Assembly: GCA_030681515.1 (NCBI GenBank)
Contig: JAUXSE010000063.1
Coordinates: forward strand, 62,001 to 126,000
Length of the DNA: 64,000 nucleotides
Source: Geothrix sp.
Lineage (GTDB): Bacteria; Acidobacteriota; Holophagae; Holophagales; Holophagaceae
Reading direction: 5' to 3'
Shown piece by piece: positions 1-64,000 of this stretch. The position numbers were made by a program, and so were the translations under genes. The notes below the pieces were generated by a model. The model searched no databases. It was not told the DNA's origin and worked only from the letters and a program-made list of their open reading frames with translations. Within the stretch, counting starts at the first letter, position 1. Each line of letters opens with the position of its first letter.

Positions 1-278
1 CCGCCGCCCAAGTCCACGGTGCGGGCCGCCGTGTCCACGGCCCGGGCGCGGGCCTGCACCAGCTGGATGCGCAGGCGCCCGTAGTGGTCCGCGTCCTTGC
101 GGAGGTGGGTGCCCGCCTCATTGATGTCCCCCTTCAGCAGGTAGGGGATCGCCATGCGGGAATAGGGCGGTTCCGCTTCGCCGCAGAGCAGGGTGATCTC
201 CGCGGCGGGGTCGGCCTTCCGTAGGGTCTCCGCCGCGACCACGCCGGCGGGCCCGCTTCCGATGATCAGGTGTCGCAT
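1..278 (-). CDS. aorC: FAD-dependent NAD(P)-disulfide oxidoreductase family subunit, C-terminus beyond window edge (AorC-like)
   Basis: Only the first ~92 residues are in the window; the gene runs off the left edge. The ATG at 276-278 (complement) begins a Rossmann FAD-binding start: residues 7-17 read G-S-G-P-A-G-V-V-A-A-E, the G-x-G-x-x-G-x3-A-E dinucleotide fold. A typical pyridine-nucleotide-disulfide oxidoreductase continuation follows (PPYSRMAIPYLL). It starts 16 bases after the AOR catalytic subunit, as expected for the NAD-reducing FAD subunit of the three-subunit AorABC aldehyde oxidoreductases (family knowledge from Aromatoleum). The FAD fold is seen directly; the subunit assignment rests on gene order. 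A generic ferredoxin/NAD reductase is the alternative. Confidence 0.75.
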   Translation of the reverse strand, partial: MRHLIIGSGPAGVVAAETLRKADPAAEITLLCGEAEPPYSRMAIPYLLKGDINEAGTHLRKDADHYGRLRIQLVQARARAVDTAARTVDLGG

Positions 279-294
279 TGGGATCAGCGTCCGT

Positions 295-2145
295 TCACAC
301 GCCGAGACGCGTTCGCGTCTCGGCGGTAGGAACGCCTTCGGCGCTCCATCCGCGGAGCTGGTAGTACTCCGGCAGCATGATGTCGAGCTTCGACACCGCG
401 CCCTTCTGGGGGCCCGTCTTGGCGGGTTCCTTCATCAGGCGGGGCGGCAGGTTGTCGTCCTTGGCCGTGAGGCCTGCCCCGAGGTTGAATTCCCGCTCCA
501 GGTTCCAGATGCGTTCGCCGACGAGCAGCAGGCGATCCTCGGACCAGTCGCCCTCGCAGGCGGCCTGGATCTGGGGCTGGATATCCGACAGGCCCCAGGC
601 GAAAGTGGTGAAGAGGCAGAGGCCGCTGGAATCCACCACGGCGGTGAGATCCTGGAAGGCCTTCAGCATGGCGGGTTTCCCTTCCGTGGCCTGGGGCTCC
701 ATCTTCACGGGGATGCCCAGCACTTCGGGCGAAACCATGTAGCCGCGGAGGTGGCAGGCGCCCCGGTTGCTGGTGGCGTAGGCCAGGCCCATGCCCTGCA
801 GGCCGCGGCCATCGTAGGCTGGGAACTCCTGGCCCTTGACGGTCATGGAGAGATCAGGCCGGCCGTACTTGGCGCAGAGCCGCCTGGAACCCAGGCCCAT
901 GACCTTGCCGAAGCCCTCACCCCTGGCCGTCAGCTCCGCCAGCTTGACCATGGCCTCCGTGGATCCGAAGGGCAGCTCGAAGCCGACCTCTTCCTTGGTG
1001 AGGATGCCCAGGTCGTAGAGCTCCATGGCGGCGCCCACGGTGGCGCCGAAGGAGATGGGATCGAAGCCGTCCTCGTTGCAAAGGAAGTTGGCGTACGTGA
1101 GCGCCTCCAGATCCGACACGCCGTTGGCGGCGCCCAGGGCCCAGGCGGCCTCGTACTCCACGCCGCCGGAAGCACCGTGGTACTGGGGCTTGTCCTTGAC
1201 GCTGAAGTGGCCAGGGTCCATGCGGGAGATGCGTCCGCAGGCGATGGTGCAGCCGAAGCAGGCGCCGTTGGTGACGAGATTGGCCTTGCCGTCCGTGGGC
1301 CGCTTCTCGTGCATGGCCTCGCCGCCGATGGCCATGGCCCCCTCGAACTGCACGTCGCGGTGGTTGCGGGTGGGCAGCGCCCCCAGTTCGTTGATGACGT
1401 TCATGAGCACCTGGGTGCCGTAGGTCGGGAGTCCCTGGCCCGTGACGCCGTTGGCGGCCAGCACCTTCTTTCCGGCCTCGGTGGCGGCGAAGAACGCGTC
1501 GGGATCCGCCATCTGGTACGCATCGGTCCGCGTGCCCCTTACGGCCAGGGCCTTGAGGTTCTTCGAGCCCATGACGGCCCCGACGCCAGAGCGCCCCGCG
1601 GCCCGGTGCAGATCGTTCACGATGCCCGCATAGAGCACGCGGTTCTCACCAGCTCGCCCGATGGCGGCCACCCGGATCTGGGGATCCTGATGCTGCTTCT
1701 TGATGATCTCCTCGGTTTCCCAGACGGTCCTGCCCCAGAGGTGGGAGGCGTCCACCAGTTCGGCCTTCTCATCCGTGATGAGCAGGTAGACGGGCTTCGG
1801 GGACGCACCCTCGAAGATCACCATGTCCCAGCCCGCGAACTTCAGTTCAGCGCCAAAGTAGCCGCCGGAATTGGAGCAGGCGATGGCGCCCGTGAGCGGC
1901 CCCTTGGTGACCACGGAGTAGCGCCCGCCCGTGGCCGCCATGGTTCCCGTGAGCGGCCCCGTCACGAAGATGAGCTTGTTCTTGGGGGAGAAGGGATCCA
2001 CCTTGGGATCCATTTCCGAACAGAGGTACTTGGTGCCGAGGCCCCTCTGGCCCAGATACTCGCGGGCCCAGTCCATGTTCAGCGGCTCGGTGGCGCAGGT
2101 GCCGGCCTCGAGGTTCACGCGGAGGACGTTCTTGGTCCATGCCAT
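295..2145 (-). CDS. aorB: Aldehyde:ferredoxin oxidoreductase family, tungsten/molybdenum-pterin catalytic subunit
   Basis: The 616-residue protein matches the AOR family over its length (WTKNVLRVNLEAG start, GPLTGTMAATGGRYSVV, AAGRSGVGAVMGSKNLKA). It carries the [4Fe-4S] ligands C296-x2-C299-x3-C303 and the distal C510, spaced as in Pyrococcus AOR. The family oxidises aldehydes to acids, or reduces acids with low-potential electrons, at a bis-pterin W or Mo. A strong AGGAG lies just upstream and overlaps the stop of the ferredoxin subunit gene. The order ferredoxin-AOR-FAD protein mirrors aorABC and also resembles ydhY/ydhV. Substrate and metal cannot be read from sequence. Confidence 0.93.
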   Translation of the reverse strand: MAWTKNVLRVNLEAGTCATEPLNMDWAREYLGQRGLGTKYLCSEMDPKVDPFSPKNKLIFVTGPLTGTMAATGGRYSVVTKGPLTGAIACSNSGGYFGAELKFAGWDMVIFEGASPKPVYLLITDEKAELVDASHLWGRTVWETEEIIKKQHQDPQIRVAAIGRAGENRVLYAGIVNDLHRAAGRSGVGAVMGSKNLKALAVRGTRTDAYQMADPDAFFAATEAGKKVLAANGVTGQGLPTYGTQVLMNVINELGALPTRNHRDVQFEGAMAIGGEAMHEKRPTDGKANLVTNGACFGCTIACGRISRMDPGHFSVKDKPQYHGASGGVEYEAAWALGAANGVSDLEALTYANFLCNEDGFDPISFGATVGAAMELYDLGILTKEEVGFELPFGSTEAMVKLAELTARGEGFGKVMGLGSRRLCAKYGRPDLSMTVKGQEFPAYDGRGLQGMGLAYATSNRGACHLRGYMVSPEVLGIPVKMEPQATEGKPAMLKAFQDLTAVVDSSGLCLFTTFAWGLSDIQPQIQAACEGDWSEDRLLLVGERIWNLEREFNLGAGLTAKDDNLPPRLMKEPAKTGPQKGAVSKLDIMLPEYYQLRGWSAEGVPTAETRTRLGV

Positions 2146-2157
2146 GGCAGTCGCTCC

Positions 2158-2634
2158 TCACACCGTCGCCGGGTTCGTATCGGTCTTGCCGGCCCACTGG
2201 CGCATCTTCCCGAGCCCCGTCCAGTCCGAGTCCACGAAGGTGATGGCGTCCGTGGGGCAGGCCGTGGCGCATGCGGGCTCGCCGCCGCAGAGGTCGCACT
2301 TCTGCACCTTGCCCGTTTGCGCGACATAGTTGATGGTGCCGAAGGGGCAGGCGATCGTGCAGACCTTGCAGCCCACGCAGGTGGCCTCCAGCACGATCTT
2401 CGCGCCGGTGACGGGATCCAGCCGGATCGCGTCCACCGGGCAGGCGATCAGGCACCAGGCCTCGTCGCACTGGGTGCAGGTGTAGGGCACGAAGCGCCCC
2501 TCCTGGTGGAAGGTGAACACCTTGATGCGCGACTTGGCGACCGTGAAGCTCCGGTAGTTCTCCCAGGCGCAAGCCATTTCGCACTGGAGGCAGCCCGTGC
2601 ACTTGTTGGGATCAATGTGGAGGGACTTCTGCAT
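2158..2634 (-). CDS. aorA: Four-cluster 4Fe-4S ferredoxin-like electron-transfer subunit of the AOR complex
   Basis: A 158-residue polyferredoxin with four cysteine groups: CTGCLQCEMAC near residue 12, CTQCDEAWCLIACP near 53, CVGCKVCTIACP near 86 and CDLCGGEPACATACP near 103. This is the DMSO-reductase-B/HycB-like layout that holds four [4Fe-4S] clusters. It probably wires the AOR active site to the FAD subunit. Size (~17 kDa) and first position in the operon match AorA. AGGAGG sits 7 bases before the ATG, and the stop is 12 bases from the aorB start, so translation is probably coupled. Confidence 0.9.
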   Translation of the reverse strand: MQKSLHIDPNKCTGCLQCEMACAWENYRSFTVAKSRIKVFTFHQEGRFVPYTCTQCDEAWCLIACPVDAIRLDPVTGAKIVLEATCVGCKVCTIACPFGTINYVAQTGKVQKCDLCGGEPACATACPTDAITFVDSDWTGLGKMRQWAGKTDTNPATV

Positions 2635-2695
2635 GGCAAAACCTCCTGGGGATGGGCTGTCTGGGGGGTGCGGCGATGATCATAGATCGGATCAT
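2612..2695 (-). CDS. Possible 27-residue leader ORF overlapping the aorA start
   Basis: On the minus strand an A-rich run followed by AGGAGGT (complement of 2705-2711) lies 9 bases before an ATG at 2695. This is a stronger ribosome site than most in the window. The ORF reads MIRSMIIAAPPRQPIPRRFC and a few more residues, then stops at 2612, inside aorA but in another frame. Termination 20 bases past the aorA start would allow translational coupling. The peptide is unlike anything I recognise and may be an accident of the ribosome site. Confidence 0.3.
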   Translation of the reverse strand: MIRSMIIAAPPRQPIPRRFCHAEVPPH

Positions 2696-2944
2696 GGTGG
2701 GCTGACCTCCTTTTTTTCCAGCGGATCCCGCCACGCACAAATGCAGTGGTGACCGCTCTTTTCAGGATCCGAACCGGCCGACAATTTCGAGAATTTGTCT
2801 CAGTCCCAGCATTGCGTTCGAGACATGGGACGCAGTCCGGAATTCCTTCGACTGTCCGCGGGGTGGCCCTTTTGGCGCCCATCAGAAATCAGAGCGGGGC
2901 GCGGCTTTCACCGCACCCCGCTCCATCCAACGGCTGATCTCTTG
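2635..2944. promoter_or_regulatory. Upstream region of the aor operon with an imperfect dyad
   Basis: This 310-base gap lies between the aorA start and the end of the secreted PKD gene. It should carry the aor promoter on the minus strand. The clearest structure is an imperfect 20-bp dyad at 2780-2799 whose outer arms are GACAA and TTGTC (8 of 10 positions pair); it could be an operator for a regulator of the aor genes. A second small dyad (TGATC/GATCA) is near 2678-2694. I see no convincing -10/-35 pair and no terminator for the PKD gene. Confidence 0.3.
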
Positions 2945-5104
2945 TCAGAAGCCCGAGACCTGGAAATCGTCGAAATTGACGCGCCGTGTGGATCCGTCGG
3001 TCTTGCGGATCTCGAAACGGATGGGGGCGGAGACGCTCAGGGTGAAGGTCGCCGCCTGTAGGGTCGTGGAGGCCGCTGTGACGGTCCCGCCCACCTGGGT
3101 CCAGGCGGTGCCACTGTTCGTGGAGTACCACAGGGTCCAGGTCGTGCTGGCATCGGAGCCGTACTTGGCGTGTTTCACGGATACGCTTTTCGCGCCACTG
3201 GCCCAGTTGTAGTTCATGGTCAGCTTTCCGCTGTTGCGCATGCGGACGCTCTGGGCGCCGTTCTTGGGGTCGGCGGTGGTGCTGCCCAGCAGCGCGTCAT
3301 TCAGGGTCCACACCCCCGAGGGGAGGGTCACGGTCCCCGTGGCGTAGGCCGTCTTGGTCCCGGTGTTGAAGGTTTCCGTGAAAGTGGTCCCCGCGCTGGC
3401 GGTGAAGGCCGCGCTGATGGTGTGGGCCGCCGTCACGTTGGTGAAGGTGTAGGTGGCGAGGGCCCCCTGATTGACCCCATCGGCCGTCACGCTGCTGACC
3501 TGGTATCCCGCATTGGCCGTCATGGTGAAGGTCTGGCTGGCGCCGGAATTCACGGAGACGGCTCCCGAGGGACTGATGGAGCCGTTGGCTCCAGCCGAGG
3601 CCGTGATGGTGTAGATCTGGCCGCCGCCGGGGGCCACCGTGACCAGCCGGCTCGCGCTGGCGCTGGCGCCGGAGGCATCCGAGGCGGTGAAGGCCACCGT
3701 GTAGGTTACGGGGCTGGCGGTGGTGTTGCTGAAGGTGTGGCTCGTCGAGGTTCCGGTGGCGGTGCCACCATCCCCGAAGGTCCACGCATAGGTCATGGTG
3801 GCGGCGGTGTTGCTGTTGGTGGCCGCCCCGGTGAAGGCCACGGCCACACCGGCGTTCACGCTGGCATCAGCGCTGGGAACGGTGATGCTGGCGGTGATCA
3901 CATTGGGAAGCACGGTTCCAGCGTTGTACGAGCCGACCTTGAAGGTGGTGGGATCGTACCACTTGTAGCCGGCGGCGGGCGTCGCCCAGGGTTCAGCCAC
4001 GGGTTCCGTGGACGCTGCCGGATCCTCCATGGCCAGCAGGGCCGTGGCCGTATCCAGCTGAAGGCCGGCGACCTGGTCCAGGGACGTGTACGACTCATGG
4101 GTGGCCAGCCAGTCGAGCAGGTTGGTCACCAGCGTCGCATCGTTCTGCTCCTGCCATCCGGCATAGGTGGTCTTGGCGCCGCCGGTCTCCTCCTTGAGAT
4201 ACTTGGTCGTGGCATCTTCGACGGGGGAGGAGTCGCCAATGAAGGCGGCCTTTCCAAGACCGACCTTGGCCACGGCGACCATGGGTCCCTCGGGGCGGCC
4301 CCCGCCGTTGTAGACGCCCTGATCCACCGCGCTGGCCCACTTGATCGTGGTGGGGGGCAGGTAGACGATGCCCTTGGCCTTGGTGGGATCGAGAATGGCC
4401 ACCGTCGCGCCCGCGTGCATGGCGAACGTGGCCGTCCCGGCGGTGATGTTGAACGCCTGGCTCGGCGCGACGATGTCGTTGGCGACGATATTGCCCAGGG
4501 CGTTGTAACGGAAACGGACACCGAAATTGGTTCCCAGCCAGTCAGAGCTGGCCACCCCCTGCATGGGATGGGAGGCCGCTTCGGCGGCGCTCATGCCTTT
4601 GGCGGGATTGGTCCAGGCACCACGGCGATAGCCGTTGAAGACCTCGGACCCGTCCCAGCGGTTCTTGTTGCGGTCGGCATTGTAGTGGTCGGCGATCAGG
4701 AGGAGCGATCCCCCGTTCTGCACGTACTGCAGCAGGGCCGCCTGCTCGGAGGCCTTGAAGGGGATGTTGCACTCGGCCATCACCAGGACATCCCAGCCCG
4801 TGAGATCGGACAAGGTGACGGGAGTGACCTTGCGGAGTTCCTTGACGTAGTAGCCCTTGTCCGCCAGGGCGTTGGCGAAATCAGAGAAGGCCCCGTCAAT
4901 CACCCAGTCCGAGGCCCCTGTGGTGGAGCCATGGGTGTTATCGAAGAGCACCTTCTTCCCGTTCACCGTGCCACGGGCGAGAATGAAGGGAGCCGGGTCA
5001 TTGGCGCCTTCCGCCCAAAGCCCTGCCGGGCAGGCGCCGAGCAGCATGGTGGCCAAGGCGAGCCGAGCCGCCGATCTCAACCGGCCAATCAGTGGGGTTG
5101 CCAT
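2945..5104 (-). CDS. Secreted or lipid-anchored multidomain protein: DUF4350/amidotransferase-like domain, PKD domain, bacterial repeat, C-terminal beta domain
   Basis: The start at 5104 is chosen because CAGGAGAACAGAAC precedes it and a signal peptide follows (RLALATMLLGACPAGLWA; LGAC could be a weak lipobox). Residues ~41-340 form an alpha/beta domain with a GDSS-type stretch and WDVLVMAECNIPF, like Gldg/DUF4350 amidotransferase-like folds. A PKD domain (YAWTFGDG, ~405-485), a divergent InlB/Big repeat (NAGYQVSSVTADG, ~490-560) and a beta-rich C-terminal domain (~565-719, WTLWYSTNSG) follow. The last type occurs in secreted nucleases and adhesins. A surface or extracellular role is likely; the activity is unknown. 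No partner gene is adjacent; the next gene is divergent. Confidence 0.7.
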   Translation of the reverse strand: MATPLIGRLRSAARLALATMLLGACPAGLWAEGANDPAPFILARGTVNGKKVLFDNTHGSTTGASDWVIDGAFSDFANALADKGYYVKELRKVTPVTLSDLTGWDVLVMAECNIPFKASEQAALLQYVQNGGSLLLIADHYNADRNKNRWDGSEVFNGYRRGAWTNPAKGMSAAEAASHPMQGVASSDWLGTNFGVRFRYNALGNIVANDIVAPSQAFNITAGTATFAMHAGATVAILDPTKAKGIVYLPPTTIKWASAVDQGVYNGGGRPEGPMVAVAKVGLGKAAFIGDSSPVEDATTKYLKEETGGAKTTYAGWQEQNDATLVTNLLDWLATHESYTSLDQVAGLQLDTATALLAMEDPAASTEPVAEPWATPAAGYKWYDPTTFKVGSYNAGTVLPNVITASITVPSADASVNAGVAVAFTGAATNSNTAATMTYAWTFGDGGTATGTSTSHTFSNTTASPVTYTVAFTASDASGASASASRLVTVAPGGGQIYTITASAGANGSISPSGAVSVNSGASQTFTMTANAGYQVSSVTADGVNQGALATYTFTNVTAAHTISAAFTASAGTTFTETFNTGTKTAYATGTVTLPSGVWTLNDALLGSTTADPKNGAQSVRMRNSGKLTMNYNWASGAKSVSVKHAKYGSDASTTWTLWYSTNSGTAWTQVGGTVTAASTTLQAATFTLSVSAPIRFEIRKTDGSTRRVNFDDFQVSGF

Positions 5105-5213
5105 GTTCTGTTCTCCTGGGAAGTGAAGGGTCAATCCTAGCGAGCCGGGTGGTGCATTTCTGCGGACTGGCGTGTTAATTGTTGTGAAGATTCTGGTGAA
5201 GGAACGACACACC

Positions 5214-6104
5214 GTGAAACACATCTCCCTCCGCGTGGACGTGGACACCCTGGAAGGCTCGCTCACGGGCATCCCGACCCTGCTGCGCCTGCTGGACAAG
5301 CACCAGATGCGGGCCAGCTTCTATTTCAGCTTCGGGCCGGACAACAGCGGCAAGGCCATCCGGCGGATCTTCCGCAGGGGCTTCCTGGCCAAGATGCGCC
5401 GCACCAACGCCACGAAACTCTATGGCTTCAGGACCATGATGTACGGCGTGCTGTTGCCGGCGCCCATCATCTGGAAACAAGCCGCCGCCGAGATGCGGGC
5501 CGCGAAGGAAGCGGGCCACGAGGTGGGCATCCACGCCTGGGACCATGTGCAGTACCACGATCTGCTGGACCGGAAGTCCCGGCGCTGGCTGTCCGATTGG
5601 TACGCCAATGCCCACGAGGCCTTCGGGTCCGTCTTCGGCGAGCAGCCCCTGGGCGCCGTGAGCCCCGCATGGCGCTGCAACGACACCACGCTCGACCTGC
5701 AGGAAGCCTACGGCCTGGCCTACGCCGGCGATTGCCGGGGCTTCGCGCCCTTCTACCCCATCGTGAAGGGCCGGACGCTCAGCACCCTTCAGATTCCGAC
5801 TACGCTGCCCACACTGGACGAGCTGCTGGGTCTGGACGGTCGCACGCCGGACCAGGTGAACCGGGAGGTCTGGGATCTGGTGCGGGAGGACGCCCTGAAT
5901 GTCTACGCCCTGCACACCGAAGTGGAGGGCGGCGCACTGTTCGAAACCTTCGATGCCTTCCTGGGCGGTCTGTGCGAGCGTGGCGTCATGGCCCGCACCC
6001 ACGCCGACTGGCTACCGGAGATCCTGGCCGCCCATCCCCCAGCCAAGGCAGTCACCCGTCGCGAGATCCCCGGCCGGGCGGGATGGGTGAGCTGGGAGGG
6101 TTGA
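5214..6104 (+). CDS. ArnD-like polysaccharide deacetylase family protein (NodB fold)
   Basis: 296 residues from a GTG at 5214, preceded by AAGGAA; an upstream ATG at 5172 lacks such a site. It opens KHISLRVDVDT, carrying the NodB metal/catalytic aspartates D9 and D11, then SFYFSFGPDNSG, KLYGFRTMMYG and HAWDH at 107-111 (H107, H111 as metal ligands). These match ArnD, which deformylates undecaprenyl-phosphate 4-deoxy-4-formamido-arabinose in lipid A modification. The C-terminal QIPTTLPTLDELLG and HTEVEGG are also ArnD-like. No other arn gene is nearby, so the substrate may be another undecaprenyl-linked formamido or acetamido sugar. Confidence 0.8.
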   Translation: MKHISLRVDVDTLEGSLTGIPTLLRLLDKHQMRASFYFSFGPDNSGKAIRRIFRRGFLAKMRRTNATKLYGFRTMMYGVLLPAPIIWKQAAAEMRAAKEAGHEVGIHAWDHVQYHDLLDRKSRRWLSDWYANAHEAFGSVFGEQPLGAVSPAWRCNDTTLDLQEAYGLAYAGDCRGFAPFYPIVKGRTLSTLQIPTTLPTLDELLGLDGRTPDQVNREVWDLVREDALNVYALHTEVEGGALFETFDAFLGGLCERGVMARTHADWLPEILAAHPPAKAVTRREIPGRAGWVSWEG

Positions 6105-6162
6105 CCCTCGCGAGACGAGGGCTGTTGCGGTACCCTCAGGGCGACCCTTCCCCGAGGTTCCC

Positions 6163-7179
6163 ATGCGGCTTCCCCTCCGGCTTCTGCTCTGTGCCCTCGC
6201 CCTGTTGCCCCTCGGGGCCCAGGCGCCCGAGGGAGAAGCCCGCCTCAAACGGGTGGAAGACCGGGTGGATGGCCTGCGCTGGGAACTGGACGCCCTCCGG
6301 AAGGCCGCCGACGACCAGCTCTGGTTCCAGCGGCTGTCGGACGTGGCCGTGGTGGACAAGGTGACCTACACCGGCCCACCCAACCCCAAGGGCGAGGAGA
6401 CCTACGGCATCAAGAACGAGCGGCACCCGTTGAAGATCCAGCAGTACGTCTTCATCCCCCGCAAGGCCGAGCCGGGCCGGAAGCTGCCTCTCATCGTGCT
6501 GCCTCACGGCGGCGTCCACGGGGATTTCGGCACCTACCACGCCCACATCGTGCGGGAGATGGTGGAGCGCGGCTACATCGTGATCGCGCCGGACTACCGG
6601 GGCTCCACGGGCTACGGCAAGGGCTTCTACGAGGCCATTGACTACGGCGGCCTGGAGGTGGACGACGTGGTGGCGGGCCGTGACTGGGCCGTAGAGCACC
6701 TGCCCGTGGATCCGAAGCGCTGCGCCATCGTGGGCTGGAGCCACGGCGGCCTCATCGCCCTCATGGCGGTCTTCGATCATCCCGGAAAGTTCGCCGCGGC
6801 CTACGCCGGCGTGCCCGTGTCGGACCTCATCACGCGCCTGGGCTACCTCGGGCAGGCCTACGTGGCCGAATTCTCCGCCAAGCACCACATCGGCAAGGAG
6901 CCCAAGGACGCGGTGGACGAGTACCGGCGCCGCAGTCCCGTGTGGAACGTGCAGAAGCTCCGCACGCCCCTGCTGATCCACACCAGCACCAACGACCGGG
7001 ACGTGAACGTGATGGAGGTCGAGCAGCTCATCACCGCCCTCAAGGCCGCCGGCAAGACCTTCGAGCACAGGATCTACCAGGACGCCCCCGGCGGCCACAG
7101 CTTCAACCGCATAGACACCACCGTCGCCAAGGAATCCCGCAATGAGATCTACGCGTTCCTGGAGAAACACCTGAAGTAG
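6163..7179 (+). CDS. Secreted alpha/beta hydrolase, prolyl oligopeptidase (S9) type
   Basis: A 338-residue protein with an N-terminal signal peptide (RLPLRLLLCALALLPLGAQA) and a short coiled segment (~24-50), then an S9/dipeptidyl-peptidase-type catalytic domain. The nucleophile elbow is GWSHGG (S193); the acid is D278 or D280 in STNDRDV; the histidine is H312 in GGHSF. APDYRGSTGYG (142-152) is the usual S9 segment before the elbow. It lacks the beta-propeller of true POP/DPP enzymes, so it is an esterase or small-peptide hydrolase in the periplasm. It starts 58 bases after the ArnD-like gene and ends at a strong terminator. Confidence 0.85.
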   Translation: MRLPLRLLLCALALLPLGAQAPEGEARLKRVEDRVDGLRWELDALRKAADDQLWFQRLSDVAVVDKVTYTGPPNPKGEETYGIKNERHPLKIQQYVFIPRKAEPGRKLPLIVLPHGGVHGDFGTYHAHIVREMVERGYIVIAPDYRGSTGYGKGFYEAIDYGGLEVDDVVAGRDWAVEHLPVDPKRCAIVGWSHGGLIALMAVFDHPGKFAAAYAGVPVSDLITRLGYLGQAYVAEFSAKHHIGKEPKDAVDEYRRRSPVWNVQKLRTPLLIHTSTNDRDVNVMEVEQLITALKAAGKTFEHRIYQDAPGGHSFNRIDTTVAKESRNEIYAFLEKHLK

Positions 7180-7207
7180 CCCGTTCTCCTACTGCGCGAA
7201 GCGCTAA

Positions 7208-7241
7208 CAAAATTCGCGGCCCGAATGGGCCGCGAATTTTG
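7208..7241. terminator. Bidirectional rho-independent-type terminator
   Basis: A perfect 15-bp inverted repeat (arms 7208-7222 and 7227-7241, loop GAAT) lies between the convergent S9 hydrolase and secDF genes. The arms end in AAAA/TTTT, so each strand has a GC-rich stem followed by U-rich bases. It can end transcripts from both sides. Confidence 0.85.
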
Positions 7242-7257
7242 CAGGTGAACCTATTGA

Positions 7258-10104
7258 TTACGCATGCTGCTTCAACTTGTCCTTGCCGCCGAACCACTGA
7301 TCCCAGTACACCACCACGGGACTGGCGATGTAGATGGAGGAGTAGGTGCCGGTGATGACGCCGATGACCAGCGGAAAGGCCAGATCCTTGAGGGCCGGGC
7401 CGCCGAAGAGCCAGAGGCAGACGCTGACGAAGAGCACGGAGCAGGAGGTGAGGATCGTCCGGCCCAGGGTCTGGTTGATGGAATCGTTCACCAGCTTGGA
7501 AACCGAGACCCGGCGGTACTCGGGCCGGTGGCTGTTCTCCCGGATGCGGTCGAACACCACGATGGTATCGGCCATGGAATAGCCCATCAGGGTGAGGAAG
7601 CTGGCTACCACCGGGACATTGAACTCGTAGCCGAAGGCCGCGAAGAGGCCCAGGGCCATGAGGATGTCGTGAACCAGGGCCACGATTCCGCCCACGGCAA
7701 AGCTGGCCGTGAACCGGAACATCACGTAGACGAGGATGGCGGCCAGGGCCCAGGCCACGGCGGTGAGCGTCTTGCGCGTCCATTCGCCGGAGATGCTGGG
7801 GGAGAAGCTTTCGTCCTTGAGGATGCCCACGGAACCCAGCCGGTAGCTCTTCTGGACGGCGTCCTTCACGGCCTGGGGAAGCTCCTTCGGCAACTCGCCG
7901 AAATCCTGGTAGAAGCCAGAAGGCAGGCGGTCCCGGCCGGAGATCACCTTTTCCGCGAGGGGCCCATAGGCCGCGGCCAGGGCGGTCTCCTCGTTCGCGA
8001 CACCCAGCGGATTGACCTTGGCCAGAACGTCGGCCAGGGTCTTAGAGCCTTCCAGGTTGAGGGCGGGCAGCGCGCTGTGGTCGGCCTCGGGGTCCATCTG
8101 CTTGAAGATGGCCCGGAGGGCGTTGGCCTGGATGGTGCTGTCCTTCTGGTCGCCGTCCTTCTTGGCCTTCACCTTTACGGCGAAGTCGCGCACCGACTTG
8201 TCGGCGTTCTCGTAGGCCACCACGGTGGTATCGGAATAGCCATGCTTCGCCAGATTGGCGCGGATGATTTCGGGCTCCATGGCGCCGCGGAAGCGCACCG
8301 TCATGTCGTTGCCGCCCACGAACTGCATGCCGAGCTGGATCCGGTTGTTGTGTGTCAGATTCCAGGGGCGGACATACATGATGCAAAGCACGATGATGCC
8401 CCAGGTGATGGCCAGGGCCGTCCCCTTGTACTTCATGAAGTCGAAGGACGCGCCCTTGAAGAAGGTATGGGTGCCCACGGAAAGGGTCTTCGTGCCGGGG
8501 TGGCGCTCCAGGATCCAGTCGTAGATGTAGCGGCTGATGTAGATGCTGGTGAACAGCGAGGCCACGACGCCCACGGTGAGGGTCACGGCGAAGCCCTTCA
8601 CGGGGCCCGTGCCGAAGATGAAGAGCAGCAGCGCCGCGAAGAGCTGGGTCACGTGGCTATCCACGATGGTCCAGAACACGCGGTTGAAGCCCGCGTCAAT
8701 GGCGCCGGGCACGCTCTTGCCCAGTCCCAGTTCCTCCTTGATGCGCTCGAAGATGAGGATGTTGGCGTCCACCGCGATGCCCAGGGTGAGCACGAAGCCC
8801 GCGATGCCCGGAAGGGTCAGGGTGGCCCGGAAGGAACCCAGCAGGCCCATCATCACGATCACGTTCACCGTGAGGGCGACGATCGCGTTCACGCCGGACC
8901 AGCGGTAGAAGAACACCATGAAGCCGATGATGACGGCGAAGCCGAGGACGGCGGCGCGCACGCCGGCATGGATGGAATCACGGCCCAGGCCGGGTCCCAC
9001 CACGCGCTCTTCCAGGAACTTCATGGGCGCGCGCAGGGCGCCGCTGCGGAGCTGGCTGGCGAGGTCGTCGGCTTCCTGGGCGCTGAAGCCGCCGGTGATC
9101 CTCACCGCGCCGCCGATGATCTTTTCCTTGGTGCTGAGCTCCGTGATGATCTTGCGGTCCAGCACGACGGCGATGAGACGGTTCTCCTCGGAGGCGATGC
9201 CGGTGAGGCGGGCGAAGTCGTCGTCCCCCTTCTTGTTGAGGGTGAAGTTCACCTCGTTGGCTTCGGTCTGGGAATTGGAGGCCCGGTGCGAATCAATGAT
9301 GTCGGCGCCGTCCAGGGACACGCGACTTTCCAGCAGCACCCACTTGCCGATCTTCTCCTCGCCGGGCTTGGTCTTCACCACGGGCTGGCCCGTGCGCTTC
9401 GCCTGCCGCTCGCTTTCGATCTCGGGGAAGAGTTCGAATTCCGGGGGAATCGCCCCCTTGAAGAAGGCCAGCGCCTCCTCCTTGCTGGTGAAGTAGACCT
9501 GCGGCGCCTTCGCCACCAGGCGCTGTTCAAGGTGGCCGGGGGTGGCCAGGAGCTTCTTGATGCGCTCGCGGTCGCCCTCCTCGATGCCGGGGATCTCGAC
9601 CACGATGCGGTTGCCTTCGGCGCCGCTGGCGGTGATCTCCGGCTCGAGCACATTGGCCGGATCTATGTCGCGGATGCGCTTCTCGATCACTTCAAGGGCG
9701 CGCTTGTTGGCATCGTCCTTCAGGCCCTTCTGGAACTCGGCCTTCTGGGTCAGCCGGAAGCCATCGCCCTCCGCGGCGAGGACATAGCCGGAGAAGAAGT
9801 CCTTGGCGACCTTCTCCACCGTGGCCTTCTGTTCGGCGCCCACGCCCTCCACCCGCAGGGCATCCCCCTCCACGCGCACGGTGGCGCCCGGCAGGCCCTT
9901 CTCTTTGAGCCGGGCCGTGAGACGGTCCTTGCTGTCGCGCAGGTCGGCGACCAGGGCCTCCTGGCCCTGGACCTCCAGCTCGAAGTGGACGCCGCCCCGG
10001 AGGTCAAGCCCCAGCTTCACCTTGGAGAGGGGCGTGAAGAAGTAGCCACAGCCGATCAGCACGGCCAGGACGATGGCAAGGCGCCAGAGGCTCCGTTTGC
10101 TCAC
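7258..10104 (-). CDS. secDF: Protein translocase subunit SecDF (SecD and SecF fused)
   Basis: 948 residues from a GTG at 10104 with AAGGAG upstream; an in-frame ATG 33 bases earlier lacks a site. Residue 31 starts LGLDLRGGVHFELEV, the SecD D1 signature. A large periplasmic P1 domain, six helices with the SecD permease motifs (GFVLTLGIAVDANILIFERI), and then a complete SecF half (QLGMQFVGGNDMTVRF, LTLMGYSMADTIVVFDRIRE) follow. The fused protein gives the 12-helix proton-driven motor that pulls exported proteins out of SecYEG. It is third in a tgt-yajC-secDF operon, a common order. The fusion is as in Bacillus SecDF rather than the separate E. coli genes. Confidence 0.96.
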   Translation of the reverse strand: MSKRSLWRLAIVLAVLIGCGYFFTPLSKVKLGLDLRGGVHFELEVQGQEALVADLRDSKDRLTARLKEKGLPGATVRVEGDALRVEGVGAEQKATVEKVAKDFFSGYVLAAEGDGFRLTQKAEFQKGLKDDANKRALEVIEKRIRDIDPANVLEPEITASGAEGNRIVVEIPGIEEGDRERIKKLLATPGHLEQRLVAKAPQVYFTSKEEALAFFKGAIPPEFELFPEIESERQAKRTGQPVVKTKPGEEKIGKWVLLESRVSLDGADIIDSHRASNSQTEANEVNFTLNKKGDDDFARLTGIASEENRLIAVVLDRKIITELSTKEKIIGGAVRITGGFSAQEADDLASQLRSGALRAPMKFLEERVVGPGLGRDSIHAGVRAAVLGFAVIIGFMVFFYRWSGVNAIVALTVNVIVMMGLLGSFRATLTLPGIAGFVLTLGIAVDANILIFERIKEELGLGKSVPGAIDAGFNRVFWTIVDSHVTQLFAALLLFIFGTGPVKGFAVTLTVGVVASLFTSIYISRYIYDWILERHPGTKTLSVGTHTFFKGASFDFMKYKGTALAITWGIIVLCIMYVRPWNLTHNNRIQLGMQFVGGNDMTVRFRGAMEPEIIRANLAKHGYSDTTVVAYENADKSVRDFAVKVKAKKDGDQKDSTIQANALRAIFKQMDPEADHSALPALNLEGSKTLADVLAKVNPLGVANEETALAAAYGPLAEKVISGRDRLPSGFYQDFGELPKELPQAVKDAVQKSYRLGSVGILKDESFSPSISGEWTRKTLTAVAWALAAILVYVMFRFTASFAVGGIVALVHDILMALGLFAAFGYEFNVPVVASFLTLMGYSMADTIVVFDRIRENSHRPEYRRVSVSKLVNDSINQTLGRTILTSCSVLFVSVCLWLFGGPALKDLAFPLVIGVITGTYSSIYIASPVVVYWDQWFGGKDKLKQHA

Positions 10105-10176
10105 GGGGCGCTCCTTACAGGAAGCGGGACGGCCCAACTGTCGAGCATTGGTTCCGGCCCGGAAGGATTGGGAAGA

Positions 10177-10491
10177 TCAGTTCTGCTTGGTTTCCGCTTC
10201 GGAGGCCAGGGAGGCCACGGCCGCGCGCCGGGCCTTGACCACGGAGCCGCCGAGCTTCAGCCAGATGTGCTTGTCATCCACGCGGTCAATGGTGGCGTAG
10301 AGACCGGAGGCCAGCACGACCTCGTCGCCGGCCTTCAGCTTGGAAAGGCGGGCTTCCATTTCCTTCCGGGCCTTGCTCTGGGGCCGGATGAGGAGGAAGT
10401 AGAACATCAGGGCCATGCCGCCGATGAACACGAACTGGATCCAGGCCGGACCGCCACTGGCTGCGGGCTGCTGAAGAAGGGCGTACATCAT
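10177..10491 (-). CDS. yajC: Preprotein translocase accessory subunit YajC
   Basis: 104 residues with one membrane helix (WIQFVFIGGMALMFYFLLIRP) followed by the family motif RPQSKARKEMEARLSKLKAG, GDEVVLASG and a small basic C-terminal domain. YajC binds SecDF in the inner membrane. Two ATGs are adjacent at 10491 and 10488. The tgt stop directly abuts the first, so the pair is translationally coupled, and secDF follows 72 bases later. Confidence 0.95.
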   Translation of the reverse strand: MMYALLQQPAASGGPAWIQFVFIGGMALMFYFLLIRPQSKARKEMEARLSKLKAGDEVVLASGLYATIDRVDDKHIWLKLGGSVVKARRAAVASLASEAETKQN

Positions 10492-11640
10492 TCAAGGCTC
10501 CTCGGTCATCCATCCAGCGCGCGCGGACTGGGCGAAGGCCGGAAACCGATTTTCCAGCAGAGCCTGCCGCGCGGCGCGGGTGAGTCCCACAGTGTAGCTC
10601 AGGTTGTGGATCGTGTTCAGCGTGAAGCCCAGCAGCTCCCCGCAGCGGAACAGGTGGTGCAGGTAGGCCCGGGAGAAGGTGCGGCAGGTGTAGCAGGCGC
10701 AATCCGGGTCCAGGGCCCGGTCCACCTCCCGGTGCCGGGCGTTCTTGAGGTTGAGCCTGCCCCGGCTGGTGAGGATGCGCCCATGGCGGGCCTCCCGGCT
10801 GGGCAGGACGCAGTCGAAGAGGTCCACCCCGTGCTCGATGCCGAAGATCAGATCCTCCGGCGTACCCACGCCCATCAGGTAGCGGGGACGGTCCGCGGGC
10901 AGCTCCTTCACGAACTCGGCCAGCACGGCATTCATCTCCTCCTTGGGCTCGCCCACGCTGAGGCCGCCCACGGCGAAGCCCTGGAACGGGGTCTTCGCGT
11001 CCAGTTCCAGGGCTTCGGCCAGGTGGCGCCGCCGCAGATCCAGGTGGGTACCCCCCTGATTGATGGCAAAGAGCCCCTGGTGGGGCTGAAGGGGCACGGC
11101 CCGGCTGCGGGCCAGCCAGCGGGTGGTGCGGGCCATGCTGGCTTCGAGCTTGGCGCGTTCCATCCGGCCCGGCGGGCACTCGTCCAGGGCCATGCAGATG
11201 TCCGCGCCCAGGTTCCGCTGGATCTCCAGGCTGCGCTCGGGCGACAGGAACTGCGGGCTGCCGTCCACATGGCTCTGGAAGGTGACGCCTTCCTCCGTCA
11301 TCTTCCGGATGGAAGCCATCGAGAAGACCTGAAACCCCCCTGAATCCGTGAGGATGGGGCCTCCCCATCCCATGAACCGGTGGAGCCCCCCCAGGCGGGC
11401 CACCAATTCATCCCCCGGTCGAAGACCCAGGTGATAGGTGTTGCCGAGGATCACCTGGGGGCCGATCTCCTGGAGCTGGGCCGGGGACACGCCCTTCACC
11501 GTGCCCTGGGTGCCCACGGGCATGAAGGCCGGCGTCAGGACCTCGCCATGGCCGGTGCGGAACCGCCCGGCTCGCGTCCGGGCGGCGGGATCCCCCACCT
11601 CGTCCTGGTAGAAAAAATCGGGAGTTGTGATTTGTGACAT
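10492..11640 (-). CDS. tgt: Queuine tRNA-ribosyltransferase (tRNA-guanine transglycosylase)
   Basis: 382 residues, the usual bacterial TGT length. It exchanges G34 of GUN-anticodon tRNAs for preQ1 in queuosine synthesis. The general acid/base D99 is in ILTDSGGFQVFSM and the nucleophile D276 in LFDCVLPSREARHG. The zinc site is C314, C316, C319 and H345 (CACYTC...NTIHN). It is the first gene of the tgt-yajC-secDF operon. A hairpin with a U-tract lies ~80 bases upstream. Confidence 0.97.
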   Translation of the reverse strand: MSQITTPDFFYQDEVGDPAARTRAGRFRTGHGEVLTPAFMPVGTQGTVKGVSPAQLQEIGPQVILGNTYHLGLRPGDELVARLGGLHRFMGWGGPILTDSGGFQVFSMASIRKMTEEGVTFQSHVDGSPQFLSPERSLEIQRNLGADICMALDECPPGRMERAKLEASMARTTRWLARSRAVPLQPHQGLFAINQGGTHLDLRRRHLAEALELDAKTPFQGFAVGGLSVGEPKEEMNAVLAEFVKELPADRPRYLMGVGTPEDLIFGIEHGVDLFDCVLPSREARHGRILTSRGRLNLKNARHREVDRALDPDCACYTCRTFSRAYLHHLFRCGELLGFTLNTIHNLSYTVGLTRAARQALLENRFPAFAQSARAGWMTEEP

Positions 11641-11717
11641 GACGAGGACCTGACTTTCTTAACAAAAATTAACAATCTCACCCTTTTGCCCGCTTGATGG
11701 ATGTTTCGGTAATCATG

Positions 11718-11738
11718 AAAAAACCGGGAGATCTCCCG
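11718..11738 (-). terminator. Hairpin plus U-tract upstream of tgt (attenuator or terminator)
   Basis: The 14-bp perfect palindrome CGGGAGATCTCCCG (11725-11738) is followed on the minus strand by T6 (complement of 11718-11723), the shape of an intrinsic terminator. Nothing on the minus strand lies upstream that needs ending, because the tonB operon is divergent. It may instead regulate entry of transcripts into tgt. A perfect palindrome leaves few loop bases, so it could equally be a protein-binding dyad. Confidence 0.4.
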
Positions 11739-11901
11739 TTCATGGGGGATCGCGCCCGGTTTCAAGGCTTGACCAACCGCCGTCCCTTTGCCATCTTAGC
11801 CGTTGGGCTCGCCCCAGTTCTTTACCCCATCGTTGTGGCCGAACCGGTGTTCCCGCTGGTTCGGCTCGCTGTTTTTTCCCCCTGGATTTCAAGGGAGCCG
11901 C

Positions 11902-12690
11902 ATGAGCAAAGATCCCCAGAAACCCGTTCCCGCCAAGCCGGCCGCTCCTGTGGAGACGCTGGAGGATGCTGTCTACAAATCCTCCCTCGTCGCCGGGAAC
12001 GATGCCATCAAGCGGGGCAACCCATGGGTCACCATCCCGACGACGATGGCCATGTATGTGCTGTTCGGAGTGGTCGCCTTCCAGCTGGCGAAGCAGTCGG
12101 AGGTGGTCAAGGAGAAGCTGAAGACCGTTGGCATTGACCTGTCGGAACAGGCTGATATCGCGCCGCCGCCTCCGCCTCCGCCGCCTCCGCCTCCGCCGCC
12201 CCCCCCGCCCCCGCCGATGGCCGCGACCACCTCCAAGGTGGACACGACTCCCATTGACCCGCGGCAGGAAGTGGTGCCTGAGCAGGCTCCGAAAGAGCTG
12301 CCGAAGCAGGATCATTCCCTCGGCGGCGTCCCGGGCGGTGTCCCCGGCGGCGTCCCCGGCGGCGTCATCGGCGGCGTGGTCGGCGGCGTGGTCGGCGGCA
12401 CCGGCAGGGTGGTGGACTTCGACTTCAGCCAGATCAAGGTGAAGTACCAGCCCCCCGCGCCCCCCTACCCGCCCCTCGCCAAGATCGCCAAGATCCAGGG
12501 CACCGTCGTGGTGGAGATCGTCGTCGGTCCCGACGGCGTGCCCACTTCCGCGAGCGCCAAGGAAGGCCCGCCCCAGCTGCGCGCCTCGGCCGAAGAGTTC
12601 GCCATGCGATGGAGGTTCGAGCCCGCCATGCTGAACGGCGCCCCGCAGCACGCGCGATTCAAACTGACGATGCCCTACCGACTCCGCTAG
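11902..12690 (+). CDS. tonB: TonB-type energy transducer
   Basis: 262 residues; the start at 11902 is preceded by AAGGGAG. One N-terminal helix (TIPTTMAMYVLFGVVAFQLA, ~47-66) anchors it, a run of about 20 prolines (~89-108) and a Gly-Val-Pro repeat (GGVPGGVPGGVPGGV, ~144-170) span the periplasm, and the C-terminal TonB fold (PPYPPLAKIAKIQGTVVVEI to the end) contacts outer-membrane receptors. It transmits the ExbB/ExbD proton-driven motion. It heads the exbB-exbD-exbD operon. The helix is ~45 residues in, deeper than in E. coli TonB, so a ~45-residue cytoplasmic tail is predicted. Confidence 0.93.
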   Translation: MSKDPQKPVPAKPAAPVETLEDAVYKSSLVAGNDAIKRGNPWVTIPTTMAMYVLFGVVAFQLAKQSEVVKEKLKTVGIDLSEQADIAPPPPPPPPPPPPPPPPPPMAATTSKVDTTPIDPRQEVVPEQAPKELPKQDHSLGGVPGGVPGGVPGGVIGGVVGGVVGGTGRVVDFDFSQIKVKYQPPAPPYPPLAKIAKIQGTVVVEIVVGPDGVPTSASAKEGPPQLRASAEEFAMRWRFEPAMLNGAPQHARFKLTMPYRLR

Positions 12691-12740
12691 TCCCCACCAC
12701 TTCCCCCGTCGTCCACCTCTTCCTCCCATAAGGAAATCTC

Positions 12741-13469
12741 ATGAACCTGCTTTCCTCCCCCCTGATGCTCGCCCTTGCCGAAGGCGGCACCGACGGCTTC
12801 TCCGCCGCCGAGATCTGGCATGCCGCCACTGCCTTCAACAAGGGCATCATCATCCTTCTCTTCATCCTCCTGGCCTACCAGATCTACGTGGCCGTGGAGC
12901 GCTTCGTCACCTACGCCCAGAGCAAGCAGGCTTCCGACAAGTTCCTCAAGCTCTTCATGGACACCCTCCGCCGCGGCGATTTCGAGGCCGCCAAGCGCGC
13001 CGCCACCACCCACAACAAGAGCCACATCGCCCTCGTGCTGAAGCACGGCCTGGACATCTACCAGTACGAGAAGCAGCTCAAGACCATGAACCCCAACCAT
13101 GACGCCATCATGCCCGTCGAGCGCGCCATCCAGCGCGGCACCGCCGAGGTCGTCGAGCTCCTCAAGAAGGGCATGAGCGGCCTGGCCACCATCGGCGCCC
13201 TCGCCCCCTTCATCGGCCTGCTGGGCACCGTGGTCGGCATCATCAAGGTCTTCTCCGATCTGAAGACCAAGGGCGCCGGCGATATCAACGCGCTGGCCGG
13301 GGCCATCGGCGAGGCGCTCGCCGCCACCGCCCTCGGCCTGATCGTCGCCATCCCCGCCGTGTGGTTCTACAACCTGCTGACCAACAAGCAGGACGTGGTC
13401 GTCACCAACATCAACAACGCGGCCTCCCAGATGATTGACGAGTTCATCCGCCGCGAAAGCCAGGGCTAA
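12741..13469 (+). CDS. exbB: MotA/TolQ/ExbB proton channel family protein
   Basis: 242 residues with AAGGAA before the ATG. Helix 1 is ~33-50 (GIIILLFILLAYQIYVAVE); the family core GLATIGALAPFIGLLGTVVGI (~150-172) and ALAATALGLIVAIPAVWFYN (~195-215) are present. With two ExbD proteins it forms the inner-membrane proton channel that powers TonB. TolQ is the alternative, but a TonB gene directly upstream and no TolA/TolB favour ExbB. It lies 50 bases after tonB. Confidence 0.94.
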   Translation: MNLLSSPLMLALAEGGTDGFSAAEIWHAATAFNKGIIILLFILLAYQIYVAVERFVTYAQSKQASDKFLKLFMDTLRRGDFEAAKRAATTHNKSHIALVLKHGLDIYQYEKQLKTMNPNHDAIMPVERAIQRGTAEVVELLKKGMSGLATIGALAPFIGLLGTVVGIIKVFSDLKTKGAGDINALAGAIGEALAATALGLIVAIPAVWFYNLLTNKQDVVVTNINNAASQMIDEFIRRESQG

Positions 13470-13526
13470 GACTTCCACCCCCGCCCGGGGGCGCGAGCTC
13501 CCGGGCGATTTTCTGAGGAGAACACC

Positions 13527-14030
13527 ATGGATGCAGGTGGTTCCAAGGGTGGAATGAAGTCCGACATCAACGTCACGCCGCTGGTGGACATCGTGCTGGT
13601 GCTGCTGATCGTCTTCATCGTGATCACGCCCGCGGTGAACAACGCAGTGAAGCTGCCGCTGGCCAAGCACGCCCCGAAGGTGGAGCAGCAGCAGGATGGC
13701 AGTCAGAAGTACCTGACCCTCATGCTGACCTCCAAGCGCAGTCCCACGACCGGCGAAGTGACCGGCCCCGGCGCCGTGCTCATTGACGACAAGGACGCGA
13801 AGGACGAGCGCTTCTTCATCAACGATGAGGGCCAGCGCCAGAAGCTGGAGGACTACATCAACAAGAACGTCTCCCAGCTGAACGACAAGCGGGTGTTCGT
13901 CAAGGCCGATGCCGACCTGCCCTTCAAGTACATCAATGATCTATTCCAGGTCTGCCGGAAGGGTGGCGCGGACGAGGCGTCCATCGTCACCAGCGAGGAC
14001 AAGAGCGAGAAGAAGGAAGGGGGTAACTGA
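13527..14030 (+). CDS. exbD: ExbD/TolR family biopolymer transport protein, first copy
   Basis: 167 residues with TGAGGAGAACACC before the ATG. The start KSDINVTPLVDIVLVLLIVF holds the membrane helix with the proton-carrying aspartate (D in PLVDIVLV). The periplasmic part is longer than in the second copy, with an insert (~55-95, TSKRSPTTGEVTGPG) before the KYINDLFQVCRKGGADEASIVTS domain. It works with ExbB. Its stop overlaps the next ATG by one base. Confidence 0.94.
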   Translation: MDAGGSKGGMKSDINVTPLVDIVLVLLIVFIVITPAVNNAVKLPLAKHAPKVEQQQDGSQKYLTLMLTSKRSPTTGEVTGPGAVLIDDKDAKDERFFINDEGQRQKLEDYINKNVSQLNDKRVFVKADADLPFKYINDLFQVCRKGGADEASIVTSEDKSEKKEGGN

Positions 14031-14524
14031 TGGATGCCGGCGCGCCCAGGGGCAAACAGAAATCCGATATCAACGTCACCCCGCTGATTGACATCGTGCT
14101 GGTGCTGCTCATCGTCTTCATCGTGATGGTGCCCGGCCTCAGCAAGGCCATGAAGGTGGTGGTGCCTCAAGTCGTCGTCCAGACGAAAGTGACCCCTCCC
14201 GATCCGAACAACATCCTGATCCAGGTGGACCAGGACGGGACGATGACGCTTCAGCAGGACAAGATTGATGTGGAAGGACTCAAGGCCAAGCTGCCCGATG
14301 CCGTGATGCTGCAGCCCCTCAACTACCGGAAGGTCTTCCTGAAGGTGGATGAGGACGTGAAGTTCCAGGCCATGGTGGACGTGCTCGACGCCATCCGCGT
14401 CTCCTCGGAGACGGCCAAGAAAAAATCCCTGGAGCAGCTCGACAAGTTCCAGGGCCAGAACGGCGGCGATGTGAAAGTGGCCGTTGCCCTGAAGCGCCGC
14501 ATCGTGGCGGTACCCGTCACCTAG
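14030..14524 (+). CDS. exbD: ExbD/TolR family biopolymer transport protein, second copy
   Basis: 164 residues, starting within the TGATG junction with the first exbD. KSDINVTPLIDIVLVLLIVF is almost identical to the first copy across the helix, including the key Asp. The periplasmic domains differ, so this is probably an ancient duplication with divergence. Two ExbDs may form the heterodimer inside one ExbB pentamer. The C-terminus is basic (ALKRRIVAVPVT). A terminator hairpin follows 26 bases later. Confidence 0.94.
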   Translation: MDAGAPRGKQKSDINVTPLIDIVLVLLIVFIVMVPGLSKAMKVVVPQVVVQTKVTPPDPNNILIQVDQDGTMTLQQDKIDVEGLKAKLPDAVMLQPLNYRKVFLKVDEDVKFQAMVDVLDAIRVSSETAKKKSLEQLDKFQGQNGGDVKVAVALKRRIVAVPVT

Positions 14525-14550
14525 ACGCACGCTTCCCGACGGCATGAGAA

Positions 14551-14574
14551 GAAGGGCCCCGAACGGGGCCCTTC
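14551..14574. terminator. Hairpin terminator between convergent exbD and DUF512 genes
   Basis: A perfect 10-bp stem (14551-14560 with 14565-14574, loop GAAC) sits between the two convergent stops. It has no real T-tract on either side, so its strength as an intrinsic terminator is uncertain. Confidence 0.6.
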
Positions 14575-14612
14575 CCGTTGACTCCGGGCGAAGCCCGGAG
14601 CAGGAGGTGCCC

Positions 14613-16109
14613 CTAAGGGTTGTACGCCCCCTGGGGCAGGTTCAGTCCCGCGGTATGGAAGGCGGACGTCAGCGCCCCGCCCCTGAAGGCGCCGCGATCC
14701 GCGGCCTCCAGATGATCCAGCAGGTGGGACAGGTTCGCCCCGCTGGGCACCGTGGGCACGCCCAGGTCCGTGGCCAACTGCGTCAGGGTGAGGTCATCCA
14801 GAAAGGTGCCTTCCTCGCGAACCACGACTCCCCGCAGCGTGTACTGATCCGTGGGCCCCGTATGCGTGCGCAGGCTGGCGGATGGCACCACCACGGCATC
14901 CACCCAGTGGGCCTGGCCGCCCCGCTCCTTTTGCCTGGCATGGGCGTCCCGGTCCGCGTGGGCCGCGTATTTCAGATCCTCGCCGCAGAGCAGGCCGGCC
15001 ACGGTGACGGTCTCGCCGAAGCTGAAGTTCTTCGCCGCCGCCACGCGCAGGTGGCTCCCCACGGCCCGGTTCAGCTCCGCGGCCACGCGGCTCAGGGTCG
15101 GGGCGAAGCTGGGCCCGGTCAGCAGCAGGACCCGGCGCCCCGCAAAGCCCTTGGCGCGGGGGCTCTTGAGGAAGCGGCGGCTGTGCTCCAGGAACCGGCG
15201 CACCAGGCCCACGCCGTTCTCCAGCTGGGCCCAGGACCGCGAATAGAAGGCCCGGCCCGGCACCTCGATGCCCGCCCGGGTGAACCATTCGTCCGCCAGC
15301 AGCAGCCAGGGTTCGCCATCGTTGGCCTTGGCGTATTTTCGGACCTCCGGTGCCCAGCGCGCCACCCAATCCCGGGCGAAGGCCGGATCCACATCCTGCA
15401 CCATAGGCAGGTTTTCGCGGTGGGCCGTAAGCCCCACCGGCACGCAGGACAGGCTCAGCACGCTGCCCCGCCCTTCCCTGTGGCGGGCCCAGAGGTCTTC
15501 GAGCGTCCGCTGCCAGATGGCCCCGTCATTGAGCCCCGGCGCCACCACCGCCTGGGTGTGGACATCAATGCCCCCCGCCAGCAGCCGGTCAATCTTGCGG
15601 AGGATGTCGCCTTCCCGGGGATTGCCCACCACCCGGATGCGGGCCTCGGGCTCCGTGGCGTGGACCGAGACATGGATGGGGCTCAGCCGCTCGCGCACGA
15701 TGCGGTCCAGTTCGGCATCGTCGCTGCTGGAAAGCGTCGTGAAGTGGCCGTAGAGGAAGGAGAGGCGGATATCCTCGTCCTTCAGGTAGAGCGATTTGCG
15801 GAAGCCCTTGGGCATCTGGTGGACGAAGCAGAAGACGCAGTTCTGCTTGCAGACCTTCACCTCGTCCTGGGCCAGGTCCACCCCGATGCCCTCGCCCCCG
15901 TTCTCCACAGAGGCCATGAAGGTGCTGCCGTCCGGCCGCATTACCAATAGCTCCGCCTCGTCCTCCCGCGTGATGAGGAACTGATAGTTCAGCTGATCCA
16001 GCACCGCCTCGCCGTGGATCTCCAGCAGCGTATCGCCGGGACGGATCCCCGCCTCCTCGGCTAGGCTGCCGGGTTCTACGGTGATGATCTGTACGCCTTT
16101 CTGGGCCAA
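14613..16109 (-). CDS. DUF512-family radical SAM protein with N-terminal PDZ domain
   Basis: 498 residues from a TTG at 16109 with GGAG upstream; an in-frame ATG at 16157 would add 16 residues unlike the family. A PDZ-like start (GVQIITVEPGSLAEEAGIRPGDTLLEI) is followed by the radical SAM cluster C87-x3-C91-x2-C94 (CKQNCVFC), the FVHQMPKGFRKSLY loop and the DUF512 C-terminal region (LLTGPSFAPTLSRV, AAKNFSFGETVTVAGLL). The family is widespread, often in anaerobes. Its reaction is not established. No functional partner is adjacent. Confidence 0.9.
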   Translation of the reverse strand: MAQKGVQIITVEPGSLAEEAGIRPGDTLLEIHGEAVLDQLNYQFLITREDEAELLVMRPDGSTFMASVENGGEGIGVDLAQDEVKVCKQNCVFCFVHQMPKGFRKSLYLKDEDIRLSFLYGHFTTLSSSDDAELDRIVRERLSPIHVSVHATEPEARIRVVGNPREGDILRKIDRLLAGGIDVHTQAVVAPGLNDGAIWQRTLEDLWARHREGRGSVLSLSCVPVGLTAHRENLPMVQDVDPAFARDWVARWAPEVRKYAKANDGEPWLLLADEWFTRAGIEVPGRAFYSRSWAQLENGVGLVRRFLEHSRRFLKSPRAKGFAGRRVLLLTGPSFAPTLSRVAAELNRAVGSHLRVAAAKNFSFGETVTVAGLLCGEDLKYAAHADRDAHARQKERGGQAHWVDAVVVPSASLRTHTGPTDQYTLRGVVVREEGTFLDDLTLTQLATDLGVPTVPSGANLSHLLDHLEAADRGAFRGGALTSAFHTAGLNLPQGAYNP

Positions 16110-16185
16110 GGGGACGCTCCATGCGCAGAATCCTCTGGCGAGGATTCTGAGATTCATTGTCGCACTTAGGAGGAAGAATCGCCTC

Positions 16186-16527
16186 CTAGGGCTCATTCAA
16201 CAGGCGCTGGAGCATCGGTAGCAATTCTGGAAGATCCGTAGACAGGATTGCCCACACCACGTCCAGATCCACATCAAAATAGCCGTGGATGAGGCGGTCC
16301 CGCGTGCCAGCCATGGCCTTCCATGGGATGTCCGGCGCCTTGGCCTTCACCTCCTCAGGCACCGCCTTGGCCGCCTCCCCAAGAATTTCAAGCAGGCGGG
16401 TCAGCGCCAGGATGAGGGTTTCGTCGGACTCGAACTGATCCCGGGTCCGTCCACCAAGAAGCGCCATCGCCTTGGTTCCAGCCTGGATCATATGCCTCAG
16501 TCGAACGCGCTCATCCTTAGGCGGCAT
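16186..16527 (-). CDS. hepT: HepT-type toxin (DUF86/HEPN RNase) of a MNT/HepT pair
   Basis: 113 residues from the ATG at 16527, which overlaps the stop of the nucleotidyltransferase by 11 bases. It has the HEPN R-x4-H motif in RDRLIHGYFDVD and the usual all-helical DUF86 layout with AGTRDRLIHGYF. In characterised pairs the HEPN RNase is the toxin and is silenced when MntA adenylylates a tyrosine near this motif; the Y two residues after H is present here. A longer start at 16548 would add 7 residues. Confidence 0.88.
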   Translation of the reverse strand: MPPKDERVRLRHMIQAGTKAMALLGGRTRDQFESDETLILALTRLLEILGEAAKAVPEEVKAKAPDIPWKAMAGTRDRLIHGYFDVDLDVVWAILSTDLPELLPMLQRLLNEP

Positions 16528-16831
16528 AAAGTACCTGGGCTTCGGCAAGGACCTGCGCCCGGATGTCTGGAGACAGAAATCCAGGGGTCTCTAGATCCAC
16601 GGTCCTCCCGAAAAGCGCAGACAGCTGGTCCTGTATCTCGAAGAAGCGGAATCCGGGTGTCCGTCCCATCGCGAACTCCACCAGAAGGTCCAAGTCGCTG
16701 TCCGGCCGGGCCTCTCCACGCAGGGTGGAACCAAACAGAGCCATCCGTACAATGCCATTGGTCCGACAGAACTCCGCAACCTCCCCAAGCCGGGAGTCGA
16801 TATCAGGAGGAAGTGAGTAATTGGAAGCCAT
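16517..16831 (-). CDS. mntA: MntA-type minimal nucleotidyltransferase (antitoxin)
   Basis: 104 residues. The polymerase-beta motif G-S-x10-D-x-D is present (LFGSTLRGEARPDSDLDLLVEF, GS then D-L-D), with a third acidic position in GRTVDLET. As the antitoxin partner it would AMP-ylate HepT. The start at 16831 is chosen because the preceding residues look non-coding, although no strong ribosome site is seen; an ATG at 16876 in the same frame is an alternative. The toxin gene overlaps its 3' end. Confidence 0.88.
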   Translation of the reverse strand: MASNYSLPPDIDSRLGEVAEFCRTNGIVRMALFGSTLRGEARPDSDLDLLVEFAMGRTPGFRFFEIQDQLSALFGRTVDLETPGFLSPDIRAQVLAEAQVLYAA

Positions 16832-16931
16832 GGGTCCGTTCAAGTGGAGTAGAGAAAAAACTAGTCCCTCAACCATATTGAGGCAATTGCGAGCCGGATC
16901 AAAACGAACAGCGCCGGAGCAATGCTCAACC

Positions 16932-18971
16932 TCAGGCAGTCGCCTTACTCTGCTTCCGCGCCTCCACCACCTTGTCGGCATCCCGCCCCACGAGCTCCTG
17001 CAGGTGGTGGAAGGCCCAGGTGAAGGAGCCGACGCCCATGGTGAGGCTGCGGAGCTCGATCACCACGTCGCTCATCTCGGCCTGGGGGATGTAGGCCGAC
17101 ACGATGTCCCATCCGTTCCAGCCGGGCTTGGCGTCGAAGCCGAGCACCTGGCCGCCGCGGCGGCCCGTGACGAGGCGCTGGGCCTTGGGCGTGAACTCGC
17201 TGGGCACGCTGATGTGGACCTCGCTGATGGGCTCCAGCAGCACCGGGTGGCAGACGGGCGCAGCTTCATTCATGCCGACGCGGGCGGCGGTCTTGAAGGC
17301 CATGTCGGAGCTGTCCACGGTGTGGTAGCTGCCATCCACCAGGGCCACGTGGATGTCCACGACGGGAAATCCCAGGGGGCCGCGCTTCATCCAGTCCACG
17401 ACGCCGTGCTCCACGGCGCCGAAGAAATTCCTGGGCACCACGCCACCCACGATTTTCTCTTCGAACTCGAAGCCCGCGCCCCGGGCCAGCGGCTTGATCT
17501 CCAGCCACACATCGCCGAACTGGCCATGGCCGCCGGTCTGATGCTTGTGGCGTCCATGGACCTTGGCGGCCTTCGTGAAGGTCTCGCGGTAGGGGACCAT
17601 GGGCGGGTGGTGCTGCACGTCCAGGCCGAAGCGGCTCCTGAGGCGGTCCAGGGCGCACTTGAGGTGCACCTCGCCCTGGCCCCAGAGGATGCGCTCCTGG
17701 GTCTCGGCGTTCTGCTCGACCTTCAGCGAGGCATCTTCTTCGCAGAGCTTCTGCAGCGCGAGCGATAGCTTCACATCGTCGGCCGTCTTGATGGTGTGCA
17801 GGCTGAGGGCCAGCATGGGCTGGAGGGGCTCGGGCCAGGCCAGCTCGACCTTGACGCCGGGAGTCAGACCCGCGCCGGTATGCACTTCGTCCATGCGGCC
17901 CAGGGCCACGACTTCCCCGGCCGTGGCCTTCTGCTGCTTGATCTGCTGGGCGCCGAACAACTTGTTGATGCCGCTGACGCGATGGCCGGCCAGGGAGGTG
18001 CCATCGGCCACCTCGCCGCGCCACACGCGGGAGATGCTGAGCTTGCCCACATGCTGGGCGTAGACGGTCTTGAACACCTGCACCAGCGTGTCCTTGCCCT
18101 CGGGGATGCCCAGACGCGCGGCGGTGGCCTCCACGCGGGGCGCCTCCTCGCACAGGGCCTGGAAGAGCCGGCGCACCCCGGAGTCCTTGTCGGCGGATCC
18201 GAAGAAGACCGGCACCAGCAGGTCGTCCCGAACGTCCTTCGCCATGTCTTCGGTGACTTCCTCCAGGGAGGGCGCCATGTCGCTGAGCAGTTCCTCCATG
18301 AGGTGGTCGTCGAAGTCCGCGAGCTTTTCCAGCAGGAGCTGGCGGGCCTCCTGTTCCTCGGGAAGCACGGATTCGGGCAGCTGCATCAGATCCGCGTCCT
18401 TGTCGGCCTCGTACTTGTAGGCGTGCTCGCTGATGAGATCCACGTAGCCCGTGATCTGGTCGCCCTCGCGGATGGGGATCTCCAGCAGCACCAGAGGCCG
18501 TTCCGAAACCAACTGCAAGGCATTGAGCACGTCCTTGAGTTTTCCGGCGCTCCCCGGGGCCTCCATCTTGTTGATGAAGACCACGTGGGGCACCTTGTGG
18601 TCGTCGAGGAACTTGAGGGTGGGCGCCACCATGAGGGCCCGGCCCGGATCGGGATCGCACACGACCACCGCGATGTCAGCAGCCATCAGGATGTGGGCTG
18701 ACTCCTGGCTGAATTCGACGGAACCGGGGCAGTCAATGAGGGTCCAGGCTTCGTTCTGGTAGGTGCAGGCCGCGAGGCTGGCCTCCACGCTCATCTGGCG
18801 GGCCTTGGCCTCCAGGGAGGCGTCGCCGACGGTGTTCCCCTCCTTGACGGAGCCCTTGCGCGGCAGGGCGCCCGCCACGAAGAGAAGGCTCTCCATCAAG
18901 GAGGTCTTTCCGGAGAGGTAGGGGCCCACGATGGCCGCTACGCGTGGAGTTGACTGGGAATTCCCGCTCAC
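16932..18971 (-). CDS. Elongation factor G-like GTPase (divergent EF-G paralogue)
   Basis: 679 residues from a GTG at 18971 with CAGGAGG upstream; nothing before it resembles EF-G. The P-loop is GPYLSGKT (16-23), G4 is NKME (134-137), and domains II-V follow in EF-G order with AVEHGVVDWMKRGPLGFPVVD late in the protein. G3 reads DCPGSVEF (80-87) instead of DTPGHVDF, so the GTPase histidine is replaced by Ser. This is a recognised EF-G-like subgroup of uncertain function, not the main FusA. It stands alone, between the MNT/HepT pair and a terminator. Confidence 0.9.
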   Translation of the reverse strand: MSGNSQSTPRVAAIVGPYLSGKTSLMESLLFVAGALPRKGSVKEGNTVGDASLEAKARQMSVEASLAACTYQNEAWTLIDCPGSVEFSQESAHILMAADIAVVVCDPDPGRALMVAPTLKFLDDHKVPHVVFINKMEAPGSAGKLKDVLNALQLVSERPLVLLEIPIREGDQITGYVDLISEHAYKYEADKDADLMQLPESVLPEEQEARQLLLEKLADFDDHLMEELLSDMAPSLEEVTEDMAKDVRDDLLVPVFFGSADKDSGVRRLFQALCEEAPRVEATAARLGIPEGKDTLVQVFKTVYAQHVGKLSISRVWRGEVADGTSLAGHRVSGINKLFGAQQIKQQKATAGEVVALGRMDEVHTGAGLTPGVKVELAWPEPLQPMLALSLHTIKTADDVKLSLALQKLCEEDASLKVEQNAETQERILWGQGEVHLKCALDRLRSRFGLDVQHHPPMVPYRETFTKAAKVHGRHKHQTGGHGQFGDVWLEIKPLARGAGFEFEEKIVGGVVPRNFFGAVEHGVVDWMKRGPLGFPVVDIHVALVDGSYHTVDSSDMAFKTAARVGMNEAAPVCHPVLLEPISEVHISVPSEFTPKAQRLVTGRRGGQVLGFDAKPGWNGWDIVSAYIPQAEMSDVVIELRSLTMGVGSFTWAFHHLQELVGRDADKVVEARKQSKATA

Positions 18972-19044
18972 AGTGCCTCCTGATCGTCTGGTTCGAATAT
19001 GGACCGATCCAAGTGTTCCGAGCTTGTCACACCCTGGCAACACC

Positions 19045-19074
19045 GAAAAAAAGCCGCCCGGGAAAAGGCGGCTT
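19045..19074 (-). terminator. Rho-independent terminator after the fadN gene
   Basis: Stem AAGCCGCC/GGCGGCTT (19051-19058 with 19067-19074) is followed on the minus strand by a run of seven T (complement of 19046-19052). It ends the beta-oxidation transcript before the EF-G-like gene. Confidence 0.85.
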
Positions 19075-19151
19075 AAGTCACAAAATGGTACAGGTTCCAA
19101 CATGCGTAGAGGCAGGGCTCGGAACCTGCGGTTCCGAGTCGGGGAAAGCCT

Positions 19152-21515
19152 TCAGTTGCGGAGGGGCTTGCCGGTTTTCAGGATGGCATCCATGCGGGCC
19201 TGGGTCTTTTCGTAGCCGCAGAGGCGGGCGAAGGCCTCGCGTTCCAGTTCCAGGATCCGTTCCTCGCTGACTTCCTGCACTGGACTGATATCGCCGCCGG
19301 TGAGGATGGTGGCCAGTTCGCCCATGATGATGCCGTCGTGCTCGCTGGCCAGGCCCTGGAGCTTGAAGTCCCGCACGGCGAACTTGAGGGCTTCGGCGCC
19401 GCCCCGGCCCGGCAGGCGCAGGGTGCGCTCCTTCACGGGCTGGAAGTCCGCGGCCATCTTCAGGACCTCCTGCTTGGCCTCGAACAGCAGGAAAGCCTTG
19501 TTCATCACGCGGCGGTCCGTGCGGCGCAGGTAGCCGTTGCGCTGGGCCTCGTCGAAGCTGGTATGCACGGTGGCCGTGCCGATGCCCTGGAAGGCGGCCT
19601 TCACCTTGGGCATGGGACCCAGCTCGCCCTTGGCGGCCATGGCCTCCTCCATGCGCAGCAGCATCTGGAGGCAGCCGCCCCCGGCCGGGATGACGCCCAC
19701 GCCCACTTCCACCAGGCCGATGTAGAGCTCGGCGTGGCCCACGGCCCGCTGGCAGGCCATGGTGACCTCGCAGCCGCCACCCAGGGCCAGGTTGAAGGGC
19801 GCCGCCACCGTGGGGAACGGCGCGTAGGTGAGCATGCGGGCGGCGTACTGAAGCCTGCGAGCCACCTCTTCGATCAGGTCGTAATGTTTGTCCTTGGCGG
19901 CGTTCAGCACCATGACGAGATTCGCGCCGGCGCTGAAATGCTGGCCCTGGTTGCCCACCACCAGGCCCCGGAAGCGGCCGGGGACGTGCTTCTGGATGGT
20001 CTCCTCCATGAGGCCGATGATGCCGTCGTCCAGGGCGTTCATCTTGCTGCGGAAGCTGAGGCAGGCCACATCGTCGCCCAGGTCAATGAGCTGGGCGCTG
20101 CCGTTCTCGGCCACCACCTTGCCCTTGCCCTCCTCGCGCTTGAGGATGATCACGCGCCGGTCTTCGAGAATCGGATCGTAGGCCAGGGTCTTGGGATTCA
20201 GCTGGGCCACCGGAACACCGTGCTCCCAGCGGTAGAAGCCTGGGATGCCCTTGGCCAGCATCTGCTCGACGAGGGGTGCGATGGGCATCTCCTCGAACCT
20301 CATGCGCGCGACCACGCGCTCCAGGCCGAGGGTATCCCACAACTCGAAGGGCCCCAGATCGAAGGCGAAGCCGTTCTTGATGGCGCGATCCACGTTCAGG
20401 GGACCGTCCGTCACTTCGCCCAGCCGGTTCACGGCGTAGGTGAGGTTGGGCGCGATGCAGCGCCAGGAAAGACGGCCCGCTTCCGTATCGCTGGTGAGAA
20501 GGGTCTTCACCTTCTCCGCGGGATCGTCCATGCCCTTCAGCTCTTTCAGGATCGGCCAGTCCTTCCTCACCTGCGGGATGTACTCGCGCGTGGCGGGATC
20601 CAGGGCCAGGAAGGACTTCTTGCCCTTGGCGTCCTTGGGCCCCTTCTTGAAGAAGCCCTGCTTCACCTTGTTGCCGAAGAGCTTGTTGTCCAGCATCCAC
20701 TGGAGGAATTCCGGGAACTTGAAGATGTCGCGCACTTCGTCGTTCGGGCACAGGTCGTAGACGTTCTTCGCCGTGGCCGCGAGGATGTCCACGCCCGCCA
20801 GATCCGCCGTGCGGAAGGCGGCGCTCTTGGCGCGGGCCGCGGCGTCGCCCAGCACCATGTCCAGCACCTCGAAGGGGATCTTCTCGGCCAGGGCCATGTG
20901 CAGGGTGGCCATGATGCCGTGGATGCCGATGCGGTTGCCGATGAAGGTGGGGCTATCGTAGGCGGGCACCACTTCCTTGCCGAGCCCTTCCTCGATCCAC
21001 GTGCGGAAGGCCAGGGCCTCCGCCTCGTCCACTTCGGGGCCCTTCACGAACTCCAGCAGGCGCAGGTAGCGCACGGGGTTGAAGAAGTGGGTGATGACGA
21101 AGTGCTGGCGGAAGGCGTCGCCGCGGCCCTCCACCAGCAGCTTCAGGGGGATGCCCGAGGTGTTCGAACTGATCCAGGCCCCGGGTTTCAGCTTGGGCTC
21201 CAGCCGGCCGTACAGCTCGCGCTTGATGGCCAGGTCCTCCTTCACCACTTCCACCACCCAGTCGCAGTCCGACAGGCGGTCGAGGTGGTCCCGCAGGTTG
21301 CCGGGGCGGATCTTCTTCAGGAACGAGGGGTGCATGGCCAGCGCGGGCTTGGCCTTTGCCAGCGCCGCGAGCGCGCCTTCCGCCAGCTTGTCCGGCGCCG
21401 CCTCGTCAATGACGATGTCCAGCAGCTCCACCTGGCAGCCCGCCGACGCCACATGCGCCGCGATGCCCGAACCCATCACGCCCGAACCGAGTATTCCGAT
21501 TTTCTTGATGACCAT
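19152..21515 (-). CDS. fadN: 3-Hydroxyacyl-CoA dehydrogenase / enoyl-CoA hydratase fusion, FadN-type
   Basis: 787 residues. The NAD-binding start GILGSGVMGSGIAAHVASAG (residues 8-27) and THFFNPVRYLRLLE give the dehydrogenase; the crotonase domain comes last (NLALGGGCEVTMACQRA, GVIPAGGGC). This order is the reverse of E. coli FadB and like Bacillus FadN. It catalyses the hydration and oxidation steps of fatty-acid beta-oxidation. It follows the thiolase gene on the same strand after a 314-base repeat-bearing gap and ends at a terminator. A role in degrading other acyl-CoAs cannot be excluded. Confidence 0.93.
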   Translation of the reverse strand: MVIKKIGILGSGVMGSGIAAHVASAGCQVELLDIVIDEAAPDKLAEGALAALAKAKPALAMHPSFLKKIRPGNLRDHLDRLSDCDWVVEVVKEDLAIKRELYGRLEPKLKPGAWISSNTSGIPLKLLVEGRGDAFRQHFVITHFFNPVRYLRLLEFVKGPEVDEAEALAFRTWIEEGLGKEVVPAYDSPTFIGNRIGIHGIMATLHMALAEKIPFEVLDMVLGDAAARAKSAAFRTADLAGVDILAATAKNVYDLCPNDEVRDIFKFPEFLQWMLDNKLFGNKVKQGFFKKGPKDAKGKKSFLALDPATREYIPQVRKDWPILKELKGMDDPAEKVKTLLTSDTEAGRLSWRCIAPNLTYAVNRLGEVTDGPLNVDRAIKNGFAFDLGPFELWDTLGLERVVARMRFEEMPIAPLVEQMLAKGIPGFYRWEHGVPVAQLNPKTLAYDPILEDRRVIILKREEGKGKVVAENGSAQLIDLGDDVACLSFRSKMNALDDGIIGLMEETIQKHVPGRFRGLVVGNQGQHFSAGANLVMVLNAAKDKHYDLIEEVARRLQYAARMLTYAPFPTVAAPFNLALGGGCEVTMACQRAVGHAELYIGLVEVGVGVIPAGGGCLQMLLRMEEAMAAKGELGPMPKVKAAFQGIGTATVHTSFDEAQRNGYLRRTDRRVMNKAFLLFEAKQEVLKMAADFQPVKERTLRLPGRGGAEALKFAVRDFKLQGLASEHDGIIMGELATILTGGDISPVQEVSEERILELEREAFARLCGYEKTQARMDAILKTGKPLRN

Positions 21516-21829
21516 GACAACTCCTAATTTGGAACCGCAGAATCACTGGTTGTTTTTGCTTTTGTGTTCTTTAGTGTTCTTTGTGGCCAGAATTGCTTTT
21601 CCTGGTTCAGCCTCATGGCTCGGAGTTCTGACATCGGCCCAGGACCTGGCATTCCGCAGGGCCCCAGGCACCTAGCCAACCTGGTGAGTTATTGGCCACA
21701 AAGAACACAAAGGGCACAAACGAAAAGACTTCTTGCCTGACGGCTGCACCGATGATGGCGTAGGTTTCAGGATCCTTAGCTTCCACGACCGCCTCAGAAA
21801 AATCTGTGTGAATCTGTGAAATCTGTGGA
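21516..21829. repeat. Intergenic repeat region between thiolase and FadN genes
   Basis: This 314-base gap has two kinds of repeat. A perfect 16-base inverted pair GTGTTCTTTGTGGCCA (21574-21589) and its complement (21693-21708) are 103 bases apart, each next to further CAAAG/CTTTG-type partial copies. Near 21799-21828 the short-period sequence TCTGTGTGAATCTGTGAAAT repeats a CTGTG core. I see no ORF or clear promoter. Confidence 0.7.
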
Positions 21830-22978
21830 CTAGAGCTTTTCGATGATGGACGCGATGCCCTGGCCGCCGCCGATGCACATGGTGGCGATGCCGTATTTGC
21901 CGCCGTCGGTTTCGAGGCGGTTGAGCAGGGTGGTCAGGATGCGGGCGCCGCTGGCGCCAAGGGGGTGGCCGATGGCGATGGCGCCGCCCCAGGCGTTCAC
22001 CTTGGCGGGGTCGTAGCCCCCTTCGCGCAGGACGGCCAGGCTCTGGGCGGCGAAGGCCTCGTTCAGTTCCATGGCGTCAATCTGGTCGAGCCTGAGGCCG
22101 AAGCGGTCCAGCACTTTCTTCACCGCGGGCACGGGGCCGATGCCCATGCGGTCCGGCTCCACGCCAGCCACCGCGCCGCCGAGGATGCGGGCCCGGGCCT
22201 TGAGGCCCAGGGACTTGGCCAGGCCTTCCTCCATGACCAGCAGGAAGGCCGCGCCATCCGTGATGGGGGAGCTGTTGCCGGCGGTGACATTCCCGTCCGC
22301 CAGGAAGGCGGCCTTCAACTCGCCCAGCTTCTCGACGCTGGTATCGGCGCGGACACACTCGTCCTGCTGAAGGGTCACCGGCTTCCCGTCCAGGCCCCTG
22401 GTCTCGAACCGCACGATTTCCTTCTCGTACTTGCCGGCCTTCCAGGCGGCGGCGGCCTTCTGATGGCTGTTGTAGGCGAACTCGTCCTGCTCCCGGCGGG
22501 TGATCTTGTATTCCTTCGCCAGGTTCTCGGCGGTGATGCCCATGGAGCAGTAGGCCTGGGGGTAGTTCTCGCTGAGGAAGGGATCCACGCTGGGGTTGAA
22601 GCCCATCATGGGCACCTTGGACATGCTTTCCACGCCACCCGCGAGGAAGAGATCCCCCTGGTTCGTCATGATGGCCCGGGCCGCCATGAGCATGGTCTCC
22701 TGGCTGCTGCCACAGAAGCGGTTGATGGTGGCGGCGCCGGCGGTGATGGGCAGCCCCGCGCGGAAGCTGATGAGCCGGGCCATGTTCATGCCCTGTTCGC
22801 CCTCGGGCATGGCGCAGCCGACCAGCACATCCTCCAGGCCCGACCAGTCCTTCAAGAGGGGCTTGAGGGCCTCGATCACCACTGCGCCCAGGTGCTCGGG
22901 GCGGGTGGCCGCGTAGGCTCCCTTGACGCCCCGGCCGACGGGGGTGCGCTTGGCTTCGACGATGACTGCGGATCGCAT
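21830..22978 (-). CDS. fadA: Acetyl-CoA C-acyltransferase (thiolase)
   Basis: 382 residues from the ATG at 22978 with GGAGG 5 bases upstream. The catalytic nucleophile is C89 (NRFCGSSQETM), the second half has H338 (GHPLGASGAR) and C368 (MCIGGGQG). It cleaves 3-ketoacyl-CoA in beta-oxidation, or condenses acetyl-CoA in reverse. It lies upstream of the FadN-type gene, so one operon with reverse order to Bacillus fadN-fadA is likely. A 150-base divergent gap separates it from moxR. Confidence 0.95.
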   Translation of the reverse strand: MRSAVIVEAKRTPVGRGVKGAYAATRPEHLGAVVIEALKPLLKDWSGLEDVLVGCAMPEGEQGMNMARLISFRAGLPITAGAATINRFCGSSQETMLMAARAIMTNQGDLFLAGGVESMSKVPMMGFNPSVDPFLSENYPQAYCSMGITAENLAKEYKITRREQDEFAYNSHQKAAAAWKAGKYEKEIVRFETRGLDGKPVTLQQDECVRADTSVEKLGELKAAFLADGNVTAGNSSPITDGAAFLLVMEEGLAKSLGLKARARILGGAVAGVEPDRMGIGPVPAVKKVLDRFGLRLDQIDAMELNEAFAAQSLAVLREGGYDPAKVNAWGGAIAIGHPLGASGARILTTLLNRLETDGGKYGIATMCIGGGQGIASIIEKL

Positions 22979-23128
22979 GGGTCCTCCAATGGGAAGCGAG
23001 TGTGGATCACGGATTCCAGGGAGCCTAGCACCCGCTTGGACGGGCGTAAGCACTTACCGTAGGTCAACGGGAATCGTTCCTGGGCCGCGTCTTTCCAGGC
23101 AAGATGGAAGGACTCCCCGGATGGACCC

Positions 23129-24082
23129 ATGACCGCCAGCTCCGCCCACGCCCTGGAACCCCTGCTCGCCGAATGCCGCAAGGTGATCGTGGGCCAGCCG
23201 CTGCTGCTCAACCGCCTGCTGGTGGCCCTGCTCTGCCGGGGCCACGTGCTGCTGGAGGGCCTGCCGGGCCTGGCGAAGACGCGCACCATCAAGACCCTGG
23301 CCTCCGCCAGCCACACCAGTTTCCGCCGCATCCAGTTCACGCCGGATCTGCTGCCCAGCGACGTGGTGGGCACCCTCATCTTCGATCCCCGGCAGCTCAC
23401 CTTCACGCCCAAGCGCGGGCCCATATTTGCGAACCTGGTGCTGGCGGACGAGATCAACCGGGCGCCCTCCAAGGTGCAGGCCGCGCTGCTGGAGGCCATG
23501 GAGGAGCGCCAGGTCACCCTGGGCGAGGAAAGTTTCCCCCTGCCGGATCCCTTCCTGGTGATGGCCACCCAGAACCCCCTGGAGCAGGAGGGCACCTTCC
23601 CCCTGCCCGAGGCGCAGATGGACCGCTTCCTCTTCAAGCTCCGCGTGGACTACCCCAGGCAGGAGGATGAGATCGAGGTGCTGCGCCGGGCCCACCTGAA
23701 CGGCGACGAAGTGCGCCCGGTGGTGGATGCCGCCAGCCTGCTGGCCGCAGGCCGCGAAGCCCAGCAGGTGCGCCTGGACGACGCCATCCGCACCTACATC
23801 GTGCGGCTGGTGCAGGCCACCCGGCCGGGCCACGGCAAGGCCTGGAAAGGCAAGGAACTGCTCCGCTGCGGCGCCAGTCCCCGGGCCTCCCTCTCGCTTC
23901 AGGCCTCCACCCGCGCCCTGGCCTACTTGCAGGGCCGCGACCACGTGCTGCCCCAGGACGTGGTGGACCTCGCTCCCGATGTGCTGCGCCACCGCCTGCT
24001 GCTCACCTTCGAAAGCGAAGCCGACGGCGCCACCACGGATCAAGTGATCACCCAACTGCTCCAGGCCGTGCCCCGGCCCTGA
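23129..24082 (+). CDS. moxR: MoxR family AAA+ ATPase
   Basis: 317 residues. Walker A is GLPGLAKT (44-51), Walker B LVLADE (103-108), and sensor 1 MATQNPLEQEG is typical of MoxR; the C-terminal lid (ALAYLQGRDHVLPQDVVDLA) is complete. MoxR proteins act as chaperones that mature or activate client complexes, usually with a VWA protein encoded next door. No VWA or DUF58 gene follows here. Instead come two genes of an unrecognised family, which might be its clients. Confidence 0.93.
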   Translation: MTASSAHALEPLLAECRKVIVGQPLLLNRLLVALLCRGHVLLEGLPGLAKTRTIKTLASASHTSFRRIQFTPDLLPSDVVGTLIFDPRQLTFTPKRGPIFANLVLADEINRAPSKVQAALLEAMEERQVTLGEESFPLPDPFLVMATQNPLEQEGTFPLPEAQMDRFLFKLRVDYPRQEDEIEVLRRAHLNGDEVRPVVDAASLLAAGREAQQVRLDDAIRTYIVRLVQATRPGHGKAWKGKELLRCGASPRASLSLQASTRALAYLQGRDHVLPQDVVDLAPDVLRHRLLLTFESEADGATTDQVITQLLQAVPRP

Positions 24083-24125
24083 ACGGAGCCCATAGCCCCA
24101 CCCTCACCCCTTCCCAGGAGGCCCC

Positions 24126-24476
24126 ATGGCCGCGCCCCGTCCCCGGATCACCGGCATCACCCTGAACCTGCTCATGCCCGATGGCACCACGCGGGTCCAC
24201 ACCATTGATCCGAAGGTGTGCGACGCCCTCGTGTGGAGCGACCGGGCCGTGGAGGTCTTCGGCAAGTTCTACGACAAGGGCGGGCCTGCCCACGGCAAGC
24301 ACATGGACCGGGAGGATTTCCTTCGCCACTTCCCCCACGGCGAACCCATCATCGGCGACCAGCCGCACCTGCCCATGACTCCCACCGTGATTGATCAGCT
24401 TTGGAACCTGCCCAAGGCCGACGGGACCGTGCCAGCCTTCCTGGTCAAGAACGTCATCAATTCATCGAATGGGTAG
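24126..24476 (+). CDS. Unrecognised single-repeat protein, paralogue of the next gene
   Basis: 116 residues, 43 bases after moxR, with a purine-rich CAGGAGG just before the ATG. I do not recognise the family. The sequence aligns along its length with the second half of the next protein: LLMPDGTTRVHTIDPK against MTYPDGKQVLHTIDPK, LVWSDRAVEVFGKFYDKGGP against LCWSDASVGVLGSFYAPGGP, and VPAFLVKN...NSSNG at the end. There is no signal peptide or membrane helix. Conserved HTIDPK, W-S-D and K-x-M-x-R-E-D suggest a compact folded domain. Confidence 0.75.
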   Translation: MAAPRPRITGITLNLLMPDGTTRVHTIDPKVCDALVWSDRAVEVFGKFYDKGGPAHGKHMDREDFLRHFPHGEPIIGDQPHLPMTPTVIDQLWNLPKADGTVPAFLVKNVINSSNG

Positions 24477-24570
24477 AAGCCACGCCACTTCTCATTCTGA
24501 AAGGCCCCTCGACTTGAAGTTTGGTCACAAGTCTGGAGATTTTTTCCCCTCACCACCCCCTGGAGGCTTC

Positions 24571-25281
24571 ATGAGCCAATCCCTCACCACCGCCATGGCC
24601 GCTGTCGCGGCCCTTGCCCCCCAAGCTGGAGTGGCGGCCCAACCCGAAATTCAGCGGGTGTCAATCTCGTCCCTGACGGTCTATCTGTCCCTTCCAGATG
24701 GAACTGTGACCACCCAAGTATTGAATCCAGCCCGCATCGACGGCCTCTATTGGAGCGAGCGCGCCGTGGGTGTCCTGGCTGCCTATCACAGCACCCCCAC
24801 CGCAGGCATCGATGCCGCTTCCGTCAAGCGGGCATGGCATTCCGCGAGCTCCACCGGCTGTCTGCCGGCCTTCGTGATGACGGATGGCGCCAGCGTCATG
24901 GCCATTGATACACCTGCCTCTGCAAACCCTGCCAACCGAGGCCAGCGGGCCCGCCTGACCGGCATCCTGCTCACCATGACCTACCCCGATGGAAAGCAGG
25001 TGCTGCACACCATTGACCCCAAGAACGATGCCCTCTGCTGGAGCGACGCGTCCGTGGGGGTGTTGGGATCTTTCTACGCCCCTGGGGGCCCCGCTGAAGG
25101 CAAGAAGATGAGCCGCGAGGATCTCCTCGAATGCTTCCCGACTGCTGGAGTATTGATTGGGGATCAACGGGAAATCGTCATGACTCCAGACTGGATCAAC
25201 ACCATTTGGAATCACCCCAAGAACACAGGGACCACACCAGCCTTTCTGACGAAAAGCCCCCTTAATTCCACGAACGGCTAG
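24571..25281 (+). CDS. Unrecognised two-repeat protein, same family as the preceding gene
   Basis: 236 residues from the ATG at 24571 (TGGAGG upstream). Residues ~28-115 and ~122-236 are two copies of the domain seen alone in the previous gene. The first copy lacks the middle GGPAEGKKMSREDLL part and ends LPAFVMTDG; the second is complete and ends TPAFLTKS...NG. The N-terminal ~25 residues are Ala-rich and could be a weak signal. An internal duplication followed by loss of the middle section is the simplest reading. The stop overlaps the stop of the convergent kinase by three bases. Confidence 0.75.
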   Translation: MSQSLTTAMAAVAALAPQAGVAAQPEIQRVSISSLTVYLSLPDGTVTTQVLNPARIDGLYWSERAVGVLAAYHSTPTAGIDAASVKRAWHSASSTGCLPAFVMTDGASVMAIDTPASANPANRGQRARLTGILLTMTYPDGKQVLHTIDPKNDALCWSDASVGVLGSFYAPGGPAEGKKMSREDLLECFPTAGVLIGDQREIVMTPDWINTIWNHPKNTGTTPAFLTKSPLNSTNG

Positions 25282-28200
25282 AACGATCGCCACCTTGGAT
25301 TCAAGGCCCTGCCTCGCGCCCTCGCTTGGGTGGCGGCGGCAGGGTTCCCATTTGCCTCTTGGAACTGAGCCAGGGCCATCCAAAATTCCGGATCCACAGG
25401 CCGAAGCCGAACCAGGGATCGAGCGAGAGCTTCCCCAGTTTCGCGAAGAATAGATGACGGGCGTGGGTAACCAGTGCGCAACAGGAGCGCAAGGTAACGA
25501 AGTCGTATCGAGCCGTGTACTACTGGGTCTTCGTTACTATTGTCTTCCGGGACGGGCAGTTGATCGGCCTCATGTAAGAACCCGCGAGAATCACGATTCT
25601 GTGCCAGAGCGTGGGCCGCGGCTGAGACGAGAGCATCAGTAAAAAAGGGAGCGACAGTGGACAATGGCACCTGGGCATTCCGGGCTCGCTGGAAAACCTT
25701 GCGTGCATGGTCCACTACGACTCCAGGATCCCGCCCCGCCTGCACCAGAGCCCGGGCCTCGACTGCACGGGCAATAAGGATCCCTCGATAAAAAGAAACG
25801 TGATGAGGCTGAGTCTTCAGTCCTGCCTCGTAGGCCCGCACCGCCACCTCCGCATCGGCTGTGGGATCGCCGCCGGAGGCCACTTCGGCCTTGGCGGCGG
25901 CCTGGGCCACATCCCCCAGGCTCGACTGGAAATAGGACTCCTCGGGATGGGCATCGGCCAGGGTTCGAAGTTCCTGAAGGTAGGCCCCTACGGCCTCGCG
26001 ATCGTAGGTGCCCCGCAGGCGGGCACTGTCAATCCAGGCCTGCAGGGCGGAGCTGCGGATGTTCAGCAGGACGAGGTGCCCGGGCTCAAGGCGGAGGCCC
26101 CGATCCGCGGCGGCCATGGCTTCCTTCAGCCGCGGCGAGGGATCCTCGCCCCGGCTCAGGATCCGGAGGCCCTCCGTCCGAAGCACCGAGGCCTGGGCCG
26201 TGCAGGCCTCGACTTCGGCGGGATCCCGGCGCAAAGCCTCGTCCGCGTCCGCCTGGGCCTGGATCAGCCAGGCCGCCGGATCCATCTCGCGGAAGGTGAG
26301 GTGCCGGGCCATCTCCCCCCGCGCCCGGGCGCGCCAGGCCAGGGGCTGGGCGGCGGCGGGCTCCAGCCGGGCCCAGCGATCGGCCACGGCCACCTGGGCG
26401 AGCACGGGTCCTTGCGGATCCGCCCCGGACTGCCAGCCGAGAGCCACGGCCTCCTGCCAGCGGCGCATGTCGAGGCGCAGAAGCTCGATGTCACAGGGCG
26501 CCCGGAGTTCCGCCTCGGCCAGGGCCCGGCCCGCCGCCTCCAGGGCGGGCCTCGCGGCCTGTTCCCCTTGGGCCGACCGCGCCTGGGCCAGCCAGCCCTC
26601 CGCCTCCAGCCGCAGCGCCTCGTAGAACCACGGGGCCTGGGCCTGGGCCTCCCGCGCCAGCCGGACAGCCTCCTGCGGCTGTCCCTCCATCAGCATGAGC
26701 AGCCCCGCACGGAAGCCCGGAGGCTCCAGGCTGGCATCGGCGCCGTGGCGCAGCCAATCGGCGGCGGGAATCCGCAGCGTTCGCTTCAGCTCGTCCAGCC
26801 GCCGCTGCCTCAGATCGGGATCCGGCAGGGCGTAGGCCTTGCCCAGCTCGACCTGGTAGATGGCCGCCAGGGCCCGGCCCAGCGCGTGGGCCGCCTCCGG
26901 CGCCCGGAAGCCCATGGACCAGGCCCGTTCCAGTTGCACGCGCGCCCCGGTTGGATCGTCCAGGGCCAGGCGGGCCCGCCCCAGGGCATAGGCGCCCGGC
27001 GCCTCCGCCAGCGGCCCGGCGGCCTGGACTTCCTGGGAGAGGGCAGCGACCCGGGCGCGGAGATCGGCCTGGTCGCGGGTGAGGTCCCGCGCCGGCTGGA
27101 TCCGCAGGTAGCGCGCCAGGGCCTCGATGCGCTCCGCCGCCTGGGCGAAGCGCTGGGCATGGGCCGCCTGGGCCCGGGCCCGCAACCGTTCCCGCACGGC
27201 GAGGCCGCCGAAGACCGCGATGCTGAGGCATACCACGGTCGAGGCCGTCACCAGGGCCTTCCGCTTCTGGGCCCAGTGGACGACGCGCTCGACCGCCGTG
27301 GCGGCACGGGCCTGGATGGGCTCGCCATCCAGGATGCGCTGGAGGTCCTCCCCCAGGGCCCGGGCCGTGGCGTAGCGGCGGCACGGATCCTTCTGGAGGC
27401 AGGTGAGCACGGCGGTATCGAGGTCCGCCGGGATCGTGGGCACCCTGCGGCGCAGGGGCACCGGATCGTCCTTCACGATCCGCGCCATGCAATCGAGGCC
27501 CACGCCTCCGAAGGGCGGCCCCCCGGCCAGCAGCGCATACAGGGTGGCCCCCAGGGAGTAGACATCCGAGCGGCGGTCCAGCAGGGCGGTGTTCCCCCGG
27601 GCCTGCTCGGGGGACATGTAGCTCACGGTGCCCATCACCCGTCCGGTCTCCGTGAGCCCCGCGCCCTCGGCCCCCCGGGCCAGCCCGAAATCGAGCACGC
27701 AGGCCCGGGTGGACCCATCCTCCGTACGATCCACCATGAGGTTGGCCGGCTTCAGATCGCGGTGGACGAGGCCCACCCGGTGGGCCGCGTGGACGCCTTC
27801 GCAGACTTCGACCATGTGGCGCAGCAGCGCCTCCAGCGGCAGGGTGGCCGCGGCCTTCTGAAGGGTCTCGCCCCGGAGGAACTGCATGGCGATGTAGGGC
27901 TGCCCGCGCCATTCGCCCACCTCGTACACCCGGCACACGTTCGGATGGTCCACCCGGGCCTGGAGCTGGGCCTCCTGGATGAACCGCTGGATGAGATCGG
28001 GATCGTCGCGCCGCAGGAGCTTCAGGGCCACCACCCGGCGGAGCTGCGGGTCCGTGGCCCGGAAGATGCGCCCCATGCCCCCTTCCCCGAGCAGTTCGAG
28101 GGATTCGAAGCGGCCCCAGTGGTCGAGGGTCCGCGCCCGGAAGACCCCGCCCTGCCGGAATCCGGCGGATGGAAAAACCGCCTCCGGACCCGGCGGGGGC

Positions 28201-28478
28201 GAAGAGGTCCGGGGCCCGGCCTCCGTCGGCACCCCATCGCCGGCGCCGGGTCCGGCCTCTTCGCGGGAACTGGGCGTCTTCGAGGTGATATCCACGGACC
28301 AGTGGCTGGCCTCCGCGGCCTCCATGTCGGCCAGATCCTCCGCGAGTCTCCGGCGGTCGCCCGCGTCCAGGCGCCCGGAGGCGATCAGGGCGTCCAGGCT
28401 GCCCTCCAGGGCATCCGCGGGTTCGATGCGCCCACGGGCCACGGCCAGGGCCAGCACCCGCTCGTCAGCAGTCGCCAT
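25278..28478 (-). CDS. Membrane-anchored Ser/Thr protein kinase with C-terminal TPR-type sensor region
   Basis: 1066 residues from the ATG at 28478 (an in-frame ATG at 28520 is possible; neither has a strong site). After a ~100-residue acidic/proline linker comes a complete Hanks kinase: GEGGMG loop from 131, K153, HRDLKPAN (H239-D241), DFG 263-265 and GTVSYMSPEQ. A single membrane helix (VTASTVVCLSIAVFGGLAV, ~410-430) precedes ~600 residues of helical repeats (TPR-like, many A-x-A-L pairs) predicted outside the membrane. This is the layout of kinase/TPR sensors common in Acidobacteriota. The opposite neighbours are the repeat-family genes and an ABC importer. Confidence 0.92.
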   Translation of the reverse strand: MATADERVLALAVARGRIEPADALEGSLDALIASGRLDAGDRRRLAEDLADMEAAEASHWSVDITSKTPSSREEAGPGAGDGVPTEAGPRTSSPPPGPEAVFPSAGFRQGGVFRARTLDHWGRFESLELLGEGGMGRIFRATDPQLRRVVALKLLRRDDPDLIQRFIQEAQLQARVDHPNVCRVYEVGEWRGQPYIAMQFLRGETLQKAAATLPLEALLRHMVEVCEGVHAAHRVGLVHRDLKPANLMVDRTEDGSTRACVLDFGLARGAEGAGLTETGRVMGTVSYMSPEQARGNTALLDRRSDVYSLGATLYALLAGGPPFGGVGLDCMARIVKDDPVPLRRRVPTIPADLDTAVLTCLQKDPCRRYATARALGEDLQRILDGEPIQARAATAVERVVHWAQKRKALVTASTVVCLSIAVFGGLAVRERLRARAQAAHAQRFAQAAERIEALARYLRIQPARDLTRDQADLRARVAALSQEVQAAGPLAEAPGAYALGRARLALDDPTGARVQLERAWSMGFRAPEAAHALGRALAAIYQVELGKAYALPDPDLRQRRLDELKRTLRIPAADWLRHGADASLEPPGFRAGLLMLMEGQPQEAVRLAREAQAQAPWFYEALRLEAEGWLAQARSAQGEQAARPALEAAGRALAEAELRAPCDIELLRLDMRRWQEAVALGWQSGADPQGPVLAQVAVADRWARLEPAAAQPLAWRARARGEMARHLTFREMDPAAWLIQAQADADEALRRDPAEVEACTAQASVLRTEGLRILSRGEDPSPRLKEAMAAADRGLRLEPGHLVLLNIRSSALQAWIDSARLRGTYDREAVGAYLQELRTLADAHPEESYFQSSLGDVAQAAAKAEVASGGDPTADAEVAVRAYEAGLKTQPHHVSFYRGILIARAVEARALVQAGRDPGVVVDHARKVFQRARNAQVPLSTVAPFFTDALVSAAAHALAQNRDSRGFLHEADQLPVPEDNSNEDPVVHGSIRLRYLALLLRTGYPRPSSILRETGEALARSLVRLRPVDPEFWMALAQFQEANGNPAAATQARARGRALNPRWRSF

Positions 28479-28781
28479 GGCGGCCCGTTCGCACGATCTC
28501 ACTCCTGGATGGGCATCCATGGTGACCCCATCCGCGCCGGGCGTGAAGGGCAGGACCCCGCCCGCGGGTTGACCGGCCCCAACCCCGGGGTCAGACTGGC
28601 CCCTGGCCCTGGCGCCGGAAAGGAGGTTCGATGGGACGACAATCCGACCTCTCCGAACCTCCGTCGAGCCGCGCCGCCCGCTGAGGCGGCTTCCCGCCGC
28701 TCTTTCCGCTCCCCCGAATCCGCACCCTGAACGGGATGGCGGCGCCTCTTCCCGCGTCGCATCCGCTCCTCCGGACCGGCC
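28479..28781. promoter_or_regulatory. Divergent promoter region between the kinase and ABC importer operon
   Basis: A 303-base GC-rich gap between divergent genes. The GACCCCGGGGTTGGGGCC-like dyad near 28573-28595 and the sequence around 28560 are the only structure I can see. No standard promoter is legible. The region must drive the kinase on one side and the permease gene on the other. Confidence 0.25.
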
Positions 28782-30530
28782 ATGATCCATCGCTTGCTCG
28801 ACACCGTATGGGGCCAGGCGACCAACCTGCTCACCGCGCCCATCCGCCATCGCCGGTGGATTGACCTGCTCGTGCTCGCCGCGCTCGTGGGCACCCTCGC
28901 GGCCCTTTGGCTCGTGGGCCACCAGTGGACCTCGGTGCAACGCCCCACGGTGGAGATCTCCCTCAGCGTCTGGGCCCTTCCGCAGTACCTGCTGCTGTCG
29001 CTGATCCGCGCCATCGCCGCCTATGTCATCTCGCTGGCCTTCACCCTGGTGGTGGCCTACTGGGCCGCCAAGGATCCCCGGGCCGAGCGCGTGCTGGTGC
29101 CCATCCTGGACATCCTCCAGAGCGTGCCCCTGCTGGCCTTTCTGCCGGGCGTGCTGCTGCTGATGCTCACCCTGTTCCCCCGCAGCAACATCGGGCTGGA
29201 GTTGTCGGCCATCCTCCTCCTCGTCACCTGCCAGGCCTGGAACATGGCCTTCAGCTTCTACCAGTCGCTGAAGACCCTGCCCAAGGATCTGGAAGAGACG
29301 GCGGGGCTCTACGGCTTCACCTGGCTCCAGAAGCTGCGCTGGCTGGAGATCCCCTTCGCCACGCCGGGCCTGGTGTGGAACTCCATGGTGAGCGTGGCCA
29401 ACAGCTGGTTCTTCCTCATGTCCGCCGAAGCCTTCAAGGCCGGGGACAAGAACTTCCAGCTCCCGGGCGTGGGGTCCTACATGTACACGGCCGTGGAGCA
29501 GGGGAATGCCCGCGCCCAGGTCTACGCCATCCTCACCATGCTGGCCCTGGTGGTGCTGCTGGATCAGCTGGTCTGGCGGCCCGTGGTGGCCTGGTCCCAG
29601 CGGTTCCAGGTGGACGAGAACGCCGAGGTGGATCCCGGCGATAACTGGCTGTTGCGCTTCATGCGCCGTTCCCGCCTCCTCCGGTGGCTGGAGGTCAAGC
29701 GCAACCAGCGGCTGCACCAGCGGCGCCCGCGGCCGGTCCTCCTCCGCCGGGCCGAGGAAGGGTTCAAGCGCCCGGGACGCCTCGGGCCCTGGTTCGCCAC
29801 CTCGGCCATGGTGGGGATGCTCGCGCTCCTGGCCCTGGGCGGGCTTTCGGTGGTCCGGCTGCTGGCGGACGTGAGCCCCTCCCAGTGGCTGCACCTGCTG
29901 AAGGCCGGCGGAGCCTCGCTTTCCCGGGTGCTCCTGTCCACCTTCCTGGCCACCCTCTGGACGCTGCCCGTGGGCCTCTGGATCGGCATGTCGCCGAAGT
30001 GGTCGCGGCGCCTCCAGTCCGTGGTGCAGGTGGCCGCGGCCTTTCCGTCCTCCCTGATCTTCGCCAGCCTCATCCTGGTCTTCCAGGGCCTGGGGATCGG
30101 GCTGGGCGCCAGCTGCGTGCTGCTGATGGTCCTCTCCACCCAGTGGTACCTGCTGTTCAACATCATCGCGGGGGCCCAGACCATTCCCGCCGACCTGCGC
30201 GAGGCTTCCCGGGCCTACCGCTTGTCCCTGTGGCGGCGCTGCTGGACCCTGTATTTCCCGGCGGTGTTCCCCTTCCTGGTCACGGGCTGGGTCACGGCCA
30301 CGGGCGGCGCCTGGAACGCGAGCATCATCACCGAGATCGTCACCGCCAAGCACCAGACGCTGCGCACCTTCGGGCTCGGAGCCGAGGTGGTCATGGCCAC
30401 CGACCAGGGTTCCATGCCCCACCTGGCCGCCAGCGCCCTGCTCATGGCGGGCATCGTCGTCCTCTTCAACCGCCTCGTCTGGGGCCCCCTCTACCGGCTG
30501 GCGGAAACCCGCTATGCCCTGAACCGCTGA
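28782..30530 (+). CDS. ABC transporter permease with two BPD (NitT/TauT-type) membrane domains fused
   Basis: 582 residues. Residues ~25-270 form one transmembrane permease domain with the EAA-type loop DLEETAGLYGFTWLQKLRWLEIPFA; residues ~350-575 form the second with DLREASRAYRLSLWRRCWTLYFPAVF. A basic linker (RRRPRPVLLRR region) joins them. This is the fused form of a nitrate/sulfonate/bicarbonate-type importer, normally two permease chains. The ATPase gene follows after 7 bases. No periplasmic binding protein is encoded next to it. Confidence 0.93.
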   Translation: MIHRLLDTVWGQATNLLTAPIRHRRWIDLLVLAALVGTLAALWLVGHQWTSVQRPTVEISLSVWALPQYLLLSLIRAIAAYVISLAFTLVVAYWAAKDPRAERVLVPILDILQSVPLLAFLPGVLLLMLTLFPRSNIGLELSAILLLVTCQAWNMAFSFYQSLKTLPKDLEETAGLYGFTWLQKLRWLEIPFATPGLVWNSMVSVANSWFFLMSAEAFKAGDKNFQLPGVGSYMYTAVEQGNARAQVYAILTMLALVVLLDQLVWRPVVAWSQRFQVDENAEVDPGDNWLLRFMRRSRLLRWLEVKRNQRLHQRRPRPVLLRRAEEGFKRPGRLGPWFATSAMVGMLALLALGGLSVVRLLADVSPSQWLHLLKAGGASLSRVLLSTFLATLWTLPVGLWIGMSPKWSRRLQSVVQVAAAFPSSLIFASLILVFQGLGIGLGASCVLLMVLSTQWYLLFNIIAGAQTIPADLREASRAYRLSLWRRCWTLYFPAVFPFLVTGWVTATGGAWNASIITEIVTAKHQTLRTFGLGAEVVMATDQGSMPHLAASALLMAGIVVLFNRLVWGPLYRLAETRYALNR

Positions 30531-30537
30531 GGTGGAT

Positions 30538-31836
30538 ATGTCGCTCAACCACGGTGTTCCCGTCTGCGAACTGCGCGGCATCCAGATGCGCTTCTCCGGC
30601 CCCCGGGGCAAGGTGCAGCGCGTGCTGGAGGACATCCGCCTCGACGTGCGGCCCGAGGAGATCCTTTCGATCATCGGCCCCAACGGTTCCGGCAAGTCCA
30701 CCCTGCTGCGGATCCTCTCCGGCCTGCTGGAGCCCTCCCAGGGCGAGGTCCGGTTCCACGGCGAGCGGCTGGAGGGCCTGAATCCCGGTGTGGCCATGGT
30801 GTTCCAGAGCTTTGCCATCTATCCCTGGATGACGGTCGAGGAGAACGTCCGGGTGGTGCTCCGGGCCCGGGAACTGCCGGAAAGCGAGGTGCGCGAACGG
30901 GCCCACCAGGCCATCCGCAAGGTCGGTCTGGAGGGCTTCGAGGAGGCCTTCCCCCGCGAGTTGTCCCGCGGCACCAAGCAGCGCGTGGGCGTGGCCCGGG
31001 CCCTGGCGGTGGATCCGGAGATCCTCGTCATGGACGAGCCCTTCAGCCAGGTGGACGCCCTCACCGCGGAAGCGCTCCGCGCGGAGATCCTGGACATCTG
31101 GGCCGACAAGGAACGCAACCCGTCCGCCATCGTGATGGTGAGCCAGTCCATCCGCGAGGCGCTGCTCATGGGCGACCGCGTGGCCGTGCTGTCCGGCAGT
31201 CCCGGCACCCTGCGCACCATCGTGGACGTGCCCCTGCCCCGCCCCCGGGACAGCCGCTCGCAGGAATTCATGAAGCTGGTGGACCACCTCCACGACATCA
31301 TCACCAGCGCCGAACTGCCGGATGTCCTGGTCACAGCCCCCGTGCCCAGCGCCGCCTCCCAGGAGGACCAGGTAGAACCCCTGCCCATGGTGCAGAGCGC
31401 CGACATCCTGGGCCTCCTGGAGTTCCTGGAGACCCAGATCGGCGCCAGCGACCTGTTCCTGGTGGCCTCGCACACCCATGTGCCCTTCGAGAAAGTGATC
31501 ACCACCGTGAAGGCGGCCGAGATGCTGGACCTGGTTGACACGCCCAAACGCGCCGTGCTGCTCACGCCCCTGGGGAAGCGGTTCGTGAATGCCAATATGG
31601 ACGACCGCAAGGACCTCTGGCGCGCCCAGCTGCTCGAACTCCGGCTGTTCCGCGTCGTGCGGGACATGATGGATCTGGAGGATGGCGAGCTGCCCAAGGA
31701 GGCGCTCCTCCAGGAACTGGCCACCCGGCTTCCCATGGAGGATCCCGAGCAGACCTTCGAGACCATCGTCGCCTGGGGCCGCTTCGGCGAGCTCTTCGCC
31801 TACCGTGAGGAGCGCGGCGTCCTCACGCCTGAATAG
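30538..31836 (+). CDS. ABC transporter ATP-binding protein with C-terminal AAA-associated domain
   Basis: 432 residues; ATG at 30538 with GAGG upstream (a GTG at 30532 is possible). Walker A is GPNGSGKST (47-55), the signature ELSRGTKQRVG is degenerate (LSRGT for LSGGQ, 142-146), and Walker B is ILVMDEPF with D166/E167. After residue ~290 a second domain (MVQSADILGLLEFLETQIG...) matches the AAA-associated C-terminal domain found on NitT/TauT-type ATPases. It energises the fused permease upstream. Its stop overlaps the convergent exporter gene by 14 bases. Confidence 0.92.
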   Translation: MSLNHGVPVCELRGIQMRFSGPRGKVQRVLEDIRLDVRPEEILSIIGPNGSGKSTLLRILSGLLEPSQGEVRFHGERLEGLNPGVAMVFQSFAIYPWMTVEENVRVVLRARELPESEVRERAHQAIRKVGLEGFEEAFPRELSRGTKQRVGVARALAVDPEILVMDEPFSQVDALTAEALRAEILDIWADKERNPSAIVMVSQSIREALLMGDRVAVLSGSPGTLRTIVDVPLPRPRDSRSQEFMKLVDHLHDIITSAELPDVLVTAPVPSAASQEDQVEPLPMVQSADILGLLEFLETQIGASDLFLVASHTHVPFEKVITTVKAAEMLDLVDTPKRAVLLTPLGKRFVNANMDDRKDLWRAQLLELRLFRVVRDMMDLEDGELPKEALLQELATRLPMEDPEQTFETIVAWGRFGELFAYREERGVLTPE

Positions 31837-32725
31837 TCCTTTTTGGGGCCGCTGGCGGCGTGAAGGCGCAGGTCGCCACGCCCGCCAGCACCAGGAGGGT
31901 GCCCAGGCCCTGCACGGGACGCACGGTCTCGGACAGCAGGAGCCATCCGAGGATCACCGTGGCCACCGGCTGGACCATCAGGCCCATGACGCCCAGGTTG
32001 GTGGGAAGGTGGCCCATGCCCCAGGTGATGAGCCACCAGGCCAGGACCTGGATCACCAGGCCCAGGCCGAGCAGCGCCCACCAGGATCGCGCCGGGTAGC
32101 CGCTGAAGGCCTCGCCCTGGACCCAGCCCAGGGCGCCGAAGAGCGCCGTGCAGCAGAGGACCACCCAGAACAGCGCTTCGGGGGCGCTGAGATCCTGCCG
32201 GGCCCGGCCCAGGGCCAGGGTGAATGCGCCGTAGGCCAGGGAGGCCAGGGCCCCCAGCAGCTCCCCCAGTCCGGTCCCCCAGCGGGCGCCCTTGGCCAGG
32301 CCCAGCACCAGGGCTCCGGCCAGGGCCAGGAGCACCCCGGCCCAGAACCGGCGGCGCAGCCGGGCCCCCAGCCAGAGGACGGATACCACCGCCACCCAGA
32401 TGGGCGCCAGGGAGACCAGCAGGGTGGCGTTGGCGGCGCTGGTGTGATGGAGGGCCGTATGCCACATCCAGAGGTCGAGCACGAAGCAGAACCCCGCCGC
32501 GAGCGCCCAGAGGCGGGCCCGGCCCGTGGCGGGGCGGCCCGTCCCCCGGGCCATCCAGGCCACGAAGGGCAGCGCGAAGGCCATGCGGTAGAAGCCCACG
32601 GCCAGGGGCCCCGCCGGCGAGGCCCAGCGCACCAGCATGGCGGCGAACCCCAGCAGGGAGGCCCCCAGGAGCAGGGCGGCGAGCCCCCGCGCGTCCGGCC
32701 CATCCGGTCGTTCGGATCCATCCAT
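31823..32725 (-). CDS. EamA/DMT family transporter (drug/metabolite exporter)
   Basis: 300 residues with ten predicted membrane helices in two EamA halves (GFYRMAFALPFVAWMARG in the first; LLLSETVRPVQGLGTLLVLAGVA in the second). The family exports amino acids, metabolites or drugs by proton antiport. Substrate is not predictable. The 3' end overlaps the ATPase gene by 14 bases, convergently, and the lone receiver gene lies 24 bases upstream on the same strand. Confidence 0.9.
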   Translation of the reverse strand: MDGSERPDGPDARGLAALLLGASLLGFAAMLVRWASPAGPLAVGFYRMAFALPFVAWMARGTGRPATGRARLWALAAGFCFVLDLWMWHTALHHTSAANATLLVSLAPIWVAVVSVLWLGARLRRRFWAGVLLALAGALVLGLAKGARWGTGLGELLGALASLAYGAFTLALGRARQDLSAPEALFWVVLCCTALFGALGWVQGEAFSGYPARSWWALLGLGLVIQVLAWWLITWGMGHLPTNLGVMGLMVQPVATVILGWLLLSETVRPVQGLGTLLVLAGVATCAFTPPAAPKRTIQA

Positions 32726-32749
32726 GGATTCAGCCTTCCCCGGTCGTGT

Positions 32750-33121
32750 TCAGTCCGCAAGGGTCCCGGTGACCTTGGCCGCCAGGGCCGAGGCCTCCAC
32801 CGGTTTCAGCAGGAATCCCGAGATGCCCATCTGCTTCATGCGCATCAGGCTGGCCTCGTCGCGGTGGGCCGAGACGATGAGGATCGGCAGGTCCCGCAGG
32901 GCCGCATCCTCCCGGCAGGCCCGCACCAGGCTCTCCCCGGGGCAGTCCGGCATGAGGAAATCCGCCAGGAGGAGATCCACCGGGGTCTCCCGGAGCACCT
33001 TCAGCACCTCGAACAGGGAGGTCGGCTCCACCTCCACCACCTCGTGGCCCTGGGCGCGCAGGGCCCCGGCCGCGAAGGCCCGGGCCAGCCGGCTGTCATC
33101 CACGATGGCGATGCGGGGCAT
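32750..33121 (-). CDS. Single-domain response regulator (receiver)
   Basis: 123 residues from the ATG at 33121 with AGGAGG upstream. The CheY-like fold is intact: acidic pair D8-D9, phosphoacceptor D54 (LLLADFLMP), S84 and K106 (LLKPV). There is no output domain and no histidine kinase nearby. It probably relays a signal to a partner elsewhere. Confidence 0.93.
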   Translation of the reverse strand: MPRIAIVDDSRLARAFAAGALRAQGHEVVEVEPTSLFEVLKVLRETPVDLLLADFLMPDCPGESLVRACREDAALRDLPILIVSAHRDEASLMRMKQMGISGFLLKPVEASALAAKVTGTLAD

Positions 33122-33193
33122 GGGCGCCTCCTGATCCCTCATCGTCCACCAGAACCCGGAGATCAACAATGGGGAGGCCTGGAATCGGCAGCC

Positions 33194-34336
33194 TCAATTG
33201 GCCCAGCGCGATACCTGCTCCCACACATCCTCGTCCCGGCATGGGCCGTTGAGCAGGATGGCGAACACGCGCACCTGGCCATCCAGGGTCTGCAGGTAGC
33301 CGCAGAGGCTGGTGACGCGGTCCAGGTGGCCGGTCTTCACCCGCACCCGCCGGGTGAGGTTGGCGTCCTTCATTTTCTGCCGCCAGGGTTCGCCCCCGAT
33401 GATCTTCAGGGACGAAACGAACTCGGGTCCCACTTCGAAGTCGTGGTACGCCCCCCGCAGGATGACCGCCAGGGTGCGGGCCGATAGGCGGTTGTCCTTG
33501 CTGAGGCCCGAGCCGTCCGTGATCCGGACCTGATCCGGTCCCAGGTTGAACGCCGTGCGGTAGAAGGCCTGCACGCGCTGGGTTCCGCGGGGCCAGGAAC
33601 CCGCTCCGAACTTGCGGACCAGCATCTCGATCATGAAATTGTTGGACCACTTGTTGATGTCCATCACCATGGTCCGCAGGGGCGGAGAGGTCCAGGTGGC
33701 CAGCTTGCGCGGGGCGTCCTTCCCGTTGGGCCCCCCCTCGATGGCGATGCCGGCTTCCTGAAGGATCTTCTGGATGGTTTCGCGGGATTGCCGCTCGGGA
33801 TCCGCCACCGGCCGGCCGTCCTCGCCCCGGTTGAAGTTCACGGAAAGCGGCAGCACGGCGGGAAGCGTGTCGGCCGTGGTGTTCTCCCAGCCCGGGGGCG
33901 CCCGCTGGCCGTCGAAGGCGCCCTGGTCCAGGCGGATGGTCCCGGTGACCCGCTGCACGCCCTGACTCTTGAGCACCTGGGCCAGCATCCAGATGCGCTC
34001 GCTGGTGAGCAGGGGATCGCCATCCCCCTTGAAGGTGAGATCCCCCAGCACCACCCCATCCCGGAGGGCGCCCCAGACTTCGGTATCAATGGTGAAGTCG
34101 GGCTTCAGCGTCTTGAGCAGGGCGTAGGTGGTGAGGGCCTTGGTGGTGCTGGCCGGCACCAGGGCGAGATCATCCTGGTACCGTTCGAGGACCTTCCCGG
34201 TACCCGCGTCCCAGATGCCCGCGGACACGGTGACGCCGCGCGACTCCAGGCGCCGGGCCCACTCGCGGACATCCTGGGCGGACAGGGTCAGGGCCGAGAT
34301 TCCGGCCAGGGCCAGGACTTTCCAGGGCACCCTCAC
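33194..34336 (-). CDS. dacB: D-alanyl-D-alanine carboxypeptidase/endopeptidase, PBP4 (S13) family
   Basis: 380 residues starting at a GTG whose GTGA overlaps the stop of the upstream pseudopilin gene. A signal peptide (KVLALAGISALTLSA) leads into the S13 catalytic domain: S63-x2-K66 (STTK), S231-N232-N233 and K334-T335-G336, all active-site motifs present. It is shorter than E. coli DacB (477 residues) because the inserted domains are reduced. It acts in the periplasm on peptidoglycan cross-links. Confidence 0.9.
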   Translation of the reverse strand: MRVPWKVLALAGISALTLSAQDVREWARRLESRGVTVSAGIWDAGTGKVLERYQDDLALVPASTTKALTTYALLKTLKPDFTIDTEVWGALRDGVVLGDLTFKGDGDPLLTSERIWMLAQVLKSQGVQRVTGTIRLDQGAFDGQRAPPGWENTTADTLPAVLPLSVNFNRGEDGRPVADPERQSRETIQKILQEAGIAIEGGPNGKDAPRKLATWTSPPLRTMVMDINKWSNNFMIEMLVRKFGAGSWPRGTQRVQAFYRTAFNLGPDQVRITDGSGLSKDNRLSARTLAVILRGAYHDFEVGPEFVSSLKIIGGEPWRQKMKDANLTRRVRVKTGHLDRVTSLCGYLQTLDGQVRVFAILLNGPCRDEDVWEQVSRWAN

Positions 34337-34854
34337 TCCTTCGACACGGCGGGTCTGGCGGCGGTTCCCCCCTTGGGAAGGCCTCCGGCCTTGGCGGCCC
34401 CATCCGTGATCCCAAGCAGGTTCTGGTCCGCCGAGAAGAGCCAGTCCCGGACCAGCGTCTTGTTCTGGTAGATGTGGATGCTGTCCTTGATGCTGCGGCT
34501 GCGCACACCGACGATGGGGAGCCCCTCGGTGTTCCCCGAGGCCCCGGGCTGGACCTGGGTGATGAAGTCCCAGTCACCGCCGGGCGTCATGGGATCCTTG
34601 TACTTCTGGCGGAGGATGCGCGGGCGCACCTTCATCACTTCGTCGAGATCCTTGGGATACCGCCCGGACTTGGCGGCGTAGAGCTTGAGCGCATTGGCGA
34701 TGGCCTCACCCCGGAAGATCAGCTCGGATTCGTTCTCGCGCTGCACCTCCGCGCTCACGAGGGGGGCCGCCTTCATCAGCATCAGGCCCATGACCACCGC
34801 CATCGCCAGGGCGAGGGCCATGGTGAAACCGCGCTGGGTCCGGGTGAGGTGCAT
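34333..34854 (-). CDS. Prepilin-type pseudopilin (type II secretion/type IV pilus-like)
   Basis: 173 residues. The start TRTQRGFTMALALAMAVVMG is a class III signal: basic tail, G before F-T-M, then a hydrophobic helix. The residue after the cleavage site is Phe, but position +5 is Ala, not Glu. A soluble domain with a GRYPKDLDEVMK helix and a PGGDWDFITQVQPG region follows. It overlaps dacB by 4 bases; no secretion ATPase or secretin is nearby, so its machine is encoded elsewhere. Confidence 0.75.
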   Translation of the reverse strand: MHLTRTQRGFTMALALAMAVVMGLMLMKAAPLVSAEVQRENESELIFRGEAIANALKLYAAKSGRYPKDLDEVMKVRPRILRQKYKDPMTPGGDWDFITQVQPGASGNTEGLPIVGVRSRSIKDSIHIYQNKTLVRDWLFSADQNLLGITDGAAKAGGLPKGGTAARPAVSKE

Positions 34855-34876
34855 CGAGCCTCCAGGGGCCAGATTA

Positions 34877-36721
34877 CTACCCCCGCCGCCCCTTGCGTGT
34901 CATGAGCCCGCGAAAGGCTTCCACCACCTTGGGGTCGAACTGGGCGCCCGCTTCGTTCTCCAATTCCTCCAGCACCTGGCGGTGGCCCTTGGGCCGCCGG
35001 TAGCCCTTGCCGCTGGTCATCACTTCGTAGGCCTCGATCAGGCCGATGATGCGGCTTCCGATGGGGATGGCCGTCTCCCGCAGTCCCTCGGGATAGCCAT
35101 GGCCATCCCAGCGCTCATGGTGGTGGCGGATCATCTTCAAGACGTCGAAGGGGAAGCGCAGATCCTTCAGGAAGACCGCGGCCATTTCGGGATGGCTGCG
35201 GATCTTCTTCATCTCCTCTCCGTTCAGTTCGGCCTTGTTCAACATCTGGGGATCCAGCATCAGCAGCCCCACGTCATGGAGGATCGCCGCGATGCTCACC
35301 GCCTCGACCTCCTCGGTGGGAAGCTCGAGCCTGAGCGCCAGGTCGCGCGCCAGCCGGGCGGTGGCGAGGCTGTGGGGACGGAGGCTCGGGATCCGGCTTT
35401 CGCTGGACTGGAGGATCCGGTGGCTCACAGACAGGAAGGCGTGGTGGTACCGCTCGTGGAGCCGGGCCTCCTGCATGTAGAGCCCCAGGATCCGCCCCAT
35501 CTGCTGGATCGCGTCAATTTCGGCGATGGAGAAGGAGTGGTCCTCCTGCCGGAAGACCAGCAGCAGATCATGTCCGCGAGCCGTCTCGTTGAGCAGCAGG
35601 GGCATGTAGGTGGCGAAGATCCCGTTCAGTTCGGGCGATTCTGCCATCCCCACGCGGGTGATGATCCGCAGATCCTGCTCCCGGACGGACGGGAGATGGA
35701 AGGTGGCATGAGCCAGCATCTGCTGCTGCAGGTCCGGTGAGAGCGACAGCATGCTGTAGGCCAGGATGGGCCGGATTTCCTCTGGATCCTCGATCCAGAG
35801 CGCCACGGCCGAGGCCGAAAGGACCTGGCTGAGCAGTCCCGCGATCTCCCAGAAAAAAGCCCGCTGTTCGGGCGGAATCATCCCGCGCTTGCGCTCGGGA
35901 TTCGCCGGCGCCGGCGCCACCCATCCGCTGAGGGTGCGGTCCGCCTCCCAGGGCAGCGCCGTGTAGCCATCCTGCCCGCCCGGAAAACCGTACATGCGCT
36001 CCTGGGGCGACGGCCTCCCGGAAGGGAAGCGGGCATCCGGCGCGTGCATGGGGGGAGTGGTCACCGGCGCCGGCGGCAGCAGACGCTCGGGCACGGGAGC
36101 CACTTCATCAATGATCGCGGAGGCGGTGGGCAGGCCTTCCGGGACGGTTCCCGGACCCATGAAGGAAGCTGCCGGAGGCCGCGGCGGCGGCGCCTGGCCG
36201 GGCCGGGGGGAGGCACCGTAGAGACGGAATTCCCGGAGGGCGTCCACCAGATCGCCACAGATGGCCAAGGTGGGCGGTTCGTCCCGCTCGACGCTGAAGG
36301 TGCCGCCCTTGATGCGGTCGCGCTGGATGAGCAGCCCCACCCAGTCCCCGGCGAGGTAGACCGGCGTGATGAGGTACCTTGGCCAGTCGCCGCCCTGCCC
36401 GAAGGCCGCCAGTTCGGGCGATTCGGAGGCATCGTTCACCACGTAGGCGCGTCGCTCCCGCTGGGTGTGGACCAGCAGGGGATGGCCTTCCGGGATGGAG
36501 ACCGGAGGCCGCGTGCCCCGGGGCCATCCGTAGAAACTCACCACCTCGAAGGTCCCCTCGCCCGGCATGCGGAGGTAGAGAACGCCCTTGGTGCTGCCCA
36601 CTTCTTCGAGGCAGCGGTAGAGCACCTGGGAACAACGATTGGCGAGGGCCTCGCCGAGAATCAGGGTGGACGGGGACATGGGCGTGAGGGTCCTGACCGG
36701 AGTGGTGGGAATCCCCATCAT
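34877..36721 (-). CDS. GAF-GAF-HD-GYP domain protein (c-di-GMP phosphodiesterase family, metal ligands altered)
   Basis: 614 residues (an in-frame ATG at 36679 is a shorter alternative). Two GAF-like sensor domains (~24-165, ~288-410) are joined by a proline-rich linker, then an HD-GYP domain: HD at 482-483, H510, HHH at 533-535 and GYP at 542-544 (HHHERWDGHGYPEG). Deviations: G-K after HD is G-L, and the D-x2-D of the usual ADxxDAL helix is E563-x2-E566. Such changes may reduce or abolish c-di-GMP hydrolysis. No output partner is apparent. Confidence 0.88.
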   Translation of the reverse strand: MMGIPTTPVRTLTPMSPSTLILGEALANRCSQVLYRCLEEVGSTKGVLYLRMPGEGTFEVVSFYGWPRGTRPPVSIPEGHPLLVHTQRERRAYVVNDASESPELAAFGQGGDWPRYLITPVYLAGDWVGLLIQRDRIKGGTFSVERDEPPTLAICGDLVDALREFRLYGASPRPGQAPPPRPPAASFMGPGTVPEGLPTASAIIDEVAPVPERLLPPAPVTTPPMHAPDARFPSGRPSPQERMYGFPGGQDGYTALPWEADRTLSGWVAPAPANPERKRGMIPPEQRAFFWEIAGLLSQVLSASAVALWIEDPEEIRPILAYSMLSLSPDLQQQMLAHATFHLPSVREQDLRIITRVGMAESPELNGIFATYMPLLLNETARGHDLLLVFRQEDHSFSIAEIDAIQQMGRILGLYMQEARLHERYHHAFLSVSHRILQSSESRIPSLRPHSLATARLARDLALRLELPTEEVEAVSIAAILHDVGLLMLDPQMLNKAELNGEEMKKIRSHPEMAAVFLKDLRFPFDVLKMIRHHHERWDGHGYPEGLRETAIPIGSRIIGLIEAYEVMTSGKGYRRPKGHRQVLEELENEAGAQFDPKVVEAFRGLMTRKGRRG

Positions 36722-36775
36722 GGCAGAGCCGGAGGGGGACGATCCAGCGAATCCATCCTGCGACAGAACGGCTTT

Positions 36776-37684
36776 TTACCGGCTGGTCTTCAAATGAGGA
36801 GGGCGCTGAAGGCTGTCCACCAGGAGGTTCCGATCCGCCCAGCGGGTGAGGCCGGCAAGCTGGCTGCCATGGCCACATTCCGCCAGGGGCGCGCCCAGGA
36901 TCCTCAGTCGCGGCACCACCGCCAGCCAGTCCACGGGCAGGGCCACGGATGCCAGGCCCTCGTCCCAGGCGGCGGCTCCCGTGGCAAGCATCCGGCCGTC
37001 GTAGTGTGAAATCAACGGAAAGGCCGGTGCCGCGGGGGTCACCGCCGCCAGCCTCCGCGTGACGGCGGGCAGGAGGGCCGCCATGTGGGGACCGTGGAGC
37101 GGGTGCTGGACCGGCAGCAGCCCCGCCTTCAGGGCCGAGGGCCGCAGGATCGCCACCAGGGACTCCAGTTCGTCCACGGGCCCGGAGACCGTGAACTGGG
37201 CCTGGCCGTTCCGGTTCGAAAGCGCCAGGGCGGGATGGGCGAGCAAAGCCTGCCGCACCTCCAGCTCTGTCACCCCAATGATGAAGGCCATGCCCATGGC
37301 CCGGCCCGCGAAGGCGGCCTCGCTCAGATCCTCCACCGCCGCCAGCAGATCCAGCGCGGCTTCGAGGGGCACCACGCCCGCCGCCACCAGCGCCGAGTAG
37401 AAGCCCATGCTGTGCCCCGCCGCCGCCGCCGGAAGGGGCATTCCCGCCTCGCGCCAGGCCCTGAACACGCCCACGGAATGGGCCAGCACCGCCGCGGGGG
37501 CGTGGCGCTGGAACCGGAGATCCTCCAGGGGGCCTTCCGCCATCAGGCGCCGCAGCGGTTGGCCCGTGTGGGTTTCAGCCGTCCGCACCGTGTCCACCCA
37601 GGCCCCGTGGGCCTCCCAGCCCGCGGACATGCCCACGGCCTCCGTGCCCTGGCCGGGGAAGAGGAGGACGGAGGCGGTCGCCAT
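36776..37684 (-). CDS. Malonyl-CoA:ACP transacylase-like acyltransferase (FabD family)
   Basis: 302 residues from the ATG at 37684 (37690 is possible; neither has a clear ribosome site). FabD signatures: LLFPGQGTEAVGM at the start, the nucleophile in GHSMG (S92) and a late GPHM histidine. The acyltransferase fold is confident; the partner ACP or carbamoyl/malonate system is not, because no fab or polyketide genes are adjacent. A malonate-decarboxylase MdcH-type role is possible. The next gene diverges 38 bases away. Confidence 0.8.
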   Translation of the reverse strand: MATASVLLFPGQGTEAVGMSAGWEAHGAWVDTVRTAETHTGQPLRRLMAEGPLEDLRFQRHAPAAVLAHSVGVFRAWREAGMPLPAAAAGHSMGFYSALVAAGVVPLEAALDLLAAVEDLSEAAFAGRAMGMAFIIGVTELEVRQALLAHPALALSNRNGQAQFTVSGPVDELESLVAILRPSALKAGLLPVQHPLHGPHMAALLPAVTRRLAAVTPAAPAFPLISHYDGRMLATGAAAWDEGLASVALPVDWLAVVPRLRILGAPLAECGHGSQLAGLTRWADRNLLVDSLQRPPHLKTSR

Positions 37685-37722
37685 GATCATGACAAACAGC
37701 ATAAGTCGGGTACTGTGTCCCG

Positions 37723-38745
37723 ATGACCCTCGACTCCAGCTGGCAGCAGGTGGCCTGGCACGAGCGCCGCTCCTACTGGGAGCTGGCGGAGGAGGCGCGC
37801 CGCGGCCTGCGGGAGGCCCTGGAACAGGAAGCCGCCGGCCTGGCGAGGCAGGCGGACCGGGCCCTGGAGGACTACGCCAATTTCCCGGGCACCCTGGATG
37901 GCCAGCTCGTGAACGGCGACATGCTGGCCACCCTGCTGCCCAGCCTGCGCCGGAATCCCACGCAGGGCTACGAGGCGCTGGAAGATCCCGCTGGCCGCGC
38001 CTCCGTGCACCTGAACGCCCTGGGCAAGCGTCTTCGCGACCGGGCCCTGGCCCAGGCCCGGGGCGAGCCGGTGATCATCTTCATGGGCGGCCAGGCCACG
38101 GGCAAGACCACGGGCGCCCTGGCCCTCGGACCGGCCTTCGGCGCCGTGTTCGACGCCCCCCACACGGATCCCGAAGGCGTGGCCTTCCTCCTGGGCCGCA
38201 TCCGCCGGGCGGGCTGCGGCGAAGTCCACCTGGCCTACACGGACCGGGATCCCGAGGGTTCCCTGAAGGCCATGCTGGCCCGCTCCGAACGCGAAGGGCG
38301 CTACGTGCCCCTGGACCGCATGGCCCGGGCCCACGCCTGGGCCCCCTTCACCTTCCTGGGCCTGGCTCCCCGGGTGGGCCGTTCGTTGCAGCTCTACCAC
38401 GTGCGGGTGGACGAGGAGGGCTCCGGCCGCATGACCGAGGGCCAGGACGCCCTCGCCAGTGTGAGGACGCGGCCCAAACCCGTGGAATCCGTGGTTGCCT
38501 ACCAGCTCCAGACCGCTTACCTTTCTCTACTAAGGAACCCCACCCATGATCCCGAAGCCTGGTACCCGCGAGACGTCCTCGCAGGACTCAACCGAACCCT
38601 TGAGCCCTGGCGCCGAAGCGAAGCCGATCATCTCCTTCGCCGTTTTTTCAAAGCTATGGCGGAGCGAGGTGCCGAAGGTGATCCAGGCCCACGAGGAACA
38701 TCGGCTGGAGGTTCGGAAGAACCTGGGCCTCGCGTAGGCGGCTGA
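37723..38745 (+). CDS. Zeta-toxin-like P-loop protein
   Basis: 340 residues as an open frame. The Walker A motif GGQATGKTTGAL (~122-133, IIFMGGQATGKT) and the downstream APHTDPEGVAFLLGRI resemble the zeta/PezT kinases that phosphorylate UDP-GlcNAc. A helical ~100-residue N-terminal region precedes it. The last ~65 codons have low G/C at third positions and an unnatural composition (GAEGDPGPRGTSAGGSEEPG), while the other frame has strong coding character and its own start at 38546. The true C-terminus is therefore uncertain. No epsilon-type antitoxin is recognised upstream. Confidence 0.7.
   Translation: MTLDSSWQQVAWHERRSYWELAEEARRGLREALEQEAAGLARQADRALEDYANFPGTLDGQLVNGDMLATLLPSLRRNPTQGYEALEDPAGRASVHLNALGKRLRDRALAQARGEPVIIFMGGQATGKTTGALALGPAFGAVFDAPHTDPEGVAFLLGRIRRAGCGEVHLAYTDRDPEGSLKAMLARSEREGRYVPLDRMARAHAWAPFTFLGLAPRVGRSLQLYHVRVDEEGSGRMTEGQDALASVRTRPKPVESVVAYQLQTAYLSLLRNPTHDPEAWYPRDVLAGLNRTLEPWRRSEADHLLRRFFKAMAERGAEGDPGPRGTSAGGSEEPGPRVGG
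38546..38737 (+). CDS. Small out-of-frame protein overlapping the 3' end of the zeta-like gene
   Basis: 63 residues in the +1 frame relative to the zeta-like ORF. AAGGAA (38532-38537) lies 8 bases before the ATG and an in-frame TAA sits just upstream at 38531. Third positions are about 80 percent G/C, as in the real genes here, whereas the zeta frame is A/T-rich at third positions over the same bases. The product (IISFAVFSKLWRSEVPKVI, then EEHRLEVRKNLGLA) is mainly helical at the end. I do not recognise it. It could be an antitoxin, an overlapping gene, or the real continuation after a frameshift. Confidence 0.6.
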   Translation: MIPKPGTRETSSQDSTEPLSPGAEAKPIISFAVFSKLWRSEVPKVIQAHEEHRLEVRKNLGLA

Positions 38746-38828
38746 ATTCGCTGCGCGAATTCAGTTAGGAAAAACTGCTGTTGAATTCGCGCAGCGAATT
38801 CCCTACTGAATCTGCGCAGCAGATTCAG
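38742..38828. repeat. Trio of hairpin palindromes
   Basis: Three adjacent perfect palindromes with three-base GCA/TGC loops: arms CTGAATTCGC (38742-38764), GAATTCGC (38783-38801) and CTGAATCTGC (38806-38828). The first two share a core, and the last overlaps the stop of the convergent CoA-binding gene. They may end both transcripts as stem-loops without U-tracts, or be a small palindromic repeat family. Confidence 0.75.
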
Positions 38829-39235
38829 CCTTCCCTGTACCCCAGCACCACCAGCAGGCAAGGCCCCCCCGCGATGACGGACATGCCGAGGGCTTCCGCC
38901 ACGCGGATGGCCTCGTCGCTTTCGGCGCCGGGCTGCATCCAGATGTGCGCCACCCCCGCGGCGGCGGCCTCCCGCACCACCTGCTCCGTGACGACGGGCG
39001 GCGTGATGACCGAGATGGCCTTCACCTTCACCGGCAGCGCCGCCAGCGAGGGATAGGCCTTCAGCCCCTCCACCTCCGCCGCCCTGGCGTTGATGGGGTA
39101 GACCTCCTTGCCGTGCTGCTGGTAGCAGCGCAGCACCTTGTTGCCGTACTTCGAACGGTCCACGCTGGCGCCCACCACAGCGAAGGGGCCCGAGGACAGG
39201 AAGGACTGGATGAGATCGGCGATGGGCGTGGACAT
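38825..39235 (-). CDS. CoA-binding domain protein (YccU/DUF2-like family)
   Basis: 136 residues from the ATG at 39235 with GGAGG upstream. The succinyl-CoA-ligase-like CoA-binding Rossmann domain is complete: FAVVGASVDRSKYGNKVLR (~17-35), VYPINARAAEVEG, AISVITPPVVTEQV and HIWMQPGAES. The family's activity is not established; some bind CoA. It stands alone and ends in the hairpin trio. Confidence 0.88.
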   Translation of the reverse strand: MSTPIADLIQSFLSSGPFAVVGASVDRSKYGNKVLRCYQQHGKEVYPINARAAEVEGLKAYPSLAALPVKVKAISVITPPVVTEQVVREAAAAGVAHIWMQPGAESDEAIRVAEALGMSVIAGGPCLLVVLGYREG

Positions 39236-39317
39236 GGGGGCCTCCGAGGGACCAAGTCTGCCACATGTGGCGAGATCGACCGCCGAGGTGGAGTTCAACC
39301 AAAACGCCAGGCTTCCC

Positions 39318-40121
39318 CTAATCGTTCAGGAGCGAACCACCGGAGTGTGGGTGGCTGGCCCATCGCGTGAGGTAGAGATCCAGGCGATCCAACAGAACGC
39401 CATAGACTTGCCCTCGGCGCTCGGAACCCGTCAGTCCCTCCAGGACACCCAGGCTTTCGTAAAGGAAGAGACATTTATCGAATAGCGATTTTGATTTTTT
39501 GGTTTCGCGCTCCCACATGGCGCCATTGATTGTCACGGGATTTTCTCTCAGGGCTTTATCCTCGAGCCAAAGCCCGAAGGAAATCGGTCCCAGCCGCTCC
39601 GGAATGGGTTCTCCGTGAAAGGCCAGCCTTTCATGAAGGGATTTTCGAATCCGGATGCGATGCTGGGCCATGAAATCACGCTCGGAGTCCAGGCCGGGTG
39701 TGGCGCTCAGGGCTGCGACAAACCCCTTTGGTGACTTGACAGATAGAAGGCCCTCGGCCCCCCGGAAGTCCCCCTCGTCCCGGGTCACAATGATTGAAAT
39801 GCCGTGCCTGATAGCGGCAGCAGCTTGAATCGCATCTTCCAGATCTTTCATTCCCATTCCCAGGGCAGATCGCACGACGGCGCCGTCCACGGGAGCCACG
39901 TGAATGTTGGTGAGCAGCGTCCCCAAACGTCGGTGTGCCTCTTCTCTCGGCTTCACCTCTCGCTGAAGGAAATAGGCGAGTGTCGAGAAACCATCACCCG
40001 AAACATAGAGGTCAACATTTTTAGCCTGGGCGATGGCGAAAACCTGAGCAGCATCCTCATCCCATGGCTCGCGGCCAATCAGGAAGTCCAGAAGCACATT
40101 GATATCGAGAAGGGCCTTCAT
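39318..40121 (-). CDS. PIN-domain ribonuclease toxin with a long C-terminal extension
   Basis: 267 residues, twice the usual VapC length. The first ~135 form a PIN domain with acidic residues D6 (LLDINVLLDF), D93/E95/D96 (KDLEDAIQ) and D115/D118 (VTRDEGDF). The rest (~136-267, GPISFGLWLEDKALRENP) is a helical extension I do not recognise. The gene starts inside the last codons of the antitoxin (ATGA, 4-base overlap), as in VapBC pairs. As a toxin it would cut RNA. Confidence 0.8.
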   Translation of the reverse strand: MKALLDINVLLDFLIGREPWDEDAAQVFAIAQAKNVDLYVSGDGFSTLAYFLQREVKPREEAHRRLGTLLTNIHVAPVDGAVVRSALGMGMKDLEDAIQAAAAIRHGISIIVTRDEGDFRGAEGLLSVKSPKGFVAALSATPGLDSERDFMAQHRIRIRKSLHERLAFHGEPIPERLGPISFGLWLEDKALRENPVTINGAMWERETKKSKSLFDKCLFLYESLGVLEGLTGSERRGQVYGVLLDRLDLYLTRWASHPHSGGSLLND

Positions 40122-40399
40122 GATTTACGGCCGAGGCGGTGTTCATGGAAAGCCGCCCGGCGCTCGGCCTTGGATGATTCCACGCCTTTGATGGACCCGC
40201 GGAGGGCCGCAAAATCGGGATCGAGGCTTCCCGTATCGGCCGCGCTGATTCCGCGCAACCCATCGATGAGGCCCTCCATCAATTCCGAAAAATTCTGACC
40301 GCGACGGGCCGCAAATGCCTGGGCAAAAGCCAGGCGATCCGTCGTGATGGAAACATGTGCTCGTTGCTTGTGGAGGTGTATGGATTTTGGGGCTGGCAT
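40118..40399 (-). CDS. Antitoxin partner of the PIN protein (small DNA-binding type)
   Basis: 93 residues, GGACTAAATC before the ATG. The N-terminus (KSIHLHKQRAHVSITTDRL) forms a beta strand plus helix pattern like ribbon-helix-helix antitoxins; the C-terminus is rich in Asp, Glu and Arg and would wrap the toxin. It overlaps the PIN gene by 4 bases. Family name not recognised with confidence; the pairing and overlap support the role. Confidence 0.7.
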   Translation of the reverse strand: MPAPKSIHLHKQRAHVSITTDRLAFAQAFAARRGQNFSELMEGLIDGLRGISAADTGSLDPDFAALRGSIKGVESSKAERRAAFHEHRLGRKS

Positions 40400-40519
40400 G
40401 ATTTAGTCCTCTGCCCACGAATGTATTCCATTCATGGGCAACGTCAAGTCCCCTTTTGACTCAGATGTCATTCCGGCGCGAAGCGCCCCTCCCCGCGCCA
40501 GCCATGGCGCGGGCGCCCG

Positions 40520-43500
40520 CTACCCCAGGGACTGAATGGCCCTCACCTTCATCTCCCCCCGCAGGGTCTCGACGGCTTCGCAGGCGGCCAGGGCGGCGCT
40601 GAGGTTGGTGAGGCAGGGGATCTTCAGGCGCAGGGCCTCCTTGCGGATGGCGCTTTCGTCGAAGAAGGCGTCGCGGCCCAGGGGCGTGTTGATGACCCAC
40701 TGCACCTCGCCGTTCTTCAGCAGGTCCACGGCGTTGGGCCGGCCCTCGTTCACCTTGAAGATGCGGCGCACTTTGAGGACCACGGATTCCAGCGCCCGGG
40801 CCGTGCCTTCGGTGGCGCAAAGGCCGAAGCCCAGCGCCACGAGCTTCTGGGCCAGCTCCGGCAGCCGCACTTTGTCAGCGTCATTGACCGTGAGGAACAC
40901 CGTGCCGGACAGCGGCAGGGGAATGCCCGCGGCCAGCAGCGCCTTGGCGTAGGCTTCGCCGAAGGTCTCGCCGATGCCCATGACCTCGCCCGTGCTCTTC
41001 ATCTCGGGGCCCAGGATCGGATCCACGCCGGGGAACTTCGCGAAGGGGAAGACCACACCCTTCACCGATACCGCGCGGGGCACGCCGTCCGTGATGCCCT
41101 GCTGCTTCAGGCTCTGGCCCAGGCCGATGCGGGCGGCCACGCCCGCCCAGTCCACCCCGGTGGCCTTGCTCACGAAGGGCACCGTGCGGCTGGCCCGGGG
41201 ATTGGCCTCCAGGCAGTAGGCGATGCCATCCTTCACGGCGAACTGCAGGTTCATGAGACCGCGCACGCCCAGGTCCAGGGCCAGTTTCCGGGCATGGCCC
41301 CGCACGGTCTCCAGGATCTCCCCGGGCACGCCCAGGGCCGGAATCACGGCGTAGCTATCGCCACTGTGGATGCCCGCCTCCTCGATGTGGGCCAGCAGGC
41401 CCGCGATGACCACCTGCTCGCCATCGCAGACCACATCAATATCCAGTTCCTGCGCGCCGTCCAGGAAGCGGTCCAGCAGCACGGGCTGGTCCTCGCTCAC
41501 GGCCACGGCCTCGCGCATGTACTTCTCCAGGCCCGCATCGTCGAAGACCACGGCCATGGCCCGGCCACCCAGCACGAAGCTGGGACGCACCATCACGGGA
41601 TAGGCGACGCGCCGCGCCACCTCCCGGGCCTGCTCGAAGCTGGTGGCCATGCCCCAGGCCGGCGCGGGGATATCCAGGCGCTGGAGGGCCTGGCCGAAGC
41701 GCTCGCGGTCCTCGGCGTCGAGGATGGCGTTCAGGGGCGTGCCCAGCAGCTTCACGCCGGCGGCGTCCAGGGGCGAGGCCAGCTTAAGCGGGGTCTGGCC
41801 CCCGAACTGGGCGAAGACGCCCAGGAGCTGGCCGCCCGCGGACTCCCGGTCCACCACGGCCTTCACGTGTTCGTAGGTCAGCGGCTCGAAGTAGAGGCGG
41901 TCGCTGGTGTCGAAGTCGGTGCTGACGGTCTCGGGGTTGCAGTTGATGAGGATGGCCTCCACGCCGCTGGCGCGGATGGCCTCCACCGCCTGCACGCAGC
42001 AGCAGTCGAACTCCACGCCCTGGCCGATGCGGTTGGGACCGCTGCCCAGCACGATGGCCTTGGGGCGGTCCGTGGGCTCGGCTTCGCTGCATGACTCCCA
42101 CGTGCCGTAGAGGTAGGGCGTTTCCGCCTTGAACTCGCCGGCGCAGGTATCTACCCGCTTGTAGGCGGGACGCAGGCCCAGCGCTTCCCGGCGCGCCGCG
42201 ACCTCGGCTTCCGTGCCCGAGCAGAACACGGCGATCTGGGCATCGGCGAAACCGGCGCGCTTGGCCTTCTCCAGCAGTTCCTCCGGCAGGCGGTCCACGG
42301 GGAAGCTGCGCAGGCGGCCCTCCAGCACAACGATCTCCTCGATCTCGCGCAGGAACCAGGGCGTGATCTTCGTGAGGCGGTGCAGCTCCTCCACGCTGTG
42401 CCCGGCCTTCAGGCCGTGGTACACCCAGAAGAGGCGCTGGGGCCCGGGGATGAGCAGATGCTCCTTGAGGCGGCCCAGGTCCAGCTTGCCTTCCAGGGAA
42501 CCGGAGAGGCCGTGGTGGCCCTCTTCGAGCGAGCGCACGGCCTTCTGCAGGGCCTCCTGGAAACTGCGGCCCATGGCCATGACTTCCCCCACGCTTTTCA
42601 TCTGCGTGCCCAGCACCTGGTCGGCCTGGGGGAACTTCTCGAAGGTGAACCGCGGGATCTTCACCACCACGTAGTCCAGCACGGGTTCGAAGGCGGCCTT
42701 GGTCATGCGGGTGATGGCGTTGGGCAGTTCCCAGAGGCGGTAGCCCAGGGCGAGCTTCGTGGCCACCCAGGCGATGGGGAAGCCCGTGGCCTTCGAGGCC
42801 AGCGCCGAGCTGCGGCTCACGCGCGGGTTCATCTCGATGACGATGATGCGGCTGGTCTCGGGCTCCAGCGCGAACTGGATGTTGGAGCCGCCGGTCTCCA
42901 CGCCCACGGCGCGGATGACGGCGATGGCCGCATCGCGCATGGCCTGGTACTCGGGATCCGTGAGGGTGAGGACCGGTGCCACGGTGATGCTGTCGCCGGT
43001 GTGGATGCCCATGGGATCCAGGTTCTCAATGGAGCAGATGATCTCGACGTTGTCGTCGAGGTCGCGCACCACCTCCAGCTCGAACTCCTTCCAGCCCAGG
43101 ATGCTTTCCTCGATGAGCACCTGCCTGGTGGGGCTCAGATCCAGGCCCCGGGCCACGATGGTTTCAAACTCCTCCACGTTGTAGGCGATGCCGCCGCCGC
43201 TGCCGCCCAGGGTGAAGCTGGGGCGGATGATGGCGGGAAAGCCCGTGAGCTTGAGGAGATCCCGGGCCTCGGCCGGGTTGTGGGCGAAGCCCCCGCGGCA
43301 GGTCTCCAGGCCCAGATCGTCCATGAGGGCCTTGAAGAGCTGGCGGTCCTCACCGCGCTTGATGGCCTCGGGCTGGGCGCCGATGAGCACGACGCCCGTG
43401 CGTTCGAGCAGGCCGCTTTCATGGGCCTCCATGGCGAGGTTGAGGGCCGTCTGGCCGCCCACGGTGGGCAGGATGGCGTCGGGCTTTTCCGCCTCGATGA

Positions 43501-43729
43501 CCTTCTCCAGCACGGCCAGCGTCATGGGCTCGATGTAGGTGGCATCGGCCCGCCCCGGGTCCGTCATGATCGAGGCCGGGTTGGAGTTGAGCAGGATGGT
43601 GCGGATGCCCTCCTCCCGCAGGGCCTTCAGCGCCTGTGTCCCCGAGTAGTCGAACTCGCAGGCCTGTCCGATCTGGATGGGGCCCGAGCCCAGCACCAGC
43701 ACGCTCTTCAGATCCGTACGCTTGGGCAT
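40520..43729 (-). CDS. carB: Carbamoyl-phosphate synthase, large (ATP-grasp) subunit
   Basis: 1069 residues with the usual two ATP-grasp halves (each starts with an L-x-S-G-P-I-Q/R-I-G-Q signature: [19 protein letters not shown] and [19 protein letters not shown]) and the C-terminal MGS-like allosteric domain ([18 protein letters not shown]). It makes carbamoyl phosphate for pyrimidine and arginine synthesis with CarA. GAGG lies 7 bases before the ATG. carA is upstream on the same strand, with a repeat between. Confidence 0.98.
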
Positions 43730-43745
43730 CAGGAAACCTCGTGTA

Positions 43746-43821
43746 AAACCGCAGATGTCGCAGATGACGCAGATAAGTCATCGGCAGTTTTCATCTGCGC
43801 AATCTGCGTCATCTGCGGTTT
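43746..43821. repeat. Long imperfect hairpin of GCAGAT-type repeats between carA and carB
   Basis: Two 29-base arms (43746-43774 and 43793-43821) pair with only four mismatches and bracket an 18-base loop. Each arm is itself a short-period repeat (CGCAGATGxCGCAGAT), the same kind as the CTGTG repeat near 21799-21828. It lies in the spacer between carA and carB, so the transcript would carry it. Confidence 0.8.
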
Positions 43822-43829
43822 CAATTCAG

Positions 43830-44909
43830 TCATTTGTGAAAAGTTTCCAGTAATTCGACGAACCGCTGGAACGCCGGGTGCGCGTCGTGGGGGCCGGGCG
43901 AGGCTTCGGGATGATGCTGCAAGGAGAAGATCGGGAGCCTGGTGTGTCTTAGTCCTTCGACGGTGCCATCGCTGAGATGCTTGTGGGTGACCTCGATCTC
44001 GTCCGGCAGGCTGGCCTCGTCCACGGCGAACCCGTGGTTCTGGGCCGTGATCTCGATGCGGCCGGTCAGCAGGTCGTGGACAGGCTGGTTGGCGCCGCGG
44101 TGGCCGAACTTGAGCTTGAAGGTCTGCCCCCCGAAGGCTTGGCCCAGCAGCTGGTGGCCCAGGCAGATGCCGAAGATGGGCAGCTCGCCGATGCACGCTT
44201 CGACTTCCGACCGCATGCCCGGCAGGGCGGCAGGATCGCCGGGGCCGTTGCTGAGGAAGAGACCATGGAAACGCGGGTCCGTCAGCTCGGTGGCCGGGGT
44301 GTCCCAGGGGAAGACCTCCAGATGCAGCCCCGCGCGCACCAGTTGATCCAGAATGCTCAGCTTGATGCCGCCGTCCAGCACCGCCACGCGGAAGGCGCCG
44401 CCGGGGTTCAGCTCGTAGCGGTCGCGGCAGCTCACCTCGGCGCAGAGCGCCTGGCCTATCATGTCCGGCAGGGCCTTCGCCTTTGCCACACCAGCCTCCA
44501 GGCTGCCGTCCGTCTCGGTCCAGATGAGCGAAGGCTGGGAGCCCTGATCCCGCAGGTGCTGGGTCAAGGCCCGGGTGTCCAGGTCGGTCATCACGGGGAT
44601 GTGGTGGCGCTTGAGCCAGCCCGCCAGATCGCCTTCGCTGCGATGGTGGTCCGGCGCGAAGGTCAGCCGTCGGCAGAGCAGCCCCGTGGCCCAGGGCCGT
44701 GTGCCTTCGTTGAGATCGGCGTGGATGCCGTAGATGCCCTGCTCGGGGAAGGTCATGCAGACCATCTGCCCCGCGAAGCTGGGATCCGTAAGGATCTCCT
44801 GGTAGCCGGCCATGGCCGTGGTGAACACCGCTTCGCCGCTGCCGCCGAAACCCAACGGCGCCCGCCCCCGGAAGATGGTGCCGTCCTTCAGGATCAGGTG
44901 CGCGCGCAT
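43830..44909 (-). CDS. carA: Carbamoyl-phosphate synthase, small (glutaminase) subunit
   Basis: 359 residues; AAGGAAG precedes the ATG. The amidotransferase triad is complete: C249 in FGICLGHQ, H333 and E335 in QHHPEASPGP. The N-terminal CPSase small domain (LILKDGTIFRGRAPLGFGG) is present. It supplies ammonia to CarB. The stop is 100 bases before carB, spanning the hairpin repeat, so one transcript is likely. Confidence 0.98.
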   Translation of the reverse strand: MRAHLILKDGTIFRGRAPLGFGGSGEAVFTTAMAGYQEILTDPSFAGQMVCMTFPEQGIYGIHADLNEGTRPWATGLLCRRLTFAPDHHRSEGDLAGWLKRHHIPVMTDLDTRALTQHLRDQGSQPSLIWTETDGSLEAGVAKAKALPDMIGQALCAEVSCRDRYELNPGGAFRVAVLDGGIKLSILDQLVRAGLHLEVFPWDTPATELTDPRFHGLFLSNGPGDPAALPGMRSEVEACIGELPIFGICLGHQLLGQAFGGQTFKLKFGHRGANQPVHDLLTGRIEITAQNHGFAVDEASLPDEIEVTHKHLSDGTVEGLRHTRLPIFSLQHHPEASPGPHDAHPAFQRFVELLETFHK

Positions 44910-45033
44910 GGGCTTCCTTCGTGTCAGATCAGGCCGGAGTGTAGCGGCCTCGCAAACCGAGGATCAGCCTTTTTGTTCATGGGGAAACAAGCCATACTGC
45001 TCCTTTGTTCCCGACGTACGCAACGCTGTTCCC

Positions 45034-45083
45034 GCCACACTATCCCCACCATGTGGACCGGCGACGTCCCGACCGCCGGGTGA
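45034..45083 (+). repeat. Imperfect duplicate of the tadA 5' end, with a 10-residue mini-ORF
   Basis: The 33 bases from 45034 match 45169-45201 at 24 of 33 positions and keep the same 17-base spacing from GCCACACT to the ATG. The start codon region reads ATGTGGACCGGCGACG against ATGTGGACTGGCGATG in tadA. The copy encodes only MWTGDVPTAG then stops at 45083. A 9-bp hairpin (GGAGGCGAC/GTCGCCTCC) follows at 45088-45110. Confidence 0.6.
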
Positions 45084-45087
45084 CGCA

Positions 45088-45110
45088 GGAGGCGACTTGA
45101 TGTCGCCTCC
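45088..45110. other. Perfect 9-bp hairpin in the tadA leader
   Basis: Arms GGAGGCGAC (45088-45096) and GTCGCCTCC (45102-45110), loop TTGAT. Outer bases CCCGAC (45068-45073) and GTCGGG (45114-45119) can extend the stem. There is no U-tract. It lies between the duplicate start region and tadA, so a transcript could fold here. Confidence 0.5.
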
Positions 45111-45185
45111 GCAGTCGGGCCCCCGGCGAGGAGGGAATCATCTGGCCGTGGGAACGGACGTTGAATCAGCCACACTGTTTGGGCT

Positions 45186-45641
45186 ATGTGGACTGGCGAT
45201 GACATCTACTTCATGAAGCTCGCCCTCCAGGAGGCCGAGAAGGCGGACTACCTGGACGAGGTGCCCGTGGGCGCGGTGGTGGTGTCCGAAGGCGCCCTGC
45301 TGGGCCGCGGCCACAACCATCCCGTGAAGCTGAACGATCCCACGGCCCACGCGGAGATCCAGGCCCTCCGCAGTGCCGGCGCCTGGGCGAAGAACTACCG
45401 GCTTACGGGCGCCACGCTCTACGTGACGCTGGAACCGTGCCTCATGTGCTTCGGCGCCCTCATCCACGCCCGGGTGGGCCGGGTGGTGTACGGCGCCTCG
45501 GATCCAAAGGTGGGCGTCAGCCGCTGGCTGGATACCCTGGACGGCGCGGCCCTGAACCACCGCTTCGCCTTCGAGGGAGGCCTGCTGGAAGAGGAATGCC
45601 GCGATCAGCTCCAGGCCTTCTTCCGTCGCCGCCGGAACTGA
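45186..45641 (+). CDS. tadA: tRNA-specific adenosine deaminase TadA
   Basis: 151 residues. The cytidine-deaminase-fold site is complete: H55-A-E57 (THAEIQALRS) and PCLMC with C85 and C88. The VVSEGALLGRGHNHPV and ARVGRVVYGASDPKVG segments are TadA. It makes inosine at the wobble base of tRNA-Arg(ACG). No ribosome site precedes the ATG at 45186, so a leaderless transcript or a site in the structured leader is possible. The tRNA-Ser gene follows 117 bases downstream. Confidence 0.95.
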   Translation: MWTGDDIYFMKLALQEAEKADYLDEVPVGAVVVSEGALLGRGHNHPVKLNDPTAHAEIQALRSAGAWAKNYRLTGATLYVTLEPCLMCFGALIHARVGRVVYGASDPKVGVSRWLDTLDGAALNHRFAFEGGLLEEECRDQLQAFFRRRRN

Positions 45642-45743
45642 TCCGGCGATTTTCCAGAGGCCTCCGGCGTCAGCGCCCCCCCGTCACCCGGGTTGCCCAT
45701 CCCGTACCACCTCCCGAAGACTGGATTCTATCGGGCGGTTTGA

Positions 45744-45749
45744 TAGAAT
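45744..45749 (+). promoter_or_regulatory. Candidate -10 box of the tRNA-Ser(CGA) gene
   Basis: TAGAAT matches TATAAT at five of six positions and lies 9 bases before the tRNA 5' end, consistent with a start at or just before 45759. It falls in a 7-bp inverted repeat (TTCTATC/GATAGAA). The -35 is not convincing. Confidence 0.35.
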
Positions 45750-45758
45750 GGGCGTTCC

Positions 45759-45848
45759 GGAGAGATGGCCGAGTGGTTGATGGCACCGCACTCGAAATGC
45801 GGAGACGGGGAAACCTGTTCGGGGGTTCGAATCCCTCTCTCTCCGCCA
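45759..45848 (+). tRNA. tRNA-Ser, anticodon CGA
   Basis: 90 bases including encoded CCA. The acceptor stem GGAGAGA pairs with TCTCTCC, the discriminator is G, the anticodon loop is CTCGAAA (CGA), and there is a long variable arm typical of serine tRNAs. The T-loop is GTTCGAAT. Confidence 0.95.
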
Positions 45849-45873
45849 AAGTGAGGGCCCGTACTACTCTTCT

Positions 45874-46314
45874 TCACTTGGGCCGCAGGGCAATCAGCCG
45901 GGCTTTGGCTTCCCGTTTTCCCACTTCCCTCAAGGCGGCGATGGCCGCCAACTGAGCCTGACGAGGTTTGGATTTCCCGGCCTCCCAGTTGTAGATGGTC
46001 TGGGCGGAGACGTTCAGGAGGACTCCCATGTCGGCGGCGGTGAAACCCATCCTTTGCCGATGTTTGGCGAATCCCTTCGCGCTGAACCGGATGCGCGTGG
46101 GGGCCGCATCGGCCTCCTGCGTCCCGGTCTTCCTGGATGCCCGCTTCTCGACATGAGACAACTGTCTTTCGAGGGCAGCCAGGCGGCGCTTCAGTCCCGC
46201 GATTTCGGAGCGGTATTGCGCTGACGCCTTCTTGATCCCTTCTGTTTCGCTGCGCACTTCCTTGCGAGCCAGACGGAGGATTTCTTCTTTCATGATGGAA
46301 GCGATATTGGGCAT
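45874..46314 (-). CDS. Helix-turn-helix regulator with N-terminal coiled coil
   Basis: 146 residues; the ATG at 46314 is chosen because GGAG lies 7 bases upstream. Residues ~1-60 (NIASIMKEEILRLARKEV, then KRRLAALERQLSHVEKR) form a coiled coil; residues ~85-130 are a Cro/C1-type HTH with FTAADMGVLLNVSAQTIYNWE as the recognition part. Proteins of this design are widespread. No obvious target gene is next to it. It converges on the tRNA-Ser(CGA). Confidence 0.85.
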   Translation of the reverse strand: MPNIASIMKEEILRLARKEVRSETEGIKKASAQYRSEIAGLKRRLAALERQLSHVEKRASRKTGTQEADAAPTRIRFSAKGFAKHRQRMGFTAADMGVLLNVSAQTIYNWEAGKSKPRQAQLAAIAALREVGKREAKARLIALRPK

Positions 46315-46574
46315 GTCCATTCTCCATTCGGGTTGCCAGGTCTGGCTGTGAGTCGCTTTGGATCTTGGTTCCCAGGGCCTGCCCATTCCTCGTTGGGCCT
46401 GGGCCTGGCGGTGGTCCCATTCAAATTTAAACCCTGTGCATCCAGAGGAACAGGGGAATCACCAAAGTTGCGCAACATCATCGTGATCCCCGTCACCCCG
46501 GCCCCGGGGAGGCCCCACTACTCTGGGGGGGCCGCTCCGGTCTCAGGCCGGCCCGTCTTCCCCATGGAGGCTCT

Positions 46575-48023
46575 GTGAACGCCCTGCTCGAAACCCTCGA
46601 ACCAAAAGCCATCTGGTCCTATTTCCTGGAACTGTCCAAGATCCCCCGCGGGTCCAAGCAGGAGGCCGCCGCCGCGGCCTGGGTGGCCGACCAGGCCAAG
46701 GCCCTGGGTTGCGAGGTGGAGCGCGACGAGATCGGCAACGTGATCATCCGGAAGAAAGCCACCCCCGGAAAGGAAGGCCGCCCGACGGTCTGCCTCCAGG
46801 CCCATGTGGACATGGTCTGCGAGCAGAACGAAGGCACCGGCCACGACTTCACCCGCGATCCCATCCAGGTCTGGAAGGATGGTGACCTGCTCCGCGCCAA
46901 GGGCACCACCCTGGGCGCCGACAACGGCATCGGCGTGGCCGCGGCCCTGGCGGTGCTCGCCAGCAAGGACATCGCCCACGGCCCCATCGAGGCCCTGATC
47001 ACCATTGACGAGGAGACGGGTCTCACCGGGGCCAATGGCCTCCAGCCGGGCCGCCTGAAAGCCAAGTTCCTCCTCAACCTCGACAGCGAGGAGGAGGGCT
47101 TCCTGACCATCGGGTGCGCCGGGGGCGTGGATACCATCGTCACGCGGAAGCTCACCCGGACGCCCCCTCCCGCCGGAACCCGGGCCTACCGCCTGAAGGT
47201 GTCCGGTCTCAAGGGCGGGCACTCCGGCATTGATATCCCCGCGGGCCGGGGCAACGCCATCCGGCTCCTGGCCCAGGTGCTCGGCGCCATGAAACCCGGG
47301 TTTAGCCTCGCCCTCGCGTCCATCAAGGGTGGCAACAAGCGCAACGCCATCCCCCGCGAGGCCTCGGCGATGATCTTCCTGGATCCCGCGAAGGAGCCCG
47401 CCTTCCGCGAGGCCCTGGCCAGTCACGAGGCCCACTGGCGCGGGGCCCTCGGCGCCTTCGACCCCGGCCTCCACCTGGCCCTCGAGCCCGGCGAGGCCAC
47501 GCAGGCCATGTCCGCCGCCGATGCCAACGCGCTCATCCAGTTGCTGATGGCCCTGCCCCACGGCGTCGAGGCCATGAGCCCCGACATCAAGGGCCTCGTC
47601 CAGACCTCCACGAACCTGGGCGTGATCGAGACCCGCGAGGATGCGGTCGAAGTGAACCTGCTCACCCGCAGTTCCATTGACGCCTCCAAGGTGGCGCTCT
47701 CCGAGCGCATCGCCGCCGCCTGCGCCCTGGCCGGGTTCGAATCCCACACCACCGGCGGCTACCCCGGATGGAAGCCCGTGCCCGATGCCTCGCTGGTCCG
47801 CATCGTCAACGACGTCAACCAGGCGGTCTTCGGCAAGCCCCTGGAGATCATGGCCATCCATGCCGGCCTCGAATGCGGCCTCATCGGCGAGAAGTATGCC
47901 GGCATGGAGATGGTGTCCTTCGGCCCCAGCATGTGGGACGTGCACACCCCCGACGAGCACGTGAGCGTGCCCTCCGTCGGCAACTTCTGGAAGCTGCTGG
48001 TAGCGGTCCTCGAAGCCGTGTAG
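46575..48023 (+). CDS. pepD: Aminoacyl-histidine dipeptidase (peptidase M20C)
   Basis: 482 residues from a GTG at 46575 with GGAGG 4 bases upstream. The zinc-site residues are present: H77 and D79 (QAHVDMV), D116 (DNGIG), E146-E147 (DEETGLTGA) and D170 (LDSEEEG), plus a late AIHAGLECG histidine. It splits Xaa-His dipeptides such as carnosine in the cytoplasm. It stands alone between the HTH gene and a tRNA. Confidence 0.94.
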   Translation: MNALLETLEPKAIWSYFLELSKIPRGSKQEAAAAAWVADQAKALGCEVERDEIGNVIIRKKATPGKEGRPTVCLQAHVDMVCEQNEGTGHDFTRDPIQVWKDGDLLRAKGTTLGADNGIGVAAALAVLASKDIAHGPIEALITIDEETGLTGANGLQPGRLKAKFLLNLDSEEEGFLTIGCAGGVDTIVTRKLTRTPPPAGTRAYRLKVSGLKGGHSGIDIPAGRGNAIRLLAQVLGAMKPGFSLALASIKGGNKRNAIPREASAMIFLDPAKEPAFREALASHEAHWRGALGAFDPGLHLALEPGEATQAMSAADANALIQLLMALPHGVEAMSPDIKGLVQTSTNLGVIETREDAVEVNLLTRSSIDASKVALSERIAAACALAGFESHTTGGYPGWKPVPDASLVRIVNDVNQAVFGKPLEIMAIHAGLECGLIGEKYAGMEMVSFGPSMWDVHTPDEHVSVPSVGNFWKLLVAVLEAV

Positions 48024-48100
48024 CCCCGTCCATTCACGGCCCTTGGCCACCGGCCGGGGCCGTGATAACCTTGCTGCTTCCGCCTGTCAGCGGAGCCATG

Positions 48101-48191
48101 GGAGAGTTGTCCGAGTGGTTTAAGGAGCACGCCTGGAAAGTGTGTGTAGGTCAAAAGCTTACCGAGGGTTCGAATCCCTCACTCTCCGCCA
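48101..48191 (+). tRNA. tRNA-Ser, anticodon GGA
   Basis: 91 bases including encoded CCA. The acceptor stem GGAGAGT pairs with ACTCTCC, anticodon loop CTGGAAA (GGA), a long variable arm and a T-loop GTTCGAAT. Its last ~20 bases are copied downstream twice directly and twice inverted. Confidence 0.95.
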
Positions 48192-48505
48192 GATGAAGCC
48201 GCCGCGAGGCGGCTTCTTCCATGAGGCGCGGAGAGTGGGGGATTCGAACTCACTGAATCGCTGGCAGGTAGGCGCCCCTTTTGACAGCCCGGGGGGCTGT
48301 CGAAAGGGATCAGCGCCGTGCCAGCGATTCGTGCGGCCGGAAGGGACGCCGCGCAGCGGTGGCCCTGGAGGGAATCCCTCACTCTCCGCCAGAAAAAGGC
48401 CCCCGCGAGGCGGCTTCTTTCATGAGGCGCGGAGAGTGGGGGATTCGAAGGGAAGGGACGCCGCGCAGCGGTGGCCCTGGAGGGAATCCCTCACTCTCCG
48501 CCAGA
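48172..48505. repeat. Array of tRNA-Ser 3'-end copies with inverted copies between them
   Basis: The tRNA 3' end and next bases, GAATCCCTCACTCTCCGCCA followed by GA (48172-48193), recur at 48372-48393 and 48484-48505. Between them two 24-base segments (48225-48248, 48426-48449) are the reverse complement of the tRNA tail (19 of 20 positions). A 55-base segment at 48339-48393 is repeated exactly at 48451-48505. Nested in the first unit, 12-base arms (48255-48266 with 48319-48330) enclose a further TTGACAGCC hairpin. Nothing codes here; the 48192-48611 gap is this array plus ~100 plain bases. Confidence 0.9.
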
Positions 48506-48611
48506 TGAAGCCAGCAGCCATTAGGTTCGCGGGTTTTTTATCGCCTGCCATAGATGCCAACCGTTCGCTCGCGAGACCAGGAAGCTGACCCAGGCCGGGC
48601 TGACTTGGCCT

Positions 48612-49109
48612 TCAACGCTCATGCGCGAACGGAGCCAGGCAGCGATTCCAGAACTGGCTGGTCTGTTCAATGAGCAAAGGTGAGGCCCAGAAACGATCCA
48701 TCGATCGCTTTACCACCCAGCCCCGGATCTGATAGACCCCGACCTGTTCAGTGGAAAGGACGAGATGAACGGGTTCGGCTCCACGTGCAAAACGGAGGAG
48801 GGTGGCCTTGAAGGCCCAATCCTCATGGCTTCTGAGCCCCCAAATCACACGGGGATTTTTCTCATGTCGAAGGAGCATGATCTCCAACCTGATCAGACCT
48901 CCGGTGAAGAGAAGGAGTTGTCCGGCGTCCCGGACACTCCCTTCAACATCCGCCAGGAATCCCTCAAAAGTATCGCTGGAAACCAGACGGTCGGCTGCCA
49001 CCGCTACAGGCACCGGGATTTCCATGAGTCTTTCCGAATCCGGTTCCGGGGACTCAAATCCAACATGGGGAGGGCCATCCTTCAGTCGAACCATCGGTTC
49101 TCGGCTCAT
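48612..49109 (-). CDS. Uncharacterised protein paired with the RMD1-type gene
   Basis: 165 residues from the ATG at 49109 with GAGGTG upstream. No signal or membrane helix is apparent; a hydrophobic central part (RDAGQLLLFTGGLIRLEIMLL) and a W-rich end (RFWASPLLIEQTSQFWNRC) could bind a membrane or nucleic acid. I do not recognise the family. It begins 4 bases after the stop of the RMD1-type gene, so the two are probably co-translated. It may be the soluble partner of that membrane protein. Confidence 0.6.
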   Translation of the reverse strand: MSREPMVRLKDGPPHVGFESPEPDSERLMEIPVPVAVAADRLVSSDTFEGFLADVEGSVRDAGQLLLFTGGLIRLEIMLLRHEKNPRVIWGLRSHEDWAFKATLLRFARGAEPVHLVLSTEQVGVYQIRGWVVKRSMDRFWASPLLIEQTSQFWNRCLAPFAHER

Positions 49110-49113
49110 CTGG

Positions 49114-49965
49114 TCACCTCGGACCCAGGTAGAGGGGAGACAGCAGATCCTTCCCGATGAACAAGAGAATCTCGACAAGAATAAGCAGGATGATGATCCA
49201 CTCCAGACGGTGGTTTTTTCGTGTGTCCAGGAGGCCGAGGAAGATAGCCCCCGCATCCTGGAGATAGGCCAGCTTCTCTTTGATCGCTCCGAGACGCTCT
49301 TCAAGGTCAAACTGGCCGTAGAGGGCGCTATCGAGATGGGCGAGGGATTCACTCTCCCAGGTCTCGGGTGGATCATCGAACAATGTCAGATTGTCCAGGA
49401 CGGCGGCTCTCACCTCCATGGCGAAACCCACAATTCGCAGGACTTCCCGGTGGGGAAGCAATAATTTTCCTTCATGGCTTAGCGCCGCGACCACAGGCTG
49501 GAATCGGGCCATGGCTTGGCTGACCTCTGCCTCAAAGTGATCCAGCGCCACGCTCTGGGCCAAGGTGAGGCTCACGATGCACAGCTTCTCCAAAGTGAAC
49601 CCACGGAGCTGCACCTCGCTGAATCCCACCGAGTCCTCTGAAGCGCCAACCCTTACTTTGAGAAAGTCCCGCGCCTGTTCTTCCAGACGGTTCAGTCCGG
49701 GCAGGGACTTGAGTTCCTCGTGGATCTGTCGGATCAACGGTTCGTGGCAATTCCAGAAAACGACACCCCCGAAGCGGGACATGAATACGAAGCTGCCCTT
49801 CTGGGGTTCGAGCACCAAGGGATTTGTGCCAAGAATGGGATGATGCGTATGGGATGAACAGAACGCCTTGAGGTCTATCTGTCCTTCAAAATAGTCAGCC
49901 TGGAGCGCGAAATCCTGCCCTTCCCCTTCGGGAAGCAATGGACGGAGACGGGACATCAGGTTCAT
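49114..49965 (-). CDS. RMD1/YagE family (DUF155) membrane protein
   Basis: 283 residues with the DUF155 core: FVFMSRFGGVVFWN (~59-72), LRGFTLEKLCIVSLTLAQSVALD, and a C-terminal helix (EWIIILLILVEILLFIGKDLL) near the end. In yeast Rmd1 relatives act at mitochondrial membranes; the bacterial role is not known. A single downstream partner is in the same operon (4-base gap). ATG at 49965 has no strong site, although an in-frame Met is present at residue 4. Confidence 0.8.
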   Translation of the reverse strand: MNLMSRLRPLLPEGEGQDFALQADYFEGQIDLKAFCSSHTHHPILGTNPLVLEPQKGSFVFMSRFGGVVFWNCHEPLIRQIHEELKSLPGLNRLEEQARDFLKVRVGASEDSVGFSEVQLRGFTLEKLCIVSLTLAQSVALDHFEAEVSQAMARFQPVVAALSHEGKLLLPHREVLRIVGFAMEVRAAVLDNLTLFDDPPETWESESLAHLDSALYGQFDLEERLGAIKEKLAYLQDAGAIFLGLLDTRKNHRLEWIIILLILVEILLFIGKDLLSPLYLGPR

Positions 49966-50465
49966 CGAGCCTCGAAGTCAGCATTGTCTTGCCATCTTCA
50001 CGCGTAATCTTAGGTCTGCTCCATCTGCAAACTTAAGTATGGCGCCATGGATAACTCGCCCTAGTGGTGATCTGATCACGACCGTACCGTATTGATTCCG
50101 ATCGTCCGGGATCTGATCGGGAGCTGGTTCCAGGATGTCTCCGCTGACCTAGTGGGGATGACGACGCTGCCGACTGGGAGCGGGAATCGGCCTTTGCCTT
50201 GCAGATGGAAACCATCGCGTCGTTCAGCTTGCGTCGGTGTTCGCGGATGGTATCCGCGCCGGCATAGGTGGCCACATGGCCCACCATGATGCACTCGTTG
50301 GGCAGCATCTGGGGTCATCGAAGGTGATGGCAACCCCTGACATCACCCCCCTTCTCCGCTAACGGTGGATTTCCGTCAAATGGCATATTCACAGAAGGGC
50401 GGGCACGCCACTTCCCAAGAACCCGGCCCTTTCCGATAGGCTTGGGAATCCCACCAGGAGCCTCC
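49966..50465. other. 500-base gap with a possible decayed gene fragment
   Basis: Between the RMD1-type and LURP-type genes. I see no complete gene, terminator or RNA. The minus strand of 50180-50308 has coding-like third positions (see the fragment entry); the rest is featureless. Confidence 0.4.
50033..50308 (-). pseudogene. Possible remnant of an unknown gene
   Basis: The minus frame from 50308 reads MLPNECIMVGHVATYAGADT then IREHRRKLNDAM with G/C at most third positions, and then decays into Ser/Arg-rich residues with no such bias. One frame upstream the peptide ITFDDP could join after a 1-base shift. This looks like the ruin of a gene, not an active one. The family is unknown. Confidence 0.3.
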
Positions 50466-51041
50466 ATGTTCGGTCAGCGCGTGTCCATCTTCGTCCGGGA
50501 GCGGGTCGCGATGATGAAGTTGCGGGACACCTATGATCTGCTCGATCCGGAGAGCCAGGCGGTGCTCGGCCAGGCCAAGGACGAACCGGCTTCCTGGGCC
50601 AAGTGGCTCCGGCTGCTCGTCCGGAAGACCATGCTTCCCACCACCCTCAATGTCTACTCGGGGAGCAACCCCCAGCCCGTCCTGAGCATCAGGAAGCATC
50701 CCGGATTCCTGCGCACCAAGCTGGCGGTGTCCGACGGGCAGGGGCAGACCCTCGCCCACCTGCGGAGCAAGCTGTTCTCGCTGGGTGGGGCGCTCATGAT
50801 CCTGGATCCATCCGGCCAGGAAATCGGACAGTTGAAGGGCGACTGGAAGGGCTGGGACTACTCGGCGACCCTCCACGGCCAGCCCATCGGAATCGTGACC
50901 AAGAAATGGGCGGGAGTCCTGAAGGAAGTCTTCACCAACGCCGATCAGTACCTGGTCAAATCCGAACGTCCCGAGCAGCTGCCGCTGCTGCTGGGCCTCG
51001 CGCTGGCCGTGGACCTCGTCTACAAGGAACGGCAGGGCTGA
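50466..51041 (+). CDS. LURP-one-related / scramblase-like (tubby C-terminal fold) protein
   Basis: 191 residues from the ATG at 50466 with AGGAG 5 bases upstream. The LURP-one/tubby-like start is MKLRDTYDLLDPESQAVLGQAKD, and the closing part DQYLVKSERPEQLPLLLGLALAVDLVYKE matches the family's C-terminal helix. There is no signal peptide. Bacterial members are of unknown function; the fold is related to phospholipid scramblases. It faces away from the 51-58 kb operon and is alone. Confidence 0.8.
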   Translation: MFGQRVSIFVRERVAMMKLRDTYDLLDPESQAVLGQAKDEPASWAKWLRLLVRKTMLPTTLNVYSGSNPQPVLSIRKHPGFLRTKLAVSDGQGQTLAHLRSKLFSLGGALMILDPSGQEIGQLKGDWKGWDYSATLHGQPIGIVTKKWAGVLKEVFTNADQYLVKSERPEQLPLLLGLALAVDLVYKERQG

Positions 51042-51069
51042 TCCCATTGATGGCTTCGACGGGGCGCGG

Positions 51070-51858
51070 TCAGGCCGCGTAGGTCTTGTAGAAGTACCAG
51101 GCCGACAGGGTGAAGCCGATCACCACGACGCCGATCCGCACGGCCATGCGCCCCACGCGGTGGGCCATGTGGGATCCGAAGAGGCCACCCAGACCCGCCG
51201 CGATGGCCATGGGAAAGACCAGGGTCCATTGCGCGTGGCCGGGATGCCGCAGAAACTCCCAGGCCATGAAGGCGAAGATGGCGATGCCGTTGATGCAGAG
51301 GGCCAGCAGGTTCTTCAGGCCGTTCATCTGGTGGATGTCCGTGAGGCCCAGCAGGCTCAGGGCCGCCAGCATGAGGATGCCGATGCCCGCGCCGAAGTAG
51401 CCGCCATAGATGCCGACGATGAACTGGAAGGCCATGGCGGCGATCCACCAACCCGGAGTGCGTTCATGGCCGTGGATCCTCTTCAGCAGCCTGCTGACGG
51501 GATCGTTGGCCGCCAGCAGCACCGTGGCCACCAGGATCAGCCAGGGCACCAGCTGGTCGAAGACCCTCTGGGGCGTCACCAGCATGAGCCAGGCGCCCAG
51601 GGCGCCCCCGATGAGGGAGGGCGGCATCAGGCGGAGCGCGAAGGCCCTGATGCCGGCGAGATCCTCCCGGTGGCCCCAGAATCCGCCGATGGAACCCGGC
51701 CAGAGGGCCAGCGTGCTGGTGACGTTCGCCTGCTGGCCCGTGAGGCCGATGCCCAGCAGCGCGGGAAACGACACCAGCGTGCCGCCCCCCGCGATGGCAT
51801 TGATGGCCCCGGCGAGGAAGGCCGCGGCCAGGACAGTGAGGGTGGACACCAGGTTCAT
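51070..51858 (-). CDS. TSUP family sulfite/sulfonate exporter (TauE/SafE-like)
   Basis: 262 residues with about eight helices. The TSUP start AAAFLAGAINAIAGGGTLVSFP and the mirrored second half (VGIYGGYFGAGIGILMLAAL) are both present. The family exports organic or inorganic sulfur anions. It is last in the 51-58 kb operon, 66 bases after the TPR gene, and may be the efflux step or only a hitchhiker. Confidence 0.9.
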   Translation of the reverse strand: MNLVSTLTVLAAAFLAGAINAIAGGGTLVSFPALLGIGLTGQQANVTSTLALWPGSIGGFWGHREDLAGIRAFALRLMPPSLIGGALGAWLMLVTPQRVFDQLVPWLILVATVLLAANDPVSRLLKRIHGHERTPGWWIAAMAFQFIVGIYGGYFGAGIGILMLAALSLLGLTDIHQMNGLKNLLALCINGIAIFAFMAWEFLRHPGHAQWTLVFPMAIAAGLGGLFGSHMAHRVGRMAVRIGVVVIGFTLSAWYFYKTYAA

Positions 51859-51924
51859 GCCCCCCACTGTGACAGGCCGATCTCCGGGTATTGAAGCCGC
51901 TCTGAGCTGGAAACGGCGGGTCCG

Positions 51925-52512
51925 TCAGCGTCCCGCCAGGAAGTCCGAGGCTTCCTTGTGGCCGGGATAGAGCTGCAGCACCCGCTGGTAGGCCCGGGAG
52001 GCCTCGTCCCGGTTCCCCGACCGGGCCTCGCCCCGGGCCCAGTAGACGAAGGCCGAGGCATCGGAGGGATAGCGGAGGGCCAGTTCTTTGCCGTGGGCCG
52101 CCAGGGTCTTCCACTGCTGCAGCCCTTCCTCGGCCACCAGGAGGCGGAGGTGCGCCCAGTAGTTCCAGGCGCACTGGTGGATCACCTTCCGGCATTCGAC
52201 CGCGGCCTCATTCCACCTGCGCTGGGCGAGGAGGGGGAGGGGGAGCCCGAGCTGGGCATCCAGGGAGAGCGGGTTGGTTTCCAGGGCCTTCCGGTAGCCC
52301 TTGATGGCCTCGTCGTGCCGCCCCTGGAGGTAGGCCAGGTACGCCTGCCGGAGCTGGACCAGCTCGAAGGTCTGGGGAAGGGCCTGGAGAGCCTGGGCGG
52401 CCTGGGCGTAGTTCTTCTGGGCCTCGTACCGGTAGGACTCCGCCCAGGGGTCCCTCTGGGCCATGGCAGGGAGGGCGAGCGCGAGGAGAAGGATCTGCGT
52501 GGGACGGAACAT
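51925..52512 (-). CDS. Secreted TPR protein
   Basis: 195 residues from the ATG at 52512 with AGGAG upstream. Signal peptide (ILLLALALPAMA) followed by about four TPR motifs (QLRQAYLAYLQGRHDEAIKG, SRAYQRVLQLYPGHKEA). It begins 8 bases after the barrel-protein stop and is probably a periplasmic scaffold for the operon's other products. Confidence 0.85.
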   Translation of the reverse strand: MFRPTQILLLALALPAMAQRDPWAESYRYEAQKNYAQAAQALQALPQTFELVQLRQAYLAYLQGRHDEAIKGYRKALETNPLSLDAQLGLPLPLLAQRRWNEAAVECRKVIHQCAWNYWAHLRLLVAEEGLQQWKTLAAHGKELALRYPSDASAFVYWARGEARSGNRDEASRAYQRVLQLYPGHKEASDFLAGR

Positions 52513-52520
52513 GGGGACTC

Positions 52521-53417
52521 CTACCAGGTGTAGTGGATGGACGCCGCGACGAACGGCGTGGTGTACGAGGTGACGGGCGTGGTGGTGCGATCCTCGAACC
52601 GGGAACTCCCGGCCTCCAGGGAGAACCCGGCTCCCTTGGCCCCGCCCCAGGTGGCGCCGAAAGCCCAGCGGCCCGTCTGGTAGTCGCCGAGGGTGTAGAT
52701 GATCGCCAGATCCGTGTCGGCCGCGTAGATGCGCTCCCCCGCGAGCCCCGAAAGGTAGATGCTCCGCGGCTTCATCCCCGCCCCGGGCACGAAGTAGTGG
52801 GTCCAGGAAGCCTTGAAGGCCGTCGTCTGCTCCTCGGGGCCCCCCGTCCCCTTCAGGGTGATGGCGTCCGCGCCCAGGGTGAACCAGTCCATGTTGTCGT
52901 TCACGCCGAACCCGAGGGTGGGGCTCCACTGTTCCGCGCGCAGGCCGCCGTCATAGCGGGACTGGATGAAGCCCAGGTCGAGCCACAGCCGGGCGAATTC
53001 CGGGTGGATGTCGCTGAGGTAGCCCAGGTGGGCCCCGGAGATGGTCGCCGTCTGCTTCGCGAGTCCCTGCTCCTGGAAGGTGACCCGGCCCAGGTCGCCC
53101 TGGATGACCAGCTTGCCCTGGCCCGCGCCGAGGGGGATGTAGAGCCTGCCACCCACCAGGGCGGTGTCCTGGTCCATGGTGCTGGCGTCCCGGTAGCGGA
53201 TGGCATCCCGACCCAGCGCGAGGCGGAACCCGCCCGATTCCCGATCGTCCAGATCCAGGAAGAACCCGCCCGAGGCCAGGCGTTCCCGGACGGCCTCGTC
53301 CGAGTAGCTCAGCAGGGCTCCGCGGACGCCCACGACGCCCTGGGACTCGGTCTGGGCCTGGACGCCCAGGCCAACCGGCAGCAGAAGGAGAGGGACAAGA
53401 CGGCGCATGACTTTCAT
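52521..53417 (-). CDS. Outer-membrane beta-barrel protein
   Basis: 298 residues with a signal peptide (LVPLLLLPVGLGVQAQ) and many alternating, aromatic-ended strands (GGFRLALGRDAIRYRD, WAFGATWGGAKGAGFSLEAG) ending in HYTW, the aromatic C-terminus expected for barrel insertion. It lies 9 bases after the urea-transporter/M23 gene. Likely a small outer-membrane pore or adhesin-type barrel for the same system. Confidence 0.8.
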   Translation of the reverse strand: MKVMRRLVPLLLLPVGLGVQAQTESQGVVGVRGALLSYSDEAVRERLASGGFFLDLDDRESGGFRLALGRDAIRYRDASTMDQDTALVGGRLYIPLGAGQGKLVIQGDLGRVTFQEQGLAKQTATISGAHLGYLSDIHPEFARLWLDLGFIQSRYDGGLRAEQWSPTLGFGVNDNMDWFTLGADAITLKGTGGPEEQTTAFKASWTHYFVPGAGMKPRSIYLSGLAGERIYAADTDLAIIYTLGDYQTGRWAFGATWGGAKGAGFSLEAGSSRFEDRTTTPVTSYTTPFVAASIHYTW

Positions 53418-53426
53418 GGAGGGCTC

Positions 53427-55562
53427 CTAGGAGGGGGTGGGATCGAGGAGGCCGGGGGTGCCCTCGGCCATGGACAGGGAGAGCAGGGTCGCGGACCACC
53501 GCTGGTTGCCGACGCGGGCCCGCAGAGCGGTGGGCCCCATGTCGGGATGGATGCGGGCTTCGGTGACCGCTTTGGGAAGCAGGTGGGGAATCGGGTGCTG
53601 ATGGATTCCCGATTGCCGGAGCATCCCCCGGGCCATCCGCCGGCGGCGATAGCGGCTCCGCAGGCCCAGGAGATCGGCCAGGAACAACGACACCGCCACC
53701 CGGCGCCAGACCGGAACCGGGAGGATCCGGACCGAGGGAGCATCCCGCCAATCAGCCTCCAGGGGGGCCAGCGGGGTGAAGCCCAGGGCCAGCAGCCACA
53801 GATCAAAGAAGTCGTCCCGCGGGCCCTGGCGGTCGTAGCAGCCGAAGGCGGTGTCGGTGCGCTCGAAGGCGACACTGGCCCCGCGGTCGGAGTGGAGCAG
53901 GAAGGTGCCCACCAGATCCTGCTCGACGCGCAGCTTCCGGATCTCCCCGGAGCCCGCGCCGGGGCCCTGGACGCGGTAGCTGAGGACCCGCTGGGCTGGC
54001 AGGAGGAAGGCCCGGGCCAGCCCCGGCCCATCCGATCCGGCCCGAATGGACCAGCCCTCATCGGGCCTGAGGTGCAGATGGAACTCGCCTTCCCGCTCAT
54101 CCTTGGGGCGGCCCACCACGCCCGCCAGATGGAAGGGGAAGGTGGGACTGCCCAGGCGCGCCTCGGTCTGCACGTGCAGGTGGAGGTGAGGCTGGGGAGA
54201 CCGCCCCGAGCTGCCGCAGGCGGCCAGCGGATCCCCGGTCACCACCGCGTCGCCCACCGCGACCCGGAGACTGCCCTGCCGGAGGTGGGCCAGCAGCACG
54301 AAGAGCCCGGAGGGCATCTGGACCACCACATGGTTCCCCCAGTTGTGCTGGGTATCCACATGGCCCGGGGGATTGTCCACGAGATCATCCCGGCAGGCGA
54401 CCACCGTTCCCGCGGCGGGAGCCCGGACGGGCAGGCCGAAGCAGTGGTAGTCCAGCAGATCCATCCCACCGCCCCGGAAGCTGCGGCCTTCTTCCTGGAT
54501 GAAGAAATCCAGCGCGAAGCGCCAGGCCTCCCGATGGGTATGGGGCCCGTCGAATCCCTGGTAGACCTGCCATTCGCCGAAGAAGGGGACGGACAGGGGC
54601 ACGCTTTCGGGATCCACGCCGCGCGCCCGGGCCAACCGCGCCCGTTCCAGGTTGGTTTCCGGCAGGGCCGGCCGTTCAAGGACCAGATGAGGCGGGCGCA
54701 TGGCCACCCGGCGGCGGAGCGCGGCGAGGATCAGGAGGGTCGCCCCCACGAAGGGCATGGCCAGCACCGGCAGGCCAGAGGCCGCCAGGAGCAGGCTTCC
54801 GAGGGCGGCGCCGAGGGCCGCCAGCCCCAGTCCGCCAGCCACGGCCAGCAGACTGCCCCCGGACGGCACGATGAAGATCCCCCCGAGCGCCAGGGCCACC
54901 AGCACATGGTTGAAAGCGGTCCACGGGGAGGCCGTGCCGAGCAGCCCATCCACCACGGAGCCACCCAGGAACCCCGCCACGGCGAACAGGGCCAAGAGGC
55001 GGGAATTCAACAGGATTCCCCCCAGGATCAGCAGGCCCGGGAGGGGGTGGGGCGTGCAGACCACGGAGCCCAGGGCCTTCAGGAACCCCTGCGCCGCCAG
55101 GGGCAGCGGACCTTCCATCCCGGCCATGAGGGGTTCCGCGGAACCGCCCCCCGGATGCACCACCGACATCAGGGCCCAGGTGCCAATGATGAACGGGAGG
55201 CTCAGCACCGGGAGGCGGTCCAGCCGCCACATGAAGTTCATCAGGATCGCCGTGAGGGCCACCGCCAGCAGGGCCCCCAGGGCCAGGTGGGGCAGCAGCG
55301 CCCAGGAGGGACCGGCGAACCCGGCCAGGAACAGTCCCCCCAGCGCGGCGTTGCAGACATAGAGCGGGGAGGCTGCCCAGGGCAGGTTCATCCAGACGGG
55401 GACCAGATGCCCCAGTACCGCCGCCACCAGGCCGGAAGCCCCGATCCCCGGAGTCCAGAAGGTGGCCGCGAGCACCAGCGCCCCGGTGGCGGGCGACTCC
55501 GCGAAGAAGATCGCGGCGTAGCCCTTCAGGAGGGTCCGGGCGGAGGCGCGGAGGAGGTCCAC
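53427..55562 (-). CDS. Urea-transporter-like membrane domain fused to an M23 metallopeptidase
   Basis: 711 residues. Residues ~10-290 are a urea-transporter-like domain with ten or so helices (LLKGYAAIFFAESPATGALV, ILLNSRLLALFAVAGFLGG in each half). Residues ~325-500 are M23 with zinc ligands H343/D352 (THREAWRFALDF), H426 and H461/H463 (QPHLHLHV); the rest (~500-711) is a domain I cannot name. The start has no strong site, 12 bases after the decarboxylase gene. Fusions of this kind occur in other bacteria, but their substrate is unknown. Confidence 0.88.
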   Translation of the reverse strand: MDLLRASARTLLKGYAAIFFAESPATGALVLAATFWTPGIGASGLVAAVLGHLVPVWMNLPWAASPLYVCNAALGGLFLAGFAGPSWALLPHLALGALLAVALTAILMNFMWRLDRLPVLSLPFIIGTWALMSVVHPGGGSAEPLMAGMEGPLPLAAQGFLKALGSVVCTPHPLPGLLILGGILLNSRLLALFAVAGFLGGSVVDGLLGTASPWTAFNHVLVALALGGIFIVPSGGSLLAVAGGLGLAALGAALGSLLLAASGLPVLAMPFVGATLLILAALRRRVAMRPPHLVLERPALPETNLERARLARARGVDPESVPLSVPFFGEWQVYQGFDGPHTHREAWRFALDFFIQEEGRSFRGGGMDLLDYHCFGLPVRAPAAGTVVACRDDLVDNPPGHVDTQHNWGNHVVVQMPSGLFVLLAHLRQGSLRVAVGDAVVTGDPLAACGSSGRSPQPHLHLHVQTEARLGSPTFPFHLAGVVGRPKDEREGEFHLHLRPDEGWSIRAGSDGPGLARAFLLPAQRVLSYRVQGPGAGSGEIRKLRVEQDLVGTFLLHSDRGASVAFERTDTAFGCYDRQGPRDDFFDLWLLALGFTPLAPLEADWRDAPSVRILPVPVWRRVAVSLFLADLLGLRSRYRRRRMARGMLRQSGIHQHPIPHLLPKAVTEARIHPDMGPTALRARVGNQRWSATLLSLSMAEGTPGLLDPTPS

Positions 55563-55574
55563 GGGCGCCCGCGC

Positions 55575-56987
55575 CTACCGCGACAGATTGGCGGCGAAGG
55601 GCCGGGTGAACCGCTCCGGGAGGCGCTCCTGGCCCCGGACGGACTCCAGATCCTCCGGTTCCCGGAGCCGATCCACCTGCCCGTCCTCGCCCACCATGAC
55701 GATGGCCGGGCGGTAGCCGATGAACTGGAGCCACTGGGTGTTGTTGTAGGCGCCCACGGGGCTGAAGACCAGCGGCTCGCCGACATCCAGGGGCGGCAGC
55801 ATGATGCTGTGGCGCACCACGTCTATGTTCATGCACAGCGGCCCGAACAGCGTCGTGTCCTCCGGGAATCCATCCAGCTGACGGACCGGCCGCACCTCGT
55901 GGTGGTACCAGAAGGCCGTGAAGAGGAGGTTCACCCCGGCGTCCAGCACCACGCCGCGCCGGCCGTTCGCCAGGCGCTTGTTGGCGACCACCGATGACGC
56001 GAGGTACCCCGCGTCATCCACCAGCGCGCGCCCCGTCTCCAGGATGAGGACCGGCCTCGGCTTGCCCGCGGCCTCGCGGCCCCGGGTGGCTTCGAGCAGC
56101 GCCGTGGTGATGGCTTCCGCGTACTGCTCGAAGCTCGGCACCACCTGATCCGGGGGCAGGTAGGAGCCCTGCAGGTTGTTCCGGGAGGCGAAGCCGCCTC
56201 CGAGATCGAGGCTTTCGATGACGCAGCCGGTCTGGTATTCAGCCGCCTCCATGAACTCGGCCATGATGCGGGCCTCGGCGGCATAGGCGCGGACATCCGT
56301 GATGAAGGTGCCGATGTGGCTGTGGAGCCCCTTCAGGCGGAGGTGGGGACTGGTCCCGATGCGGCGGGCCGCCTCCATGGCCTGGCCATTCTCGATGTTG
56401 AACCCGAAGCGGCTCCAGGTCTCCGTGTAGCCCGTGTCGAAGTTGAGCCGGATGGCCACCTCCGCCGTGATGCCGAGATCCCGGGCCACGGATTCCACGA
56501 GGTACAGTTCGTCGAGGTTGTCTATGTGGATCCGGGCCCCTTCGGGAAGGGCCACTTCGAGGATCCGCCGGGGCTTCCAGGGCCCGTTGAACAGGATGGC
56601 GTGGCCGGGAACGCCGGCGGCCCGGGCCTTCTGGTACTCGAATTCGGACACGACCTCGGCGAAGGAGCCCTCCTGGTGCATGATGGCGCAGACCGCGCCC
56701 AGGTAGTTCGTCTTGTAGGACCAGCCGAGCTGGACCGCAGGGTAGCGGGACACGAAGGCCCGCCGGAGGCGGCGGATGTTCTCGCGGAGCCTCCGCTCGC
56801 TGTAGATGAACACGGGGGATCCGTGGTCCTTCATGATCTGGCGGATCTCCACGCCGTCCACCCGGTCCAGATGCTGGTGGAAGTGGCCCGCTCCGAACTT
56901 CCCGAACTTGTTCAGCCCCCCCACCCGATGGGGGGTCAGGGTGGGTTTCTGCCAAGGCTGCCGCGGGGCCGTCTCCTGGTCACTCAT
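55575..56987 (-). CDS. PLP-dependent fold type III decarboxylase (diaminopimelate/ornithine decarboxylase family)
   Basis: 470 residues from the ATG at 56987 with AAGGAGAG upstream. The PLP lysine is K92 (SYKTNYL); HSHIGTF, DLGGGFASRNN and ETGRALVDDAGYL bind phosphate, and GPLCMNIDVV carries the cysteine of the second active-site half. It is a LysA/ODC relative, not a clear LysA: the N-terminal ~55 residues are an extra, and there is no lysine operon. It overlaps the ATP-grasp gene by 8 bases. Decarboxylation of an amino acid or its conjugate is inferred. Confidence 0.88.
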   Translation of the reverse strand: MSDQETAPRQPWQKPTLTPHRVGGLNKFGKFGAGHFHQHLDRVDGVEIRQIMKDHGSPVFIYSERRLRENIRRLRRAFVSRYPAVQLGWSYKTNYLGAVCAIMHQEGSFAEVVSEFEYQKARAAGVPGHAILFNGPWKPRRILEVALPEGARIHIDNLDELYLVESVARDLGITAEVAIRLNFDTGYTETWSRFGFNIENGQAMEAARRIGTSPHLRLKGLHSHIGTFITDVRAYAAEARIMAEFMEAAEYQTGCVIESLDLGGGFASRNNLQGSYLPPDQVVPSFEQYAEAITTALLEATRGREAAGKPRPVLILETGRALVDDAGYLASSVVANKRLANGRRGVVLDAGVNLLFTAFWYHHEVRPVRQLDGFPEDTTLFGPLCMNIDVVRHSIMLPPLDVGEPLVFSPVGAYNNTQWLQFIGYRPAIVMVGEDGQVDRLREPEDLESVRGQERLPERFTRPFAANLSR

Positions 56988-58068
56988 GGGACTCTCCTTC
57001 ACGCGCGACACCCGGCGCGAGGGCACCGTGGATCATCATGGTTTCGAAGCTCTGGGGCGATACGATCAGTTCCTGGGCGTGGCGGATGAACATCGTTCCG
57101 ACCAGCGCTTCAGGCAGGGGCTCAGGGTCCATGCCCATCATCCGGGCCAGCAGCAGCTCGGGGAGGTTGCGGCCCACGCCCACCGAGAAGTAGATCCAGG
57201 CCGGGAACCGGGGGTTGATCTCGATGAGGTTGTAGCGGCCCGAAGGGTCGCGCATCAGTTCCAGCTCCAGGGGACCGCGCCACCGGAGGGCCTTGGCCAG
57301 GGCATCGGCCGTATCGGACAGCGCCTGGTCGCGGACGCAGACGCCCGCCCAGGCCTTGCCCTTGTCCGTGAGGGCCCGCTTCTTCATCATCACGGTCCCC
57401 AGCAGATGGCCTTCCCCGTCCCCCACGGCGCTGAGGTTGTACTCCTCGCCCGGCACCAGCTTCTGGACCAGGAGGGGCAGCCCCCAGGCGGCGGAAATCC
57501 GCCGGAAGGCGGCCACGCCCTCGTCCGGATCATGAACGATCTGCGCGTCGTAGAAGGGGCCCTTGACCACGAAGGGGTAGGCCCATCCATCCCGGGGCGC
57601 CGAATGGAAGAACCCGGACTGGGTGACAGTCTTGGTCTCCGGGCAGGCGACTCCCGCCGCCTTGGCCAGTTCGGGGAGCCTTGACTTGTCCCGCATCTGG
57701 AGCCGGGTTTCATCCGGGAGGTAGAGCCGGATCCCCGCGTCTTCGAGGGCTGGGGACAGGCTCACGAGGCTCGGGAGTTCCGCATCGAGGCAGGGGATCA
57801 GCGCGTCCAGCCCTTCGATCCCGTGGATGTCCAGCAGCCTTTCCTTGAGGGCGTCCTGGCCCGTGGAGGGATAGGGGAGCAGGTAGGTGGCGTCGCAGTC
57901 CTCGTGGTAGAGGCCGGGATCCAGGGCGTCATAGCCCAGCCCCACGATCCGGAGGTCGAAGCGGCCCGAGGCCCTGAGGGAGCGGACGACGGCCATGCCC
58001 GGCCCGGGATTGTCCGCCCGGGCGTTCATGCCGGTCACGCCGACGGTCAAGCGGCGCCGGGCAGTCAT
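56980..58068 (-). CDS. ATP-grasp ligase (CPSase-large-like)
   Basis: 362 residues. An N-terminal Rossmann pre-ATP-grasp part (VGVTGMNARADNPGPGMAVV) is followed by the ATP-grasp domain with FVVKGPFYDAQIV, LVQKLVPGEEYNLSAVG, and the Mg site LELELMRDPSGRYNLIEINPR. The family makes amide or peptide bonds through an acyl-phosphate. It overlaps the PqqD-like gene by 4 bases and the decarboxylase by 8, so all three form one translational unit. Substrate unknown. Confidence 0.88.
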   Translation of the reverse strand: MTARRRLTVGVTGMNARADNPGPGMAVVRSLRASGRFDLRIVGLGYDALDPGLYHEDCDATYLLPYPSTGQDALKERLLDIHGIEGLDALIPCLDAELPSLVSLSPALEDAGIRLYLPDETRLQMRDKSRLPELAKAAGVACPETKTVTQSGFFHSAPRDGWAYPFVVKGPFYDAQIVHDPDEGVAAFRRISAAWGLPLLVQKLVPGEEYNLSAVGDGEGHLLGTVMMKKRALTDKGKAWAGVCVRDQALSDTADALAKALRWRGPLELELMRDPSGRYNLIEINPRFPAWIYFSVGVGRNLPELLLARMMGMDPEPLPEALVGTMFIRHAQELIVSPQSFETMMIHGALAPGVAREGESHE

Positions 58069-58355
58069 GGCTTCAGGCTCCCGCTGATCTGAACGGCGAA
58101 GTCATGGATGTCCCGCTCGGCTTCCAGCGGATCCACGTCGAAGTCCCGCTCCACCTCCTCCAGCACCTCGGCGATGTTGCGGTGGCGCAGGAAGATCCGC
58201 AGCAGGGCCAAGCCCGTCTGGTTCAGGGTGAAGCTGTCCCCGCTCACGGGATCGAAGGCGAAGCCGGTATCGCTCAGCGCCAGCCGGGCCAGTACCGTGG
58301 CCCCCGGCAGGGGAAGCGTCTCGTGGAACGGGGGCGGCTCGGAATAGGGTTCCAC
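58065..58355 (-). CDS. PqqD-like (RiPP recognition element) protein
   Basis: 96 residues from a GTG at 58355 with GGAG 6 bases upstream. The PqqD-type winged-helix shape is visible: a beta pair (VLARLALSDTGFAFDPVSGDSF), FTLNQTGLALLRIFLRHRN and a C-terminal helix VERDFDVDPLEAERDIHDFAVQI. PqqD/RRE proteins hold a peptide substrate for a modifying enzyme. It is first in the operon; no radical SAM and no short precursor ORF are visible beside it. Confidence 0.8.
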   Translation of the reverse strand: MEPYSEPPPFHETLPLPGATVLARLALSDTGFAFDPVSGDSFTLNQTGLALLRIFLRHRNIAEVLEEVERDFDVDPLEAERDIHDFAVQISGSLKP

Positions 58356-58457
58356 GGGGGGCTCCAGGAGAGTCCCCCTTCGTCATTCCGGGGGAAGGGC
58401 AGGTCTTGGCCTTGGGGTATGGAGCCCGCAGCGGACCCGATGGTTGAGTGCGTACGA

Positions 58458-59102
58458 TCACGAACCAGTCAGCCTCCGGGCTTCCTCCCGGCTGAGCACC
58501 TTCCAGGGCCGTGGCACGAAGCCGGGGACCCGGCCCATGTAGTCCCGGTACACCGGGCCGAACCGCGCCAGGAGCTTCTGCTCCTCCATGCGCGATCCGA
58601 CGATGAGGTAGGCCGTGATCCACAGGGCCGATGCGAGCATCCCCTCGCTCATGTCCCGGGTCCAGAGCACCACCAGTGAAAGGGCGTACCAGGGGTGCCG
58701 CACATGCCGATGCAGGGGGGAGATGTGGAACAGGTCCTGATCCTCGCCGGTGCCGCGCCCTTCCCGCAGCTGCCGGAGGCCCAGGAATTCGGCCAGGTCG
58801 TAGGCGCTGGGGCCGGCCACCAGGTAGGCGGCCGCGAGCATGCCGATGCCGTTCATCACCCATGCGAGACTCCCCTGCCAGCGCCAGATCCAGGGTCCGG
58901 GATGGCGCCACAGCAGCCACAGGATCGGCAGGAGGGCCAGGCCGGCGAACCCGTTGTAGAGCAGCCGGTAAGCCGGGATCAGGCGTGGCAGGTGGGCCGC
59001 CACGGCACGCTTGGTCCCCCGGGCGGCCAGGACCGAGTGCAGGGCCCCATAGATGATCCACGCGAGGGAGATCGCGATCAGGCTGGTGGCATCCGTGCTC
59101 AT
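58458..59102 (-). CDS. Isoprenylcysteine carboxyl methyltransferase-like (ICMT/PEMT family) membrane protein
   Basis: 214 residues with about five helices. The family signature HISPLHRHVRHPWYALSLVV (S-adenosylmethionine-binding R-H-P) and the C-terminal SRMEEQKLLARFGPVYRDYM are intact. No clear ribosome site; ATG at 59120 is an alternative. It is separated by ~100 bases from the operon ahead and diverges from psd. Methylation of a lipid or protein carboxylate is inferred; NnrU-type use is also possible. Confidence 0.8.
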   Translation of the reverse strand: MSTDATSLIAISLAWIIYGALHSVLAARGTKRAVAAHLPRLIPAYRLLYNGFAGLALLPILWLLWRHPGPWIWRWQGSLAWVMNGIGMLAAAYLVAGPSAYDLAEFLGLRQLREGRGTGEDQDLFHISPLHRHVRHPWYALSLVVLWTRDMSEGMLASALWITAYLIVGSRMEEQKLLARFGPVYRDYMGRVPGFVPRPWKVLSREEARRLTGS

Positions 59103-59171
59103 GGGGCGATTGTGGGCCATCCGGTGCCGCGGAGCCACCGGATGGGCACGGTGGCCGGGTATCCTGAAGCC

Positions 59172-60104
59172 ATGCAACTGTCCTGGCCCCCACCGGCGCG
59201 CGTGGCGCTCATCCTGGCCCTGCTCTGGGCGGTCTACGTCCTGCTCTGGACGCCGGGCCCCCTGTCCCTCCGCGCCCTGGGCCTCTATCCCAAGAAGGCC
59301 GGATCGAGGCTCGTGGGGTGGGCCGCCACCCGCACCCTGCCGGCCTCCTGGCGCGAGCCGCTGCTGGGCCGCTTCGCGGGCCGCTACGGCATCAATCTGG
59401 CCGAGGCGGAGTATCCCCTCGCGGAGTACCCCAGCCTCCAGGCCCTCTTCACCCGACGCCTGAAGCCCGGCCTCCGGCCCCAGGAGCCGGTGGTTCCAGG
59501 GTCCGTGAACAGCCCCGTAGACGGCCGCATCATCGCCAGCGGCCGCATTGAATCAGGCATCGCCATCCAGGCCAAGGGCCTGCCCTACCGCATCGCCGAA
59601 CTGCTCAGGCACGATCCCGGCGTGGCGCGTTTTGAAGGCGGGCATTTCCTCACCCTCTATCTCTCGCCCAAGGACTACCACCGCATCCACGTGCCGATGG
59701 AAGGCCGGGTCAGCGCCGTGAGCCGCGTCGAGGGCGAGCTCTGGCCCGTGAACGACGCGAGCACGGGAAACCTCCCGCGCCTCTACGAGCGCAACCGCCG
59801 GGCCACCTGGACCGCCCTCGGAACCGGTTCCGGCGCAGGCCTGGAGGTGGCCGCGGTCCTGGTGGGCGCCACGCACGTGGGGGGCGTGGTGATCGCTCCG
59901 CGCTGGCTCGGCGGACGCGATCTGCCGGAGGATGGCGCGTTCTCCGTGGATCTCCTGCCCTGCGCGCCCGGCGATGACCTCGGCACCTTCGAATTCGGAT
60001 CCACCGTCGTGCTGCTGGTGGGCGGGCCCAGGGCCGCGGACTGGACGGCCCTGCGGGCCGGGGGCGACGTGAAGATGGGACAGCGGCTGGGGGCCTACCG
60101 GTGA
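59172..60104 (+). CDS. psd: Phosphatidylserine decarboxylase proenzyme
   Basis: 310 residues from the ATG at 59172. The self-cleavage motif is F275-G276-S277-T278 (usually LGST); S277 becomes the pyruvoyl group. Active-site D117 and H173 are in SPVDGRI and YHRIHVP. It makes phosphatidylethanolamine at the inner membrane; a leading helix (VALILALLWAVYVLLW) anchors it. scpB begins in its stop codon. Confidence 0.94.
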   Translation: MQLSWPPPARVALILALLWAVYVLLWTPGPLSLRALGLYPKKAGSRLVGWAATRTLPASWREPLLGRFAGRYGINLAEAEYPLAEYPSLQALFTRRLKPGLRPQEPVVPGSVNSPVDGRIIASGRIESGIAIQAKGLPYRIAELLRHDPGVARFEGGHFLTLYLSPKDYHRIHVPMEGRVSAVSRVEGELWPVNDASTGNLPRLYERNRRATWTALGTGSGAGLEVAAVLVGATHVGGVVIAPRWLGGRDLPEDGAFSVDLLPCAPGDDLGTFEFGSTVVLLVGGPRAADWTALRAGGDVKMGQRLGAYR

Positions 60105-60799
60105 ACGAATCCGATCTCTTCCATCAGGAGCCCCTCTGGGATGAGGAGGGCGACCTGGCCGGCGCGCTCGAGGCCCTGCTTACCGCCGCGGGCGAAGTGC
60201 TGGATCTGGCGCGGCTCCGCGAACTGACGGGCCTGGGCGATGGCGCCCTCCAGCAGGGCATCGAGAAGCTGCAGGAGCGGTTGCAAGGATCCTGCGGCCT
60301 CCGCCTGCTGGAAGTGGGCGGCGGTTGGCGCATGGCCACGAGCCCCGTCTACAAGGAGATGATCTCGCGCCTGGTGACCACCACCCGCAGCGGCAAGCTC
60401 ACCCCCGCGCAGATCGAGGCGCTGGCCATCATCGCCTACCGCCAGCCCGTCACCATCACTGAACTGAACGCCGTCCGGGGCGTCACCAGCAGCGCCAACC
60501 AGGTGAGGAGCCTCCTGGAACGGCAGCTCATCACGCCCGCGGGCCGCAAACCCGTGGTGGGCCGGCCCATGACCTACGCCACCACCCAGGCCTTCCTGCT
60601 GCACTTCGGCCTGAAGAGCCTGCACGACCTTCCCCGGCTCGCGGATTTCGGCGAAGGCCGCCTGGAGGCCGAGGCCTTGGCGGCCCTGGAGCCACCGCTG
60701 CCCGAGGACGGCCTGTTCGGGGGCATCGCGATGATCACCGGTCAAGAACCGGCCACCGATCCGGAACTGGCGGCATCCAGCGAGCGCCCTGAACCATGA
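60101..60799 (+). CDS. scpB: Segregation and condensation protein ScpB
   Basis: 232 residues from a GTG at 60101 that overlaps the psd stop by 4 bases. The two winged-helix domains are recognisable: EALLTAAGEVLDLARLRELT at the start and LTPAQIEALAIIAYRQPVTI at residue ~103. With SMC and ScpA it forms the condensin-like complex. scpA is not in the window. The zinc-ribbon gene starts in its stop. Confidence 0.95.
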   Translation: MNESDLFHQEPLWDEEGDLAGALEALLTAAGEVLDLARLRELTGLGDGALQQGIEKLQERLQGSCGLRLLEVGGGWRMATSPVYKEMISRLVTTTRSGKLTPAQIEALAIIAYRQPVTITELNAVRGVTSSANQVRSLLERQLITPAGRKPVVGRPMTYATTQAFLLHFGLKSLHDLPRLADFGEGRLEAEALAALEPPLPEDGLFGGIAMITGQEPATDPELAASSERPEP

Positions 60800-61044
60800 G
60801 CCAGCCCACCCTCAGCCTCGAAGAACAGCCCGCGCCGCCCAGGGCGGAAAGCCCCACGGGCCTCTTCCTTCAGCCCTGGCAGAAGGGCCTCCTGCTGATC
60901 GCGGTCCTGGGGATCCTCTACCTGCGCATCTGGCGGCGGAAGCAGGCCCGGATCCAGGTCTGCAGCCACTGCGGCAAGAAGAATCCCCCGCACCAGAGCA
61001 ACTGCCAGAAGTGCGCGGCACCGCTGATGGGGGTGGAGAGGTAG
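60796..61044 (+). CDS. Small membrane protein with a C-terminal zinc ribbon
   Basis: 82 residues, overlapping scpB by 4 bases (ATGA). After a proline-rich start comes one helix (QKGLLLIAVLGILYLRIW, ~29-46), then CSHCGKK...CQKC at 56-73, two C-x2-C knuckles. I do not recognise the family. A zinc-ribbon domain in the cytoplasm tethered to the membrane is the most that can be said. Confidence 0.75.
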   Translation: MSQPTLSLEEQPAPPRAESPTGLFLQPWQKGLLLIAVLGILYLRIWRRKQARIQVCSHCGKKNPPHQSNCQKCAAPLMGVER

Positions 61045-61177
61045 CTCTCAGCTCTCAGCTCTCAGCTCTCAGCTCTCAGCTCTCAGCTCTCAGCTCTCAG
61101 CTCTCAGCTCTCAGCTCTCAGCTCTCAGCTCTCAGCGGTCAGTTTTACTGATAGCTGACAGCCGATAGCCGATAGCT
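61044..61177. repeat. Heptanucleotide tandem arrays
   Basis: Thirteen exact copies of GCTCTCA (61044-61134) follow the stop of the zinc-ribbon gene, then after 15 bases four heptads GATAGCT, GACAGCC, GATAGCC and GATAGCT (61150-61177) run into the 3' end of the next gene. The last base of the stop codon overlaps the first heptad set. Confidence 0.95.
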
Positions 61178-61406
61178 AGAATTCGATCTCGATGGATTCT
61201 TCCGCGAGGTCGTTTTCTTCGCCCAGCACTTCACAGGCGGCCCCGTACATCTGGAGCACGGCGGTCTTGCGGTTGCTCAGGCTGGTGAGCAGATCCTTCA
61301 CGCGCTGCACTTCGGAGGCGATGGTGTTGTTGATCTGCGATACCTCGGAGCGGCAGCGCTCGCGGGTGGTCTCGTAGAAGGCTTTCTGGTCCTGGCTCAG
61401 ATCCAT
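61176..61406 (-). CDS. Small coiled-coil protein
   Basis: 76 residues with GGAG 6 bases before the ATG and an acidic C-terminus (EENDLAEESIEIEF). Most of the length is an amphipathic helix (RCRSEVSQINNTIASEVQRV). I do not recognise it. Its 3' end is next to the heptad repeats. It lies 55 bases downstream of the second kinase, possibly with it on one transcript. Confidence 0.65.
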   Translation of the reverse strand: MDLSQDQKAFYETTRERCRSEVSQINNTIASEVQRVKDLLTSLSNRKTAVLQMYGAACEVLGEENDLAEESIEIEF

Positions 61407-61461
61407 GGGGTGCTCCCGGGGGGATGGAATAACAGGGTAGGAAAGTCGAGTTTATCCTGGT

Positions 61462-63471
61462 TCAGGACCAACCGGCCACGGCCAGCATGATGACCAGTAT
61501 CACAGCCAGCGTCAGGATCACCGGCAGCAGCCAGCGGGGGCGCGGAGGAGCTAGGATATCGGGCACCGGCGCCAGCGGGGAGTCCACGGCCATCTCCACC
61601 CGGGACAGGGGGCTCCGATGGACGGCCGTGGTGCCGGTCAGGTCCCCGATGAGCCGATGGGTTCCGCTGGTGAGGCTGGCCGGGATCGGGAAGCGGGCGG
61701 AGACCAGGGATTCCAGCTGGTCCCGGGAGCCGTTGAGCAGGGTGTTCATGTACTCGGCCACGTCGTGCTCGGTGATGGGGCTTCCCTGCCGCTGAAGGTA
61801 GTCGCGCAGATCCCGTTCCATGAACCGGGCCGAAGGGTAGCGGTGATCCACGCCCTTTTGCAGGGCCCGGTTCACGATGGCCAGCATTTCCCGCGACACG
61901 CTTGGATTCAGGCTCGTCAGATCGGAGATGCGGCCCAGGCGCACCTTCTCCAGCACGCCCAGTTCCGAATCGGCCTGGAAACAGCGCTCGCCGGTGAGCA
62001 GTTCAAAAAGCACGAGGCCCAGCGAGTACAGATCGGAACGGTTGTCCAGGGGCTGTCCGGTGGCCTGCTCCGGGCTCATGTAGAGCAGCTTCCCCTTCAG
62101 CGCCCCGGCCACGGTGTGGCTGGCCTTGCTGGCGGCCTTGGCGATGCCGAAGTCCACGAGCTTCACCGCGCCCTCGGTGGAGAGGATCACGTTCTGGGGG
62201 CTGATGTCCCGATGGACCAGCTTCAGCTCCCGGTCGTCAAAGCCCCGTTTGCGATGAGCGTAGTCGAGCGCCGCGGCCACCTTCATCACCACGAAGGCCG
62301 CCACCTGCTCCGGGAAGGGCATGCCGTGCTCCCGCACCTTCCGGAGCAGGGTGCGGAGATCGCGGCCATTCACGTACTCCATGGCGATGTAGTACGAGCT
62401 GCCGGCCTTCCCGAGATCGAAGATCTGCACGATGTTCGGATGGGTCAGTTGGGCCGCCAGCTTGGCCTCGTCAATGAACATCGTGACGAAGTCCTCGTTG
62501 TCGCTGAAGTGCGGAAGGATGCGCTTGATCGCCACGATCTTCTGGAAGCCCTGCACGCCCCGCTGCTGGGCCTTGAAGAGCTCCGCCATGCCGCCCACGG
62601 CGATCTTCTCCAGCAGGAAGTAGTTCCCGTACTCCTCGATGGCCTCCGGAGCACCGGCCACGGACCGCGGCGCCGGGGCCAGGTTCCAGGGAGACACCGG
62701 TGGTCCCGCGGGTGCCTTCCCGGCCGCCCACTCGAAGGGGTCGCTCACACCCGAGATGCCGCTCAAGGTGAAGTCGGATGGACCCAAGGGTTCGGCCAAC
62801 GGAGAGGGCGCGGAATTCTGCGCTGCCCCGGATGGAAGGAACGACCGGGTTGGAATCAGGTCCGTGGCCAGTTTCACCGAAGGCACCGGCATTTTCCCCC
62901 GCTCGGGAACCGACACAGGCAGGGCTTCCACTTCCTCCAGCACCTGACCGAAGATGTCCACGGCGCTGAAGGGTGCCTGGGGCGCTGGGGGGTCGGCTGG
63001 CATCCCGTCTCCGGCAAACATCGCGAAGGGATCCGCTGGCGGCGAAACGGGATGATCCAGATCCTCCAGAAGGTCCCCGAAGATATCGTCCGCGCTGAAC
63101 TTGGCGCCTGCGGGCCGGTAGTGGCGGAGGGCGGCGGCCATGGCCCCGTCCGGCTGGGCGCGGTCCAGGAACGCCTGGACGTCCACCTGCAGGGCCCGTT
63201 CTCCCCGATCGGGTGGCGGCCCTTCAGACAGCGCCAGCACCGGGAGGCCGGGTTTCCGCGCCTGCAGTTCGCGGGCCAGGGCGTAGCCCGCCTCTTCCGG
63301 CGTGGCTGAATCAAGCAACACCAGGTTCGGCAGGAGCCCCGAGTCCAGAAAAGCCTCCGCGCCGGAAACCGGAATCCACCGGATCGCCCAGCCATCGTCC
63401 TCCAGGCAAGACACCAGACCGGGAGTCCGCAGGGACTCGCCGTCCACGATCAGAAGCAGGGGGCGGGGCAT
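61462..63471 (-). CDS. Ser/Thr protein kinase with N-terminal receiver-like domain and C-terminal membrane anchor
   Basis: 669 residues from the ATG at 63471 with GGAG upstream. Residues 1-~120 are CheY-like, with D10 and the phosphoacceptor position D54 (LVLLDSATP), but the lysine is missing. A linker of ~165 residues holds a repeated FSAxDIFG motif (125, 168). The kinase has a GG loop (IAVGGMAEL from 290), K316, HRDISPQN (H420-D422), DFG 440-442 and SPEQ. A final helix (LLPVILTLAVILVIMLAVAGW) anchors it. Catalytically complete; input unknown. Confidence 0.9.
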   Translation of the reverse strand: MPRPLLLIVDGESLRTPGLVSCLEDDGWAIRWIPVSGAEAFLDSGLLPNLVLLDSATPEEAGYALARELQARKPGLPVLALSEGPPPDRGERALQVDVQAFLDRAQPDGAMAAALRHYRPAGAKFSADDIFGDLLEDLDHPVSPPADPFAMFAGDGMPADPPAPQAPFSAVDIFGQVLEEVEALPVSVPERGKMPVPSVKLATDLIPTRSFLPSGAAQNSAPSPLAEPLGPSDFTLSGISGVSDPFEWAAGKAPAGPPVSPWNLAPAPRSVAGAPEAIEEYGNYFLLEKIAVGGMAELFKAQQRGVQGFQKIVAIKRILPHFSDNEDFVTMFIDEAKLAAQLTHPNIVQIFDLGKAGSSYYIAMEYVNGRDLRTLLRKVREHGMPFPEQVAAFVVMKVAAALDYAHRKRGFDDRELKLVHRDISPQNVILSTEGAVKLVDFGIAKAASKASHTVAGALKGKLLYMSPEQATGQPLDNRSDLYSLGLVLFELLTGERCFQADSELGVLEKVRLGRISDLTSLNPSVSREMLAIVNRALQKGVDHRYPSARFMERDLRDYLQRQGSPITEHDVAEYMNTLLNGSRDQLESLVSARFPIPASLTSGTHRLIGDLTGTTAVHRSPLSRVEMAVDSPLAPVPDILAPPRPRWLLPVILTLAVILVIMLAVAGWS

Positions 63472-63611
63472 GAGGCTCCGGGCATAAGGGAGCATCCAGG
63501 GTAGCGGGAGGCCTTCGACCTCGCCATAACCCGGAATCCAGGATAGACTTCTCGTTCGGTCCGGTGCCCTGGCAGGCCCGGCCCAATCCACGGGAAAGGA
63601 GGTGCATCCAC

Positions 63612-63818
63612 ATGCCTTTGGTCAAGGTCAAAGAAGACGAAACCTTCGAGTTCGCCCTTCGCCGCTTCAAGCGGAAGTGCGAAAAGTCCGGCATCCTCAG
63701 CGAGCTGAAGAAGCGCCAGCACTACGAGAAGCCCAGCGCCAAGCGCAAGCGCAAGATGCTCGCCGCCCGCAAGAAGACCCTGAAGCGCCTCTCCCAAGAG
63801 CGTCGCATGATCGGTTGA
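63612..63818 (+). CDS. rpsU: Ribosomal protein bS21
   Basis: 68 residues; AAGGAGGTG precedes the ATG at 63612. The bS21 core [20 protein letters not shown] and the basic tail [20 protein letters not shown] are complete. It binds the 16S 3' end and helps initiation. Its 3' end is repeated 104 bases downstream. It diverges from the kinase gene. Confidence 0.97.
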
Positions 63819-63853
63819 TTCAGCATCCATGCTGAAAGCGTGAGGTCTCGCGT

Positions 63854-63922
63854 ATGAGCGAAGCGAATACCGAGAAGAAGACCCTGAAGCGCCTCTCCCA
63901 AGAGCGTCGCATGATCGGTTGA
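63854..63922 (+). CDS. 22-residue ORF made from a duplicated rpsU 3' end
   Basis: The 49 bases at 63771-63819, the last 15 codons of rpsU plus its stop, are copied exactly at 63875-63923. Upstream of the copy an in-frame ATG at 63854 opens [20 protein letters not shown] with a GAGG 9 bases before it. It would express the basic bS21 tail alone. It may be only the scar of a duplication. Confidence 0.4.
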   Translation: MSEANTEKKTLKRLSQERRMIG

Positions 63923-63949
63923 TCCTGCTCGATGCTTCGCATCGAGTGA

Positions 63950-63975
63950 AAAAGGCCCGCGCGAGCGGGCCTTTT
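63950..63975 (+). terminator. Intrinsic terminator after rpsU
   Basis: An 11-bp stem AAAAGGCCCGC/GCGGGCCTTTT (63950-63960 with 63965-63975, loop GCGA) ends in TTTT then GATTT. A smaller hairpin (CTCGATGC/GCATCGAG, 63928-63946) lies just before. It ends the rpsU transcript after the duplicated tail. Confidence 0.85.
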
Positions 63976-63981
63976 GATTTA

Positions 63982-64000
63982 CTGAAGCCTGAAGCCTGAA
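63982..64000. repeat. Heptanucleotide repeat at the window edge
   Basis: CTGAAGC repeats from 63982 (two full copies and five bases of a third) up to the window edge, so the array probably continues. Same 7-base period as the arrays near 61.1 kb, different unit. Confidence 0.7.

Follow-up and report, generated by a model that had tools for sequence, protein, structure and literature searches.

Genes at the Locus

The window analyzed here, the whole 64,000-nucleotide stretch of a Geothrix sp. contig, contains seven minus-strand open reading frames, all of which lie where a preliminary description had placed them; the families named in that description agree with Pfam for six of them, and the remaining one, an outer-membrane barrel, has no Pfam match. 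The operon starts with a gene for a 96 aa PqqD protein (58065–58355, GTG start; Pfam PqqD, 6.9e-8), followed with a 4-base overlap by a gene for an ATP-grasp protein (56980–58068; ATPgrasp_Ter, 1.8e-9) and with an 8-base overlap by a gene for a PLP decarboxylase (55575–56987; Orn_Arg_deC_N, 3.6e-33). After a 12-base gap comes a gene encoding a urea-transporter-like (UT) domain fused to an M23 peptidase (53427–55562; UT, 1e-35; M23, 1.6e-12), and after gaps of 9 and 8 bases, respectively, come two accessory genes, one for the barrel (52521–53417), which has a signal peptide and a C-terminal aromatic residue, and one for a periplasmic TPR protein (51925–52512; TPR, 2.5e-11). The last frame encodes a TSUP protein (51070–51867; TauE, 9.9e-41) that starts 57 bases downstream of the TPR gene at a GTG or 66 bases downstream at an ATG. 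A sequence scan found no promoter-like site at the operon and a count of terminators near the level in shuffled sequence.

The preliminary description had counted the TSUP gene as the seventh member of the operon. This gene is present in 15 of the 15 same-genus genomes searched, and in two relatives (L138 and L140) an empty site is flanked by TSUP and by the gene that precedes the operon here; we therefore rejected its membership and regard it as a core gene of the genus that is merely a host-genome neighbor. The operon is missing from 40 relatives and, the window's own genome aside, from 297 genomes of the phylum, and phylogenetic analysis puts it beside Rhodocyclaceae. The six-gene block entered this genome by one insertion, that is, it was transferred as a unit.

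Conservation of the Gene Block

We collected 80 loci by means of the decarboxylase; the tail motif of this enzyme that is described later played no part in their collection. PqqD is encoded next to the decarboxylase in 73 of 74 testable loci, ATP-grasp in 75 of 76, and the UT/M23 fusion in 72 of 77. The order of these four genes is kept between phyla, of which more than ten are represented, and their recurrence in one order is far beyond chance. The median gap between the PqqD and ATP-grasp genes is −4 bases in these loci, which were found through the decarboxylase. A count independent of the decarboxylase, made among 118 genomes of one family, identified the ATP-grasp protein in 13, the fusion in 14, and both in 13; the 13 shared pairs are always on one contig with their matches mostly 1.4 kb apart, which is the width of the decarboxylase gene. 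Thus, these four genes form a conserved core that the preliminary description had understated. Its proposal that the PqqD, ATP-grasp, and decarboxylase trio truly belongs together in function with the fusion, the barrel, and the TPR protein was borne out, and the opposite outcome that it had considered, a trio that never occurs with the fusion or barrel, is contradicted by the 72 loci. In five loci (L049, L059, L062, L063, and L068) the trio or the decarboxylase is present but the fusion is not, and those five genomes do not encode one elsewhere either, so that the fusion is not obligatory.

The TPR protein and the barrel usually follow the core, but are often replaced there by a two-component system: a TPR protein is encoded in the same slot in 41 of 58 loci and OmpR-type two-component systems in 17 of 58. 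Barrel homologs occupy the same slot. The barrel matches the TPR-barrel of Verrucomicrobia in a profile comparison at 97.9%, which supports a shared origin of these two; for the barrel of Proteobacteria and the TPR-barrel of Bacteroidota such an origin had no support (2.4%). The closest relative (L029) is without the barrel, and both accessory genes are missing from many loci. No plasmid homologs of the decarboxylase or the fusion were found at useful similarity. The six operon proteins gave zero matches to PADLOC models, on which basis an anti-phage defense system was rejected.

PqqD and the Tail of the Decarboxylase

PqqD-type adaptor proteins normally grip precursor peptides. In a profile comparison of the operon PqqD with the PDB, the best matches were lasso RREs, namely TfuB1 (1.8e-11) and TbiB1 (1.2e-9), and its nearest PDB relatives are leader-bound RRE structures. 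The protein keeps N45, D82, and F86 of leader-binding RREs, two of which (N45 and F86) are near-invariant among its homologs, and the spacing of the three equals that of N33, D70, and F74 in LppB (PMC13381572). In discrete RREs that recognize a leader, the Asn is associated with the Pro kink and the Phe with the cleft. Lasso RREs bind a [Y/W]xxPx[L/V/I/F/A] motif in the leader (PMC13381572; PMC10368454). A leader-like tail of this type precedes the enzyme fold at the N-terminus of the decarboxylase (residues 12–29, WQKPTLTPHRVGGLNKFG; 56901–56954, minus strand), where [YWF]xxPx[ILMV]...GxxNKFG is found in 78 of 79 sequences, a count including the Phe variants of a Bacteroidota clade in a position where the published motif has Y/W. 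Tyr tails always occur with D82 and Phe tails always with Y82, a covariation that amounts to one single switch on the tree. Both across the loci and in seven genomes that were searched whole, the RRE-ligand motif is carried by the decarboxylase and by nothing else, once per genome. We infer that the likely ligand of PqqD is the decarboxylase's own N-terminal tail, a docking that is well supported by these sequence features. The preliminary description had overlooked this tail.

A search for a conserved short ORF, which that description had suggested for the surroundings of the operon, found none within 1.2 kb of either operon end across loci, and the leader motif was confined to the decarboxylase; a separate precursor peptide was thus not found. 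The view that this is not a standard RiPP cluster is supported, although an RRE is present. In common with lasso leader recognition (TfuB1, 6jx3; TbiB1, 5v1u/5v1v; PbaB1, 9x90; LppB, 9x8z), the operon has a discrete RRE that is PqqD-type and belongs to that class, its key residues, and the [YWF]xxPx[ILMV] ligand motif; the motif, however, is located on an enzyme here and on the precursor peptide there. A lasso cyclase and a B2 protease are absent from the operon core, and among the core neighbors an asparagine synthase is found in two loci only and a transglutaminase at a single locus. The PqqD proteins of the HPr-rel-A (GAK) type (TIGR04353) also lie near an ATP-grasp gene in a non-RiPP setting, but the operon PqqD scores 28 bits against a cut-off of 35 for this model and has no kinase-like partner here.

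The Ligase, the Decarboxylase, and the UT/M23 Fusion

The ATP-grasp protein is a predicted carboxylate-amine ligase, and its structural model (pLDDT 93.1) has 2pn1 as the nearest fold neighbor (Z 30.8). Among characterized amino-acid ligases, the nearest folds are those of PylC (Z ~25 at 21% identity), which acylates a lysine side chain, and 3vot (Z 25.2).

The decarboxylase is a type III (alanine-racemase fold) PLP enzyme of a distinct subfamily with the signatures GPLCMNID and GAYNNTQW. Its active-site residues K92, H222/H224, GGG263–265, E317, R320, C385, and D389 are invariant among the 80–81 sequences that cover them. Met386 beside the catalytic Cys is also invariant, as in FigC, and a Thr replaces the Arg of DAPDC. 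The nearest solved enzyme is the N-citrylornithine decarboxylase FigC/FslC (1.1e-53), and BtrK (2j66) is matched at 5.6e-23; the FslC model NF041039 gives 202 bits against a cut-off of 500. The preliminary description had allowed that the enzyme might match LysA or a polyamine enzyme in every respect, but with 205 bits it stays below the cut-off of the LysA model TIGR01048 (297.9), C-M-N-I-D stands in place of the CES(G)D motif, and the genome's true LysA (443 bits) is encoded elsewhere. With the DAPDC specificity residues also absent, we rejected the identification as LysA or a polyamine decarboxylase. The conjugated-amino-acid AR-fold decarboxylases FigC, SbnH, AcsE, MccE, and BtrK are a group marked by replacement of the acidic residue beside the Cys, and the operon enzyme is a candidate for it. 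It resembles FigC/BtrK and not LysA; neither the acidic nor the Arg specificity residue is kept, and the earlier statement that this decarboxylase family works on basic amino acids is not supported here. It shares with FigC/FslC of rhizoferrin synthesis the Met beside the catalytic Cys and the Thr in the specificity helix, but differs in the GAYNNTQW and CMNID signatures, in its N-terminal tail, and in being paired with an ATP-grasp ligase rather than a NIS synthetase. BtrJ/BtrK of butirosin synthesis, which act on carrier-bound glutamate, likewise pair an ATP-grasp ligase with a decarboxylase, there one of the conjugated-amino-acid group; unlike them, the block here includes PqqD and no acyl-carrier protein, as well as the membrane fusion and outer-membrane parts.

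Each half of the fusion has a full fold as in urea transporters (dvUT, UT-B) and M23 endopeptidases (LytM, DipM), but here a single polypeptide contains both halves and, in addition, a C-terminal region. The channel domain (residues 1–313; 54624–55562, minus strand) has the dvUT fold (3k3f; Z 38.5, 298 residues aligned), but the urea-pore residues of dvUT (Q24, E187, T130, and T294) are not kept, being degenerate at these positions (A/E/S/Q, A/S/G/W, S, and A/T/S, respectively). The M23 zinc peptidase domain (residues 320–482; 54117–54605) has the LytM fold (Z 14.5), and its catalytic and zinc residues H343, D352, H426, H459, and H461 are invariant in 49 sequences; it is probably an active hydrolase. 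Based on the parity of the ten-helix UT fold and on charge counts that agree with the positive-inside rule, the M23 domain is probably cytoplasmic. The C-terminal beta-rich region (residues 483–711; 53430–54116) is modeled mostly with pLDDT >85; the lists from the fold searches with the fusion were taken up by matches to the channel and peptidase domains.

A Proposed Pathway and Its Alternatives

We consider it about an even chance that the six-gene block is a self-contained, undescribed pathway for joining and trimming amino acids in which the RRE docks the decarboxylase to the ligase. PqqD would dock the decarboxylase tail to give a PqqD/ATP-grasp/decarboxylase complex; the ligase would make an amide, or a carrier-bound conjugate, of an amino acid; and the decarboxylase would then remove the free alpha-carboxylate of the conjugate, the same order of steps as in BtrJ/BtrK and FigA/FigC. 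The M23 hydrolase of the fusion may cleave the conjugate, and a small product may pass through the UT-fold channel in the inner membrane, to be carried onward in diderms by the TPR protein and the barrel; the narrowness of the urea pore, which the conjugate may not pass, counts against this transport proposal. A more tentative extension is that bacteria of many phyla took a RiPP leader motif off its peptide and placed it ahead of a metabolic enzyme, with the RRE assembling a ligase-decarboxylase machine, the tail lysine perhaps serving as a swinging carrier, release by a cytoplasmic M23 domain, and exit through a repurposed urea channel. No paper describing this gene combination was found in a search of the open-access literature, and an undescribed block that is conserved across more than ten phyla merits a name and experiments. 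If the tail/PqqD pairing is true, RREs would be general docking modules beyond precursor-peptide binding, genome-mining tools that equate a PqqD-like gene with RiPPs would miscall these loci, and a urea-transporter fold fused with an M23 hydrolase would gain a first role.

The tail might be the substrate carrier as well as a docking tag. In this tethered-carrier model, the PylC-like ATP-grasp ligase, brought by PqqD, would load an amino acid on the near-invariant Lys of NKFG or elsewhere on the tail; the decarboxylase would act on it while attached, and its release would fall to the cytoplasmic M23 domain. We think this rather unlikely, although the tail residue is Lys in 75 of the 78 tails that match a looser motif, the three tails with Thr are from Magnetococcales genomes that are also without the M23 fusion, the lysine-acylating PylC is among the closest characterized ligase folds, and the second half of the tail exceeds what RRE binding needs; L059 and L049 keep the Lys yet are without the fusion, and a contact with the ligase could by itself account for the Lys. 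Production of a small-molecule amine or metallophore, a secreted N-acyl diamine as in rhizoferrin synthesis with PqqD as only a structural or vestigial subunit, would fit the closeness of the decarboxylase to FigC/FslC and, as a regulated process, the OmpR-type systems. It would leave the conserved tail/RRE pair unexplained, and neither a TonB receptor nor a siderophore synthetase is among the recurrent neighbors, making this reading rather improbable too.

RREs with modifying enzymes are the usual make-up of RiPP clusters (PMC7470986), and PqqD could serve a ribosomal peptide encoded elsewhere that the ligase and decarboxylase modify, with M23 as leader peptidase and the UT domain and barrel as exporter. 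Such an unusual RiPP system is unlikely given that neither flank of the loci has a conserved short ORF and that the RRE-ligand motif is found only on the decarboxylase, which would compete with any precursor. Very unlikely is a role in the cell wall, with the fusion as a periplasmic peptidoglycan hydrolase and the ligase and decarboxylase altering amino acids of the peptidoglycan type: the M23 domain shares its fold with peptidoglycan endopeptidases and has the full catalytic set, and the decarboxylase is distantly DAP-decarboxylase-like, but it does not have the DAPDC specificity residues, the helix number and charges of the fusion favor a cytoplasmic M23 domain, and the close relatives of this domain include proteins of haloarchaea, which are cells without peptidoglycan.

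Gene Content and Conservation of the Block

An ORF check returned the seven minus-strand genes of the preliminary description with the same coordinates, overlaps, and gaps, and Pfam supports its family readings of PqqD, ATP-grasp (matching ATPgrasp_Ter), type III PLP decarboxylase, urea-transporter (UT) plus M23 fusion, TPR, and TauE/SafE proteins. The barrel has no match in Pfam, and none of the eight proteins scanned (the upstream gene among them) reached the cut-off of an NCBIfam model.

Scanned once with the decarboxylase (55575–56987), about 85,000 species genomes yielded 80 loci. The nearest decarboxylase is from a Geothrix MAG (91% identity), and those with 46–68% identity are found in Rhodocyclaceae, other Proteobacteria, Magnetococcales, Nitrospirae, Desulfobulbaceae, Obscuribacterales and other Cyanobacteria, Eremiobacterota, Verrucomicrobia, Planctomycetes, Wallbacteria, Calditrichota, Neomarinimicrobiota, Bacteroidota, and Balneolaceae. 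Among loci with sufficient flanking DNA, an adjacent PqqD gene is present in 73 of 74 and an adjacent ATP-grasp gene in 75 of 76, the median spacing between these two partners being a 4-base overlap. The association of this trio with the UT/M23 fusion (53427–55562), suspected from the window alone, holds across genomes: the fusion is adjacent in 72 of 77 loci with sufficient flanks. It was found nowhere in five genomes (L049, L059, L062, L063, and L068), and one cyanobacterium carries it on a separate contig. Independently of the decarboxylase, we queried 118 genomes of the family to which Rhodonellum psychrophilum belongs for the ATP-grasp (present in 13) and the fusion (present in 14); the 13 genomes with both have them on the same contig every time, and in most cases the matched stretches are separated by about 1.4 kb, as wide as the decarboxylase gene. 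The block is a real pathway, mobile and widespread, and apparently undescribed.

Insertion between Two Host Genes

A true homolog of the ATP-grasp gene is present in none of 40 relatives, and the decarboxylase and fusion occur in none of 297 genomes of the phylum, the window's genome excepted; the weak matches correspond to other ATP-grasps and to M23 domains standing alone. The preliminary description had placed the TSUP (TauE/SafE) permease (51070–51867, minus strand) in the operon. This gene is, however, found in all 15 same-genus genomes searched (78–89% identity), and in relatives L138 and L140 an MddA-like gene lies directly before it, with roughly 50–150 bases between and no insertion. 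In the window, the MddA-like membrane protein (58458–59102; methanethiol S-methyltransferase-like, 70.6 of 270 bits) is encoded directly upstream of the block. The empty site therefore indicates that genes one to six (51925–58355) entered together between two host genes, and the permease is ruled out as part of the system, being a core gene of the genus that only borders the insertion. In the decarboxylase and ATP-grasp tree, the window and locus L029 group beside Rhodocyclaceae, which makes transfer from a proteobacterium likely. The foreign origin is no longer visible in composition (69.4% vs. 66.5% G+C).

A Leader-Like Tail on the Decarboxylase

Matches to the LysA model and to solved homologs begin near residue 43, which marks the approximate start of the enzyme fold. 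Ahead of it, 78 of 79 decarboxylases with readable N-termini carry [YWF]xxPx[ILMV], then G..(N/S)K(F/Y)G, and the fuller pattern is found in 77 of 79; the window's tail reads WQKPTLTPHRVGGLNKFG (residues 12–29). Because the six peptide patterns used to find the loci came from other parts of the decarboxylase, the motif does not reflect ascertainment. The decarboxylases of L041 and L081 have it in the tail plus a second, chance site elsewhere. Outside the decarboxylase, the fuller pattern occurs in only three ORFs across all loci, and these matches are internal and unrelated. A tail profile searched against seven whole genomes retrieved the decarboxylase in six, with E-values no higher than 4e-7; the Magnetococcales genome G323 gave weak matches only, the best (0.37) in a 476-aa frame that is probably the decarboxylase. 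The remaining matches were all short, at E 0.1 or worse.

Searches with the PqqD (58065–58355) family profile ranked TfuB1 (6jx3, 1.8e-11) and TbiB1 (5v1u/5v1v, 1.2e-9) highest, above PqqD proper (0.001); both structures include a leader. Discrete lasso RREs recognize [Y/W]xxPx[L/V/I/F/A] leaders; a Phe divides two pockets, one for the aromatic and one for the aliphatic leader residue, an Asn holds the kink at the leader Pro, and the hydroxyl of the leader Tyr bonds with an Asp (PMC13381572). A YxxPxL leader motif is likewise reported elsewhere (PMC10368454). N45, D82, and F86 of the window PqqD have the spacing (37 and 41) of N33, D70, and F74 in LppB, and N45 and F86 are near-invariant. Given the tail motif together with the lasso-RRE profile and residues, the decarboxylase tail is most likely the ligand of PqqD. 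Tyr tails pair with Asp82 in 17 of 17 cases and Phe tails with Tyr82 in 18 of 18 (L041 and L081 read at their true tails), and Trp tails accompany mixed residues at position 82. This covariation is only suggestive of pairing, as the Phe/Tyr state arose once on the tree and represents one event.

A short-ORF scan found none conserved around the block across lineages, in agreement with the initial impression that there is no obvious precursor peptide. Because no precursor emerged, we do not file the block as a RiPP cluster, much as the preliminary description had judged it not a standard one; the nearest known kind is RRE-guided biosynthesis.

Predicted Chemistry and the UT/M23 Fusion

For the ATP-grasp model (pLDDT 93.1), the best fold match is 2pn1, an uncharacterized protein, followed by carboxylate-amine ligases, among them PylC and the L-amino acid ligase 3vot. 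N-citrylornithine decarboxylase is the nearest match to the decarboxylase. Catalytic Cys385 is followed by an invariant Met386, a feature shared with FigC, in which Met takes the place of the acidic residue holding a free side-chain amine, and Thr357 occupies the Arg position of DAP decarboxylase. FigC, SbnH, AcsE/AcsD, MccE, and BtrK have been grouped as conjugated-amino-acid decarboxylases (PMC7857480), and likeness to this group makes it likely that ligation precedes decarboxylation.

In the fusion model (pLDDT 92.4), the urea-transporter fold is complete (Z 38.5) and is joined to a LytM fold (Z 14.5) whose catalytic residues do not vary; the last 230 residues lie outside both. At the aligned positions that we take to be those of the dvUT pore, the dvUT residues are not conserved, so the fold does not imply a urea substrate. 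The segments preceding the first and following the last channel helix are rich in Lys/Arg (2.0 and 2.5, vs. 0.6 and 0.8 for acidic residues); together with the even number of helices in the UT topology, this places the M23 domain on the predicted cytoplasmic side.

Accessory Genes and Neighbors

A TPR gene lies downstream in 41 of 58 loci. The proposed link between the trio and the barrel stood in part: a barrel or TPR-barrel lies between fusion and TPR in most TPR loci, but L029, the closest relative, lacks the barrel. The automatic barrel count (43 of 58) is an overestimate because one model includes TPR repeats; family clustering gave a single-barrel type in 16 loci and a TPR-barrel type in 19, beyond which there are five further barrel proteins in Verrucomicrobia/Wallbacteria. 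The window-type barrel is related to the Verrucomicrobia TPR-barrel (97.9%), and its kinship with the Bacteroidota TPR-barrel was not detectable. Beyond TPR and barrel, the only recurrent operon-like neighbors are genes for a histidine kinase and an OmpR-type regulator (17 of 58 loci, mostly where TPR/barrel are absent).

RND efflux gene sets adjoin the block at L062:4861–12611, L063:3497–11247, L079:2924–8433, L081:3035–8542, L104:2867–8379, and L038:541–6307, in lineages that include Magnetococcales genomes without the fusion. In two alphaproteobacteria, an asparagine-synthase-like gene (L055:14151–15596 and L056:4028–5521) has the fusion on one side and TPR on the other, and in single loci the block is directly followed by genes for a carbamoyltransferase and for a transglutaminase-elicitor-type protein (L061:13128–14963 and L090:13445–14749). 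Elsewhere in the window, the ARAGORN tRNA-Ala(TGC) at 60501–60583 (minus strand), within a ScpB-like ORF (60101–60799), is probably a false call. The tRNA-Ser(GGA) region (48101–48512) has direct repeats downstream of the tRNA (60 bases twice, 51 bases twice, and 29 bases three times); copies of the tRNA 3′-end form part of these repeats.
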